This document shows positions 1-41,713 of a stretch of DNA of 41,713 bases, in pieces. This stretch comes from an uncultured Caulobacterales bacterium (GTDB taxonomy: Bacteria; Pseudomonadota; Alphaproteobacteria; Caulobacterales; Maricaulaceae): contig CALKXY010000031.1 in assembly GCA_938003545.1 (NCBI GenBank), positions 1-41,713 on the forward strand, read 5' to 3'. The notes below the pieces were generated by a model. That model had not been told where the DNA came from and made no database searches. It worked only from the letters and a program-made list of their open reading frames with translations. Each line of letters begins with the position of its first letter. The first letter of the stretch is position 1. Made by a program: the position numbers and the translations under genes.

Positions 1-1
1 T

Positions 2-322
2 CAAATCCGTCTAAAGTCTGGCGAAATGCGTATGGTTCATCAGACGTGTCTCGCAACTGTTGGTGCGGTTTCAAATCCGGATCACATGAACATCAATCTT
101 GGTAAGGCTGGTCGTAAACGCTGGCTTGGTAAGCGCCCGCAAGTTCGCGGCGTCGCCATGAACCCGGTTGATCATCCACATGGTGGTGGCGAAGGCCGTA
201 CATCAGGTGGTCGTCATCCAGTGACACCTTGGGGTAAGCCGACTAAGGGTGCTAAAACGCGCTCTAATAAAGCTACTGATAAATTCATCATTCGTTCGCG
301 TCACGCGAAGAAAAAACGCTAG
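2..322 (+). CDS. rplB: 50S ribosomal protein L2, C-terminal part
   Basis: Large-subunit protein L2, which binds 23S rRNA near the peptidyl-transferase centre. The frame is open from base 2 and 106 residues are visible, so the start lies before the window. The signature [12 protein letters not shown], carrying the conserved histidine region of the L2 C-terminal domain, is present, and the protein ends in a basic RSRHAKKKR tail typical of the family. It stops 12 nt before rpsS, as expected in the S10 operon. The ATG at 26 is an internal Met, not the start. Confidence 0.97.
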
Positions 323-334
323 GGAGCGCGGAAC

Positions 335-613
335 ATGCCACGTTCAGTCTGGAAAGGTCCGTTTGTTGACGGATACCTCCTGAAGAAAGCCGAAGCGACA
401 CGCAACGAAGCGCGTCATAAGCCGATCAAAACTTGGTCGCGTCGCTCCACAATCATGCCATCTTTTGTTGGCCTGTCTTTTCAGGTTCACAATGGTCAAA
501 AATTTGTCCCTGTCACGATTGACGAGGACATGGTTGGTCATAAACTTGGTGAATTTGCGCCCACGCGGACATATTACGGTCATTTGGCCGATAAAAAAGC
601 CAAGCGGAAGTAG
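335..613 (+). CDS. rpsS: 30S ribosomal protein S19
   Basis: Small-subunit head protein S19, partner of S13. 92 residues, the usual bacterial length. It begins [12 protein letters not shown] and contains the motif [10 protein letters not shown] followed by [11 protein letters not shown], all diagnostic. A GGGAG ribosome binding site sits 8-12 nt before the ATG. It lies between rplB and rplV (6 nt to the next start), the standard S10-operon position. Confidence 0.98.
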
Positions 614-619
614 ATCGTC

Positions 620-1075
620 ATGGCAAAGCAAAAACAACCCCGTCGCCTTGGCGACAAGGAAGCTCGCGCAAAGTTGCGTATGATCCGGATTAGTCCTCAG
701 AAGCTAAACTTGGTGGCTCAACTTATTCGCGGAAAAAAAGTCGAAACAGCTTTGGCTGACCTGCAGTTCTCGCACAAGCGGATCTCCGGTGATGTCAAGA
801 AAGTGCTAGAGAGCGCAATTGCCAATGCCGAGAACAATCATGGTCTCGATATTGATAGCTTGATCATCACTGAGGCGTATGTTGGCAAAAACTTTGTCAT
901 GAAACGCTTCCGCGCTCGTGCGCGTGGTCGTGGTGCGCGTATTTTGAAGCCATTCTCCGAGTTGACAATTGTTGTCAAAGAGGTTGATGAGGCTGAAATT
1001 GCTGCACGTGCTGATAAGAAAGCAAAAAAGAAGGCTGCTAAAGACTCAGCCATCCTGAAAAGCGAGGCCGCGTAA
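620..1075 (+). CDS. rplV: 50S ribosomal protein L22 with basic C-terminal tail
   Basis: L22 lines the peptide exit tunnel. Residues 1 to about 125 are the L22 core ([23 protein letters not shown]; later [14 protein letters not shown]). The remaining about 25 residues form a Lys/Ala-rich tail ([13 protein letters not shown]), making 151 residues against about 110 for E. coli L22. Its TAA stop overlaps the ATG of rpsC by one base (TAATG at 1073-1077), which indicates translational coupling. Confidence 0.97.
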
Positions 1076-1821
1076 TGGGTCAGAAGATTAATCCAATTGG
1101 CTTGCGCCTCGGTATTAACCGGACCTGGTCATCGCGTTGGTATGCTAACACTGCCGAATATGGCGATCTGTTGCATCAAGATTTGGCGATCCGCTCATTC
1201 TTGATGGGTGAACTGAAGAATGCTTCAGTGTCCCGCATCGTTATCGAACGCCCGCATAAAACATGCCGCATCACAATTTACACGGCGCGTCCGGGTGTTG
1301 TGATTGGTAAAAAAGGCTCTGATATTGAAGTTCTTCGCAAGAAGGTCGCTAGCATGGTTGACGGCGAGGTCTTTATTAACTTGGTCGAAGTTCGTAAGCC
1401 TGAAGTTGATGCTTACCTCGTTGCTGACGGTATTGCTCAGCAGCTGGAGCGCCGCGTCTCTTTCCGTCGTGCCATGAAGCGTTCATTGCAAAGTGCAATG
1501 CGTATGGGTGCGATCGGCTGTAAGATTAAACTTGGTGGTCGTCTTGGTGGTGCAGAAATTGCGCGTGTTGAGCAGTATCACGAAGGTTCGGTTCCACTTC
1601 ATACGATGCGTGCTGACATTGATTACGGGACCGCCCGTGCGATGACGGCGATGGGTATCATTGGTATCAAAGTGTGGATCAACAAGGGCGAGATTATGGA
1701 AAATGATCCATACGCCCATGAGAAACGCATGAATGAGCAGGGCAATGAGCGTTCGCGCGGCAATGACCGCTCGCGTGGTAATGATCGCTCTGGTGGACGT
1801 CGTCCGCAGCGTTCGAATTAA
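1075..1821 (+). CDS. rpsC: 30S ribosomal protein S3 with repetitive C-terminal tail
   Basis: S3 is at the mRNA entry site. The N-terminal [14 protein letters not shown], the KH domain GxxG ([10 protein letters not shown], about residues 73-85) and the C-terminal domain [12 protein letters not shown] are all present. 248 residues, slightly longer than usual. After about residue 212 comes a low-complexity Arg/Asn/Gly tail with a repeated [15 protein letters not shown] pattern encoded by near-identical short DNA repeats (about 1745-1805). The start overlaps the rplV stop by one base. Confidence 0.97.
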
Positions 1822-1837
1822 TTAGAGGGTCGTAACC

Positions 1838-2251
1838 ATGTTGCAGCCAAAACGTACAAAATTCCGGAAGGCTCATAAGGGCCGGATTAAAGGCATGGCC
1901 AAGGGCGGCACTGCGCTGACTTTTGGCTCTTATGGTCTTAAGTCCATGGACGCGGAGCGCGTAACTGCGCGCCAGATCGAGGCAACACGTCGTGCGATTA
2001 CGCGCCACATGAAGCGTTCCGGTCGTGTGTGGATCCGTATCTTCCCTGATGTTCCAGTGACAAAGAAGCCTACCGAAGTCCGTATGGGTAAGGGTAAGGG
2101 TTCTGTTGAATTCTGGGCCGCTAAGGTAAAGCCTGGTCGGATTATGTTTGAAATTGACGGCGTTACTGATGACGTCGCTCGTGAAGCTTTGCGTCTTGGC
2201 GCAGCTAAATTGCCGGTGCGGACGAAAATCGTCACGCGTCCGGGCGAATAG
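1838..2251 (+). CDS. rplP: 50S ribosomal protein L16
   Basis: L16 organises the A-site region of the large subunit. 137 residues, the normal length. It begins [16 protein letters not shown] and contains [27 protein letters not shown] and [14 protein letters not shown], which are family signatures. AGAGGGT ahead of the ATG is the ribosome binding site. It lies between rpsC (16 nt) and rpmC (11 nt). Confidence 0.98.
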
Positions 2252-2262
2252 GAGAGGCGATC

Positions 2263-2469
2263 ATGAAAGCCGAAGATATCCGCGCATTTTCCGCCGACCA
2301 GCTCACGGACGAGTTGCTCACACTGAAAAAAGAGCAGTTTAATCTGCGCTTTCAAAGTGCGACTGGTCAGCTAGAGAAAACTGCTCGTGTGCGTCAAGTT
2401 CGCCGCGACATCGCCCGCATCAAGACAATTCAAGCTGAAAAAAAATCAGCTGTGAAAAAGGAGGCATAA
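2263..2469 (+). CDS. rpmC: 50S ribosomal protein L29
   Basis: Small helical-hairpin protein at the tunnel exit, near the signal recognition particle and trigger factor docking site. 68 residues. It carries the [18 protein letters not shown] motif and then [14 protein letters not shown], both diagnostic of L29. It ends in a Lys-rich tail. A GGAGAGG ribosome binding site precedes the ATG, and rpsQ follows after 4 nt. Confidence 0.97.
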
Positions 2470-2473
2470 AGAT

Positions 2474-2707
2474 ATGCCTAAACGTATCCTTCAAGGTGTC
2501 GTTGTCTCCGACAAGACAGACAAGACTGTTGTTGTCAAAGTTGAGCGTTCCTTCTTGCATCCGTTGCTGAAGAAAACGATCCGCCGGACAAAGAAATATC
2601 ACGCCCATGACGAGACAAACTCGATCAAGGTCGGAGAGCAGGTGCGCATTATTGAGTGCCCACCGAAATCAAAACTGAAGACCTGGGAAGTCGTCACCGG
2701 GAAATAA
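2474..2707 (+). CDS. rpsQ: 30S ribosomal protein S17
   Basis: OB-fold primary 16S rRNA binder. 77 residues. It starts [21 protein letters not shown] and has the motif KYHAHDE followed by [18 protein letters not shown], the family signature. Its ribosome binding site (AAGGAGG) lies inside the end of rpmC. The gap to rplN is 36 nt; in many bacteria this is the S10/spc operon boundary, but I see no clear promoter here. Confidence 0.97.
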
Positions 2708-2743
2708 CCCGGTCGACGAAACTGCCAAGCTTAGGAGAATCGC

Positions 2744-3127
2744 ATGATTCAAATGCAGACAAATCTCGACGTCGCCGATAATTCCGGTGCCCGTCGCGTC
2801 CAGTGCATCAAGGTGCTGGGCGGGTCCAAGCGGCGTTACGCTAGCGTGGGCGACGTTATCGTCGTTTCCGTGAAAGAAGCGCAACCGCGTGGTAAAGTTA
2901 AAAAGGGTGACGTCCGTCGCGCTGTTGTCGTTCGTGTCCGTAAAGACATCCAACGTCCAGACGGTTCGGTTATTCGCTTTGACGGCAATGCTGCTGTCAT
3001 CATCAACAATAATGGCGAGCCGATTGGTACGCGGATTTTTGGCCCAGTGCCGCGCGAGCTTCGCGCTAAGTCGAATTCGACAAAAAATCTGATGAAAATC
3101 GTCTCTCTCGCACCAGAGGTCCTGTAG
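2744..3127 (+). CDS. rplN: 50S ribosomal protein L14
   Basis: L14 sits at the subunit interface and contacts L19 and 16S rRNA. 127 residues. The start [27 protein letters not shown] is nearly invariant in the family, and the C-terminal FGPVPRELR and [11 protein letters not shown] match too. TTAGGAGAATCGC provides a good ribosome binding site. The rplX start follows 2 nt after the stop. Confidence 0.98.
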
Positions 3128-3129
3128 TC

Positions 3130-3450
3130 ATGGCTGCTAAGATCAAGAAAGGCGATTACGTCGTTGTCCTATCGGGCGGTGACAAGGGTCGTAAAGGCGA
3201 AGTTCTTAAGGTTCTTCCAAAAGAAGAGCGTGTCGTCGTCAAAGGCGTTCGCCTTGTAAAGCGTCACGTGAAGCCAAGTCAGGCTGATCCTGAAGGCGGC
3301 ATCAAGTCATTTGAAGCGCCAATTCATGTCTCTAATGTTTCTCACATTGATCCGAAGGACAATGTTGCGACACGTGTAGGCTTTAAAGTTTTAAAAGACG
3401 GCAAAAAGGTCCGCGTGGCCAAGAAGTCGGGAGAAGTCATCGATGGCTAA
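3130..3450 (+). CDS. rplX: 50S ribosomal protein L24
   Basis: Assembly-initiating large-subunit protein with a KOW motif. 106 residues. The segment [25 protein letters not shown] is the KOW domain. The middle contains [16 protein letters not shown], typical of L24. The 3' end overlaps the start of rplE by 8 nt, so the two are probably translationally coupled. Confidence 0.97.
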
Positions 3451-3997
3451 GCCGTATACACCTCGTCTGGCCGCCCTGTATCAGGACGAAATCCGGGCTA
3501 AAATGCAAGAGCAGTTTAAATACTCTAACCCGATGCAAATTCCAGGGGTCGATAAGATCGTCTTGAATATGGGTCTTGGTGAAGGCGTTGCTGACAAGAA
3601 AAAGGTCGCTGCCGCTATCGAGGAGCTCACGCTCATCGCGGGTCAGAAGCCTGTTCCAACTGTTGCTAAGAAATCTATTGCGGGCTTTAAACTCCGTGAT
3701 GGCATGGTTATTGGTGCGAAGGTGACTTTGCGTCGTGATCGTATGTTTGAATTCATGGATCGTTTGGTCAACATCGCTTTGCCACGTGTGCGTGACTTCC
3801 GCGGGCTGAATGGTAAAAGTTTTGACGGCAATGGCAATTATGGCATGGGCCTAAAAGAGCATATCGTTTTCCCTGAAATCGACTATGATAAAGTCGACCA
3901 AGTTCGTGGTATGGATATCGTGGTGCAAACTAGCGCCAAAACCGATGAAGAAGCTAAGGCATTACTGGCCGCGTTTGGATTCCCTTTCCGTAAATAA
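3443..3997 (+). CDS. rplE: 50S ribosomal protein L5
   Basis: L5 is part of the central protuberance and binds 5S rRNA. 184 residues. The motifs [37 protein letters not shown] and [19 protein letters not shown] are diagnostic. It overlaps rplX by 8 nt. An 8-bp perfect hairpin (3984-4004) spans the stop codon; see the separate entry. The next gene starts 76 nt downstream. Confidence 0.98.
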
Positions 3998-4004
3998 CGG
4001 AAAG
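3984..4004 (+). other. Perfect hairpin across the rplE stop codon
   Basis: CTTTCCGT and ACGGAAAG pair perfectly (8 bp) around a 5-nt loop. The stem includes the last codons of rplE and its TAA. No T-run follows, so it does not look like an intrinsic terminator. It could slow decay or mark a processing point before rpsN. Function is inferred only. Confidence 0.4.
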
Positions 4005-4073
4005 CCAAACGAACGCAGTAAGTCGAGCGGGCCTTTTGAAAGAGGCTCCGCACTTAAAGAAGGAAAAGATTGA

Positions 4074-4379
4074 ATGGCAAAAGTCAGTGCAGTCGAACGC
4101 AATTTGAAGCGCCAGCGCCTCGTTGCGAAATATGCCGCAAAGCGTGCCCTGTTAAAGGACACAGCTCGCGACAAGGATCTACCGGTTGAAGAGCGTTTTG
4201 CAGCTCAACTGAAACTCGCGGCACTTCCGCGTAATTCAGCTGAAACGCGCGTTCGTAATCGGTGTCAGGTTTCCGGGCGTCCGCGCGGTTACTATCGCAA
4301 AATGAAAATGTCCCGTATCGCTATTCGCGATCTTGGATCCATTGGCCTGATCCCAGGTCTAACGAAATCTAGTTGGTAG
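4074..4379 (+). CDS. rpsN: 30S ribosomal protein S14 (zinc-independent long form)
   Basis: S14 is in the small-subunit head. 101 residues, the long form without the two CXXC zinc pairs: only a single Cys is seen, in [15 protein letters not shown]. The C-terminal [23 protein letters not shown] is the family signature. AAGAAGGAAAAG before the ATG is the ribosome binding site. rpsH follows after 12 nt. Confidence 0.97.
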
Positions 4380-4391
4380 GGAGGAAACACA

Positions 4392-4790
4392 ATGTCTTTT
4401 TCCGATCCTCTCGGTGATATGCTCACCCGTATTCGTAACGCCATCATGCGTAACCGGTCTTCGGTTATGACACCGGCGTCAAACCTCCGTGGCCGCGTCC
4501 TTGACGTTTTGGCTGACGAGGGCTTCATACGCGGTTATGCAGAAACAACCGATGACGCAGGCTTTCGTGCTTTCAATATCGAACTTAAGTATTTTGAAGG
4601 CGAAGCTGTTATCCGTGAGATTAAGCGCGTGTCCAAACCAGGCCGTCGTGTGTATTCGTCTGTGAAAACACTGCCGCAGGTCCGTAACGGTCTTGGCATC
4701 TCAATTCTTTCAACCCCTAAAGGCGTTATGAGCGACGCTGCTGCACGTGAAAACAACGTCGGCGGTGAAGTTCTTTGCCAGGTCGCGTAG
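4392..4790 (+). CDS. rpsH: 30S ribosomal protein S8
   Basis: S8 binds the central domain of 16S rRNA and in E. coli is the repressor of the spc operon. 132 residues. It begins [17 protein letters not shown] and has [11 protein letters not shown] and [27 protein letters not shown] at the C-terminal RNA-binding end. GGGAGGAAACACA gives a strong ribosome binding site. Confidence 0.98.
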
Positions 4791-4799
4791 GAGGTACTT

Positions 4800-5333
4800 A
4801 TGTCACGTATTGGTAAGAACCCCGTCACGATCCCAGCTGGTGTCACACTGACACAATCTGGCCAAGTGGTCACAGTCAAGGGTCCCAAGGGCGAATTGAA
4901 CTTCACAATGCCAAGTGCCGTAACTGGTAAGTTGGATGGCGATACATTTACTGTTTCACCTGTCGAAGAGAACAAGAACGCAAAAGCAATGTGGGGCATG
5001 GCCCGTACAATGGTTTTGAACATGGTTGAAGGCGTTACTAACGGCTTCAAAAAGGATCTCGAGCTAAGAGGTGTGGGTTACCGCGCTCAAATGAAGGGCA
5101 ATGATTTGTCCATGCAGCTTGGTTTCTCCCATGATGTAAATTATCCTGCTCCAGATGGCATTAAGATTACGTCCTCAAAGCCGACGCAAATTTCCGTCGA
5201 AGGTATTGATAAGCAGAAAGTCGGCCAAGTTGCCGCGGAAATCCGATCCTTCCGTAAGCCAGAACCTTACAAAGGTAAGGGTGTCCGCTATGTTGGCGAA
5301 TACGTCCGGCAGAAAGAAGGGAAGAAGAAATAG
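4800..5333 (+). CDS. rplF: 50S ribosomal protein L6
   Basis: L6 lies next to the GTPase centre. 177 residues with the two-fold repeated L6 fold. It starts [15 protein letters not shown]; the middle has [14 protein letters not shown] and the C-terminal signature is [31 protein letters not shown] is 8 nt before the ATG. The next gene, rplR, starts 2 nt after the stop. Confidence 0.98.
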
Positions 5334-5335
5334 TT

Positions 5336-5686
5336 ATGAAATCCTCTCGCTCCCTTATGCAGCGTCGCGCGCAACGCGTCCGTCGCCGCCTCAAAAAACA
5401 CGCCAACGGCCGTCCACGTCTTTCGGTATTCCGCAGCTCGAAAAATATCAGCGCGCAGATCATCGACGATGTTTCCGGTACAACTCTGGCTTCAGCTTCC
5501 ACATTGGAAGACAAGAAAGTCAAAGGCGGCGATGTCGCTGCCGCTCAACGTATCGGCAAATTGGTCGCAGAACGTGCAGCAAAAGCCAAAGTCGGCGATG
5601 TTGTATTCGATCGTGGTCCCTATCTTTATCACGGCCGGGTGAAAGCTCTTGCCGACGCGGCTCGCGAAGCCGGTCTGAAATTCTAG
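5336..5686 (+). CDS. rplR: 50S ribosomal protein L18
   Basis: 5S rRNA-binding protein of the central protuberance. 116 residues. [30 protein letters not shown] and the C-terminal [28 protein letters not shown] are the L18 signatures. The ribosome binding site falls inside the 3' end of rplF (AAGGGAAGAAG). Confidence 0.97.
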
Positions 5687-5695
5687 GAACGTATT

Positions 5696-6292
5696 ATGGC
5701 TCGTAGAGAAGACAACCGTCGTGGCAAACGCGATGAAGAAGACAACGAATTCACAGACCGCCTTGTCCACATCAACCGTGTGGCCAAGACTGTAAAAGGT
5801 GGACGTAACATGTCCTTCGCCGCGCTTGTAATCGTTGGTGATGAAAAAGGTCGTGTTGGTTTTGGCAAGGGTAAAGCCCGCGAAGTGCCAGAAGCTATCC
5901 GCAAGGCCTCTGAAGAAGCTAAGAAAACAATGATCCGCGTACCATTGCGCGAAGGTCGTACGTTCCATCACGATGTCCGGGGCCGTCATGGCGCAGGTAA
6001 GGTTGTGATGCGTGCAGCGCCTCCAGGTACTGGTGTTATTGCTGGTGGTCCAATGCGGGCTGTTTTGGAATGTCTTGGTGTTCAGGATGTTGTTACTAAA
6101 TCAATCGGTACGTCTAACCCTTACAACATGGTTCGTGCGACTTTTGATGCGCTTAAGCGTATGGAAAGCCCACGTACGATTGCCAATAAACGTGGTAAGA
6201 AGGTTGCTGAAATCGTAAATCGTCGCCAAGATGGTGCATCAGCACCTGAAGCTCTCGATGCGGCGTCTGAAACCGTCTCAGCGGAGACTTAA
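5696..6292 (+). CDS. rpsE: 30S ribosomal protein S5
   Basis: S5 takes part in decoding fidelity. 198 residues, with the dsRBD-like N-terminal domain ([30 protein letters not shown], about residues 22-55) and the C-terminal [34 protein letters not shown] segment. The tail after about residue 175 is a short acidic/Ala-rich extension. It lies 9 nt after rplR and 2 nt before rpmD. Confidence 0.98.
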
Positions 6293-6294
6293 AA

Positions 6295-6483
6295 ATGGCT
6301 AAGAAAACAACCGTCACCGTGCGCCAAACTGGCAGCGCGACTCGCCGTAAACCAGATCAGCGTGCAACGCTTGTCGGTTTAGGCTTGGGCCGTATCGGAA
6401 AACAGCGTACGCTGGAAGATACGCCCTCTGTGCGTGGTATGATCCGTAAGGTCAGCCACATGATTAAAATCGTAGAAGAGTAG
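6295..6483 (+). CDS. rpmD: 50S ribosomal protein L30
   Basis: Small large-subunit protein. 62 residues. It contains [54 protein letters not shown]-type sequence matching L30 along the whole length. The start is 2 nt after rpsE. A hairpin (6490-6515) follows in the 58-nt gap before rplO. Confidence 0.96.
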
Positions 6484-6489
6484 TCTTTC

Positions 6490-6515
6490 AACGGTCCTTC
6501 ATCTTAAGGATCGTT
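6490..6515 (+). other. Hairpin in the rpmD-rplO gap
   Basis: AACGGTCCTT and AAGGATCGTT can form a 10-bp stem in RNA with one G-U pair around a 6-nt loop. No T-run follows. It could be an attenuator, a processing site or an RNA-binding-protein site ahead of the unusual L15 gene. Confidence 0.4.
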
Positions 6516-6541
6516 GTTCGAAACCTCTTGGAGACAAGACA

Positions 6542-7504
6542 ATGCGTTTGAACGAACTAAGTGATAATGATGGCGCCACACACCGCAAGAAGCGGGTTGG
6601 TCGTGGTATCGGCTCTGGCAAGGGCAAAACTGGCGGTCGTGGTGTCAAAGGTCAGAAATCCCGTTCTGGTGTTTCGATCAATGGCTTCGAAGGCGGTCAA
6701 ATGCCTATCTATATGCGTTTGCCGAAACGTGGCTTTAACGCGCCAAATGCCAAGACATATCAAGAACTGTCTATTGCTAACCTTAACCGTGCGCTTGAAG
6801 CTGGTAAGATCGACAGCAAGACAGATTATGATGGGGCTGCACTCGTTGAAGCTGGCGTCATTCGCCGCGTCAAAGACGGCGTACGTTTGATCGGCTCTGG
6901 CAAAGTGTCCAAAGCTGTAAAACTGCACGTATCTGGTGCCACAAAAGGCGCAATTGCGGCTGTTGAGGCCGCTAAAGGGACAGTTAATGTTCTGGACGAA
7001 GATACTGTTTATCGTGGTAAAGGCGAGAAGCAGGACCGGTCTAATAAAGTTTCTAAGGCTGACAAGAAAGCGGCTGCACTTGCGGCAACTCCTGTTGAAG
7101 CGCCTAAGGCTGAGAAAAAAGCAGCGGCTCCTAAGAAAGCTGCCGCGCCTAAGAAGGCACCTGCAAAAAAGGCTGCTAAAGCTGATGATGCTGTGTCTGA
7201 TTATCTCGAAGCGACGCAAAAGTTTGATGCTGATGCAGATAATGCTGTTGTCACAAAGATTGAAAAGCACCTTGGTGCATCTTTGAAGAATAAGGACGCG
7301 AAATATGTGTCTTGTTCCGACGAGACGGAACTCGAGACAATCGTCAAAGGCTTCATGAAAAAGAAAATGGGTATCGATGACAAAGTCGTTGCTATGGAAA
7401 AGGTCAAAGCTGTTTGTGCAGAAATGAAACCTGTCCGCATGAAGAACCGTGTGACTTTCTACTACTTGCTGGCCAAAAACGAAGGCAAGCTCGGCGAATT
7501 CTAA
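6542..7504 (+). CDS. rplO: 50S ribosomal protein L15 fused to a DUF2853 domain
   Basis: Residues 1 to about 157 are L15 ([52 protein letters not shown]), a late-assembling large-subunit protein. Residues about 158-215 are a Lys/Ala/Pro linker with repeated KKAAAPKKA units. Residues about 218-320 ([58 protein letters not shown]) match, from memory, the small uncharacterised family DUF2853, normally a free-standing protein of about 100 residues. Total 320 residues, about twice normal L15. The frame is continuous with no stop or second ribosome binding site at the junction, so I read it as a true fusion. Start: ATG with GGAG 10-13 nt upstream. The role of the appended domain is unknown. Confidence 0.95.
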
Positions 7505-7515
7505 GCTATACTCTT

Positions 7516-7551
7516 AAGGCCGAACGCAGATGTGATGTCTGGTTCGGCCTT
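7516..7551 (+). other. Strong hairpin between rplO and secY
   Basis: AAGGCCGAAC pairs perfectly with GTTCGGCCTT (10 bp), and an inner CAGA/TCTG stem extends it. It starts 11 nt after the rplO stop. No clear T-run follows (TGAACATATTT), so it may be a partial terminator, attenuator or processing hairpin that lowers secY expression relative to the ribosomal genes. Confidence 0.6.
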
Positions 7552-7639
7552 GAACATATTTGGCCCGTCCCCATTTGGGATTGATACGCACTGCGCGCAT
7601 CTAACACACGACGCGACGGACCGATAAAGGGAACGGATA

Positions 7640-9004
7640 ATGGCTTCAGCCTCAGAACAGCTTGCCGCAAACATGAACCTTGGCGTTTTGTCCAAGGCGA
7701 AAGAGCTACAAAAGCGCCTTCTCTTCACTCTCATGATACTGGTTGTCTACCGAATTGGTACATTTGTACCTATTCCTGGTATGAACATGGATGCATTTCA
7801 GGCCGCTTTTTCTTCTGGTGACAGTGGATCGCTTCTTGACCGTTTGAACATGTTCTCCGGCGGTGCCGTTGAGCGTATGGCAATCTTTGCCTTGAACGTG
7901 ATGCCTTATATTTCCGCATCGATCATCATGACACTTCTGAAGGGCTCTGTTGCGTCCCTTAAAGAGCTCGATAAAGATGGCGAGCAGGGCCGTAAGCAAA
8001 TCAACCAATATACGCGTTATTTGACCGTTTTCCTCGCAGCTTTCCAAGCTTTTGGTATCGCGCGGGCTCTTCAAGGTACAGAGGGCGCAGTCCTGAATCC
8101 AGGCCTCTTCTTCCAAGCCTCAACTGTTATCACATTGGTTGGCGGCACGATGTTCCTGATGTGGTTGGGTGAGCAAGTTACCGCACGTGGTGTGGGCAAT
8201 GGCGTATCATTGATCATTTTCGCAGGTATCGTTGCAGAGCTTCCTAAGGCGATTTTCCAGCTTTTCGGTATGAATCAGTCAGGGGAAATTGCTGAAGTGC
8301 TTCTCTTGATCTTGATCGTGCTCTTCGTAGGCCTCTGTATGTTGATTGTGTATGTAGAGCGGGCTCAACGTCGTCTCCGTATTCAGTATCCAAAGCGTCA
8401 AATGGCGAGTGGTAAGCAATTTGGTGGTGAGAACTCGTTCATGCCGCTTAAGCTGAACACAGCTGGTGTTATCCCTCCAATTTTTGCGAGTTCACTACTC
8501 TTGCTGCCTGCGACTTTTGGACAGATCTTTGTTGCCGGTGATGGTGCGACATCTGGTGTTATGGCGCGGGTATTGGCGTATCTGGGTTACGGCTCGCCGA
8601 CCTACTTGATACTCTATGGTTTGCTGATTGTGTTCTTCTGTTACTTCTATGTGCCTTATGTCTTTAAGCCTGATGATGTGGCTGACAACCTGCGCAAGAA
8701 TGGCGGCTTTCTGCCGGGTATTCGTCCAGGCCAACGCACGGCTGACTATCTCACCTATGTACTCTCTCGCCTTACATTTATCGGCGCGCTTTATGTGGCC
8801 TTTGTCTGTGTGCTACCTGAAGCCTTCATTGCGCGAAGCGGAAACATTCCGGCCTCTGTTGCGATGTTGATTGGTGGTATGAGCTTGTTGATTATTGTTT
8901 CTGTGACATTGGACACGGTTGCGCAGGTGCAATCTCATTTGATCGCGCATCAATATGAGGGGCTTATAAAGAAGTCTCGCATGCGCCGCCGTAACAAGAC
9001 TTAA
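7640..9004 (+). CDS. secY: Preprotein translocase channel subunit SecY
   Basis: Central pore of the Sec translocon in the inner membrane. 454 residues with about ten membrane segments. VYRIGTFVPIPGMN in the first helix region, FALNVMPYISASIIM, and the C-terminal cytoplasmic loop RKNGGFLPGIRPGQRTADYL are diagnostic. It ends with LIKKSRMRRRNKT. It is preceded by a 135-nt gap holding a strong hairpin; AAAGGGAACGG is the ribosome binding site. adk follows after 10 nt, the conserved spc-operon order. Confidence 0.98.
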   Translation: MASASEQLAANMNLGVLSKAKELQKRLLFTLMILVVYRIGTFVPIPGMNMDAFQAAFSSGDSGSLLDRLNMFSGGAVERMAIFALNVMPYISASIIMTLLKGSVASLKELDKDGEQGRKQINQYTRYLTVFLAAFQAFGIARALQGTEGAVLNPGLFFQASTVITLVGGTMFLMWLGEQVTARGVGNGVSLIIFAGIVAELPKAIFQLFGMNQSGEIAEVLLLILIVLFVGLCMLIVYVERAQRRLRIQYPKRQMASGKQFGGENSFMPLKLNTAGVIPPIFASSLLLLPATFGQIFVAGDGATSGVMARVLAYLGYGSPTYLILYGLLIVFFCYFYVPYVFKPDDVADNLRKNGGFLPGIRPGQRTADYLTYVLSRLTFIGALYVAFVCVLPEAFIARSGNIPASVAMLIGGMSLLIIVSVTLDTVAQVQSHLIAHQYEGLIKKSRMRRRNKT

Positions 9005-9014
9005 GGGGGCGTCT

Positions 9015-9641
9015 GTGGCTTTGAATTTGGTTCTCTTTGGCCCTCCTGCCGCTGGTAAAGGTACGCAGGCCAAGCGCCTTGTGGCTGAACGCGGTCTGGT
9101 GCAGCTTTCAACAGGCGACATGTTGCGCGCTGCGAAAGACTCGGGGTCAGAACTTGGATTAAAAGTTGCCGACATCATGGATAATGGCAAACTTGTCAGC
9201 GATGAAATTGTGATCGCATTGATCGAAGAGCAGCTCGATGTTCAGGCTGGGGCCCCAGGGTTTATTTTTGATGGTTTCCCTCGCACAGTCGCCCAAGCTG
9301 AAGCTTTGGATAGTGTTCTGAAAAAACGTGGCGAATCGGTAGACTCGGTCATCCGTCTCAAAGTAGACGACGCGTCTATCTTAGGTCGGATTGCGACTCG
9401 CTTTGAGGAGCAAGGACGTAAGGATGATAATCCTGAAACCTTCAAAGTTCGCCTAAATGCATATAATACACAAACCGCACCTTTGCTGCCTTATTACTCG
9501 GCGCAAGGGAAGTTGACCGAAGTGGACGGCATGGCGGGAATTGAGACAGTTGCGGCTTCTATTACAGAAGTTCTCGACCGTCAGGCTTCACCGAAAGGTG
9601 AGCCAAAAAAAGGGTTCTTTGCGCGTCTTTTCGGACGGTAG
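9015..9641 (+). CDS. adk: Adenylate kinase, short-LID form with basic C-terminal tail
   Basis: Interconverts ATP + AMP and 2 ADP in the cytoplasm. P-loop GPPAAGKGTQAKR (about residues 9-21), AMP-binding STGDMLR, and FDGFPRT are present. The LID between RIATR and RKDDN is short and has no zinc cysteines. 208 residues: after the usual end at about residue 190 there is an added tail GEPKKGFFARLFGR that is basic and amphipathic. The start is GTG, chosen because the family begins directly with (M)xLNLVLFGPP and AAGGGGGC lies just upstream. Confidence 0.96.
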   Translation: MALNLVLFGPPAAGKGTQAKRLVAERGLVQLSTGDMLRAAKDSGSELGLKVADIMDNGKLVSDEIVIALIEEQLDVQAGAPGFIFDGFPRTVAQAEALDSVLKKRGESVDSVIRLKVDDASILGRIATRFEEQGRKDDNPETFKVRLNAYNTQTAPLLPYYSAQGKLTEVDGMAGIETVAASITEVLDRQASPKGEPKKGFFARLFGR

Positions 9642-9725
9642 AAAACTCAAATGAATGAAGAGGGCATTTGCCCTTGAAGATATCAGTGCGAGCGGTTGAC
9701 GCCGTTCGTTAATAGGACTAAGTGA

Positions 9726-9795
9726 CCCGCTTTCGCGGCAGACGTCATCGGCTACCGCCCCTTTCGCATGTTTTACACAGGGGAAGGGCTAGCCG
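9726..9795 (+). promoter_or_regulatory. Structured leader of the rpsM-rpsK-rpoA-rplQ operon
   Basis: In the 196-nt gap before rpsM are a small hairpin CCGC-TTTC-GCGG (9726-9737) and a long one in which CGGCTA (9749-9754) pairs with TAGCCG (9790-9795), extended inward by GCCC/GGGC and CTT/AAG. The larger hairpin ends about 43 nt before the start codon. The E. coli alpha operon has a leader bound by S4; no rpsD lies in this cluster. Calling it a regulatory leader is inference from position and structure. Confidence 0.5.
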
Positions 9796-9837
9796 ACGTT
9801 AAAGCCGAACCGAAACCGGATTGAATTGGAGGCCGAA

Positions 9838-10206
9838 TTGGCTCGTATTGCTGGGGTAAACATCCCGACCAACAAACGCGTTGAAATCGCGCTACGTTAC
9901 ATTCACGGCATCGGTCCGGCGAAAGCCACCGAGATTTGTGAAAAAGTGGGCATCGCGTTCGAACGCCGTGTGCATGATCTAACAGATCAAGAAGTTCTCC
10001 AAATTCGCGAGACAATTGACGCGGATCATCAGGTCGAAGGTGACCTGCGCCGCGAAGTTTCGCAAAATATTAAACGCTTGATGGACATGGGTAACTACCG
10101 TGGTCTTCGTCACCGTCGCGGCCTTCCAGTCCGTGGTCAGCGCACACATACAAATGCTCGTACTCGCAAGGGTCCAGCCAAAGCCATCGCCGGCAAGAAG
10201 AAGTAG
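9838..10206 (+). CDS. rpsM: 30S ribosomal protein S13, TTG start
   Basis: S13 is in the small-subunit head and contacts P-site tRNA. 122 residues from the TTG at 9838: (M)[25 protein letters not shown], the universal S13 N terminus. GGAGG at 9828-9832 is spaced 5 nt from this TTG, which decides the start; the frame is open to another TTG at 9826 but that would put the ribosome binding site inside the gene. The C-terminal [23 protein letters not shown] is the family signature. Confidence 0.97.
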
Positions 10207-10217
10207 GGTAGTACAAA

Positions 10218-10607
10218 ATGGCTAAAGAACCAGGCCGCGTCCGCCGCGCCGATCGGAAGAATATCACTTCTGGCGTCGCGCATGTTAACGCTACTTTCAA
10301 TAACACAATGATCACCATCACGGATGCCCAAGGCAATGCCGTTTCATGGTCGTCTGCTGGTACAATGGGCTTTAAAGGCTCTCGTAAATCAACACCTTAT
10401 GCGGCTCAGGTCGCAGCTGAAGACGCAGCTAAGAAAGCTGCAGAACACGGTATGAACACATTGGAAGTAAATGTGAACGGCCCTGGTTCTGGCCGTGAAT
10501 CAGCTGTTCGTGCTTTGCAAGCTGCAGGTTTTACAATCACGACTATTCGTGACGTAACACCAATCCCACATAATGGCTGTCGCCCACCAAAGCGTCGCCG
10601 CGTCTAA
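10218..10607 (+). CDS. rpsK: 30S ribosomal protein S11
   Basis: Platform protein of the small subunit. 129 residues. [39 protein letters not shown] and the C-terminal [16 protein letters not shown] are signatures of S11. It lies 11 nt after rpsM and 102 nt before rpoA. Confidence 0.98.
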
Positions 10608-10709
10608 ACTAGACGTCCATTGGGACTTTAATTCGGCGTGTCATTCCATTTGGGACGGCGCGCCAAACGCTTACTTGGCCTCTAAAGCCAAATCAGGAAG
10701 GCGAACACC

Positions 10710-11726
10710 GTGATTGAAAAAAATTGGCAAGAACTTATCCGTCCGATCAACCCGGAAATTGAACCTGGTCGTGATCCGCTTCGCAAAGCGTTGATCATTG
10801 CTGAGCCGCTCGAGCGTGGTTTTGGTATGACATTGGGTAACGCGCTTCGCCGCGTGTTGCTGTCATCGCTTCAGGGCGCAGCCGTTTCCGCCGTTCAAAT
10901 CGACGGTATCGTACATGAATTCACATCCATTCCGAATGTTCGCGAAGATGTCACAAACATCGTTCTAAACATCAAAGGTTTGGCTGTTCGTCTCCACGCT
11001 GACGGTCCAAAGAAACTTCTTCTGCGCAAGCAAGGTGCTGGCCCCGTAACAGGTGCCGACATTGAAGAGACAGCAGATGTCGAAATCCTGAACAAAGATC
11101 ACGTGATCTGTACGGCTGATGAAGGCGCTGACCTTCGTATGGAGCTTACAGTTACATCCGGTAAGGGATATGTTCCTGCGTCAGCATCTCGTCCAGAAGA
11201 TGCGCCTATCGGTCTTATCTCCATTGATGCGCTCTACTCACCTGTGAAACGCGTCGCATATCGCGTCGAAGACACACGTGAAGGACAAGTCCTCGATTAT
11301 GATAAACTCATCATCGACATCGAAACAAATGCTGCCGTAACGCCAGAAGATGCCATCGCTGTTGCGGCGCGCATCCTGCAAGACCAGTTCCAAGTGTTCG
11401 TCAACTTTGATGATCCGGAAGATGTCTCACGCGGCGAAGAGAAACCAGAACTCGACTTTAACCCGGCGCTTCTGCGTAAGGTTGATGAGTTGGAATTGTC
11501 TGTCCGTTCTGCAAATTGTTTGAAGAACGACAACATCGTTTACATCGGCGACCTAATCCAGAAATCCGAAGCTGAAATGCTACGGACTCCGAACTTCGGT
11601 CGTAAGTCACTCAATGAGATCAAAGAAGTTCTCGCTGCCATGGGTCTTCACCTTGGCATGGATGCGCCAAACTGGCCGCCAGAGAACATCGAAGAACTTG
11701 CAAAGAAATATGACGACCACATCTAG
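10710..11726 (+). CDS. rpoA: RNA polymerase alpha subunit
   Basis: Alpha dimer scaffolds RNA polymerase assembly and contacts upstream promoter DNA and activators. 338 residues. Residues 1 to about 235 are the dimerisation domain ([23 protein letters not shown]), and about 260-338 the C-terminal DNA-binding domain ([44 protein letters not shown]). The start is GTG, with AGGAAGGCG upstream. The 102-nt gap before it contains small hairpins, e.g. TTGGC/GCCAA. Confidence 0.98.
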
Positions 11727-11729
11727 TCT

Positions 11730-11745
11730 CTCTGTTTAAACAGAG
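11730..11745. other. 16-bp perfect palindrome between rpoA and rplQ
   Basis: CTCTGTTTAAACAGAG starts 3 nt after the rpoA stop. It can fold as a 6-bp stem with a 4-nt loop or be read as a dyad on DNA. No T-run follows. Role unknown. Confidence 0.4.
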
Positions 11746-11786
11746 CCTAGATTTGATCTCAACGAACACCTTAGAGGAATATCGCC

Positions 11787-12197
11787 ATGCGTCATAAGAT
11801 GGCCCACCGTAAATTGAACCGCACTGCGTCACATCGCAAAGCGATGTTCGCAAATATGTCTAGCTCGCTCGTCGAGCATGAGCAGATCGTTACGACACTA
11901 CCAAAGGCGAAAGAACTTCGTCCTTTCGTAGAGAAGCTCGTAACGCTTGCTAAAAAAGGCGACCTAAATTCCCGTCGTATCGCGATTGCGCGTATGCGGA
12001 ATAAGGAACAAGCTAAGAAACTTTTTGATATTCTTGGACCGCGTTACACAGACCGTCCAGGTGGCTATATCCGCATCATGAAAGCGGGCTTCCGCTATGG
12101 TGACAATGCGCCAATGGCCGTTATTGAATTCGTTGACCGCGATGAGTCTGCAAAAGGCAAAGTCGACCGCGAGCGCGCAGAAGCTCTCGAAGCGTAA
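11787..12197 (+). CDS. rplQ: 50S ribosomal protein L17
   Basis: L17 is near the tunnel exit. 136 residues. [24 protein letters not shown] and [33 protein letters not shown] are diagnostic. TTAGAGGAATATCGCC carries the ribosome binding site. It is the last gene of the ribosomal block, followed after 21 nt by a strong terminator. Confidence 0.98.
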
Positions 12198-12218
12198 ACG
12201 TTTCAAAATTTATATTTT

Positions 12219-12248
12219 AAAAACCGCGGCCTAGGCTGCGGTTTTTTT
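12219..12248 (+). terminator. Intrinsic terminator after rplQ
   Basis: AAAACCGC / GCGGTTTT stem with inner GCC/GGC pairs around CCTAGG, followed by a run of seven T. Classical Rho-independent terminator closing the ribosomal block. Confidence 0.93.
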
Positions 12249-12383
12249 ATGAGCAGAATTAAGCTAAGCTGAAGAGTGCTATTCACCTACGCATAGCCTC
12301 CTGCTTTGATATGCCATTTTGAATATACGCATATATCGGCTACACTTTATTTTACCGAAGAGTTTGATGAAGGATAGCGCGTC

Positions 12384-12842
12384 ATGGTTCAGCTTAAGAT
12401 CAACGGAGAGTCTGCGACGTTAGACGTCGCACCTGATACACCGCTGCTTTGGGCTGTGCGCGAACAACTTGGCCTGACGGGAACAAAATTTGGGTGCGGG
12501 ATTGCGATGTGCGGGGCATGCACGGTGCATGTCGACGGGCAACCTGTACGATCTTGCTCGACAGCGATTGCTGATGTTGAAGGCGCAGATGTCACCACGA
12601 TTGAAGGGGTGAAAGCCGCCGACGGAACGCTCCATGCAGTGCAACAGGCTTGGATTGATCATCAAGTTCCGCAATGTGGATATTGCCAGTCGGGACAGAT
12701 CATGAGCGCCGTCGCCTTGCTGCGCGATACACCTAACCCATCAGATGCTGATATTGATACGGCCATGGCAGGGAATATCTGCCGCTGCGGCATGTATGAC
12801 CGCATTCGTGCGGCGATTAAAACTGCGGCAAAGGGAGCCTGA
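12384..12842 (+). CDS. Molybdenum hydroxylase 2Fe-2S subunit (IorA-like)
   Basis: Small electron-transfer subunit of a xanthine-dehydrogenase-family hydroxylase, resembling isoquinoline 1-oxidoreductase alpha chain. 152 residues. The plant-ferredoxin-type cluster motif [19 protein letters not shown] (about residues 39-61) and the second cluster motif [19 protein letters not shown] (about 96-140) are both complete. The next gene, 2 nt downstream, is the Mo-binding large subunit, so the two form one enzyme. No FAD subunit is present, as usual for the Ior type. The true substrate cannot be told from sequence. Confidence 0.92.
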
Positions 12843-12844
12843 TC

Positions 12845-15043
12845 ATGGGAAAGTGGACACGACGCGGATTTATTGGCGCAGGCTTGGTCGCGGGCGGCGC
12901 GCTTGTTGTTGGAGTTGCGATTCGACCCGGTGACAGGACCGATGACCTTTCGAAATATGTCGCGGGCGAGGGCGAACACCTTCTCACCGCTTGGGTGAAA
13001 ATCGCAGAAGATAATAAAATTACCGCCATCATACCGCATGGCGAAATGGGGCAGGGGGTGCATACCGCGCTCTCCGCTATGTTGGCCGAAGAGATGGATG
13101 CGGATTGGGCCGCGCTAAAGGTCATGGAGGCACCAGCCGAGAAAGAATATGCGAATTTCCCACTCGTGCGTGAATTCATAGCAGGGGGCAAAAATGTCCC
13201 TGGGTTGGTCTTTGACACATTGAACGGCGTCACCTTGGCGGTGGCTAAATCTATGGATATGCAAATCACGGGCGGTTCAACCTCTGTTCGCTTCACGGGC
13301 ACTGGAGCCATGCAAACGGCGGGCGCAGCCACGCGAGAATTATTGATGCGGGCAGCTGCGAAAGACTGGGACGTAAATGTCTCAGAGCTACGTACAGCCA
13401 AGAGCGTCATCCATCATGATGCCACAAACCGAAGCGCGCCTTACGGCCAATTCGCCGCCGCCGCATCAAAGATGAAACCAAACCTTCATCCAAAACTCAA
13501 ATCTCGAAATGATTATGAACTGATGGGGAAACCGCTACCGCGTCTGGATATTCCGGCCAAGGTCGATGGCACGGCGGGTTTTGGTATTGATGTTAAAGTC
13601 GAGGGTATGAAATATGCGACCGTTATGGCTGCACCTGTCCACGGTCAAACGGTGCTGCGTCTCGATAAAGCTGCGGCAGAAGCCGTAGCGGGCGTGATCT
13701 CCGTTCATAATATGGGGTCATATGTCGGGATTATTGCCGAAGGCTATTGGCCTGCGAAACAGGGCTTGGATGCGTTGGACGTTGAATTCACTAAGACTGA
13801 TGAAACGTCTCTCAGCCAAGACCAACTCTTCGCGCAATATGGCGCGGCGTTAGACAATGGGAAGCGCAAGACGCTACATAAGGCTGGCAATGTCGCAAAG
13901 GCCGCAGAGCGCGCTGCGCAAGTTATCGAAGCCGAATATACGGTCCCATATCTTGCACATGCCTGTATGGAACCGATGAATGCCACCGCTTGGGTGCACG
14001 ACGGTAAGGCCGATATTTGGTGCGGCACGCAAAACCCACTCGGCACGCGTATGGCGGTTGCTAAAGCCTTAGAGCTAGACGCGGAAAACGTCACGCTGAA
14101 TACGGCCTTTATGGGTGGCGGTTTTGGTCGTCGCGCGATTCCAGATTATGTTTTACAGGCGGCGAAGCTGTCTAAAGTTTCTGGCCACCCCGTTAAATTG
14201 ATCTGGACCCGCGAAGAAACAACACAGCAGGATCATTTCCGTCCGGCTGTCTTGGGCCGTTACCGCGCAGCCCTTGGCGAAGACGGCATGCCGCTCAGCT
14301 GGGAAAGTGTGTTCGTCCACAAAATGGACCCGCCAGAAGCGAGCCATGTGCCCTACGCTATTCCGAACCAAAAAATTCAAGTCGTCGAAAGCCCGTCCCA
14401 TACGCGGCTTGGCCCGTGGCGATCTGTCGATCATACGCAACATGGATATTTCACCGAGAGTTTTATCGAAGAACTCGCGCATGCGGCGGGCAAAGACGGC
14501 TATGAATATCGCCGCGCTCTCTTGGCCGATAAGCCACGCTTTGTGAAAACATTGGATGCGGCGGCGAAACTTGGAAAATGGGGCGCGCCCTTACCGAAAG
14601 GGCAAGCGCGAGGCATTTCTATCGTCGAGAGTTTCATGACGATTTGCGCGCAGGTTGTGACTGTCGATATGACGGACGGTAATCCGCGCGTTGTGCATGT
14701 CGCTTGTGCGGCTGACCCCGGCTTTGCTGTGAACCCTGATGGTTTCGAGGCGCAGATGCAAAGCGGCATTATTTACGGCCTCACAGCTGCGCTCTACGGC
14801 GAAATTTCACTGGAAGACGGTGCGGTCGCGCAGAGCAATTTTCATGACTATGAAATTCTGCGCATGGATGCCGCGCCAAAGATCGACACGATCATTCTGC
14901 AAAGCGACGCTAAATTAGGTGGCGGTGGTGAACCGGGGACCCCTCCAATTGCACCGGCTGTGGCGAACGCTGTGTTCAACGCAACGGGCAAACGTATCCG
15001 TAAATTGCCGATGCGAGATTTGGATCTGGGCCTCGCGAGTTAA
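12845..15043 (+). CDS. Molybdenum hydroxylase large subunit, Tat-exported (IorB-like)
   Basis: Mo-pterin catalytic subunit of an aldehyde-oxidase/isoquinoline-oxidoreductase type enzyme. 732 residues. The N terminus TRRGFIGAG (about residues 5-13) followed by a hydrophobic stretch is a twin-arginine signal, so the complex is probably periplasmic. IPHGEMGQGVHTALS, MGGGFGRR (about residue 425) and the catalytic-Glu region GGGGEPGTPPIAPAVANA near the C terminus match the family. It starts 2 nt after the 2Fe-2S subunit. Aldehyde or N-heterocycle oxidation is the likely reaction class; the substrate is unknown. Confidence 0.92.
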   Translation: MGKWTRRGFIGAGLVAGGALVVGVAIRPGDRTDDLSKYVAGEGEHLLTAWVKIAEDNKITAIIPHGEMGQGVHTALSAMLAEEMDADWAALKVMEAPAEKEYANFPLVREFIAGGKNVPGLVFDTLNGVTLAVAKSMDMQITGGSTSVRFTGTGAMQTAGAATRELLMRAAAKDWDVNVSELRTAKSVIHHDATNRSAPYGQFAAAASKMKPNLHPKLKSRNDYELMGKPLPRLDIPAKVDGTAGFGIDVKVEGMKYATVMAAPVHGQTVLRLDKAAAEAVAGVISVHNMGSYVGIIAEGYWPAKQGLDALDVEFTKTDETSLSQDQLFAQYGAALDNGKRKTLHKAGNVAKAAERAAQVIEAEYTVPYLAHACMEPMNATAWVHDGKADIWCGTQNPLGTRMAVAKALELDAENVTLNTAFMGGGFGRRAIPDYVLQAAKLSKVSGHPVKLIWTREETTQQDHFRPAVLGRYRAALGEDGMPLSWESVFVHKMDPPEASHVPYAIPNQKIQVVESPSHTRLGPWRSVDHTQHGYFTESFIEELAHAAGKDGYEYRRALLADKPRFVKTLDAAAKLGKWGAPLPKGQARGISIVESFMTICAQVVTVDMTDGNPRVVHVACAADPGFAVNPDGFEAQMQSGIIYGLTAALYGEISLEDGAVAQSNFHDYEILRMDAAPKIDTIILQSDAKLGGGGEPGTPPIAPAVANAVFNATGKRIRKLPMRDLDLGLAS

Positions 15044-15226
15044 GGGTACCAAACTGGTTCTGACGAAAACCTGTTTTTGCATATCGTACAGGCCTTACGT
15101 GAGAGGCTTAAACTCGCCCAAAATAAGCCCCTGACAACCGAGACGTGGCCGTGTAAAATGTAAATGCAAACATGCTGACCTTAGTAGGGCGTATCTTGCT
15201 TGCCTTCTATTAACTGAGGAAAAATC

Positions 15227-16120
15227 GTGAAAGCTAAATCCATTACACTCTCTACATTGCTTTTTACTTTATTAGTGGGGTGTGGAGACTACGGATTAGA
15301 CAAACATCCTGTTTTTGAAGGCCCTTATATGGGACAAGAGCGACCGGGCAAAACAGCAGAGGTGTTCGCTCCAGGTAGTATATCAACGGACGGTTGGGAG
15401 TTGGAGGCGATATTCGCGCCAGGAATGAATGAGTTCTATTATGTAACTCATAACGATAAAAGTGAGCGACCGAAAACATCAGAACTCAAGCCAACAATTT
15501 TCGGATTTCGTTATGAGGATAATGTCTGGAATAAGTTCATTGAGATGCCACGTACAGGCGAGCCGTTCATAACAGCTGATGGTCAAATAATGCATCTAGC
15601 TACGGGTTTTCGAGAACGTACCGCATTGGGTTGGTCAGACGTCAAAAGCCTTGGTGCTATGTTTGAGGGTGAGGAATGGGGCATCATGCGCCTAACGGCC
15701 TCGCTATCGGAAACCTATGTGTTTGATGATTTTAAAGGTGGAGGTATGCGTGTTTCGAAGCTTTCGAATGGTGAACGCCAGCAACCTATCGAACTGCCAA
15801 AACATATCAATCAGGGGGAGTTCACAGCACATCCCTTTATCGCGAAGGATGAGAGCTATCTAATATGGGATAGTAAACGAGAAGGGGGATATGGAAATTC
15901 TGACCTTTACATAAGCTTCCGACAGACTGATGGGTCCTGGGGCCATGCCATAAATATGGGGCCAGATGTCAATTCGGACAAAGAAGATTTCTATGGCACT
16001 GTTACGCCAGATGGACAGATTTTGATGTTCAATAGAACAATTTCAAATACGGGCGAAAATGTAAATGTGGATATTTACTGGGTTGATGCAGAGGTTATCA
16101 GTGCCCTCAAGCCCAAGTAA
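15227..16120 (+). CDS. Lipoprotein with PD40/TolB-like beta-propeller repeats
   Basis: 297 residues. Signal peptide with lipobox LLVGC (Cys19), so probably membrane-anchored on the periplasmic side. The C-terminal half contains PD40-type blades: WDSKREGGYGNSDLYISFR..GSWGHAINMGPDVNSDKEDFYGTVTPDGQILMF. Such repeats bind peptides or peptidoglycan-associated partners in TolB-like proteins; the ligand here is unknown. Start GTG, with CTGAGGAAAAATC upstream. Lower GC than its neighbours; 183 nt separate it from the hydroxylase gene. Not clearly part of a larger operon. Confidence 0.8.
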   Translation: MKAKSITLSTLLFTLLVGCGDYGLDKHPVFEGPYMGQERPGKTAEVFAPGSISTDGWELEAIFAPGMNEFYYVTHNDKSERPKTSELKPTIFGFRYEDNVWNKFIEMPRTGEPFITADGQIMHLATGFRERTALGWSDVKSLGAMFEGEEWGIMRLTASLSETYVFDDFKGGGMRVSKLSNGERQQPIELPKHINQGEFTAHPFIAKDESYLIWDSKREGGYGNSDLYISFRQTDGSWGHAINMGPDVNSDKEDFYGTVTPDGQILMFNRTISNTGENVNVDIYWVDAEVISALKPK

Positions 16121-16206
16121 TATCGAGTGTCTGAAAATCGCAGCCCAAACTAAGCCACTCAGTTAATCTTTTAAAATGAAATTTTGTTGTTTTAAGGTGG
16201 GAGATT

Positions 16207-17247
16207 TTACCCAATCGTCCACCCCAATGTCTCACCGGCATGAAACGGAATGATGTCAGTATCCGATAATGTAATCCGTTCTGGTACGACATGATCGCGT
16301 TTCGTCAAAGTCATCGTGCCTTCATTTAACGGTAAGCCATAAAACCTTGGGCCGTTTAAGGACGCGAATTTTTCTAATTGATCTAATGCCCCTTCTTCTT
16401 CGAATGTCAGGGCGTAGCTTTCCATTGCATAGGGCGCGTTGAAGACCCCTGCGCAGCCGCAGGCGCTTTCTTTTGCGCCGACGGCATGTGGGGCTGTGTC
16501 TGTGCCCAAGAAAAATTTCGCCGAGCCTGAAGTTGCCGCTTTGCGCAGGGCAAGGCGATGCTTCTCGCGCTTGGCGATGGGCAGGCAATAATAATGTGGG
16601 CGGATGCCGCCTTCGAAAATCGCGTTCCGATTATAGCGCAGATGATGTGGTGTGATTGTGGCGGCGACATTGGGGCCAGCTTCGGCAACGAAATCTGCGG
16701 CTTCTTGTGTTGTGATATGTTCGAACACGACTTTCAAATTTGGATGTTCTTTGACGAGGCCGACCATAACTTCGTCGATGAAGACGGCTTCGCGGTCAAA
16801 GATGTCGACGTCCTTATGCGTGACTTCGCCGTGGACGAGCAAGGGCATGCCGACATCTTCCATCGCGTCCAACACCTCATGGATGTTTTTAATATCTGAC
16901 ACGCCATGCGCAGAGTTTGTCGTGGCATTGGCGGGGTAGAGTTTTGCCGCCGTAAAGACGCCTTCGTTTTTGCCGCGGCGCATTTCATCCGGATCCATTG
17001 TGTCCGTTAGATAGGCCACCATCAACGGTGTGAAATCGAGAGATGGATCAACCGCCGCTAGGATACGATCACGATAGGCGCGGCCCATTTGGGTTGTCGT
17101 CACAGGCGGCTTTAGGTTGGGCATGACAATGGCGCGGGCAAATTGACGGGCCGTGTGGTTTACGACATCGGAGAGCATGGCCCCGTCGCGCAAATGAACA
17201 TGCCAATCATCAGGGCGGCGAATTGTTAAAGTCTGTGTGTCGGTCAT
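16207..17247 (-). CDS. pyrC: Dihydroorotase (class II, E. coli type)
   Basis: Third step of pyrimidine synthesis: cyclises carbamoyl-aspartate to dihydroorotate. 346 residues. Zinc ligands: HVH in [13 protein letters not shown], the carbamylated Lys in [13 protein letters not shown], His in LVHGEVTH and in FEHITT, Asp in FLGTDTAPH. Length and motifs match the monofunctional E. coli-like class. It is the last gene of a minus-strand run NUDIX - TIGR02301 - META - pyrC, 32 nt after the META gene. Confidence 0.96.
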
Positions 17248-17279
17248 GGACGCTGACTAACGATGTGGGGCGCGGGGGT

Positions 17280-17714
17280 CTAGTCCCAGTCGCGGCGGCG
17301 GAGCTGCAAAAGGGGGTCGCCTTGCGCATTTATCAGGCTGAGTTTTAGGTGTGTCGCCTCAATCCGGCGCGTTTCCTGTAGTTTGCGCATAAAGGCTGAT
17401 TCTGCCTCCATGATGCCGCTGCACATTTTTTTCGTGCTCGCGAGGGCGCCAATGGTCAAGGTTTGTCCCTCTTGCGTATAGTGTCCGAAAAAGGCGTTAC
17501 AGCCGCCATGGCCGATGATTTCGCCATTGGGTTTAAACGCTATGAATTGTTCTGCTGGACCTGCTGGACCTGCTGGACCTGCGGGAACAGGGGCCCATTC
17601 GCTGCCTTCGAGCGAGGCGAGGGGACGGGTCTTGCGGATATCGCTGGCGACTTTTGTGCAGCCTGCGATAATGAGCGCGCCGATAGCTAAGGGGAGAATG
17701 ATAGGAAGGGCCAT
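17280..17714 (-). CDS. META-domain lipoprotein with Gly-Pro-Ala repeat
   Basis: 144 residues. The N terminus ends in the lipobox LIIAGC (Cys19), so a lipoprotein. Residues about 30-140 form a META domain (HslJ-like), shown by FKPNGEIIGHGGCNAFFGHYTQEGQTLTIGALASTKKMC. Just before it is PAGPAGPAGPA, encoded by three near-perfect 9-bp DNA repeats at about 17550-17582. META proteins are linked to envelope stress or drug sensitivity, but the mechanism is not established. It starts 2 nt after the stop of the upstream TIGR02301 gene, so the pair is probably co-translated. Confidence 0.82.
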   Translation of the reverse strand: MALPIILPLAIGALIIAGCTKVASDIRKTRPLASLEGSEWAPVPAGPAGPAGPAEQFIAFKPNGEIIGHGGCNAFFGHYTQEGQTLTIGALASTKKMCSGIMEAESAFMRKLQETRRIEATHLKLSLINAQGDPLLQLRRRDWD

Positions 17715-17716
17715 AT

Positions 17717-18184
17717 CTATCTCTCTCTATAGGGGTCGCCGAGCATTGTCGAAATGTGCCGTCCGTTTTCGGCGAGGGCCGCGACGTCGATGGAGACTTT
17801 ATTAGAACACGTCGTATGACGCTCTTTTTCTTGATAATATCCGGCATTGAAGGCGCGAACGAGTTGGCGGCGACGATCTGCGTCACCGTCTGATTCTGTG
17901 TCCATCATTTGTTGACCGAGGTCGCGCCACTTTTGATCATTCTGCCCAAAGCAGAGTGTGCGTAGATAATGAATTTGACCAAGGTTTTTCGCGAGTGCCT
18001 CAACGAGGTTGGTCATCGTGACCATATCGTTTTCAATCCGCAGTTCTGCGGCTTCGCGAGCTTTTAGGGCCAATGCACGTTTTTGCGAATCCGTCAGCGG
18101 CTTTTCGGCTTCGGCGTCCTGCGCAGCAACGGGTGCTGCGAGGAGCAAGAGCGATAGCGTGAGCATGACCAGACGGTTCAACAT
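17717..18184 (-). CDS. TIGR02301-family secreted protein
   Basis: 155 residues. Signal peptide MLNRLVMLTLSLLLLAAPVAAQ, cleavage likely after AQ. The remainder has MVEALAKNLGQIHYLRTLCFG-like and FNAGYYQEKERHTTCSNK motifs recalled from the alphaproteobacterial family TIGR02301, whose function is unknown; two Cys may pair. It sits 9 nt after the NUDIX gene and 2 nt before the META lipoprotein, a common alphaproteobacterial arrangement near mutT-like genes. Confidence 0.8.
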   Translation of the reverse strand: MLNRLVMLTLSLLLLAAPVAAQDAEAEKPLTDSQKRALALKAREAAELRIENDMVTMTNLVEALAKNLGQIHYLRTLCFGQNDQKWRDLGQQMMDTESDGDADRRRQLVRAFNAGYYQEKERHTTCSNKVSIDVAALAENGRHISTMLGDPYRER

Positions 18185-18193
18185 AAGCCGAGT

Positions 18194-18613
18194 TTACGCA
18201 GACTTATTCGAAAACAAAGCCATTTTCGCATGACCTTCGCGAATAACGCGCACAGTTTCAGGCCACATATCCAGAGTGTCAATATTATCCAGAGGCACAA
18301 ATTTTACTTGATCCGCATCATCACCCGCTTTCGGCTCGCCGCCTGTCCACCGCGCGAGATAATCATGAAGACGATAATGATAGCCTTCGAAATCTGCATC
18401 CAGCACGGTTATCTTCGTCAGCAGATTAGCGGTTACGGCTGTCTCTTCGGAGAGCTCACGCAGCGCGGCTTGGCTTTCCGTTTCGCCTGCTTCGATTCGT
18501 CCGCCGGGAATGGACCACTCGCCTTTACGCGGCGCGGTTCCACGTTGGATGAGGAGGACATCATCGCCGCGCAAGCAGACAACGCCCACGCAATTTGTTC
18601 GTTCAATCGTCAT
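18194..18613 (-). CDS. NUDIX hydrolase
   Basis: 139 residues from the ATG at 18613 (MTIERTNCVGVVCL). The NUDIX box is complete: GGRIEAGETESQAALRELSEET (residues about 37-58), with the catalytic Glu cluster RELSEE. Probable nucleoside-diphosphate or ADP-ribose type hydrolase; the substrate is not predictable. The frame stays open upstream for 163 codons, but that part lies antisense to the SRAP gene and has no NUDIX features, so I chose the shorter start. Head of the minus-strand run leading to pyrC. Confidence 0.88.
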   Translation of the reverse strand: MTIERTNCVGVVCLRGDDVLLIQRGTAPRKGEWSIPGGRIEAGETESQAALRELSEETAVTANLLTKITVLDADFEGYHYRLHDYLARWTGGEPKAGDDADQVKFVPLDNIDTLDMWPETVRVIREGHAKMALFSNKSA

Positions 18614-18652
18614 GGCATTCCCATAGTCGTTCAGGCTCCCTATATCGAGACC

Positions 18653-19357
18653 ATGTGCGGAAGATATACACTTGCAGGGAATTTGGCTGATATTGCGGCC
18701 CGCTTTGCGGCGAAAACAAGCCATGACGGGCTTTGGGATTGGGAACCAAAATATAATGTTGCGCCCGCCGCAGTCGTCCCCGTTGTCGCGTTTAATGGAG
18801 AGAAGGTTCGAACCATTGTGCCGATGCGCTGGGGTTTGCATCCATCTTGGCGCAAGGAGCCCCCAGAAGGCCGCCCGATGTTTAATGCGCGCGTCGAGAC
18901 AGCGAAAGAGAAACCCAGCTTTCGCACGCCCTATAAACGCCGCCGCGCCCTGATCCCGACAACGGGGTGGTACGAATGGGAACGTGTTGAAATGCCGGGC
19001 GGCAAAGAGGTTAAACATCCGCATTTCATTTTTGAAGACAGCGACGATGTGGGCACGGACATCTTTGCTTTTGCAGGGCTGTGGGAGCGGTGGCATGTGC
19101 AAGAGGGGATAGAGCTGTTGTCATGCACGATCCTGACAACGCCTGCGAAGGGGGATGTGAAACATTTGCATCACCGCATGCCTGTGCGTTTACCCGAATC
19201 TGTTTGGGATGACTGGTTGGATTGGGAGGCTAATCCAGATTTTATTTTGGAAACCAAATTAGGCGGCGATGATCTTGGTCATTACGAAGTTGACCGTGCC
19301 GTTGGTAATGCGCGCAATGAGGGCGCAGAACTGATCCGACCGCATGTCTCCCTATAG
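18653..19357 (+). CDS. SRAP-family protein (SOS response-associated, YedK-like)
   Basis: Covalently caps abasic sites in single-stranded DNA. 234 residues from the ATG at 18653. Catalytic Cys2 is in MCGRYTL; WDWEPKYNVAP, FNARVETAKEKPSFR, PTTGWYEW (Glu) and HHRMPVRL (His) complete the active-site set. The frame runs open upstream to 18230, but that part is antisense to the NUDIX gene, and Cys at position 2 fixes the start. Divergent from the NUDIX gene with 39 nt between starts. Confidence 0.93.
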   Translation: MCGRYTLAGNLADIAARFAAKTSHDGLWDWEPKYNVAPAAVVPVVAFNGEKVRTIVPMRWGLHPSWRKEPPEGRPMFNARVETAKEKPSFRTPYKRRRALIPTTGWYEWERVEMPGGKEVKHPHFIFEDSDDVGTDIFAFAGLWERWHVQEGIELLSCTILTTPAKGDVKHLHHRMPVRLPESVWDDWLDWEANPDFILETKLGGDDLGHYEVDRAVGNARNEGAELIRPHVSL

Positions 19358-19364
19358 GTAGAGC

Positions 19365-20456
19365 CTAATTCGTGAGTGTATTGACGGTGGGGCCGGGACT
19401 GTCATCGGGATTGACGTCATTTGAACTTAATTTTTCTGACAAATTCATGGGCTCTGGCCCTGTTGGGTCAATCACTTCGTTCTTTGCCATCTGGCTTGAT
19501 GTGAGCTTGGCGAGGAAGTCGGCCATGGCTGCGCCGCGCCGGCCTAATGGCCGTGCTGGACCGCGCGTCGTGTCGGCGATGGTTTGACGCTCTAGCTCGG
19601 AATTGATTTCCGCCCCCAAAATTACGGCGGTTGCCGTCAACCATAACCAGACCAGTAAAACGATAACTGAGGCGAGCCCGCCAAAGATTTCGTTGTAATT
19701 CCCAAAATGTTGGACAAATTTTGAAAAAGCAAAGCTAATTGAAATCCAGCTAACCACGGCAAAGGTAATCCCTGGGAAAAGCCAACGCTTTCGCGCAGGC
19801 CGCCGTGACGGGCCAAAGCGGTACATGACGCCGCAGGCAAAGCAAAAGACGCTAATGAGCAGCACCCAAGGCAGTGTCTGTGCTGCAAAGCGGGCAGAAG
19901 AATCCAGATTCGCATAGGTCAACGCCGCTGGAACGCCGATAATCACAAATAAGGACAACCAAACAAAGACGAGGCTGCCGAGTGTCATCAAAATGGCGTA
20001 GAGCAAAAAAACTAGCGGGTTGCGTTGTTCTATTTCTTCATAGGCGACATTCATCGCGCGCATCATGGCGCGAATACCTGCGCCAGCGGAAAATAACGCG
20101 AAGGCCAATGAGATCAAAATGCCAAGGCCCATGCTTTCTGTGTCGGCCTTTAAGACGCTGGAAATCTGGTCTTCGATTATCATATAGGCTTGGCCGGGCA
20201 AAAGCGACGCGACCGTATCGGCGATGCCGTCAACATCTGACGGATCGGTGAAATAAGAAAAAATGGAGAGCGCCGCAGAAATCAACGGGAACACGGCTAA
20301 GAGCGAGAAAAAGGCAACGCCCGCAGCAATGACGCTCACATTATCATGATGTGCGGCTTGCCACGTGCGTTTTGTAACGGCCCACCAATCGGACCGTTTG
20401 AATTTCCACGGACTATCGACATCTGTCTGCGCGAAGTCTCGTGAAAACTCTTTCAT
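19365..20456 (-). CDS. YihY/BrkB-family inner membrane protein
   Basis: 363 residues. About six hydrophobic segments between residues 40 and 285 (e.g. SVIAAGVAFFSLLAVFPLISAALSIF; VLLISVFCFACGVMYRFG; VIVLLVWLWLTATAVILGAEIN), and the GVAFFSLLAVFP and GAEINSELE motifs place it in the YihY/BrkB family (once called RNase BN). The function is unsettled. The soluble C-terminal tail is polar. It follows the yaaA gene by 11 nt and is probably co-transcribed. Confidence 0.88.
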   Translation of the reverse strand: MKEFSRDFAQTDVDSPWKFKRSDWWAVTKRTWQAAHHDNVSVIAAGVAFFSLLAVFPLISAALSIFSYFTDPSDVDGIADTVASLLPGQAYMIIEDQISSVLKADTESMGLGILISLAFALFSAGAGIRAMMRAMNVAYEEIEQRNPLVFLLYAILMTLGSLVFVWLSLFVIIGVPAALTYANLDSSARFAAQTLPWVLLISVFCFACGVMYRFGPSRRPARKRWLFPGITFAVVSWISISFAFSKFVQHFGNYNEIFGGLASVIVLLVWLWLTATAVILGAEINSELERQTIADTTRGPARPLGRRGAAMADFLAKLTSSQMAKNEVIDPTGPEPMNLSEKLSSNDVNPDDSPGPTVNTLTN

Positions 20457-20467
20457 GCGTTTCTATC

Positions 20468-21256
20468 CTAGCTACCCTTTTTTGGGGGTTGGGGCCGGGC
20501 GAAGACGAGGATGTCTTCCGTTGAACGCGCGGGGTCGAATTTATACCCGCCTGCGTTAAAATCTTTCAGGCCATCTGCACGGTCTACGCGGTTTTGGAGA
20601 ATCCAGCGCGCCATAAGGCCACGTCCAAATTTAGTGTAATATTGCACAGGGCGCGACTTGCCATCTTTGTCTTCCATGAATTTGGCCGAGACGACATGGC
20701 TGTTCAGCGTTTTGGTATTGGCCGCTTTGAAATACTCATTGGACGCCAAATTGACGATGGTGCTATCTGCATGGGTGTCTAATTCGGCATTGAGAGCCGG
20801 AGCGAGAACATCTTTCCAAAAGGCATAGAGGTTCTTGCCACGCGCATTTTCAAACTTTGTGCCCATTTCCAAACGATAGGGTTGGATCGCGTCCATCGGG
20901 CGCAGCACGCCATATAATCCAGAGAGAATACGTAAGTGATCCTGCGCATAGGCGAGGTCGTCATCCGATAAAGATTTCGCTTCTAGGCCCCAATAGACAT
21001 CACCATCAAAGGCAAGGCCCGCAGCTTTGGCGGAGTTAGATTGACCGTCCAAATTGAAAGCCTGAAACCGCTCAACATTCAACGTTGCGAGGTTGTCTGA
21101 AATATGCATCAGGTTTTTTAGATCAGTCGCCGTTTTTGTTTTCGCGAGCTTTGCCAGTTCTCGCGTATCCGCATCAAATCGCGGTCGTGTTGCGGATAAT
21201 CCAGTCTGCGCTGGGTCCATATTCATTTTTTTGGCAGGGGAAAGTAGGGTGAGCAT
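20468..21256 (-). CDS. yaaA: YaaA-family (DUF328) peroxide-resistance protein
   Basis: In E. coli YaaA limits unincorporated iron and DNA damage during peroxide stress. 262 residues from the ATG at 21256: MLTLLSPAKKMN is the family start. YWGLEAKSLSDDDLAYAQDHLRILSGLYGVLRPMDAIQPYRLEMGTK is the signature block, and VNLASNEYFKA is also typical. GAGGAGGCG lies 5 nt before this ATG; an in-frame ATG 36 nt further up has no ribosome binding site. Confidence 0.92.
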   Translation of the reverse strand: MLTLLSPAKKMNMDPAQTGLSATRPRFDADTRELAKLAKTKTATDLKNLMHISDNLATLNVERFQAFNLDGQSNSAKAAGLAFDGDVYWGLEAKSLSDDDLAYAQDHLRILSGLYGVLRPMDAIQPYRLEMGTKFENARGKNLYAFWKDVLAPALNAELDTHADSTIVNLASNEYFKAANTKTLNSHVVSAKFMEDKDGKSRPVQYYTKFGRGLMARWILQNRVDRADGLKDFNAGGYKFDPARSTEDILVFARPQPPKKGS

Positions 21257-21417
21257 AGTCGCCTCCTCATGAGATCGATTGCGGGATTGCAATCCGTATC
21301 CGTGGGTTGGTTAGACTTGGAATATAGGCAGCCTTGGCGAGATTGCGAGTCCCGTTTTGTGATTAAAAAAGAGGCGTTCAAGGGCCTTTAGAGTAGCGGC
21401 TCAAGTTAAACTATCCT

Positions 21418-22806
21418 CTAAACCATTACGCGCGGATTCATGATTCCATCTGGGTCCATCGCTTGTTTTATTGTGCGCAGCAGTTTCATTTTTACAGGTG
21501 AGGCTCGCTCCGCTAGGTCGTCTCGTTTCATAATGCCTATGCCGTGTTCTGCGGAAATTGATCCCCCCAGAGCGTCAACAATATCGAAAACAGGTTGTGA
21601 AAGGGCGTCCCAATTTGCGAGGAAAGCGTCTCTGTCTGCACCTTCGGGTTGGGCGATATTATAATGAATATTGCCGTCACCAAAATGCCCAAACCCAACG
21701 GGGCGACATCCCGGCACAACGGCCTCCATTGCAGCATCTGCGCGTTCAAAGAACGTTGCAATTTTGTCTATAGGCACAGTGATGTCATGTTTGACGGAAC
21801 CGCCCAAAAACTTCTGCCCCGCTGACATATGTTCGCGAATAGATAAAATATCTGCAGCTTGAGTTCCGTTGAGGGCTATAATAGCGTCTCGTACTGAATT
21901 GTTTTCAAATGCTTTTCCTATGATATTTTCTGCGATAGCCTGACCTTCAGAATCTGTTTCGACTTCCCAATCACATAATAAATACCACGGATGGCGATCT
22001 GTGAATGGATCACGCACGGCGTCGAAATTATCGACAACTGCGCGATATCCAATCTCTGGCATGACTTCGAACATGGCGAGTTTTCCGCCCGCACGAAATG
22101 TTTCCAACAGTGATACTGCCGTCGCGGCACTGTCCAAACCGATGAGTGTGCGTTGCACATATCCGGGTTTTGGAAAGAGCTTTAGCGTGGCGGCTGTGAT
22201 GATCCCGAGCGTGCCTTCCGCGCCGAGAAATAACCGACTGAGGTCATAGCCTGTGTTGTCTTTGCGCAAGGATGTGAGGCCGTTGAAAATAGAGCCATCC
22301 GCTAAGACAGCTTCTACGCCAAAAACTAACGCTTTTGTCGTACCATATTTCAAAACATGGTTCCCGCCTGCATTGGTTGAGAGCACGCCGCCCACGCTGC
22401 AACTACCTTGACTCGAGAGCGTCAAAGGAAATTTTCGGTCGACGGCATCTGCGGCGTCGAGGACAGATTGCAGCGTCGCGCCAGCCTCAACCGTCATCGC
22501 ATTTGCGGTGGGGTTGATGTCGCGAATGGCCGTCATTTTTTTTAGACTAATGAGGATTTCGCCTTGCGGTGTATTGCCGCCAACTAATCCCGTATTCCCG
22601 CCTTGTGGCATGAGGGGCATTTTGTGGGCCGCACAAATTTTGACGGCGGTTGCGACCTCCTCGGTTGTGCGCGGCGTAATCAAGATTGGCGTTTGACCAA
22701 AATATTTATCCCTCCATTCTCGTAAATGCGGATCAATTAAATCGGGGTCTTGCGTCCACGCGCCATTGGGTAAGGCCGCTTTGAGAGCTTCAATGCCTGC
22801 TGTCAT
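21418..22806 (-). CDS. FAD-linked 2-hydroxyacid oxidase/dehydrogenase (GlcD/D2HGDH-like)
   Basis: 462 residues. FAD-binding type 4 domain in the N-terminal half (PLMPQGGNTGLVGGNTP, about residues 65-81; SCSVGGVLSTNAGGNHVLKYG, about 133-155). FAD-oxidase C-terminal domain with the metal/substrate motif GFGHFGDGNIHYNI and EHGIGIMKRDDL. Closest in motifs to D-2-hydroxyglutarate or D-lactate dehydrogenases; the exact substrate cannot be fixed. ATGA overlap with the end of the tsaC-like gene shows tight coupling. Confidence 0.88.
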   Translation of the reverse strand: MTAGIEALKAALPNGAWTQDPDLIDPHLREWRDKYFGQTPILITPRTTEEVATAVKICAAHKMPLMPQGGNTGLVGGNTPQGEILISLKKMTAIRDINPTANAMTVEAGATLQSVLDAADAVDRKFPLTLSSQGSCSVGGVLSTNAGGNHVLKYGTTKALVFGVEAVLADGSIFNGLTSLRKDNTGYDLSRLFLGAEGTLGIITAATLKLFPKPGYVQRTLIGLDSAATAVSLLETFRAGGKLAMFEVMPEIGYRAVVDNFDAVRDPFTDRHPWYLLCDWEVETDSEGQAIAENIIGKAFENNSVRDAIIALNGTQAADILSIREHMSAGQKFLGGSVKHDITVPIDKIATFFERADAAMEAVVPGCRPVGFGHFGDGNIHYNIAQPEGADRDAFLANWDALSQPVFDIVDALGGSISAEHGIGIMKRDDLAERASPVKMKLLRTIKQAMDPDGIMNPRVMV

Positions 22807-23378
22807 ACTGAAACCTCTACTGCGCCTTGGCGTAATATCGCGAGACCCGTTTCTGTCACGCGCAGGATTGTCGTCGGCACGCCTGATAAGTCTTCATGAT
22901 GAGCCAGTGCTGCGCCGATATCTGTGCCGACGGATGCCATGGCATCTGCGAAGGTCACACTATCGGCCTCGCCAGACCGATTTGCGCTCGTGAGCGCCAG
23001 TGGCGCGGTCAAATGTTTTCGCCAACTCACATCAGGACAACGTAGCGCGATGGTCTTGCGTCCATCTATTTCGCCGAGCGCGCGCGGATCAAGATTGATC
23101 GTCTTTTGGGCATCTAAGACTAGGGTCAGAGGACCGGGCCAATATTGCTCTGCTAGGTGCCGCGCCGTATCATTAAACACGGCCAAAGTCTCGCCTTGCA
23201 CCGCGTCGCGGACGCAGACAGCAAGTGGCTTGTCGAAATCCCGCCCTTTAATTGCATAGAGTTTGGATATAGCGGGGCCGCTGTTAGCCCTCGTGGCAAG
23301 GCCATAGACCGTTTCCGTAGGCAATATAACGACCTCACCGGCCGTCAACGCCGTGTTTATCGCAGGCCAGTCGCTCAT
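22803..23378 (-). CDS. tsaC: Sua5/YciO/YrdC-family protein (threonylcarbamoyl-AMP synthase-like)
   Basis: 191 residues forming one YrdC domain: VVILPTETVYGLATRANS, LYAIKGRDFDKPLAVCV, WPGPLTLVLDA, DGRKTIALRCPD and LTSANRSGEAD are the ATP/L-Thr-binding motifs. It likely makes threonylcarbamoyl-AMP for tRNA t6A37. Short form without the extra Sua5 domain. Overlaps both the yceI gene upstream and the FAD oxidase gene downstream by 4 nt. Gene symbol given by family; paralogues (yciO) are possible. Confidence 0.88.
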   Translation of the reverse strand: MSDWPAINTALTAGEVVILPTETVYGLATRANSGPAISKLYAIKGRDFDKPLAVCVRDAVQGETLAVFNDTARHLAEQYWPGPLTLVLDAQKTINLDPRALGEIDGRKTIALRCPDVSWRKHLTAPLALTSANRSGEADSVTFADAMASVGTDIGAALAHHEDLSGVPTTILRVTETGLAILRQGAVEVSV

Positions 23379-23986
23379 TTCGCTTCGTTGAATTCTGCCT
23401 CGATCCGCAGGGTCACTTCGTCACCAATGCCGAAATTTGTGAGATAATCCATGCCCCAATCTGATCGATTGATTTTGCCGCGGGCGGAAAACCCCAATGT
23501 GGCTCCTGGATGACCAAAACTTTTGCCTGATCCATTATACGTTACGTCCAATGTGACGGGTTTGGTGATGCCGCGCAGGGTGAGGTCGCCCGTGACGGTG
23601 CCTGATGATTCGTTATGTTTCACTGCCGATGTCGACACAAAGCGAATCTCGCAATGGGTTTCGCCGTCAAAATACTTTCCGTCCGTCCCGAGGGTTGCGT
23701 CCCACTCTGCATCGCCAGTTGAAACGCTTAGCGGATCAATACGAATATCGAGGCGGCTGGCCGTTGGGTCGGTTGGGTTAAAGTCCAGTGCGCCAGAAAT
23801 GTCATCAAACCGCGCCGTATAGAGCGAAAGTCCAGAATGGCTAATCGACCAATTTACTGAGGCATGGGCTGGATCGAGGACATAAGCGCCTTCTGGCGCG
23901 GCGGCGACATCCAGCGTCGGCGGCGTTGCGCAGGCCGCTAAAGTGGCTGTGATTGTAAGGAGAAGGGGGAAAATAAGAGCTTTCAT
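23375..23986 (-). CDS. YceI-family secreted lipid-binding protein
   Basis: About 203 residues. Signal peptide MKALIFPLLLTITATLAAC, whose LAAC may be a lipobox. The YceI domain spans the mature part: YVLDPAHASVNWSISHSGLSLYTARFDDISGALDFNP, TGDLTLRGITKPVTLDVTYNG, KINRSDWGMDYL. YceI proteins bind isoprenoid-like lipids in the periplasm. I prefer the ATG at 23986 over 23992, because AGGA lies 7 nt before it but only 1 nt before the upstream one. Head of a three-gene overlapping operon; divergent from lepB. Confidence 0.9.
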   Translation of the reverse strand: MKALIFPLLLTITATLAACATPPTLDVAAAPEGAYVLDPAHASVNWSISHSGLSLYTARFDDISGALDFNPTDPTASRLDIRIDPLSVSTGDAEWDATLGTDGKYFDGETHCEIRFVSTSAVKHNESSGTVTGDLTLRGITKPVTLDVTYNGSGKSFGHPGATLGFSARGKINRSDWGMDYLTNFGIGDEVTLRIEAEFNEAK

Positions 23987-24032
23987 ATCCATATCCTAAC
24001 GTGCGTGGCGGCAAAATATAGTTGAAAGCGCG

Positions 24033-24863
24033 GTGTCCATGTCGCAGAGCCAAAAAATGCCAAAGCCAGTCGATGAAAATAGTCATAAAAATGAACCTGA
24101 AAAACGGTCCTTTGCTGCGTGGCTGTGGTCCGAAGTCAAGTTTTTCGCGGTTCTGGGCGTATTTATCGTCAGTTTCATAACCTTGGTCTGGGGGCACTTC
24201 AAAATTCCAAGTGAAAGTATGCAGCCGACACTTGAAGTTGGTGATCATATTTATGTGTCGAAATATGCCTATGGCTATTCGAAACATTCATTGCCTTACC
24301 TGCTGCACAAATTACCTTTGCCCGAAGGCCGCATTTTTTCGAAAGTGCCAGAGCGCGGCGATGTTGTCGTGTTCCGTAACCCAAAAAATGAGCTGGTGAT
24401 GATCAAACGCGTCGTCGGTTTGCCGGGCGATAAGTTACAAGTTCGGCAGGGACAGCTGTTCCTCAATGATGCGCCTGTCGGCCGTGAAAAATTAGACGGC
24501 CGTCTTTACCGTCCGCATAAATCCGAACGAGTCGTGTCGGTAAATGTCTATGAGCAGACTTTACCTGATTCCGAAGACAGTTTTGTTATCTATGAGCGCA
24601 ATGATTCATATCCTTTGGACAATACACCCGTCTTCATCATTCCGGCGGACACCTTATTTTTCATGGGTGATAATCGGGATAACTCTATTGATAGCCGAGA
24701 TACGCGCAGCCGCGACGAACTTGGCCGCCTAAAGGGGCCAGGTATGGTGCATATGAATTTTGTCATGGGCCGCGCAGACCGCATGATGTTTAGCTTTAAA
24801 CGCTGTAACCGCGATGAAGACCTGTATTGTCCACCAAAGGGCCGCTGGATGGTGAAACTTTAG
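24033..24863 (+). CDS. lepB: Signal peptidase I
   Basis: Cleaves signal peptides at the periplasmic face of the inner membrane. About 275 residues. One N-terminal membrane anchor (about 36-53: VKFFAVLGVFIVSFITLVWG). Catalytic Ser in PSESMQPTL, catalytic Lys in MIKRVVGLPGDKL, and the box GDNRDNSIDSR are complete. No ribosome binding site is visible before either the GTG (24033) or the ATG (24039); a -10-like TATAGT at 24017-24022 lies just upstream, so the mRNA may be leaderless. It is not next to rnc or era as in many bacteria. Confidence 0.94.
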   Translation: MSMSQSQKMPKPVDENSHKNEPEKRSFAAWLWSEVKFFAVLGVFIVSFITLVWGHFKIPSESMQPTLEVGDHIYVSKYAYGYSKHSLPYLLHKLPLPEGRIFSKVPERGDVVVFRNPKNELVMIKRVVGLPGDKLQVRQGQLFLNDAPVGREKLDGRLYRPHKSERVVSVNVYEQTLPDSEDSFVIYERNDSYPLDNTPVFIIPADTLFFMGDNRDNSIDSRDTRSRDELGRLKGPGMVHMNFVMGRADRMMFSFKRCNRDEDLYCPPKGRWMVKL

Positions 24864-24944
24864 TCACGGCTAAAGGTCGCTTCTACACTCGACGCAATGC
24901 GCGCGCTGGCCTATCCGTATCAAAATTAGACTTTCAGGTGAATC

Positions 24945-25181
24945 ATGTCAGACCGTAAAATTACAGAAATGAGTTTTGAAGATGCCTTGCAAGAGCTGGA
25001 AGGCATTGTTGGTCGTCTGGAGCGCGGCGATGCTCCGCTGGAAGAAAGTATCACGATATATGAGCGCGGCGCGGCGCTGAAGTCACATTGTGAGGGTAAG
25101 TTAAAAGCCGCGCAAATGAAGGTCGATAAGATCGTTCTAAACGGCGCTGGCGCGGCGAGCACGGCGCCATTTGATGAATAA
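24945..25181 (+). CDS. xseB: Exodeoxyribonuclease VII small subunit
   Basis: Small subunit of exonuclease VII, which degrades single-stranded DNA. 78 residues. [34 protein letters not shown] is the family signature, followed by a second helix with [16 protein letters not shown]. It stands immediately before ispA (35 nt), the classic xseB-ispA-dxs order. The large subunit xseA is not in the window. Confidence 0.94.
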
Positions 25182-25216
25182 GGCTGTTATCGCGGGCACG
25201 GGGAGGGCCGAATAAT

Positions 25217-26128
25217 ATGCCGCTTTCCGCACTTTCTACTGCGACTGATGATGACTTTCCCGCGCGGTTGCGCAGGGTTGCGGGTCTTGTCGAAGCGCGC
25301 CTTGATGATCTTTTGCCCAAACCACAAGGCCATCAATCTGTTATTTTTGAAGCTGCGCGCTATGCGGCGCTGGGCGGCGGGAAACGCTTGCGCCCGTTCC
25401 TCGTTGTGGAGACGGCGCGCATGTTGAACGGACCGTTGGATCAAGCCTTAAGCGTGGGCTGCGCTTTGGAATGCCTGCATGTTTACAGCCTCGTGCATGA
25501 TGATCTGCCCTGTATGGATGATGATGATTTACGCCGGGGGAAGCCAACCGTTCACCGCGCCTATGACGAAGCGATTGCGGTTTTGGCGGGTGATGCTCTG
25601 CTGACGCGTAGTTTCGGGATTTTGGGTGACGTTGATCTGGACGCCGCAATCCGCGTAAAATTAGTCACAGAACTGGCCGCGTCCGGCGGGATGTCTGGTA
25701 TGATCGGCGGGCAGGTCGTGGATATTACGGTCGCCGAAGGCGAGCGCGACGAAGCCTTGATCACAGAGCTGCAAGCGATGAAAACAGGGGCTCTGATTGA
25801 CTATGCCGTCCGTGCGGGCGGATATGTCGCTGGTGCGTCAGAGGCGCAACTCGCCGCGCTGTCTTCTTATGCGCGCGACATGGGGCTGGCGTTCCAAATA
25901 CAGGACGATATCCTCGATGTGACGGGCGATGCAGAGACTGTGGGTAAGGCCGTCGGAAAAGATGCAGACCTTGGTAAGGCCACATTCGTATCAATTTTAG
26001 GCCTTGATGGTGCGCGAGACCGTGCCAAGGCTCTCGGGGAGCGGGCGAAGAATAGCCTTGAACCTTGGGATAAAGCTGCGCAAACCTTGCGCGATACCGT
26101 AGACTTTGTATTGGAGCGAAAGCACTAG
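25217..26128 (+). CDS. ispA: Farnesyl diphosphate synthase (polyprenyl synthetase)
   Basis: Condenses IPP with DMAPP/GPP to farnesyl-PP. 303 residues. First aspartate-rich motif [18 protein letters not shown] (about residues 95-112), second motif [13 protein letters not shown] (about 228-240), and GGKRLRPFL near the N terminus. GGGAGGG gives the ribosome binding site. It sits between xseB and dxs, coupling precursor supply and chain elongation. Confidence 0.95.
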
Positions 26129-26187
26129 CGCCAAGACAGACATCTGCCGCAACGATTGGAAATTCCGGGCTCACGTCCGACACCGCT

Positions 26188-28098
26188 ATGACAAAAACGC
26201 CGCTTTTAGATACCGTCAAAATTCCCGCTGATATGAAGGGGTTCTCGCGAGAGCAACTCAAGCAGCTCGCCGATGAAGTGCGAACGGAAGTTATCGACGC
26301 CGTCTCCGTGACGGGCGGGCATTTGGGCGCAGGTTTGGGCGTGGTCGAATTGACTGTCGCTATCCATGCGGTTTTCGATACGCCAGATGACAAGCTGATC
26401 TGGGATGTAGGGCACCAATGTTACCCGCATAAGGTTCTGACAGGCCGCCGTGACCGCATGCGGACAATCCGCAAAGGTAATGGCCTTTCAGGGTTCACGA
26501 AGCGCGCAGAGAGCGAATATGACCCGTTTGGCGCGGCGCATAGTTCTACCTCAATTTCGGCGGGCATGGGCTTTGCTACGGCACGCGATTTGGACGGACG
26601 ACACAATCATATTATCTCCGTTATCGGCGATGGTTCGATCACGGCCGGCATGGCCTATGAGGCGATGAATAACGCTGGCGCAACGGACAGCCGCCAGATC
26701 GTCATTTTAAACGATAACGACATGTCCATTGCTCCGCCCGTTGGCGCGATGAGCCATTTACTCTCCCGTACGGTCAGCAGCGGCGGTTACCAAGCCCTAC
26801 GCGGCGCAGCGAAATCCGCCATTGCCAAGGCCCCGCGCCCAATCAAATCAACGGCGAAAAAAGCCGAAGAATATACGCGCGGCATGTTTATGGGCGGTAC
26901 GTGGTTTGAAGAACTGGGCTTTTATTATGTAGGCCCAATTGATGGACATGACCTTGATGCGCTGATCCCCGTTCTCGAAAACGTCAAGAAAATGAAAGAG
27001 GGTCCTGTCCTCATCCATGTTGTGACACAAAAGGGCAAAGGGTACGGACCCGCCGAGAACTCTGCCGATAAATATCACGGCGTGTCAAAATTCAACGTTG
27101 TCACAGGCGAACAATCCAAAGCGAAAGCCAACGCGCCGAGCTACACGAAAGTCTTCGCCGAGAGCTTGATTTCAGAAGCCCGCAAAGACGAAAAAATTGT
27201 CGGTATTACGGCTGCGATGCCGGGTGGCACAGGCATGAAGGAATTTGGCCAAGTTTTCCCTGACCGCATGTTCGATGTGGGCATTGCCGAACAACATGCC
27301 GTTACATTTGCGGCAGGTATGGCGGCTGATGGATATAAGCCATTCTGCGCGATTTACTCGACCTTCCTGCAACGCGGCTATGATCAAGTCGTCCATGATG
27401 TGGCGATCCAAAACCTGCCAGTACGTTTCGCAATGGACCGCGCGGGTCTTGTCGGCGCAGATGGCCCGACACATGCGGGTGCATTTGACATCGCCTATAT
27501 GGGCTGCTTGCCGAATATGGTGCTCATGGCGGCAGCAGATGAGAATGATTTGGCGCGTATGGTGGCTACAGCCGTTGCTCGTGATGACGGTCCAACGGCA
27601 TTTAGATATGCGCGCGGCGAAGCGACAGGTGCAGGTATTGACCCGAACCCACAACCGCTCGAAATCGGTAAAGGCCGCGTCTTGCGCGAAGGCTCCAGCG
27701 TCGCAATTTTCTCATATGGTACGCGACTGGGTGAAGCCTTGATTGCGGCGGAACGATTAGAACAACTCGGCCTATCGGCAACCGTTGCAGATGCCCGTTT
27801 CGCCAAACCACTCGACACGGAATTGCTTTGCCGTCTGGCCGATGAACATGAAGTTTTGATCACGATTGAAGAGGGAAGTGTCGGCGGATTCGGCGCATTC
27901 TGTCTGCATGCGCTGGCTGATGCTGGACGTTTAGACACAGGCGTAAAAATCCGAACTATGACTTTGCCAGACAGTTTCATCGACCAAGACAGCCCAGAGC
28001 TGATGTATAAACAAGCTAAACTCGACGCAGATTCAATCGTCGAAAAAGTGTTCGAAGTGATTGGCCGTGATGTCGCTGACATGCAGGGATTGGCTTAA
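26188..28098 (+). CDS. dxs: 1-deoxy-D-xylulose-5-phosphate synthase
   Basis: First enzyme of the MEP isoprenoid pathway; uses thiamine diphosphate to join pyruvate and glyceraldehyde-3-P. 636 residues. [14 protein letters not shown], the TPP motif [25 protein letters not shown] (about 150-180), the transketolase central domain ([22 protein letters not shown]) and [30 protein letters not shown] are all present. No strong ribosome binding site is seen before the ATG. The stop codon overlaps, on the other strand, the stop of the next gene. Confidence 0.97.
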
Positions 28099-28499
28099 TC
28101 TTTTAGTTTCTTTAGTGTGTCTTCAAAATATACATCTGGGGCATTCAAAACTCGTAATCGCGATGAAATTATTACAGAGGCAGAAAATAAAAAGAATATT
28201 ATTTCAAGTATTGAGTATGTCTCACGAGCTCTGAATTTATTTAAGGAACCATTCGACCAAATATAAATCCCGACGAGTAATATACAGCAAAGAAATAAGT
28301 ACCATGCCAAGACCCTCTTGCTGATTTTAATAATTGCTTTTCTTGTTGCGAGCTTTGGGTTGATTAATTTCTCTAACTTTTTTTCGGCATGAAAGAGGAT
28401 GCCAAGGGAAGAGAATATCAAGAGGAGCAAGAAAAAATATACGAAAGCGTCTAGGTGTAGGTCAAACAACCCAATAGCTATTAATGACGCCGTTTTCAT
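28095..28499 (-). CDS. Small multi-pass membrane protein, unknown family
   Basis: 134 residues from the ATG at 28499, preceded by GGGGGAACT. Three hydrophobic segments: about 15-40 ([20 protein letters not shown]), 62-82 ([19 protein letters not shown]) and 97-113 ([17 protein letters not shown]), with a basic loop between the first two ([23 protein letters not shown]). No family recognised. AT-rich compared with dxs and tlyA and placed antisense between them, so probably a later insertion. Its stop codon overlaps the dxs stop on the opposite strand. Confidence 0.65.
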
Positions 28500-28644
28500 A
28501 TTCAGTTCCCCCGTCTGATTAGTGTAGAGTGCTGGTTTTAAAATATAATAAATCTGTAGCCTCATCCGTCCTCTGTGTTTTTTTCAAAACGCTTAGAGCA
28601 CCTTCTCTCTATGGGAGAAGGGAAGTTTATGTTACCTGCTCCCT

Positions 28645-29370
28645 ATGCGCGCTGACCAATATCTTACCACCAAGAACCATTACGACTCCCGTGCGCGGGC
28701 GCAGGCGGCGATTAAGGCTGGCTTGGTGACGGTCGATGGGCGTGTGATAAAAAAACCGTCTGAGAAGATTGCGGAGGGCGCGATTGTTCAGGCGGGAATC
28801 GAGCATCCTTGGGTGTCGCGCGGCGGCGTTAAACTGGCGCAGGCTTTGGATGTGTTTGGCGTTGATCCAACAGGGCGTACGGCGCTGGATGTTGGCGCGT
28901 CAACGGGCGGGTTTTCGCATGTGTTGGTGTCGCGCGGCATTACTAAAGTTTACGCTGTGGACGTGGGACATGGACAGCTTCACGCTAGCCTTCATAGCGA
29001 ACCCAAGATCATTTCGATGGAGGGGCAGGACGCGCGTACCCTGTCGTCCGCACAATTTGACATCGTTCCCGATCTTATCGTTTGCGATGCGAGTTTTATT
29101 TCCGCGATGAAAGTTCTGGGCACGCCCATGCAAATTGCTGCGCCGACATCTGACCTTATAACGCTGGTGAAACCGCAATTTGAAGTCGGGAAAATCGGTC
29201 TGGGTCGTGGCGGTCTCGTTAAATCCGAAGAGCTAGGCCTGCGGGCACTCGATACAGTTCGCCATTGGGTGCAGGAGCAGGGGTGGCACGTCGTCGATAC
29301 AATCGTGTCGCCGATTAAAGGCGGGTCTGGGAATACAGAATATCTGCTGCATGCTATGCGCAAAGGCTAG
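28645..29370 (+). CDS. tlyA: TlyA-family rRNA (cytidine-2'-O)-methyltransferase
   Basis: In mycobacteria TlyA methylates 16S C1409 and 23S C1920. 241 residues. N-terminal S4 RNA-binding domain (MRADQYLTTKNHYDSRARAQAAIKAGLVTVDG) and an FtsJ-like methyltransferase with SAM motif ALDVGASTGGFSHVLV (about 78-93), DLIVCDASFIS and TLVKPQFEVG. Completes the xseB-ispA-dxs-tlyA set despite the intervening antisense gene. A 7-bp hairpin (CCTTCTC/GAGAAGG, 28601-28621) lies just upstream. Confidence 0.93.
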   Translation: MRADQYLTTKNHYDSRARAQAAIKAGLVTVDGRVIKKPSEKIAEGAIVQAGIEHPWVSRGGVKLAQALDVFGVDPTGRTALDVGASTGGFSHVLVSRGITKVYAVDVGHGQLHASLHSEPKIISMEGQDARTLSSAQFDIVPDLIVCDASFISAMKVLGTPMQIAAPTSDLITLVKPQFEVGKIGLGRGGLVKSEELGLRALDTVRHWVQEQGWHVVDTIVSPIKGGSGNTEYLLHAMRKG

Positions 29371-29382
29371 CGGCGTAGTAAA

Positions 29383-29407
29383 AAACCCCACCGAAACGGC
29401 GGGGTTT
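29383..29407. terminator. Bidirectional terminator between tlyA and the first glycine-zipper gene
   Basis: AAACCCC / GGGGTTT stem with an inner CCG/CGG pair and AAA loop. A-rich on the left and T on the right, so it can end transcripts from both sides. It lies 12 nt after tlyA and 11 nt after the convergent minus-strand gene. Confidence 0.85.
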
Positions 29408-29417
29408 GAATGTTTAT

Positions 29418-30116
29418 CTAGTGGCCGTGGCGACGTTTGTGATGTTTACGCCGAGGTTGTTGTCTATATCCGCTATTATAATACCCACCATTGTTAAGGC
29501 TAACCGTGATGCCCTTGCGCGGTGCGCGGTAATATGGCGTGCCGTAATTATAGGTCGTCGTTCGATATGCAGGCTGCTGGTAAACAGGCTGTTGATACAC
29601 GCGCTGCTGATAGACAGGTTGTTGATATACGCGCTGTTGGTATACGGGCTGACGATAAACGGGTTGCTGGTAGCTATATCCACTATTTGAATAACCATAG
29701 TTGGTGCGAGGGCGTTGGTAATATCCGCCCTGATATCCGTTTTGGTACCCAGTCTGAGTTCTGCCAGTTTGGTAATATCCTGTTTGTGGATTGTAATAGC
29801 CGCCTCTGGTGGAGCTACGGCGGTTTGAATTGCCGTCACCCACAATAGCTGCACCTGCGACGCCGCCTAAGACTGCGCCGAGAACGGAACCTTCTGTGCG
29901 TGCACCGTTACCAGCCAATTGGCTACCTAGCACGCCGCCAGCGATAGCGCCGATACCTGCGCCGAGCAGTTGGTCGCCGCCGCCGCTGTTTTGGTGCTGA
30001 TGGTTATATCCATTGTCATGCGCGCTTGCGGGCGCGGCAAATGTCATGGCCGTTGTTGCTACGGTGATCGCAGCCATCTTGAATGCTGTAGTATTGAGTT
30101 TGAATGTGAGACGCAT
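29418..30116 (-). CDS. Secreted glycine-zipper protein with Tyr/Gln repeat
   Basis: 232 residues from the ATG at 30116 (AAAGGA 7 nt upstream). Signal peptide ending PASA (about residue 32). Glycine-zipper 2TM segment about 48-92 (LGAGIGAIAGGVLGSQLAG; GSVLGAVLGGVAGAAIVG), as in SlyB/OmpA-like lipoprotein families. Then a Tyr/Gly/Asn-rich region and, at about 148-185, tandem five-residue units Q(P/R)VYQ. It ends in a very basic tail (RRKHHKRRHGH). First of three such genes in a row on this strand. The Tyr repeats suggest a cell-envelope or extracellular matrix role, which is inference. Confidence 0.82.
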   Translation of the reverse strand: MRLTFKLNTTAFKMAAITVATTAMTFAAPASAHDNGYNHQHQNSGGGDQLLGAGIGAIAGGVLGSQLAGNGARTEGSVLGAVLGGVAGAAIVGDGNSNRRSSTRGGYYNPQTGYYQTGRTQTGYQNGYQGGYYQRPRTNYGYSNSGYSYQQPVYRQPVYQQRVYQQPVYQQRVYQQPVYQQPAYRTTTYNYGTPYYRAPRKGITVSLNNGGYYNSGYRQQPRRKHHKRRHGH

Positions 30117-30299
30117 GAAGGGTCCTTTCGTCCAATGAGCCGATGTCGATATATGTCTCCCTACAGACATTAACATGTACCGACCCTGAAGCTATGCCCG
30201 ACGAACGGCATGTTTGGGAAGTTAACAATCCGTTACTGGTTCGTTACTGGCCACAATCTGGCGCATCACTGGCCGCAATCCGGTGTTCAGAAATGCGAA

Positions 30300-30325
30300 A
30301 CGCCCTACCTTTGGGGGTAGAGCGT
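30300..30325 (-). terminator. Hairpin downstream of the second glycine-zipper gene
   Basis: ACGC.CTACC pairs with GGTAG.GCGT (9 of 10 bp) around TTTGGG. It lies 69 nt after the stop of the minus-strand gene, and on that strand it is followed by TTTCGCATTTC. Plausible terminator, but the T-run is weak. Confidence 0.5.
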
Positions 30326-30393
30326 CTCTTTCCATGGGGGACGTGTGGGCCGTCCGTCCACGAACCTGGGGGGAAGTAAGTAGTATGGTCTAT

Positions 30394-31803
30394 TTAGTGA
30401 TGACCGTTACATGTCGACCCATGATGGGTTTTACCCTTAATTTTGTGACCATTTTGATCATACATCGCTGTGCCGTCGCCATAGCAATATTCGCTGGGCG
30501 TGATGATCGTATCAGGTACTGAGTGACCACCTTCGTAAGACGACAGACACGCACCATCCGTATAATAACTCCCTGCTGGACACGTTGTCACAGGCGCAGG
30601 GGTGTAGACAGGCGCCGCTTCGATGACGCGAGCTGGGGCTTCACATGTGCCGTTTCCAAGATCTAATGTGCCAGATGGGCAGGCTTGGTTCACAACGATT
30701 GGCGCTTGACCCATGACTGTTTTTGCAGGTTCCAAACATGTGCCATTGCCTTGGTCTGTTGTGCCAACAGGACAAGATTGCGGGATCACGATTGGCGCAG
30801 CGCCGATAACTGTACGGGCTGGTTCTTGGCATGTGCCGTTCCCCAAGTCTGTTGTGCCAGATGGGCAAGACTGCGCGATTACGATTGGCGCTGCACCGAT
30901 AACTGTGCGCGCTGGTTCTTGGCATGTGCCGTTGCCTAAATCCGTCGTTCCGCTTGGACAGCTGGATGGAATGACCGTTGGTGCAGGGGCGTAAACTGTG
31001 CGCGGCGCGCTCATGCAGGTGCCATCGGATTGTTCGGTTGTTCCTGATGGGCAAGGTTGCGTTACGACAACAGGTGCACGTTGGATAACCCGTGGGGCGG
31101 CTTGGATTGTGCGCTGGCGCACAATAGTTTGACTGACTTGTGGACGATAATTTGTGACAGGCACAATCGGTCCCGCAACAAATCCGCCTGGTGCATAAGT
31201 TGGAGCGACTGGAGCCGGGACGCCATATGCATATCCGCCAGTGCCATAAGACGACGTGCCGTATGAGGTCGTATTATATCCGTAACCCGTATTTCCGTAA
31301 GCAGGTGCGCCATATCCGCCAACAGGGCCAGAGCTATAGCGAGCATTTGAGCGTCCATTCACCCGTCCATTCGAACGAGTATTTGCAAGTGCGTACCCTG
31401 CCGCGCCGCCTAAGACTGCGCCAATGGCTGTGCCTTCTTGACGCTGGCCTGAGCCTGCGAGGTTAGAGCCGATTGCGCCGCCAAGGCCTGCGCCGATCGC
31501 TGTTCCGGCCAAGTTACGGCCGTTGAAACCTGGGTTGAATTGTCCCGCATATGGATTGCCGTAATAGTTGGACCGCGAATTGCCGTAAGCCGCGCCGCCC
31601 AAACCGCCGACGAGCGCGCCAAGGGCTGCGCCTTCTGTGCGATTATTGGAGCCCGCAAGCTGGCCGCCGATAACGCCGCCAAGGCCTGCGCCGACAGTGC
31701 CGCCCGCGAGTGTGTTATTATCAAATCCCAAGAATTGCGCGGACGCCGTTGCGGGGACAAAGACCATGGCCGCGATTGCAGCTGTGGAAAGAAGGAATTT
31801 CAT
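30394..31803 (-). CDS. Secreted double glycine-zipper protein with six Cys-pair modules
   Basis: 469 residues. Signal peptide MKFLLSTAAIAAMVFVPATASA. Two glycine-zipper 2TM segments (about 33-73 and 98-140, each with GAGLGG.IG..LAG....EG.A.GA..GG). A Tyr/Gly-rich linker (150-210) is followed by six modules of the type CP(S/A)GTTDLGNGTC, with Cys pairs at 251/263, 282/294, 313/325, 344/356, 375/387 and 408/419, a 31-residue period joined by Val/Pro-rich spacers. GAGGAG is 6 nt before the ATG. The modules look like small disulfide-closed loops on a stiff stalk. No named domain recognised for them. Confidence 0.85.
   Translation of the reverse strand: MKFLLSTAAIAAMVFVPATASAQFLGFDNNTLAGGTVGAGLGGVIGGQLAGSNNRTEGAALGALVGGLGGAAYGNSRSNYYGNPYAGQFNPGFNGRNLAGTAIGAGLGGAIGSNLAGSGQRQEGTAIGAVLGGAAGYALANTRSNGRVNGRSNARYSSGPVGGYGAPAYGNTGYGYNTTSYGTSSYGTGGYAYGVPAPVAPTYAPGGFVAGPIVPVTNYRPQVSQTIVRQRTIQAAPRVIQRAPVVVTQPCPSGTTEQSDGTCMSAPRTVYAPAPTVIPSSCPSGTTDLGNGTCQEPARTVIGAAPIVIAQSCPSGTTDLGNGTCQEPARTVIGAAPIVIPQSCPVGTTDQGNGTCLEPAKTVMGQAPIVVNQACPSGTLDLGNGTCEAPARVIEAAPVYTPAPVTTCPAGSYYTDGACLSSYEGGHSVPDTIITPSEYCYGDGTAMYDQNGHKIKGKTHHGSTCNGHH
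30547..31053 (-). repeat. 93-bp tandem repeat inside the second glycine-zipper gene
   Basis: DNA repeats in register with the 31-residue Cys-pair modules; the second and third units (about 30775-30960) are the most alike at base level, while outer ones have drifted. Suggests growth by tandem duplication. Confidence 0.75.
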
Positions 31804-32127
31804 GCGAGGCTCCTCTAGTGCCAGATACCGCCTGCGCGGTTTTAAAAATCAAACGGGACACCGATTTGCATCGAAATAACCCACCATAATCGGATCTGTT
31901 TGCTTTTATGCAAATCTCGGGCCGAATTCAGATATTCTGTAACACGGGCTGAACGTCACGTGAAAAGACTTCGCCTGACAGGGGAATCAAAGAGGATAAC
32001 GGTAAGAATATTCGACCGAACACATAAAACCCGACCTGAATGAACAGGCCGGGCGCATTTCAGATGTTGACAGGGTCCACATCTGGGGGGCTATGAGGCT
32101 CTCTTTTGTGGGAAGAGAGCCAAGGCT
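31804..32127. other. Structured gap between glycine-zipper genes 2 and 3
   Basis: No gene. It holds a 9-bp inverted repeat GATTTGCAT (31863-31871) / ATGCAAATC (31908-31916) upstream of gene 2, then three hairpins in 92 nt: CCCG.CCTG / CAGG.CGGG (32030-32053), CAGATGT / ACATCTG (32061-32085) and GGCTCTCTT / AAGAGAGCC (32097-32121). The last starts a few bases past the stop of gene 3 and may serve as its terminator. Confidence 0.6.
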
Positions 32128-32877
32128 TTAATGGTTGCTATAACACAGGTTCCGCGAGGTTCCGTGATAGTGACCACGGCGTGTTTGTGGTTGACGGTAA
32201 TTTTTACGGCTATCCGTATATTTTTTGATCCGCTTGCGTTCACGCTTGAGCTGCTCAAGGCGATACCCGTTTTCAGTAAGCCTGCGACTGATGTCCGAGT
32301 TATAGCCGCGAGAATATTTCAACTCGCGTTTCAGATTATCACCTTCGAAGCGGACGCGTTCAATTTCTCGATCAATTTGATATAACGGGTCTGAATTATA
32401 TCCTGTGCTGTAGCCGTTATAGCCAGAGCGACGGCTCGAGCGGTGCCCGACGGTTTGGTAGCCAGACGTACGATTATATCCGCTGTTACGTGAATAGCCT
32501 GAGTTCTGGCTATAGCCTCTTGTCTGGCCGTGGCTTGAATGACGTGGCGTATATGTCGTCGTCGTTGGATAGCGCGTGGTTGTTGTCCGGTATTTGTGGT
32601 CATTCTCACATCCACTCGCACTGTCACCAATTGCGGCACCTGCGATACCGCCGATGATCGCGCCAAGGATGCCGGCTTCCGTGCTGTCGCCGCGTCCTGC
32701 AAGACCGTCACCAATCGCGGCTCCCACGGTGCCGCCAATGACTGCGCCTGCGACGCCATTAGTCGTGTCGTTACATTTGCGATTATAATCGCCAGCCTGT
32801 GCGGAGAGGGGCATTGCGAGTGTTGCCGCAGCCAGAGTGACTGCAGTGAGGGCCGTTTTTATTTTTAAATGTGTCAT
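32128..32877 (-). CDS. Secreted glycine-zipper protein with basic coiled-coil tail
   Basis: 249 residues. Signal peptide ending LSAQA (about 28). Glycine-zipper segment about 41-86 (GVAGAVIGGTVGAAIGDGLAG; GILGAIIGGIAGAAIGD) flanked by Cys35 and Cys90, which could pair. The middle is Ser/Tyr/Gly/Thr-rich with repeated GYSRNSGYNR-type units (about 115-165). The C-terminal about 170-230 is highly charged and predicted coiled coil (QIDREIERVRFEGDNLKREL, RLEQLKRERKRIKK). Third member of the paralogous set; the order is 3-2-1 in transcription direction. Confidence 0.82.
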   Translation of the reverse strand: MTHLKIKTALTAVTLAAATLAMPLSAQAGDYNRKCNDTTNGVAGAVIGGTVGAAIGDGLAGRGDSTEAGILGAIIGGIAGAAIGDSASGCENDHKYRTTTTRYPTTTTYTPRHSSHGQTRGYSQNSGYSRNSGYNRTSGYQTVGHRSSRRSGYNGYSTGYNSDPLYQIDREIERVRFEGDNLKRELKYSRGYNSDISRRLTENGYRLEQLKRERKRIKKYTDSRKNYRQPQTRRGHYHGTSRNLCYSNH

Positions 32878-33033
32878 TGGGCGAACTCCTGTTCGTATCT
32901 CCGGCGAAGGAAGATGCCCTCGACCGATGACTTACGTTTAGGATGTCGTCTTTGAACCGACCCTGATGCCGAAATTCATGTATCGTTCAGAAAGTGTTAA
33001 CGCTCTGAAACACAACAAAATATCTGCAAATAA

Positions 33034-34122
33034 TTAGATGTATTTTGCCAAAAATGCCTCAACTTCATCCAATGCGGCGTTGGCTTCAACGATGTAATCG
33101 TCGAAAATTTGCCAGACATGGGGCAGCCCGCCGCCCCAACTTTGGAATGAAACGGGCGATCCTGCGGCTTTTGCCTTCATTGCGAATCGCGCGCCGTCAT
33201 CATGCAACAGCTCATCGCGGCTGGCTTGGATGAAAATTGGTGGCAAGTCCGACAGGTCATCATAGATCGGAGATTGTTCTGGGTCAGACGGGCTCATGGC
33301 ATAATGGCGCGCCATCGCAGGCAGCAGCAAGAGTTTAGGGGCCTTGAGGATCGGAGCCAGCATCGGGCGCAACATATGGTCCGTCGCCAGATTGGTTTGC
33401 ATAGAGGGGCTGGACATCGTCGCATCTGTTGTGGGCGAGAATGCCACGACGGCGTCTGGTTGGCGGTCCATATGTTTACGCGCCCAATTCGTTAGCATCA
33501 GGACAAGGTTCCCACCTGCGCTATCGCCTGCCAGTACCAATTTCGTAAGGGGCGCAGGGCCGTCAGGACCTGTGTTCGTAATCCAGCTATAGGCCGAGCG
33601 CGCATCATTAATGCCGTCGCGGCGGCTGTTCTCTGGCATCAGGCGGTAATTTGGTGTGAACACAGCCATGCCTGTGCGGCGGGCGAGTTGCACGGTGAGG
33701 GGGCGGTGGCTAATGTCGCTGCCGACGGTGAATGCGCCGCCATGCATATATAAAAGGCGTGCATCGGGATTATGGCCAGGCACAAGTGTCCAGCTGCCTG
33801 TGATCTCTTCGCCATCTATACTCATGACGTCAGGGCGAAATTCTACGTCGCCATAATCGCGCGCCATCCCCATTGCATCAAAACGTTCACGTTTGGCCTC
33901 CCACCCGTTTTTCGCATTGCCCGCTTGCGCAGGGCCAACGAACATCTCGTGGAGAAATGTGTTGAGACGATCAAGGCCTTCGGATGGTTGCGCGGCCGCA
34001 AAAACGTCAGGCGCGTTATCATACACACTAAGGTCTTCGCCCGCGAGTTTGCGTGAACGAATTTTGAGATAAGCGTAAGGCGCACCAACAAGAACGGCGA
34101 GAGTAGGGATGACAAATAACAT
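33034..34122 (-). CDS. Alpha/beta hydrolase (hormone-sensitive-lipase-like esterase)
   Basis: 362 residues. An N-terminal hydrophobic anchor (MLFVIPTLAVLVGAPYAYL) is followed by a cap region. Oxyanion motif LLYMHGGAFTVGS (about 143-155), nucleophile GDSAGGNL (about 212-219), acid in ASRDELLHDD and His in GLPHVWQIF. Matches the HSL family of short-chain esterases. Isolated on the minus strand; an orphan gene follows in the opposite direction after about 200 nt. Substrate unknown. Confidence 0.9.
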   Translation of the reverse strand: MLFVIPTLAVLVGAPYAYLKIRSRKLAGEDLSVYDNAPDVFAAAQPSEGLDRLNTFLHEMFVGPAQAGNAKNGWEAKRERFDAMGMARDYGDVEFRPDVMSIDGEEITGSWTLVPGHNPDARLLYMHGGAFTVGSDISHRPLTVQLARRTGMAVFTPNYRLMPENSRRDGINDARSAYSWITNTGPDGPAPLTKLVLAGDSAGGNLVLMLTNWARKHMDRQPDAVVAFSPTTDATMSSPSMQTNLATDHMLRPMLAPILKAPKLLLLPAMARHYAMSPSDPEQSPIYDDLSDLPPIFIQASRDELLHDDGARFAMKAKAAGSPVSFQSWGGGLPHVWQIFDDYIVEANAALDEVEAFLAKYI

Positions 34123-34325
34123 AGGCTGTCGCTAAACGGGGTTTCTACTCGCGTCTAGTGTCATGCGTGAATGTTGGGGTAACGCAAGTAATATAGCTAA
34201 GGTGTTGGAATTTGGCACAAGCAAGCAAAAGTTTTTATAGTAATATAGAGAGCTCAAATTCCAAAAGAACTTTTATTGGTCGTGCTAAATTGAGACTTTT
34301 CTCTGCGAAATAGGAACTAGAAAAA

Positions 34326-35147
34326 ATGAAACCTTACATCAGTATTGGGATAACAACCTATAAAGACCTCTCTGACCCAGTGGTCGCTCGAGAAATTTAC
34401 AGAGCATACGAAAACCTAGTCCCAAAATTGACACCCACCGAAATAAGCATTTGGCAACAGAAGTGGTCAGTAGCCGATGTGAACGGTTTCGTAGAAAATT
34501 GGCTGCAGGTTCTAAAATATAAAAAACACGCAGATCGAGAGCGAGAAGATATTATTGAAAGCGGCGTTTTTAGGTTAGGGGCTGAATGGAAGCAAAAGGG
34601 ACTTGGTGGTGGACAGGTTCGCTTTAGACCAGAAAACCAAAATGACAGAGAAGATACAATTTTGATAAAGCATCCATATCTCGCTAGAATTAATTGGTTG
34701 GTTTTTTTTTCAAAACTAGTTGATATCTGTGAGCCGTCCTACGCAATGATAAACTTATTTACTGAAGCGGAAATCAAGGGAGACAAATCTAGTCGTTTTG
34801 AAGCCTTTGATGGTGCTGTCGCAGGCGAGGCAAACTTTACGCATTGGAAGGCATCATCAGGCGTATGGCGCAAACCTGACAAATGGGATAGAAAAGCACG
34901 AAGAGTTTATCGTTTCTTGCCAGAATTATCATGGGCGAATTTTTTGGGAAAAGAGTTTGAAGGTCAATACAATTCAGAGCTTTTACAACGAAGCGTCTCA
35001 AACTGCATAGCCAGTGAAACTGGGTTATTATTTTCTCTTACGGACTCTATTTCGGATGTTGTTAAAGCACCGGAAAATTTCACTAGTAAAAGATTGAAGG
35101 CACGTAACGCTTTCAAAGATGGTTTTTTTAGGCTTCCCAATAGTTGA
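34326..35147 (+). CDS. Orphan protein, no recognised domain
   Basis: 273 residues, AT-rich codon use unlike neighbours, so probably acquired. No signal peptide or membrane segment. Rich in Trp, Lys and charged residues (IWQQKWSVADVNGFVENW; HWKASSGVWRKPDKWD; LPELSWANFLGKEFEGQYNSELL). The WANFLG segment and overall composition loosely recall bacterial immunity-protein families paired with toxins, but I cannot assign it. AGGA lies 13 nt before the ATG. It lies beside the duplicated aroC fragment, so the two may belong to one accessory patch. Confidence 0.6.
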   Translation: MKPYISIGITTYKDLSDPVVAREIYRAYENLVPKLTPTEISIWQQKWSVADVNGFVENWLQVLKYKKHADREREDIIESGVFRLGAEWKQKGLGGGQVRFRPENQNDREDTILIKHPYLARINWLVFFSKLVDICEPSYAMINLFTEAEIKGDKSSRFEAFDGAVAGEANFTHWKASSGVWRKPDKWDRKARRVYRFLPELSWANFLGKEFEGQYNSELLQRSVSNCIASETGLLFSLTDSISDVVKAPENFTSKRLKARNAFKDGFFRLPNS

Positions 35148-35559
35148 TAGATAAAATAAAGTATTGATTGAAATATCTTTATTTTACCTACCCCACCTGG
35201 CCGCGGTGACGTAGCATGTGATCAGCTAGCGTTACCGCCATCATGGCTTCTGCCACGGGCACCGCGCGGATGCCGACGCAGGGGTCGTGGCGGCCTTTTG
35301 TTCTTACGTCTATTTCTTGGCCTTTGGCGTCGATGCTTTTGACTTCAGTGAGTTCAGATATGTGGGGGGTTTGGTTTTTAAGTCCAGCCGAAAGGCTTGA
35401 AGCGCCTACACGTTTCGTTCTCAGCGCTTAATAATTTCAATTGATGGCTGATCTTAATACAGAGTGGGTTACTCTGGCTTGAACCTAAAAAGTCAGAGTA
35501 ACCGCATGTTTAGAGTTTCATACACTCACAATGTTTTTGAAATTATCTCACACGTGGAG
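35148..35559. other. Gap with aroC fragment and inverted repeat
   Basis: Apart from the aroC fragment, no gene seen. A 10-bp perfect inverted repeat GGTTACTCTG (35467-35476) / CAGAGTAACC (35494-35503) and a small AGCC-GAAA-GGCT hairpin (35384-35395) lie downstream of the minus-strand gene 35560-35967 and may end its transcript, although no T-run follows. Confidence 0.5.
35188..35352 (-). pseudogene. Duplicated 3' end of aroC
   Basis: 35195-35349 repeats 36050-36204 (inside aroC) with one mismatch in 155 bp (35260 C against 36115 T). In the aroC frame it reads [16 protein letters not shown] ... MLRHRGQVG and then TAG at 35188-35190, so this copy ends with its own stop directly after RGQVG. 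Upstream of 35350 the similarity to aroC stops at once. Not a functional chorismate synthase: only about 53 codons. Confidence 0.92.
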
Positions 35560-35967
35560 TCATTTTTCACTCAGATCCAAATAGACCTCTGCGTAACTCA
35601 TTGCTTCGGTAACGTCGCCTTGTTGATTATTGATGTAGGACAGATAATGTAGAGCTAGTTTGTCAAGTGTATCTGACCCTTGAGCTCTAAGCGTAGCTTT
35701 AAACGCTATCTCTGCTTTTTCTAAATTTCCGTCTTCGAACTTTTTAACGCCCTTTTTATAGAAAAAACTCGCTGTCTCACTCCCACCGAACAGTCTGTCA
35801 CCGTCGTTGTTTAATGTCGCACCGCCAACCGTAAGTTGACTAAAAGAGCCATTAACCTTAGATATAGTGGATGTTTTGCCTGGGTAAAAATCCGCGTAAG
35901 CAGCAGGGGCGAGGGCCGTTAAAGAGGCTGTTACAATCGTAAAAAGTGCAATTTTCATAAAGGTCAT
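35560..35967 (-). CDS. Small secreted TPR-like protein
   Basis: 135 residues. Signal peptide MTFMKIALFTIVTASLTALAPAAYA. The mature part has SFFYKKGVKKFEDGNLEKAEIAFKATLRAQ and LALHYLSYINNQQGDVTEAMSYAEVYLDL, helix pairs resembling two tetratricopeptide units (about 66-130). AGGAGA is 5 nt before the ATG. It is the only gene in the 700-bp segment bracketed by the two aroC 3' ends. Function unknown; probably periplasmic protein-protein contact. Confidence 0.72.
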   Translation of the reverse strand: MTFMKIALFTIVTASLTALAPAAYADFYPGKTSTISKVNGSFSQLTVGGATLNNDGDRLFGGSETASFFYKKGVKKFEDGNLEKAEIAFKATLRAQGSDTLDKLALHYLSYINNQQGDVTEAMSYAEVYLDLSEK

Positions 35968-36012
35968 AATTCTCTCCTACAGGTTTAAATTAGCTTGATT
36001 TAACTTAACTTG

Positions 36013-37113
36013 TCAAATTTCATTTTCCAGTAGGTCTGTGTTGCCTCCAACCTGGCCGCGGTGACGTAGCATGTGATCAGCTAGCGTTACCGCCATCATG
36101 GCTTCTGCCACGGGTACCGCGCGGATGCCGACGCAGGGGTCGTGGCGGCCTTTTGTTCTTACGTCTATTTCTTGGCCTTTGGCGTCGATGCTTTTGACTT
36201 CAGTCAGCATTGAGGAGGTCGGTTTAATCGCGAGGCGGGCCGTTACCGTATCGCCATTTGAGATGCCGCCCAAAATACCGCCAGAATGATTGGAGAGGAA
36301 ATCGGGCGCGCCGTCTTTCATGCGAATTTCATCGGCATTCTGCGTACCGCTCCAACGGGCGGCGGCAAAGCCCGCGCCGATTTCGACGCCTTTGGCGGCG
36401 TTTATGCTCATCAGGCCCATTGCGAGATCGCTGTCGAGTTTGCCATATACGGGCGCGCCCCAACCTGCGGGGACGCCTGTGGCTTCGACGTGAATGATTG
36501 CGCCAACGGAATTGCCGTCTTTGCGGACGCTATCGAGATAGGCTTCCCAGTCTTTGGCCGCGGCCGCGTCAGGGCACCAAAATGGGTTTTGCGAGACTGT
36601 GTCCCAATCCCAATTGGACGGGTCGATTTCGCGACCCCCGATAGACACAACTGCGCCGCGAATTTGAATGCCATCACCCAGAACTTTGCGGGCGATTGCG
36701 CCTGCCGCGACACGGTTGGCGGTTTCGCGCGCGGAGCTACGTCCGCCGCCACGGTAATCACGAATGCCATATTTGGCGTCATAGGTCAGGTCTGCATGAC
36801 CGGGACGATAGCGGTCTTTGATTTCGGAATAATCGCGGGAGCGTTGGTCGGTATTTTCAATCAATAGCGAAATGGGCGTGCCCGTTGTCTGGCCCTCAAA
36901 AACACCCGAGAGGATTTTCACCGCGTCTGGTTCTTTGCGCTGCGTGACGAAACGGGATGTACCGGGTTTACGTTGATCAAGGAAGGTTTGGATATCGGCT
37001 TCCGTCAAGGCAATACGCGGTGGGCAACCGTCAACGACACAGCCGATGGCGGGTCCGTGGCTTTCGCCCCACGTTGTAAAGCGGAATAAGTGACCAAATG
37101 TATTATGTGACAT
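36013..37113 (-). CDS. aroC: Chorismate synthase
   Basis: Last shared step of aromatic amino-acid synthesis: EPSP to chorismate, needing reduced FMN. 366 residues. [23 protein letters not shown] (N-terminal), [32 protein letters not shown] (about 102-135) and [19 protein letters not shown] are the family signatures. The last ten residues ([10 protein letters not shown]) follow the point where the duplicated copy at 35188 stops, so the present C terminus seems to have been exchanged by the event that made the duplication. The active-site part is intact. Confidence 0.96.
36050..36204. repeat. Direct repeat, right copy (aroC 3' part)
   Basis: 155 bp, 99% identical to 35195-35349, same orientation, offset 855 bp. 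The two copies flank a 700-bp segment (35350-36049). The arrangement resembles attL/attR left by integration at a gene's 3' end, but no integrase is inside; unequal recombination is the alternative. Confidence 0.9.
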
Positions 37114-37224
37114 GCGCGGGTCTTTAGCGGCGGGAGGCGAGTTTGGCTAATAAATTTGAGACACCAATGAACCTTTTCTTCGATTTACCTGACTTAAGAC
37201 CTGTAAGCAGCTTTAAAGGCGGAT

Positions 37225-37833
37225 GTGACCCGGCAAGATAAACATAATGATCTGTCCCAATTTTCGGATGCGCGTCGGGCTTCGAATGCGCATCAGGCCT
37301 TGGACGCCTATCAGGCGAGTTTAGCCATTGAGGGGGACCGCCACGCTTTTGAGCTGTTGTATAAACGGTGGCACCCAAAACTCTTGCGATTTGCCTTTCG
37401 GCAAACGGGAGATGCAGATGCGGCTAAGGATATTATGCAGGACGCGGCTTTATTAATCGCAAAAAATATATCGCGCCTCGACGACCCGCATAAGTTTTCG
37501 GCCTGGGCCTATACAATTGTCAGACGCCGCGCGGCAGATCACATCAACCGCAAAATAAAAGACCGCAAAGGTCTTGCGTCTATCGCAGAGACCGCAGCGC
37601 ATGTTGTGCCAGAGATGTCGGACAGCGATCTGTCGATCCGTCAGGCGATGCGGCTTCTCTCCCCAGAGGATCGATTGATTTTGACGCTGTTCTATGTGGA
37701 TGGCTTGAAAGGTCCCGAAATGGCGGCTGCCATGGGCATACCGCTGGGCACCCTAAAATCGCGGCTCTTTACGGCGCGCGGCAAACTCAAATCCATTTAT
37801 GAAACCACCCCAGAAGGAGATAAAAATGCGTGA
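37225..37833 (+). CDS. ECF-type sigma factor
   Basis: 202 residues. Sigma region 2 about 38-105 (HAFELLYKRWHPKLLRFAFRQTGDADAAKDIMQDAALLI; HKFSAWAYTIVRRRAAD) and region 4 about 135-190 (LSPEDRLILTLFYVDGLKGPEMAAAMGIPLGTLKSRLFTARGKL). GTG start at 37225 with AAAGGCGGA upstream. Divergent from aroC (111 nt). It overlaps the next gene by 8 nt. The partner encodes a DUF6768 membrane protein, which may act in place of a classical anti-sigma; this is inferred from the pairing. Confidence 0.9.
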   Translation: MTRQDKHNDLSQFSDARRASNAHQALDAYQASLAIEGDRHAFELLYKRWHPKLLRFAFRQTGDADAAKDIMQDAALLIAKNISRLDDPHKFSAWAYTIVRRRAADHINRKIKDRKGLASIAETAAHVVPEMSDSDLSIRQAMRLLSPEDRLILTLFYVDGLKGPEMAAAMGIPLGTLKSRLFTARGKLKSIYETTPEGDKNA

Positions 37834-38185
37834 TTTTGATAGAGACTTAAAAGACGTGCTGAGTTCTGAAGACGAGGCCTTCATCGCAGATCATCTCGAA
37901 GACACAGGCTATTACGCAGAGGCGTTCAGCAGCTTTAAGGGCAAAGGCAGCGCGATGCATATTTTGACATGGGTCGGCATTATAATATTTGGCGTGGGGC
38001 TTCTTTATTGCTTGTGGGCTTTCTTTCAGGCGGAGACGACGCGAGATCAAATTCTCTATGCGATGTTGGCGGTCTTGCTAAATTCGGCGCAGATTGCCTT
38101 AAAGCTCTGGTTCAATATGCGGCTCAATCGGCGCGCGATTATCCGCGAAATTAAACGGCTTCACCTCGCGCTCGCGCAGGGGTGA
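37826..38185 (+). CDS. DUF6768-family membrane protein
   Basis: 119 residues from the ATG at 37826 (AAGGAG 7 nt upstream). Acidic N-terminal region (MRDFDRDLKDVLSSEDEAFI), two membrane helices about 45-65 (ILTWVGIIIFGVGLLYCLWAF) and 73-93, then the conserved NRRAIIREIKRLHLAL. This plan matches, from memory, DUF6768, usually encoded next to ECF sigma factors. Overlaps the sigma gene by 8 nt, so co-translated. Likely controls or is controlled by the sigma factor. Confidence 0.83.
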   Translation: MRDFDRDLKDVLSSEDEAFIADHLEDTGYYAEAFSSFKGKGSAMHILTWVGIIIFGVGLLYCLWAFFQAETTRDQILYAMLAVLLNSAQIALKLWFNMRLNRRAIIREIKRLHLALAQG

Positions 38186-38195
38186 GCCGTTAAGG

Positions 38196-39896
38196 TCAAT
38201 AGAGCGGCACCGTCGCCGCGATGGGGTCAATTCTGATCCAGAGCGCCATGACAACAGCGAGCCCTATTCCCGCGATTGCGGCGGTGTTGGATACGCGTTT
38301 CGAAAGCCCTGGATATAGCGGCAGCCCCGCCAAAACGATGAGTGCGGCGGGTAGGACGACAACGCTGGGCAGGTCTGGCCCAACGCCCAACATCAATTGA
38401 TGTGAGAGGTTCAACATATATCCAATGACGAGCGCAGAGAGACTAATCGTGAGCAAATACCCAAGACGGGTGTCGGGCCATTTATAGACTGCGAAGGAGC
38501 CCACTGCGCAGAGGAGCAGGGGCAAGGTGATAAAATAACTGGCCGTCGGCGCCATAATTTGACCGATGAAGCCCAGGATGAAGATTTGCAGAAACACGAA
38601 AAGACGACCATTCGCGTTGATCGCTTTGCGTCCAAACATCCAAAAGAACATCCCGAGACATGAAAACAGAACCATGACTTCCAGTTTTGAAATGGCCGCG
38701 AGGCGATCATAATAATCGGCGGATTTGCCTGCGCCCGAGAGCCAATTCAGCCCGAAGAGTAAAAGCGCCCCAATCATAATAAAACCGAGCATTTTGGCAG
38801 CGTGTTTCAGTGCGTCTATATAAACCTCTTTACGCGTACCGTCCGAATGTGCGGCGACGCGGTAAAATACGACGGCTCCTGCAAGGAAAAGCCAGCCCCA
38901 GATGGGCGCATAAATAATCGTGAAAAATCCGAACACATCGAAAAATGTCGCGTCAGGCGTTTTCGCTGGAAAACCGTCGGCTGATAAAAGCGCGCGCGTA
39001 AGATCCAATCCTTGTGATCCCATATGTTGGACTGTGGATTGCGAGAGGGCATCGGCGTCAATTTTCGGCGAGTGATAATATTCCGCCCTGCCGATATTCG
39101 CGAGATTATAGGCGACATAATCTCGCTTTAACGCAGGCGTCAGATCAGTATCATTTGGCAAAACATTATAGACAAATGTCGAGAGGGACGTGGCGCTGGG
39201 CTGTTTTACAGACCGCGCAAAGAGGCGCGCCGCCGCGCCATTATTCGCCGAGGTTTGGAAGAGGTTCACGGTTCCGCCGCCGCCGCGCGCTTCGAAATTT
39301 ATGACGACTCCAATTTTATCTCGCAGGGGATGCGTTTCGAAGAAATTGATAGCTCCAGACAGACCCACTTCTTCGCCATCCGTAAATAAGACGATTAAAT
39401 CCCGCGCGGGCGGCCCCGTTTCAGTCACGGCTCTGATGATTTCAAGAATACTGGCAACCCCAATCGTATCATCCGCCGCACCTGGCGAGCCCCAAACCGT
39501 GTCATGATGGGCCATGAGCAACAGCGCGGGTTTCGATCTGTCTGTGCCGGGCAATGTGCCAATAACATTGACGATGTTTTGTTCGGGTATATCCGCGCCG
39601 CTCCATCGGTTCAGCCGCGCCAACCCGCGCGCAGGCAAGAGGGACTCCGATGTTTGAACCTCCAACCCCAGCGCGGTTAAGCGATCCGCGAGATAGGCGC
39701 GCACTTCGGCGTTTTCTTCTGATCCTGTCGGGTGAGGCTTGGCGGCAATCACGCGAATATCAACCATCGCGCGGGCAGATGAAAATTGGTCCAGCGGCGT
39801 ATCCATCCCGCGCGGGGAAGGCGGCGTGACAGCAATAAATGCCAATAAAACCCCAAGCGCCAACGCCGCCAGTAAAGCGCCCCATCTCCGCATCAT
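38196..39896 (-). CDS. M28-family zinc exopeptidase with C-terminal membrane domain
   Basis: About 566 residues. N-terminal signal anchor (MMRRWGALLAALALGVLLAF). Peptidase domain about 40-300 with metal ligands in MAHHDTVWGSPGAADDTIG, FTDGEEVGLSG, and a final His in YHSPKID. From about 320 there are eight or so hydrophobic segments, the plan of membrane-bound M28 aminopeptidases (Fxna-like). Probably acts on peptides in the periplasm. An in-frame ATG at 39914 has no better ribosome binding site. Convergent with the DUF6768 gene (10 nt between). Confidence 0.88.
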   Translation of the reverse strand: MMRRWGALLAALALGVLLAFIAVTPPSPRGMDTPLDQFSSARAMVDIRVIAAKPHPTGSEENAEVRAYLADRLTALGLEVQTSESLLPARGLARLNRWSGADIPEQNIVNVIGTLPGTDRSKPALLLMAHHDTVWGSPGAADDTIGVASILEIIRAVTETGPPARDLIVLFTDGEEVGLSGAINFFETHPLRDKIGVVINFEARGGGGTVNLFQTSANNGAAARLFARSVKQPSATSLSTFVYNVLPNDTDLTPALKRDYVAYNLANIGRAEYYHSPKIDADALSQSTVQHMGSQGLDLTRALLSADGFPAKTPDATFFDVFGFFTIIYAPIWGWLFLAGAVVFYRVAAHSDGTRKEVYIDALKHAAKMLGFIMIGALLLFGLNWLSGAGKSADYYDRLAAISKLEVMVLFSCLGMFFWMFGRKAINANGRLFVFLQIFILGFIGQIMAPTASYFITLPLLLCAVGSFAVYKWPDTRLGYLLTISLSALVIGYMLNLSHQLMLGVGPDLPSVVVLPAALIVLAGLPLYPGLSKRVSNTAAIAGIGLAVVMALWIRIDPIAATVPLY

Positions 39897-39914
39897 AACC
39901 GTCCCGCCCTTCAT

Positions 39915-40384
39915 TTATAGATGTTGAGTCTTGGGTTAAGTTTTGAGGCGAGTCAATTTGAGGGTTCGGACACAGGTAAAACTTGGGAACGCCCACGGAT
40001 TTGGGTTTCTGGATGACGAATAAGGGACATGTTTTGGAAGGGGGGGCAGCCGCACCTAGGATGTCTGCTTTGGGGCAAAGGAGACATTAGGTCAGTGGCT
40101 TAAGTCGCCCAATGCTGTTGAAAAACTCCATTTTCATTCTCTACCCAAAAATTTCCGCCTCATAGAGACGTGTTTAGAATTTTTATCCGAGGAGATAGCT
40201 CATTTTCAAAGATGTAAATTCTGATGTATCTGTGAGTTCAGATAACCAAATTTAATCTTGGTTTTCGGAATTTTACTCTGGCACCGAAAATTTGGCCATC
40301 TCCCATTTTGGAGTTTTTCAACAGTATTGGGGCGGAAGGGGACATAACCATTGACGATAGCTTGCACTCATTTCATGGTAAATC
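39915..40384. other. Gap with MITE-like element and hairpin
   Basis: No gene. It contains a 27-nt hairpin at 40061-40087 (ATGTCT.CTTTG-GGG-CAAAG.AGACAT) and the inverted-repeat element at 40108-40331. Base composition turns AT-rich from about 40120 onward. Confidence 0.7.
40108..40331. mobile_element. MITE-like inverted-repeat element (224 bp)
   Basis: The ends are 23-bp inverted repeats differing at one base: left 40108-40130 and right 40309-40331, core CTGTTGAAAAACTCCA preceded by CCCAAT and one variable purine. Weaker inverted similarity continues inward (AAATTT, CCGCC). No coding frame inside. No clear target-site duplication is visible. Terminal sequence of this kind is seen on bacterial insertion sequences, so a non-autonomous derivative is likely; the parent family is not named here. 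Confidence 0.7.
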
Positions 40385-41377
40385 ATGGCTACCTATGAAG
40401 ATATTACCAAGGACGAAAATGGAGACAATTTTACCGCAGAAACTTTCCTAAGTAACTTTCGCAGAGCTAATACTAGATGGTGGGATGACTCAAATGGCAG
40501 CAACAATTGTTCTTGGGTTTTTAGAGGACATCAAGACGCTTCATGGAAGCTAGTTCCATCCGCATTTCGTGACCTTGAAAAAAACAGCCTGAGGCCACTT
40601 ATTGAGAAAATAAAAACTCAACCCACATTTCAGAGTGAGTGGTTTTTGAAGTGTTCAGAGGAACACAAAGCGGCTTCATACGCATACACTGCATGTTACC
40701 TAGCCATAAGAGACTTTCATCAGTTGTCACTAGAAGTAGGCTTGACTGAAGAGTTGGCAGAATTGAACGACCCTTTTAGCCTAGCTGGCACAAATATTAG
40801 GACTTATGGGAATAAGGAGTACTATAAATTTTGTGCCTTGCAAATTGTTGGCTTGGCTCAACACCATGGAATTCCAACACCTTTTCTAGATTGGACGAGA
40901 AAGCCTGAGGTAGCTGTACACTTTGCTAGTCAATTAGACGAAAATTCGAAACATGAAGACCTTGCTGTATATGCTTTGAAAATGGGAAATAAATTCACTC
41001 CTTTTGCGCCAGGGAGAGGTCCCGCTGGCATTTTAAAATGCTATACTCGCAATTCAAAGGGTGAAAGATTTAGGTTACCCTTTCTTATGAAGTTAGATGC
41101 TCCTGCCAAAAACTCTTATCTCGCGGCTCAACATGGTATTTTTACATTAGTCAAATCTTTAGAATCTTTATTCGATACTGGGACATGCTCCTCATTAGAA
41201 GAATCCATCGCAAATATGGATGGTATCGAAGAACCGATTTTAAAAAAATTCATTTTGAGAAAAGGTGAGCGTAGAAACCTTCGAAAACTTCTTGACCGCG
41301 AAGGTCTTACTGAAGCGCATCTGAAACCAAGTTTCGATAGTATTTCAAATTTTGTTAAATCCCGTTGGAATTACTGA
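40385..41377 (+). CDS. FRG-domain protein
   Basis: 330 residues. FRG domain: SWVFRGHQDASWKLVPSAFRD (about 44-64, with the FRG motif) and LAQHHGIPTPFLDWTRKPEVAVHFASQ (about 157-183). FRG proteins are scattered, mobile and sometimes found in defence loci; the biochemical role is not settled. No membrane segment or signal. AT-rich, directly next to the MITE-like element, so likely horizontally acquired. No strong ribosome binding site before the ATG. Confidence 0.85.
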   Translation: MATYEDITKDENGDNFTAETFLSNFRRANTRWWDDSNGSNNCSWVFRGHQDASWKLVPSAFRDLEKNSLRPLIEKIKTQPTFQSEWFLKCSEEHKAASYAYTACYLAIRDFHQLSLEVGLTEELAELNDPFSLAGTNIRTYGNKEYYKFCALQIVGLAQHHGIPTPFLDWTRKPEVAVHFASQLDENSKHEDLAVYALKMGNKFTPFAPGRGPAGILKCYTRNSKGERFRLPFLMKLDAPAKNSYLAAQHGIFTLVKSLESLFDTGTCSSLEESIANMDGIEEPILKKFILRKGERRNLRKLLDREGLTEAHLKPSFDSISNFVKSRWNY

Positions 41378-41390
41378 CATAATTCACGTG

Positions 41391-41406
41391 CCCGCTTTAG
41401 CGGATT
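41391..41406 (+). terminator. Weak terminator candidate after the FRG gene
   Basis: CCGC-TTTA-GCGG hairpin followed by ATTTAT, about 15 nt after the stop. The stem is only 4 bp, so this is a tentative call. Confidence 0.3.
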
Positions 41407-41543
41407 TATGCGCCATCATATAAGCCCTGTTTAACAATCTATCCGCACCTAAAATCGCCCATATCACCTATAAAACCGTGCTTTCAAAAAACATAATCCT
41501 CGGCCTCAAAACCTATGATACGGTACGCAGGTTCTTTCGGACA

Positions 41544-41705
41544 CGGGACAGGTAGGCGCTCACCTTCTGGTACCGAGAGACGGTGGGGTTGAGCATTCTT
41601 GGGTGAGAGCCAGACCTGTGCCGGACCTTTTGCGGTGAGTGTTGAATGCCTGATCTTGAACCGGGGTCTCGAAAATCTTTGGATTTCCGAGTTACTGTCG
41701 GAAGG
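41544..41705 (+). promoter_or_regulatory. Structured 5' leader at the window end, possibly an L10 (rplJ) leader
   Basis: CGG.ACAGGT.GGC.CTCACC (41544-41564) pairs with GGTGAG.GCC..ACCTGT.CCG (41602-41623): 18 bp in four blocks with small bulges, enclosing an ACCG/CGGT hairpin. A second hairpin, CTCG.AAATC / GATTT.CGAG, lies at 41668-41691. GGAAGG at 41700-41705 is a ribosome binding site placed about 7 nt before the last base, so a gene should start at or just past the window edge. Autoregulated leaders of this sort precede rplJ; identity is a guess. The 41407-41543 stretch shows nothing else. Confidence 0.45.
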
Positions 41706-41713
41706 TTTGACTG

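Follow-up and report, generated by a model that had tools for sequence, protein, structure and literature searches.

This locus raises the question of why a core ribosomal protein should end in DUF2853, and of what that domain does there. We analyzed a stretch of 41,713 nucleotides (the window) from an uncultured Caulobacterales bacterium (contig CALKXY010000031.1) and found that its rplO gene is a single open frame of 320 codons, as an earlier note on the same DNA had read it (Table 1). The L15 model TIGR01071 matches residues 2-148 of the protein (143.4 bits, E = 4e-42, cut-off 77.95) over model positions 1-143 of 144, which makes the L15 part complete. The Pfam model PF11015 matches residues 221-317 (95.7 bits, E = 3e-27, cut-off 25) over model positions 2-100 of 101. 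Both the full L15 N-terminal part and the C-terminal DUF2853 domain proposed in the earlier note are thereby borne out. The frames around rplO resemble S5, L30, SecY, adenylate kinase, and S13, presumably an spc operon setting, in which we take the upstream neighbor to be L30 and the downstream neighbor to be SecY. The window genome (76% complete) has one L15 place, as does each of two relatives with a single contig (G014 and G018); these genomes therefore have no L15 other than the fused form. No conserved-looking start codon was seen by eye at the DUF2853 border of the L15 fusions, so that a separate DUF2853 protein made from an internal start appears less likely.

Table 1. Features of the rplO locus, in positions of the window.
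Feature	Coordinates	Strand	Remarks
rplO frame (L15 + linker + DUF2853)	6542..7504	+	320 aa + stop, single open frame
L15 core	6545..6985	+	TIGR01071
K/A/P-rich linker	6992..7189	+	about residues 151-216, low model confidence
DUF2853 domain	7202..7492	+	PF11015
Upstream neighbor	6295..6483	+	62 aa, frame only
Downstream neighbor	7640..9004	+	454 aa, frame only

The fusion recurs across the family. In a sample of 137 genomes from the window's family (f1), 125 had an L15 match, and 54 of these 125 frames were longer than 200 residues; we read all 54 individually, together with 11 of the 71 shorter frames. Forty-nine of the long frames are complete. Their tails comprise 23 with DUF2853, 8 with one class of HhH domain (HhH-A), 11 with a second class (HhH-B), a sole two-module tail (HhH-A then DUF2853, in G091), and 6 with linker only, so that 43 of the 49 carry a module. 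Of the other five long frames, two (G060 and G078) owe their length to an upstream stretch before an ordinary L15, and three are cut by contig ends (G011, G071, and G068). G071 also has a truncated frame with HhH-A at the start of a different contig (L209:2-469), which could be the part that its L15 lacks. DUF2853 stands behind L15 in the window's position in 22 further family genomes and in G091, giving 24 L15 genes with DUF2853 among those read. The same fusion is present in Litorimonas cladophorae strain KCTC 23968 (L034); the named records overlap with the family genome set and were counted once. Named relatives belong to Litorimonas, Hellea, and uncultured Caulobacterales or Hyphomonadaceae, the nearest being Litorimonas, which NCBI taxonomy places in Maricaulales, Robiginitomaculaceae. 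This recurrence in many genomes and named records rules out a sequencing error, which the earlier note had allowed for, or a misassembly as the source of the joined frame. No module was present in the 11 short L15 frames read in the family or in two read from other families. DUF2853 is rarer outside the family: elsewhere in the class it was found in 2 of 114 genomes, both times in a short frame, and in other families of the order in 9 of 24 genomes, in frames that are known by their length (114-174 residues) and stand apart from L15.

Among close relatives, then, one and the same position behind L15 holds different domains, and the difference can be located in the DNA. We compared identity per 90 bases, numbered from the start of rplO, between L004 (DUF2853) and L015 (HhH-A), and found 0.78-0.99 over the first 540 bases, 0.26-0.49 from base 540 to 1080, and again 0.68-0.89 from base 1080 to 2160. 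L001 (DUF2853) gives a similar pattern against L015, and the control pair L001/L004, both with DUF2853, stays at 0.77-0.90 throughout the tail. In the two aligned pairs with unlike tails, the tail region alone differs. A 37-genome tree built on L15 and S2 cores requires 16 changes of the L15 tail state and 10 of the S2 tail state, counts that, like all those on our trees, do not separate gain from loss; well-supported branches alone force at least 9 changes for DUF2853, 5 for HhH-A, and 5 for HhH-B. Shuffled labels on this tree averaged 17.6 changes for the L15 tail, with 30 of 200 shuffles as low as 16. A 65-row tree of L15 DNA takes 21 changes of the tail against a shuffled mean of 36.5 (0 of 200 as low), which points to some phylogenetic signal in the L15 tail, and the ordinary L15 state takes only 2; an S2 DNA tree of 37 rows requires 15 changes for the S2 tail.

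Each HhH class on L15 forms one clade (HhH-A, 100/96; HhH-B, 99/100), which would be compatible with a single capture of each, followed by shuffling among lineages. A single origin of all L15 DUF2853 modules found no support: six L15 rows of genus g11 form a separate clade (100/96) outside the main clade, in a tree whose base is poorly resolved. Across genera, mean DNA identity of module versus core was 0.75 versus 0.70 for HhH-A (31 pairs), 0.71 versus 0.70 for HhH-B (41 pairs), and 0.64 versus 0.69 for DUF2853 (200 pairs), with single pairs favoring the module by up to about 0.1. Module divergence thus about equals core divergence, so we rejected recent horizontal transfer of the tails; the modules are old, and most exchange, if any, was not recent. 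By eye, the end of the HhH-A tail in G061 resembles the linker found after HhH both in G091 and in the membrane protein described below. Taken with the two-module tail of G091, this suggests that differential loss from a two-module ancestor lies behind part of the pattern.

The small-subunit protein S2 has a matching slot. S2 (rpsB) was matched in 131 of the 137 family genomes, and the 49 S2 proteins that we read, chosen mostly for long frames, end in DUF2853 (10), HhH (23), or neither (16); Pfam confirms S2 with DUF2853 in L083. S2-DUF2853 loci are L028, L038, L041-L043, L083, L102, L103, L106, and L148-L152, some of which represent the same genome twice. The S2 of the window genome was not found by our search. 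In the module tree, all 10 S2 DUF2853 modules and 13 L15 modules form one clade (100/99), and the L15 copy of G004 adjoins the S2 copies; this nesting and the placement of G004 indicate that the module moved between ribosomal proteins. Judged by eye, S2 linkers (L083 and L124) are rich in A, E, and P, and L15 linkers (L001) in K, A, and P; by composition, linker charge appears to track the host protein and not the module.

The modules are not confined to ribosomal proteins. DUF2853 also occurs free, at the end of phasin-like proteins some 250 residues long, and on a coiled-coil protein with a membrane anchor, which may or may not have HhH as well. The membrane-anchored protein itself alternates between HhH with DUF2853, DUF2853 alone, and two HhH (L221); the last of these, from G071, has no DUF2853 and extends the alternation to a third host. 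In the window genome, this protein has 416 residues (L002:676-1926), with a hydrophobic N-terminus, HhH, and DUF2853, and the frame beside it presumably encodes an OmpA-like protein, judging by eye. Of ten N-termini taken from the phasin-like DUF2853 proteins, 6 match Pfam Phasin (PF05597) weakly (E <= 0.1, best 2.5e-4), and 6 match TIGR01837 weakly (best 1.4e-3); at full length, L107 scores 17.5 bits against PF05597 (cut-off 28.8), and L084, L089, and L096 gave no Phasin match. HhH of the same class stands near the end of L3 (L193 in G137 and L236 in G008), on NuoE, and on L21 in genera of the family with ordinary L15. Of 75 further genomes in the class, 6 have it (E up to 1e-8), on L21, NuoE, S2, and membrane proteins, as named by eye, and on the unnamed L197. 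Two PDB chains, 9wqv_a (a complex I subunit) and 8yy9_O (a reaction-centre chain), end in the same HhH class.

The fold of DUF2853 points to no function by itself. Modeled alone with AlphaFold2, it is predicted to be a five-helix domain (mean pLDDT 81.7), and the model of the full-length 320-residue protein has a low mean pLDDT of 56.8, with residues 159-230 under 50. In a Foldseek search of the PDB, the best match was 2pyq (E = 1.9e-3, probability 1.00, TM 0.67) and the next had an E of 2.4; this fold search gave no structural neighbor of known function, with nothing beyond 2pyq at E < 2. The protein in 2pyq, Jann_4075, has the same domain by sequence (E = 3.9e-12) and differs in being a free protein without a fusion partner, called uncharacterised. 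A full-text search for the name found no proposed function for DUF2853, the name occurring in an annotation table, and our literature search found no title or abstract start on DUF2853 or on HhH tails of ribosomal proteins. Outside the F0 group, which comprises free proteins, C258 and C292 are present in 64 of 64 DUF2853 modules and may have a metal or redox role.

More can be learned from the domain that DUF2853 replaces. Against PF14520 (cut-off 27), the HhH-B tail of L020 scores 32.2 bits, the HhH-A tail of L063 15.8, and the S2 tail of L140 18.7, with no match at E up to 0.1 for L015 (HhH-A); nine HhH tail segments all align on a single motif. When compared with NCBIfam, the HhH tails found on NuoE, L3, and L21 hit the models for L21, S2, NuoE, and the phasin PhaH. 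Searching 27 genomes with the PhaH model (NF045508), we found matches in 25, including L15 HhH tails (E = 4.4e-16 in G028, and 7.1e-16) and an S2 HhH tail (E = 7.9e-12 in G137); the first 48 model positions are left unmatched throughout, and several matches include low-complexity linker. A complete PhaH was rejected for these genomes, with 0 of 27 over the cut-off; among the controls, Caulobacter was over the cut-off and one archaeon under it. PhaH of Caulobacter crescentus is alike in joining a host-binding N-terminal part to a small C-terminal domain, and its C-terminal part resembles the alternative HhH tails of L15, S2, L3, and NuoE; it differs in that its host is a granule protein and that the domain in the window is DUF2853, not HhH. 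As DUF2853 is a domain other than the PhaH HhH, and only the alternative tails match PhaH, we compare L15-DUF2853 with PhaH in mode of action and do not file it as PhaH-type. Known alphaproteobacterial L21 and S2 proteins with HhH tails (PRK12278 and PRK12311) likewise consist of a ribosomal protein, a linker, and a C-terminal HhH; we confirmed such an L21 in L227, with others, named by eye, in the class sample. The system described here differs in having L15 as host and DUF2853 in place of HhH. The K/A/P linkers of the L15 tails also resemble, we assume, those of PhaF, PhaM, and AlgP. According to a review (PMC13052382), the C-terminal end of Caulobacter PhaH, with its HhH domain, binds DNA nonspecifically, and Caulobacter granules are spaced along the nucleoid. 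PhaF, PhaM, and AlgP, as described in the same review, are alike in that one protein links a body to the nucleoid via a histone-like DNA-binding part, and differ in having granule proteins as hosts and no such small folded C-terminal module.

We tentatively propose that the L15 C-terminus in this group serves as a slot in which tethering modules are exchanged at the end of a flexible linker. DUF2853 would there be the equivalent of HhH and most likely bind nucleic acids nonspecifically; we hold this as a serious possibility rather than a probability. DUF2853 would be one occupant of the slot and the two classes of HhH the others, and one type of device would tether the two ribosomal subunits, the storage granules, and a membrane anchor to the nucleoid or to RNA. 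As DUF2853 occurs on phasin-like proteins as well as in the ribosomal slots of HhH, we infer that it may stand in for a nucleoid-binding module, and the sharing of one slot by two modules suggests that their functions may be equal. The fuller version, in which DUF2853 is a nucleic-acid-binding tether, has been swapped with HhH many times, and belongs to an exchangeable set anchoring ribosomal subunits, granules, and a membrane protein to the nucleoid, is rather unlikely to hold in every part.

The charge of the modules speaks against nucleic-acid binding, in that the ribosomal DUF2853 copies are near neutral. Mean net charge of DUF2853 is +1.3 on L15, +0.2 on S2, +0.6 on phasin-like proteins, and +8.8 on the membrane protein, the one host where it is clearly basic, and that of HhH is -5.2 on S2 and -0.9 and -1.9 for the two classes on L15. 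Across 72 DUF2853 modules, K274, K275, R299, K301, and R303 are basic in 93-100%, and the acidic D252, D260, and E263 are conserved as strongly. Neutral or acidic modules fit better with protein-protein docking, in which the modules would recognize either a shared partner or the membrane-anchored protein and thereby hold ribosomes, and complex I via NuoE, at the inner membrane. We read the membrane-anchored DUF2853/HhH protein in 22 genomes of the tailed lineages (hand-picked loci, with the anchor judged by eye), and the HhH class shared with 9wqv_a and 8yy9_O would suit a place at the membrane. Yet two unrelated folds would need one shared partner, and the HhH of PhaH is reported to bind DNA (PMC13052382); on balance we consider docking unlikely.

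The joint distribution of the two domains bears on the same alternative. A PF11015 search of 40 genomes of the family gave a match in 22. DUF2853 was present in none of 14 genomes with ordinary L15 (two read and twelve classed by frame length), and PF11015 had no match in G068, G073, G074, and G086. The first three of these, all from one genus (1.8-2.0 Mb, 88-97% complete), also gave no HhH of this class; their S2 proteins (L228, L229, and L153) lack a module, and of their L15 frames, those of G073 and G074 have a linker without a module, and that of G068 runs off its contig. This joint absence fits a connected DUF2853-HhH system, as docking to a shared partner would have it, but it may also represent a single event within one genus. 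Furthermore, G086 lacks DUF2853 yet keeps HhH on NuoE (L216), G132 has a membrane protein with DUF2853 and no HhH, and 9 of 10 ordinary-L15 genomes searched have HhH proteins without any DUF2853, all of which argues against a strict link between the two domains.

Alternatively, the modules might be mobile passengers, spread and lost by recombination in the K/A/P-coding repeats without a needed role on the host. The near-random tail distribution on the 37-row tree, the relatives with linker-only or tail-less L15, and the unrelated host proteins would agree with this, as does selection along the gene. We estimated dN/dS (NG86) in 28 pairs from eight genomes of the window's genus, obtaining 0.02-0.11 for the DUF2853 part in 22 pairs (six pairs gave no value), 0.02-0.19 for the L15 core in all 28, and 0.02-0.17 for the linker where computable, with dS mostly above 1. 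The similar linker values and high dS indicate constraint on the whole gene, with DUF2853 not singled out; in more distant pairs, the module has a lower dN than the linker. Against mere carriage stand the signal on the 65-row tree, the retention of a module in nearly all complete long tails with only one keeping two, and the cross-genus divergence of modules, which roughly matches that of the cores and marks them as old and kept. We therefore regard a passenger origin as distinctly unlikely.

The earlier note had proposed that DUF2853 acts on or near the ribosome, in our terms directly in assembly or translation. That one protein of each subunit carries it, L15 here and S2 in relatives, agrees with such a location, but the domain is also found on membrane, phasin-like, and free proteins, and the L15 of close relatives carries the unrelated HhH or no domain, which speaks against the idea that DUF2853 belongs to the ribosome; we judge direct action improbable. 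That L15 would merely provide high expression, with DUF2853 released by proteolysis of its long, low-confidence linker, is highly improbable, given that free DUF2853 genes in the same genomes would make release needless.

The tethering proposal thus gives a concrete, testable hypothesis for the function of DUF2853. The fusion is indeed a clue to the whole family, as the earlier note had anticipated, though through the domain that DUF2853 replaces and not through L15 alone. Beyond that expectation, proteins of both ribosomal subunits have a domain-exchange slot, and its tethering function is our hypothesis. In these marine bacteria, core ribosomal proteins of both subunits alternate whole C-terminal domains among close relatives, with a possible physical link of ribosomes to the nucleoid or the membrane. 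If the tether reading is true, the exchangeable C-terminal modules would make up a general system of cell organization.
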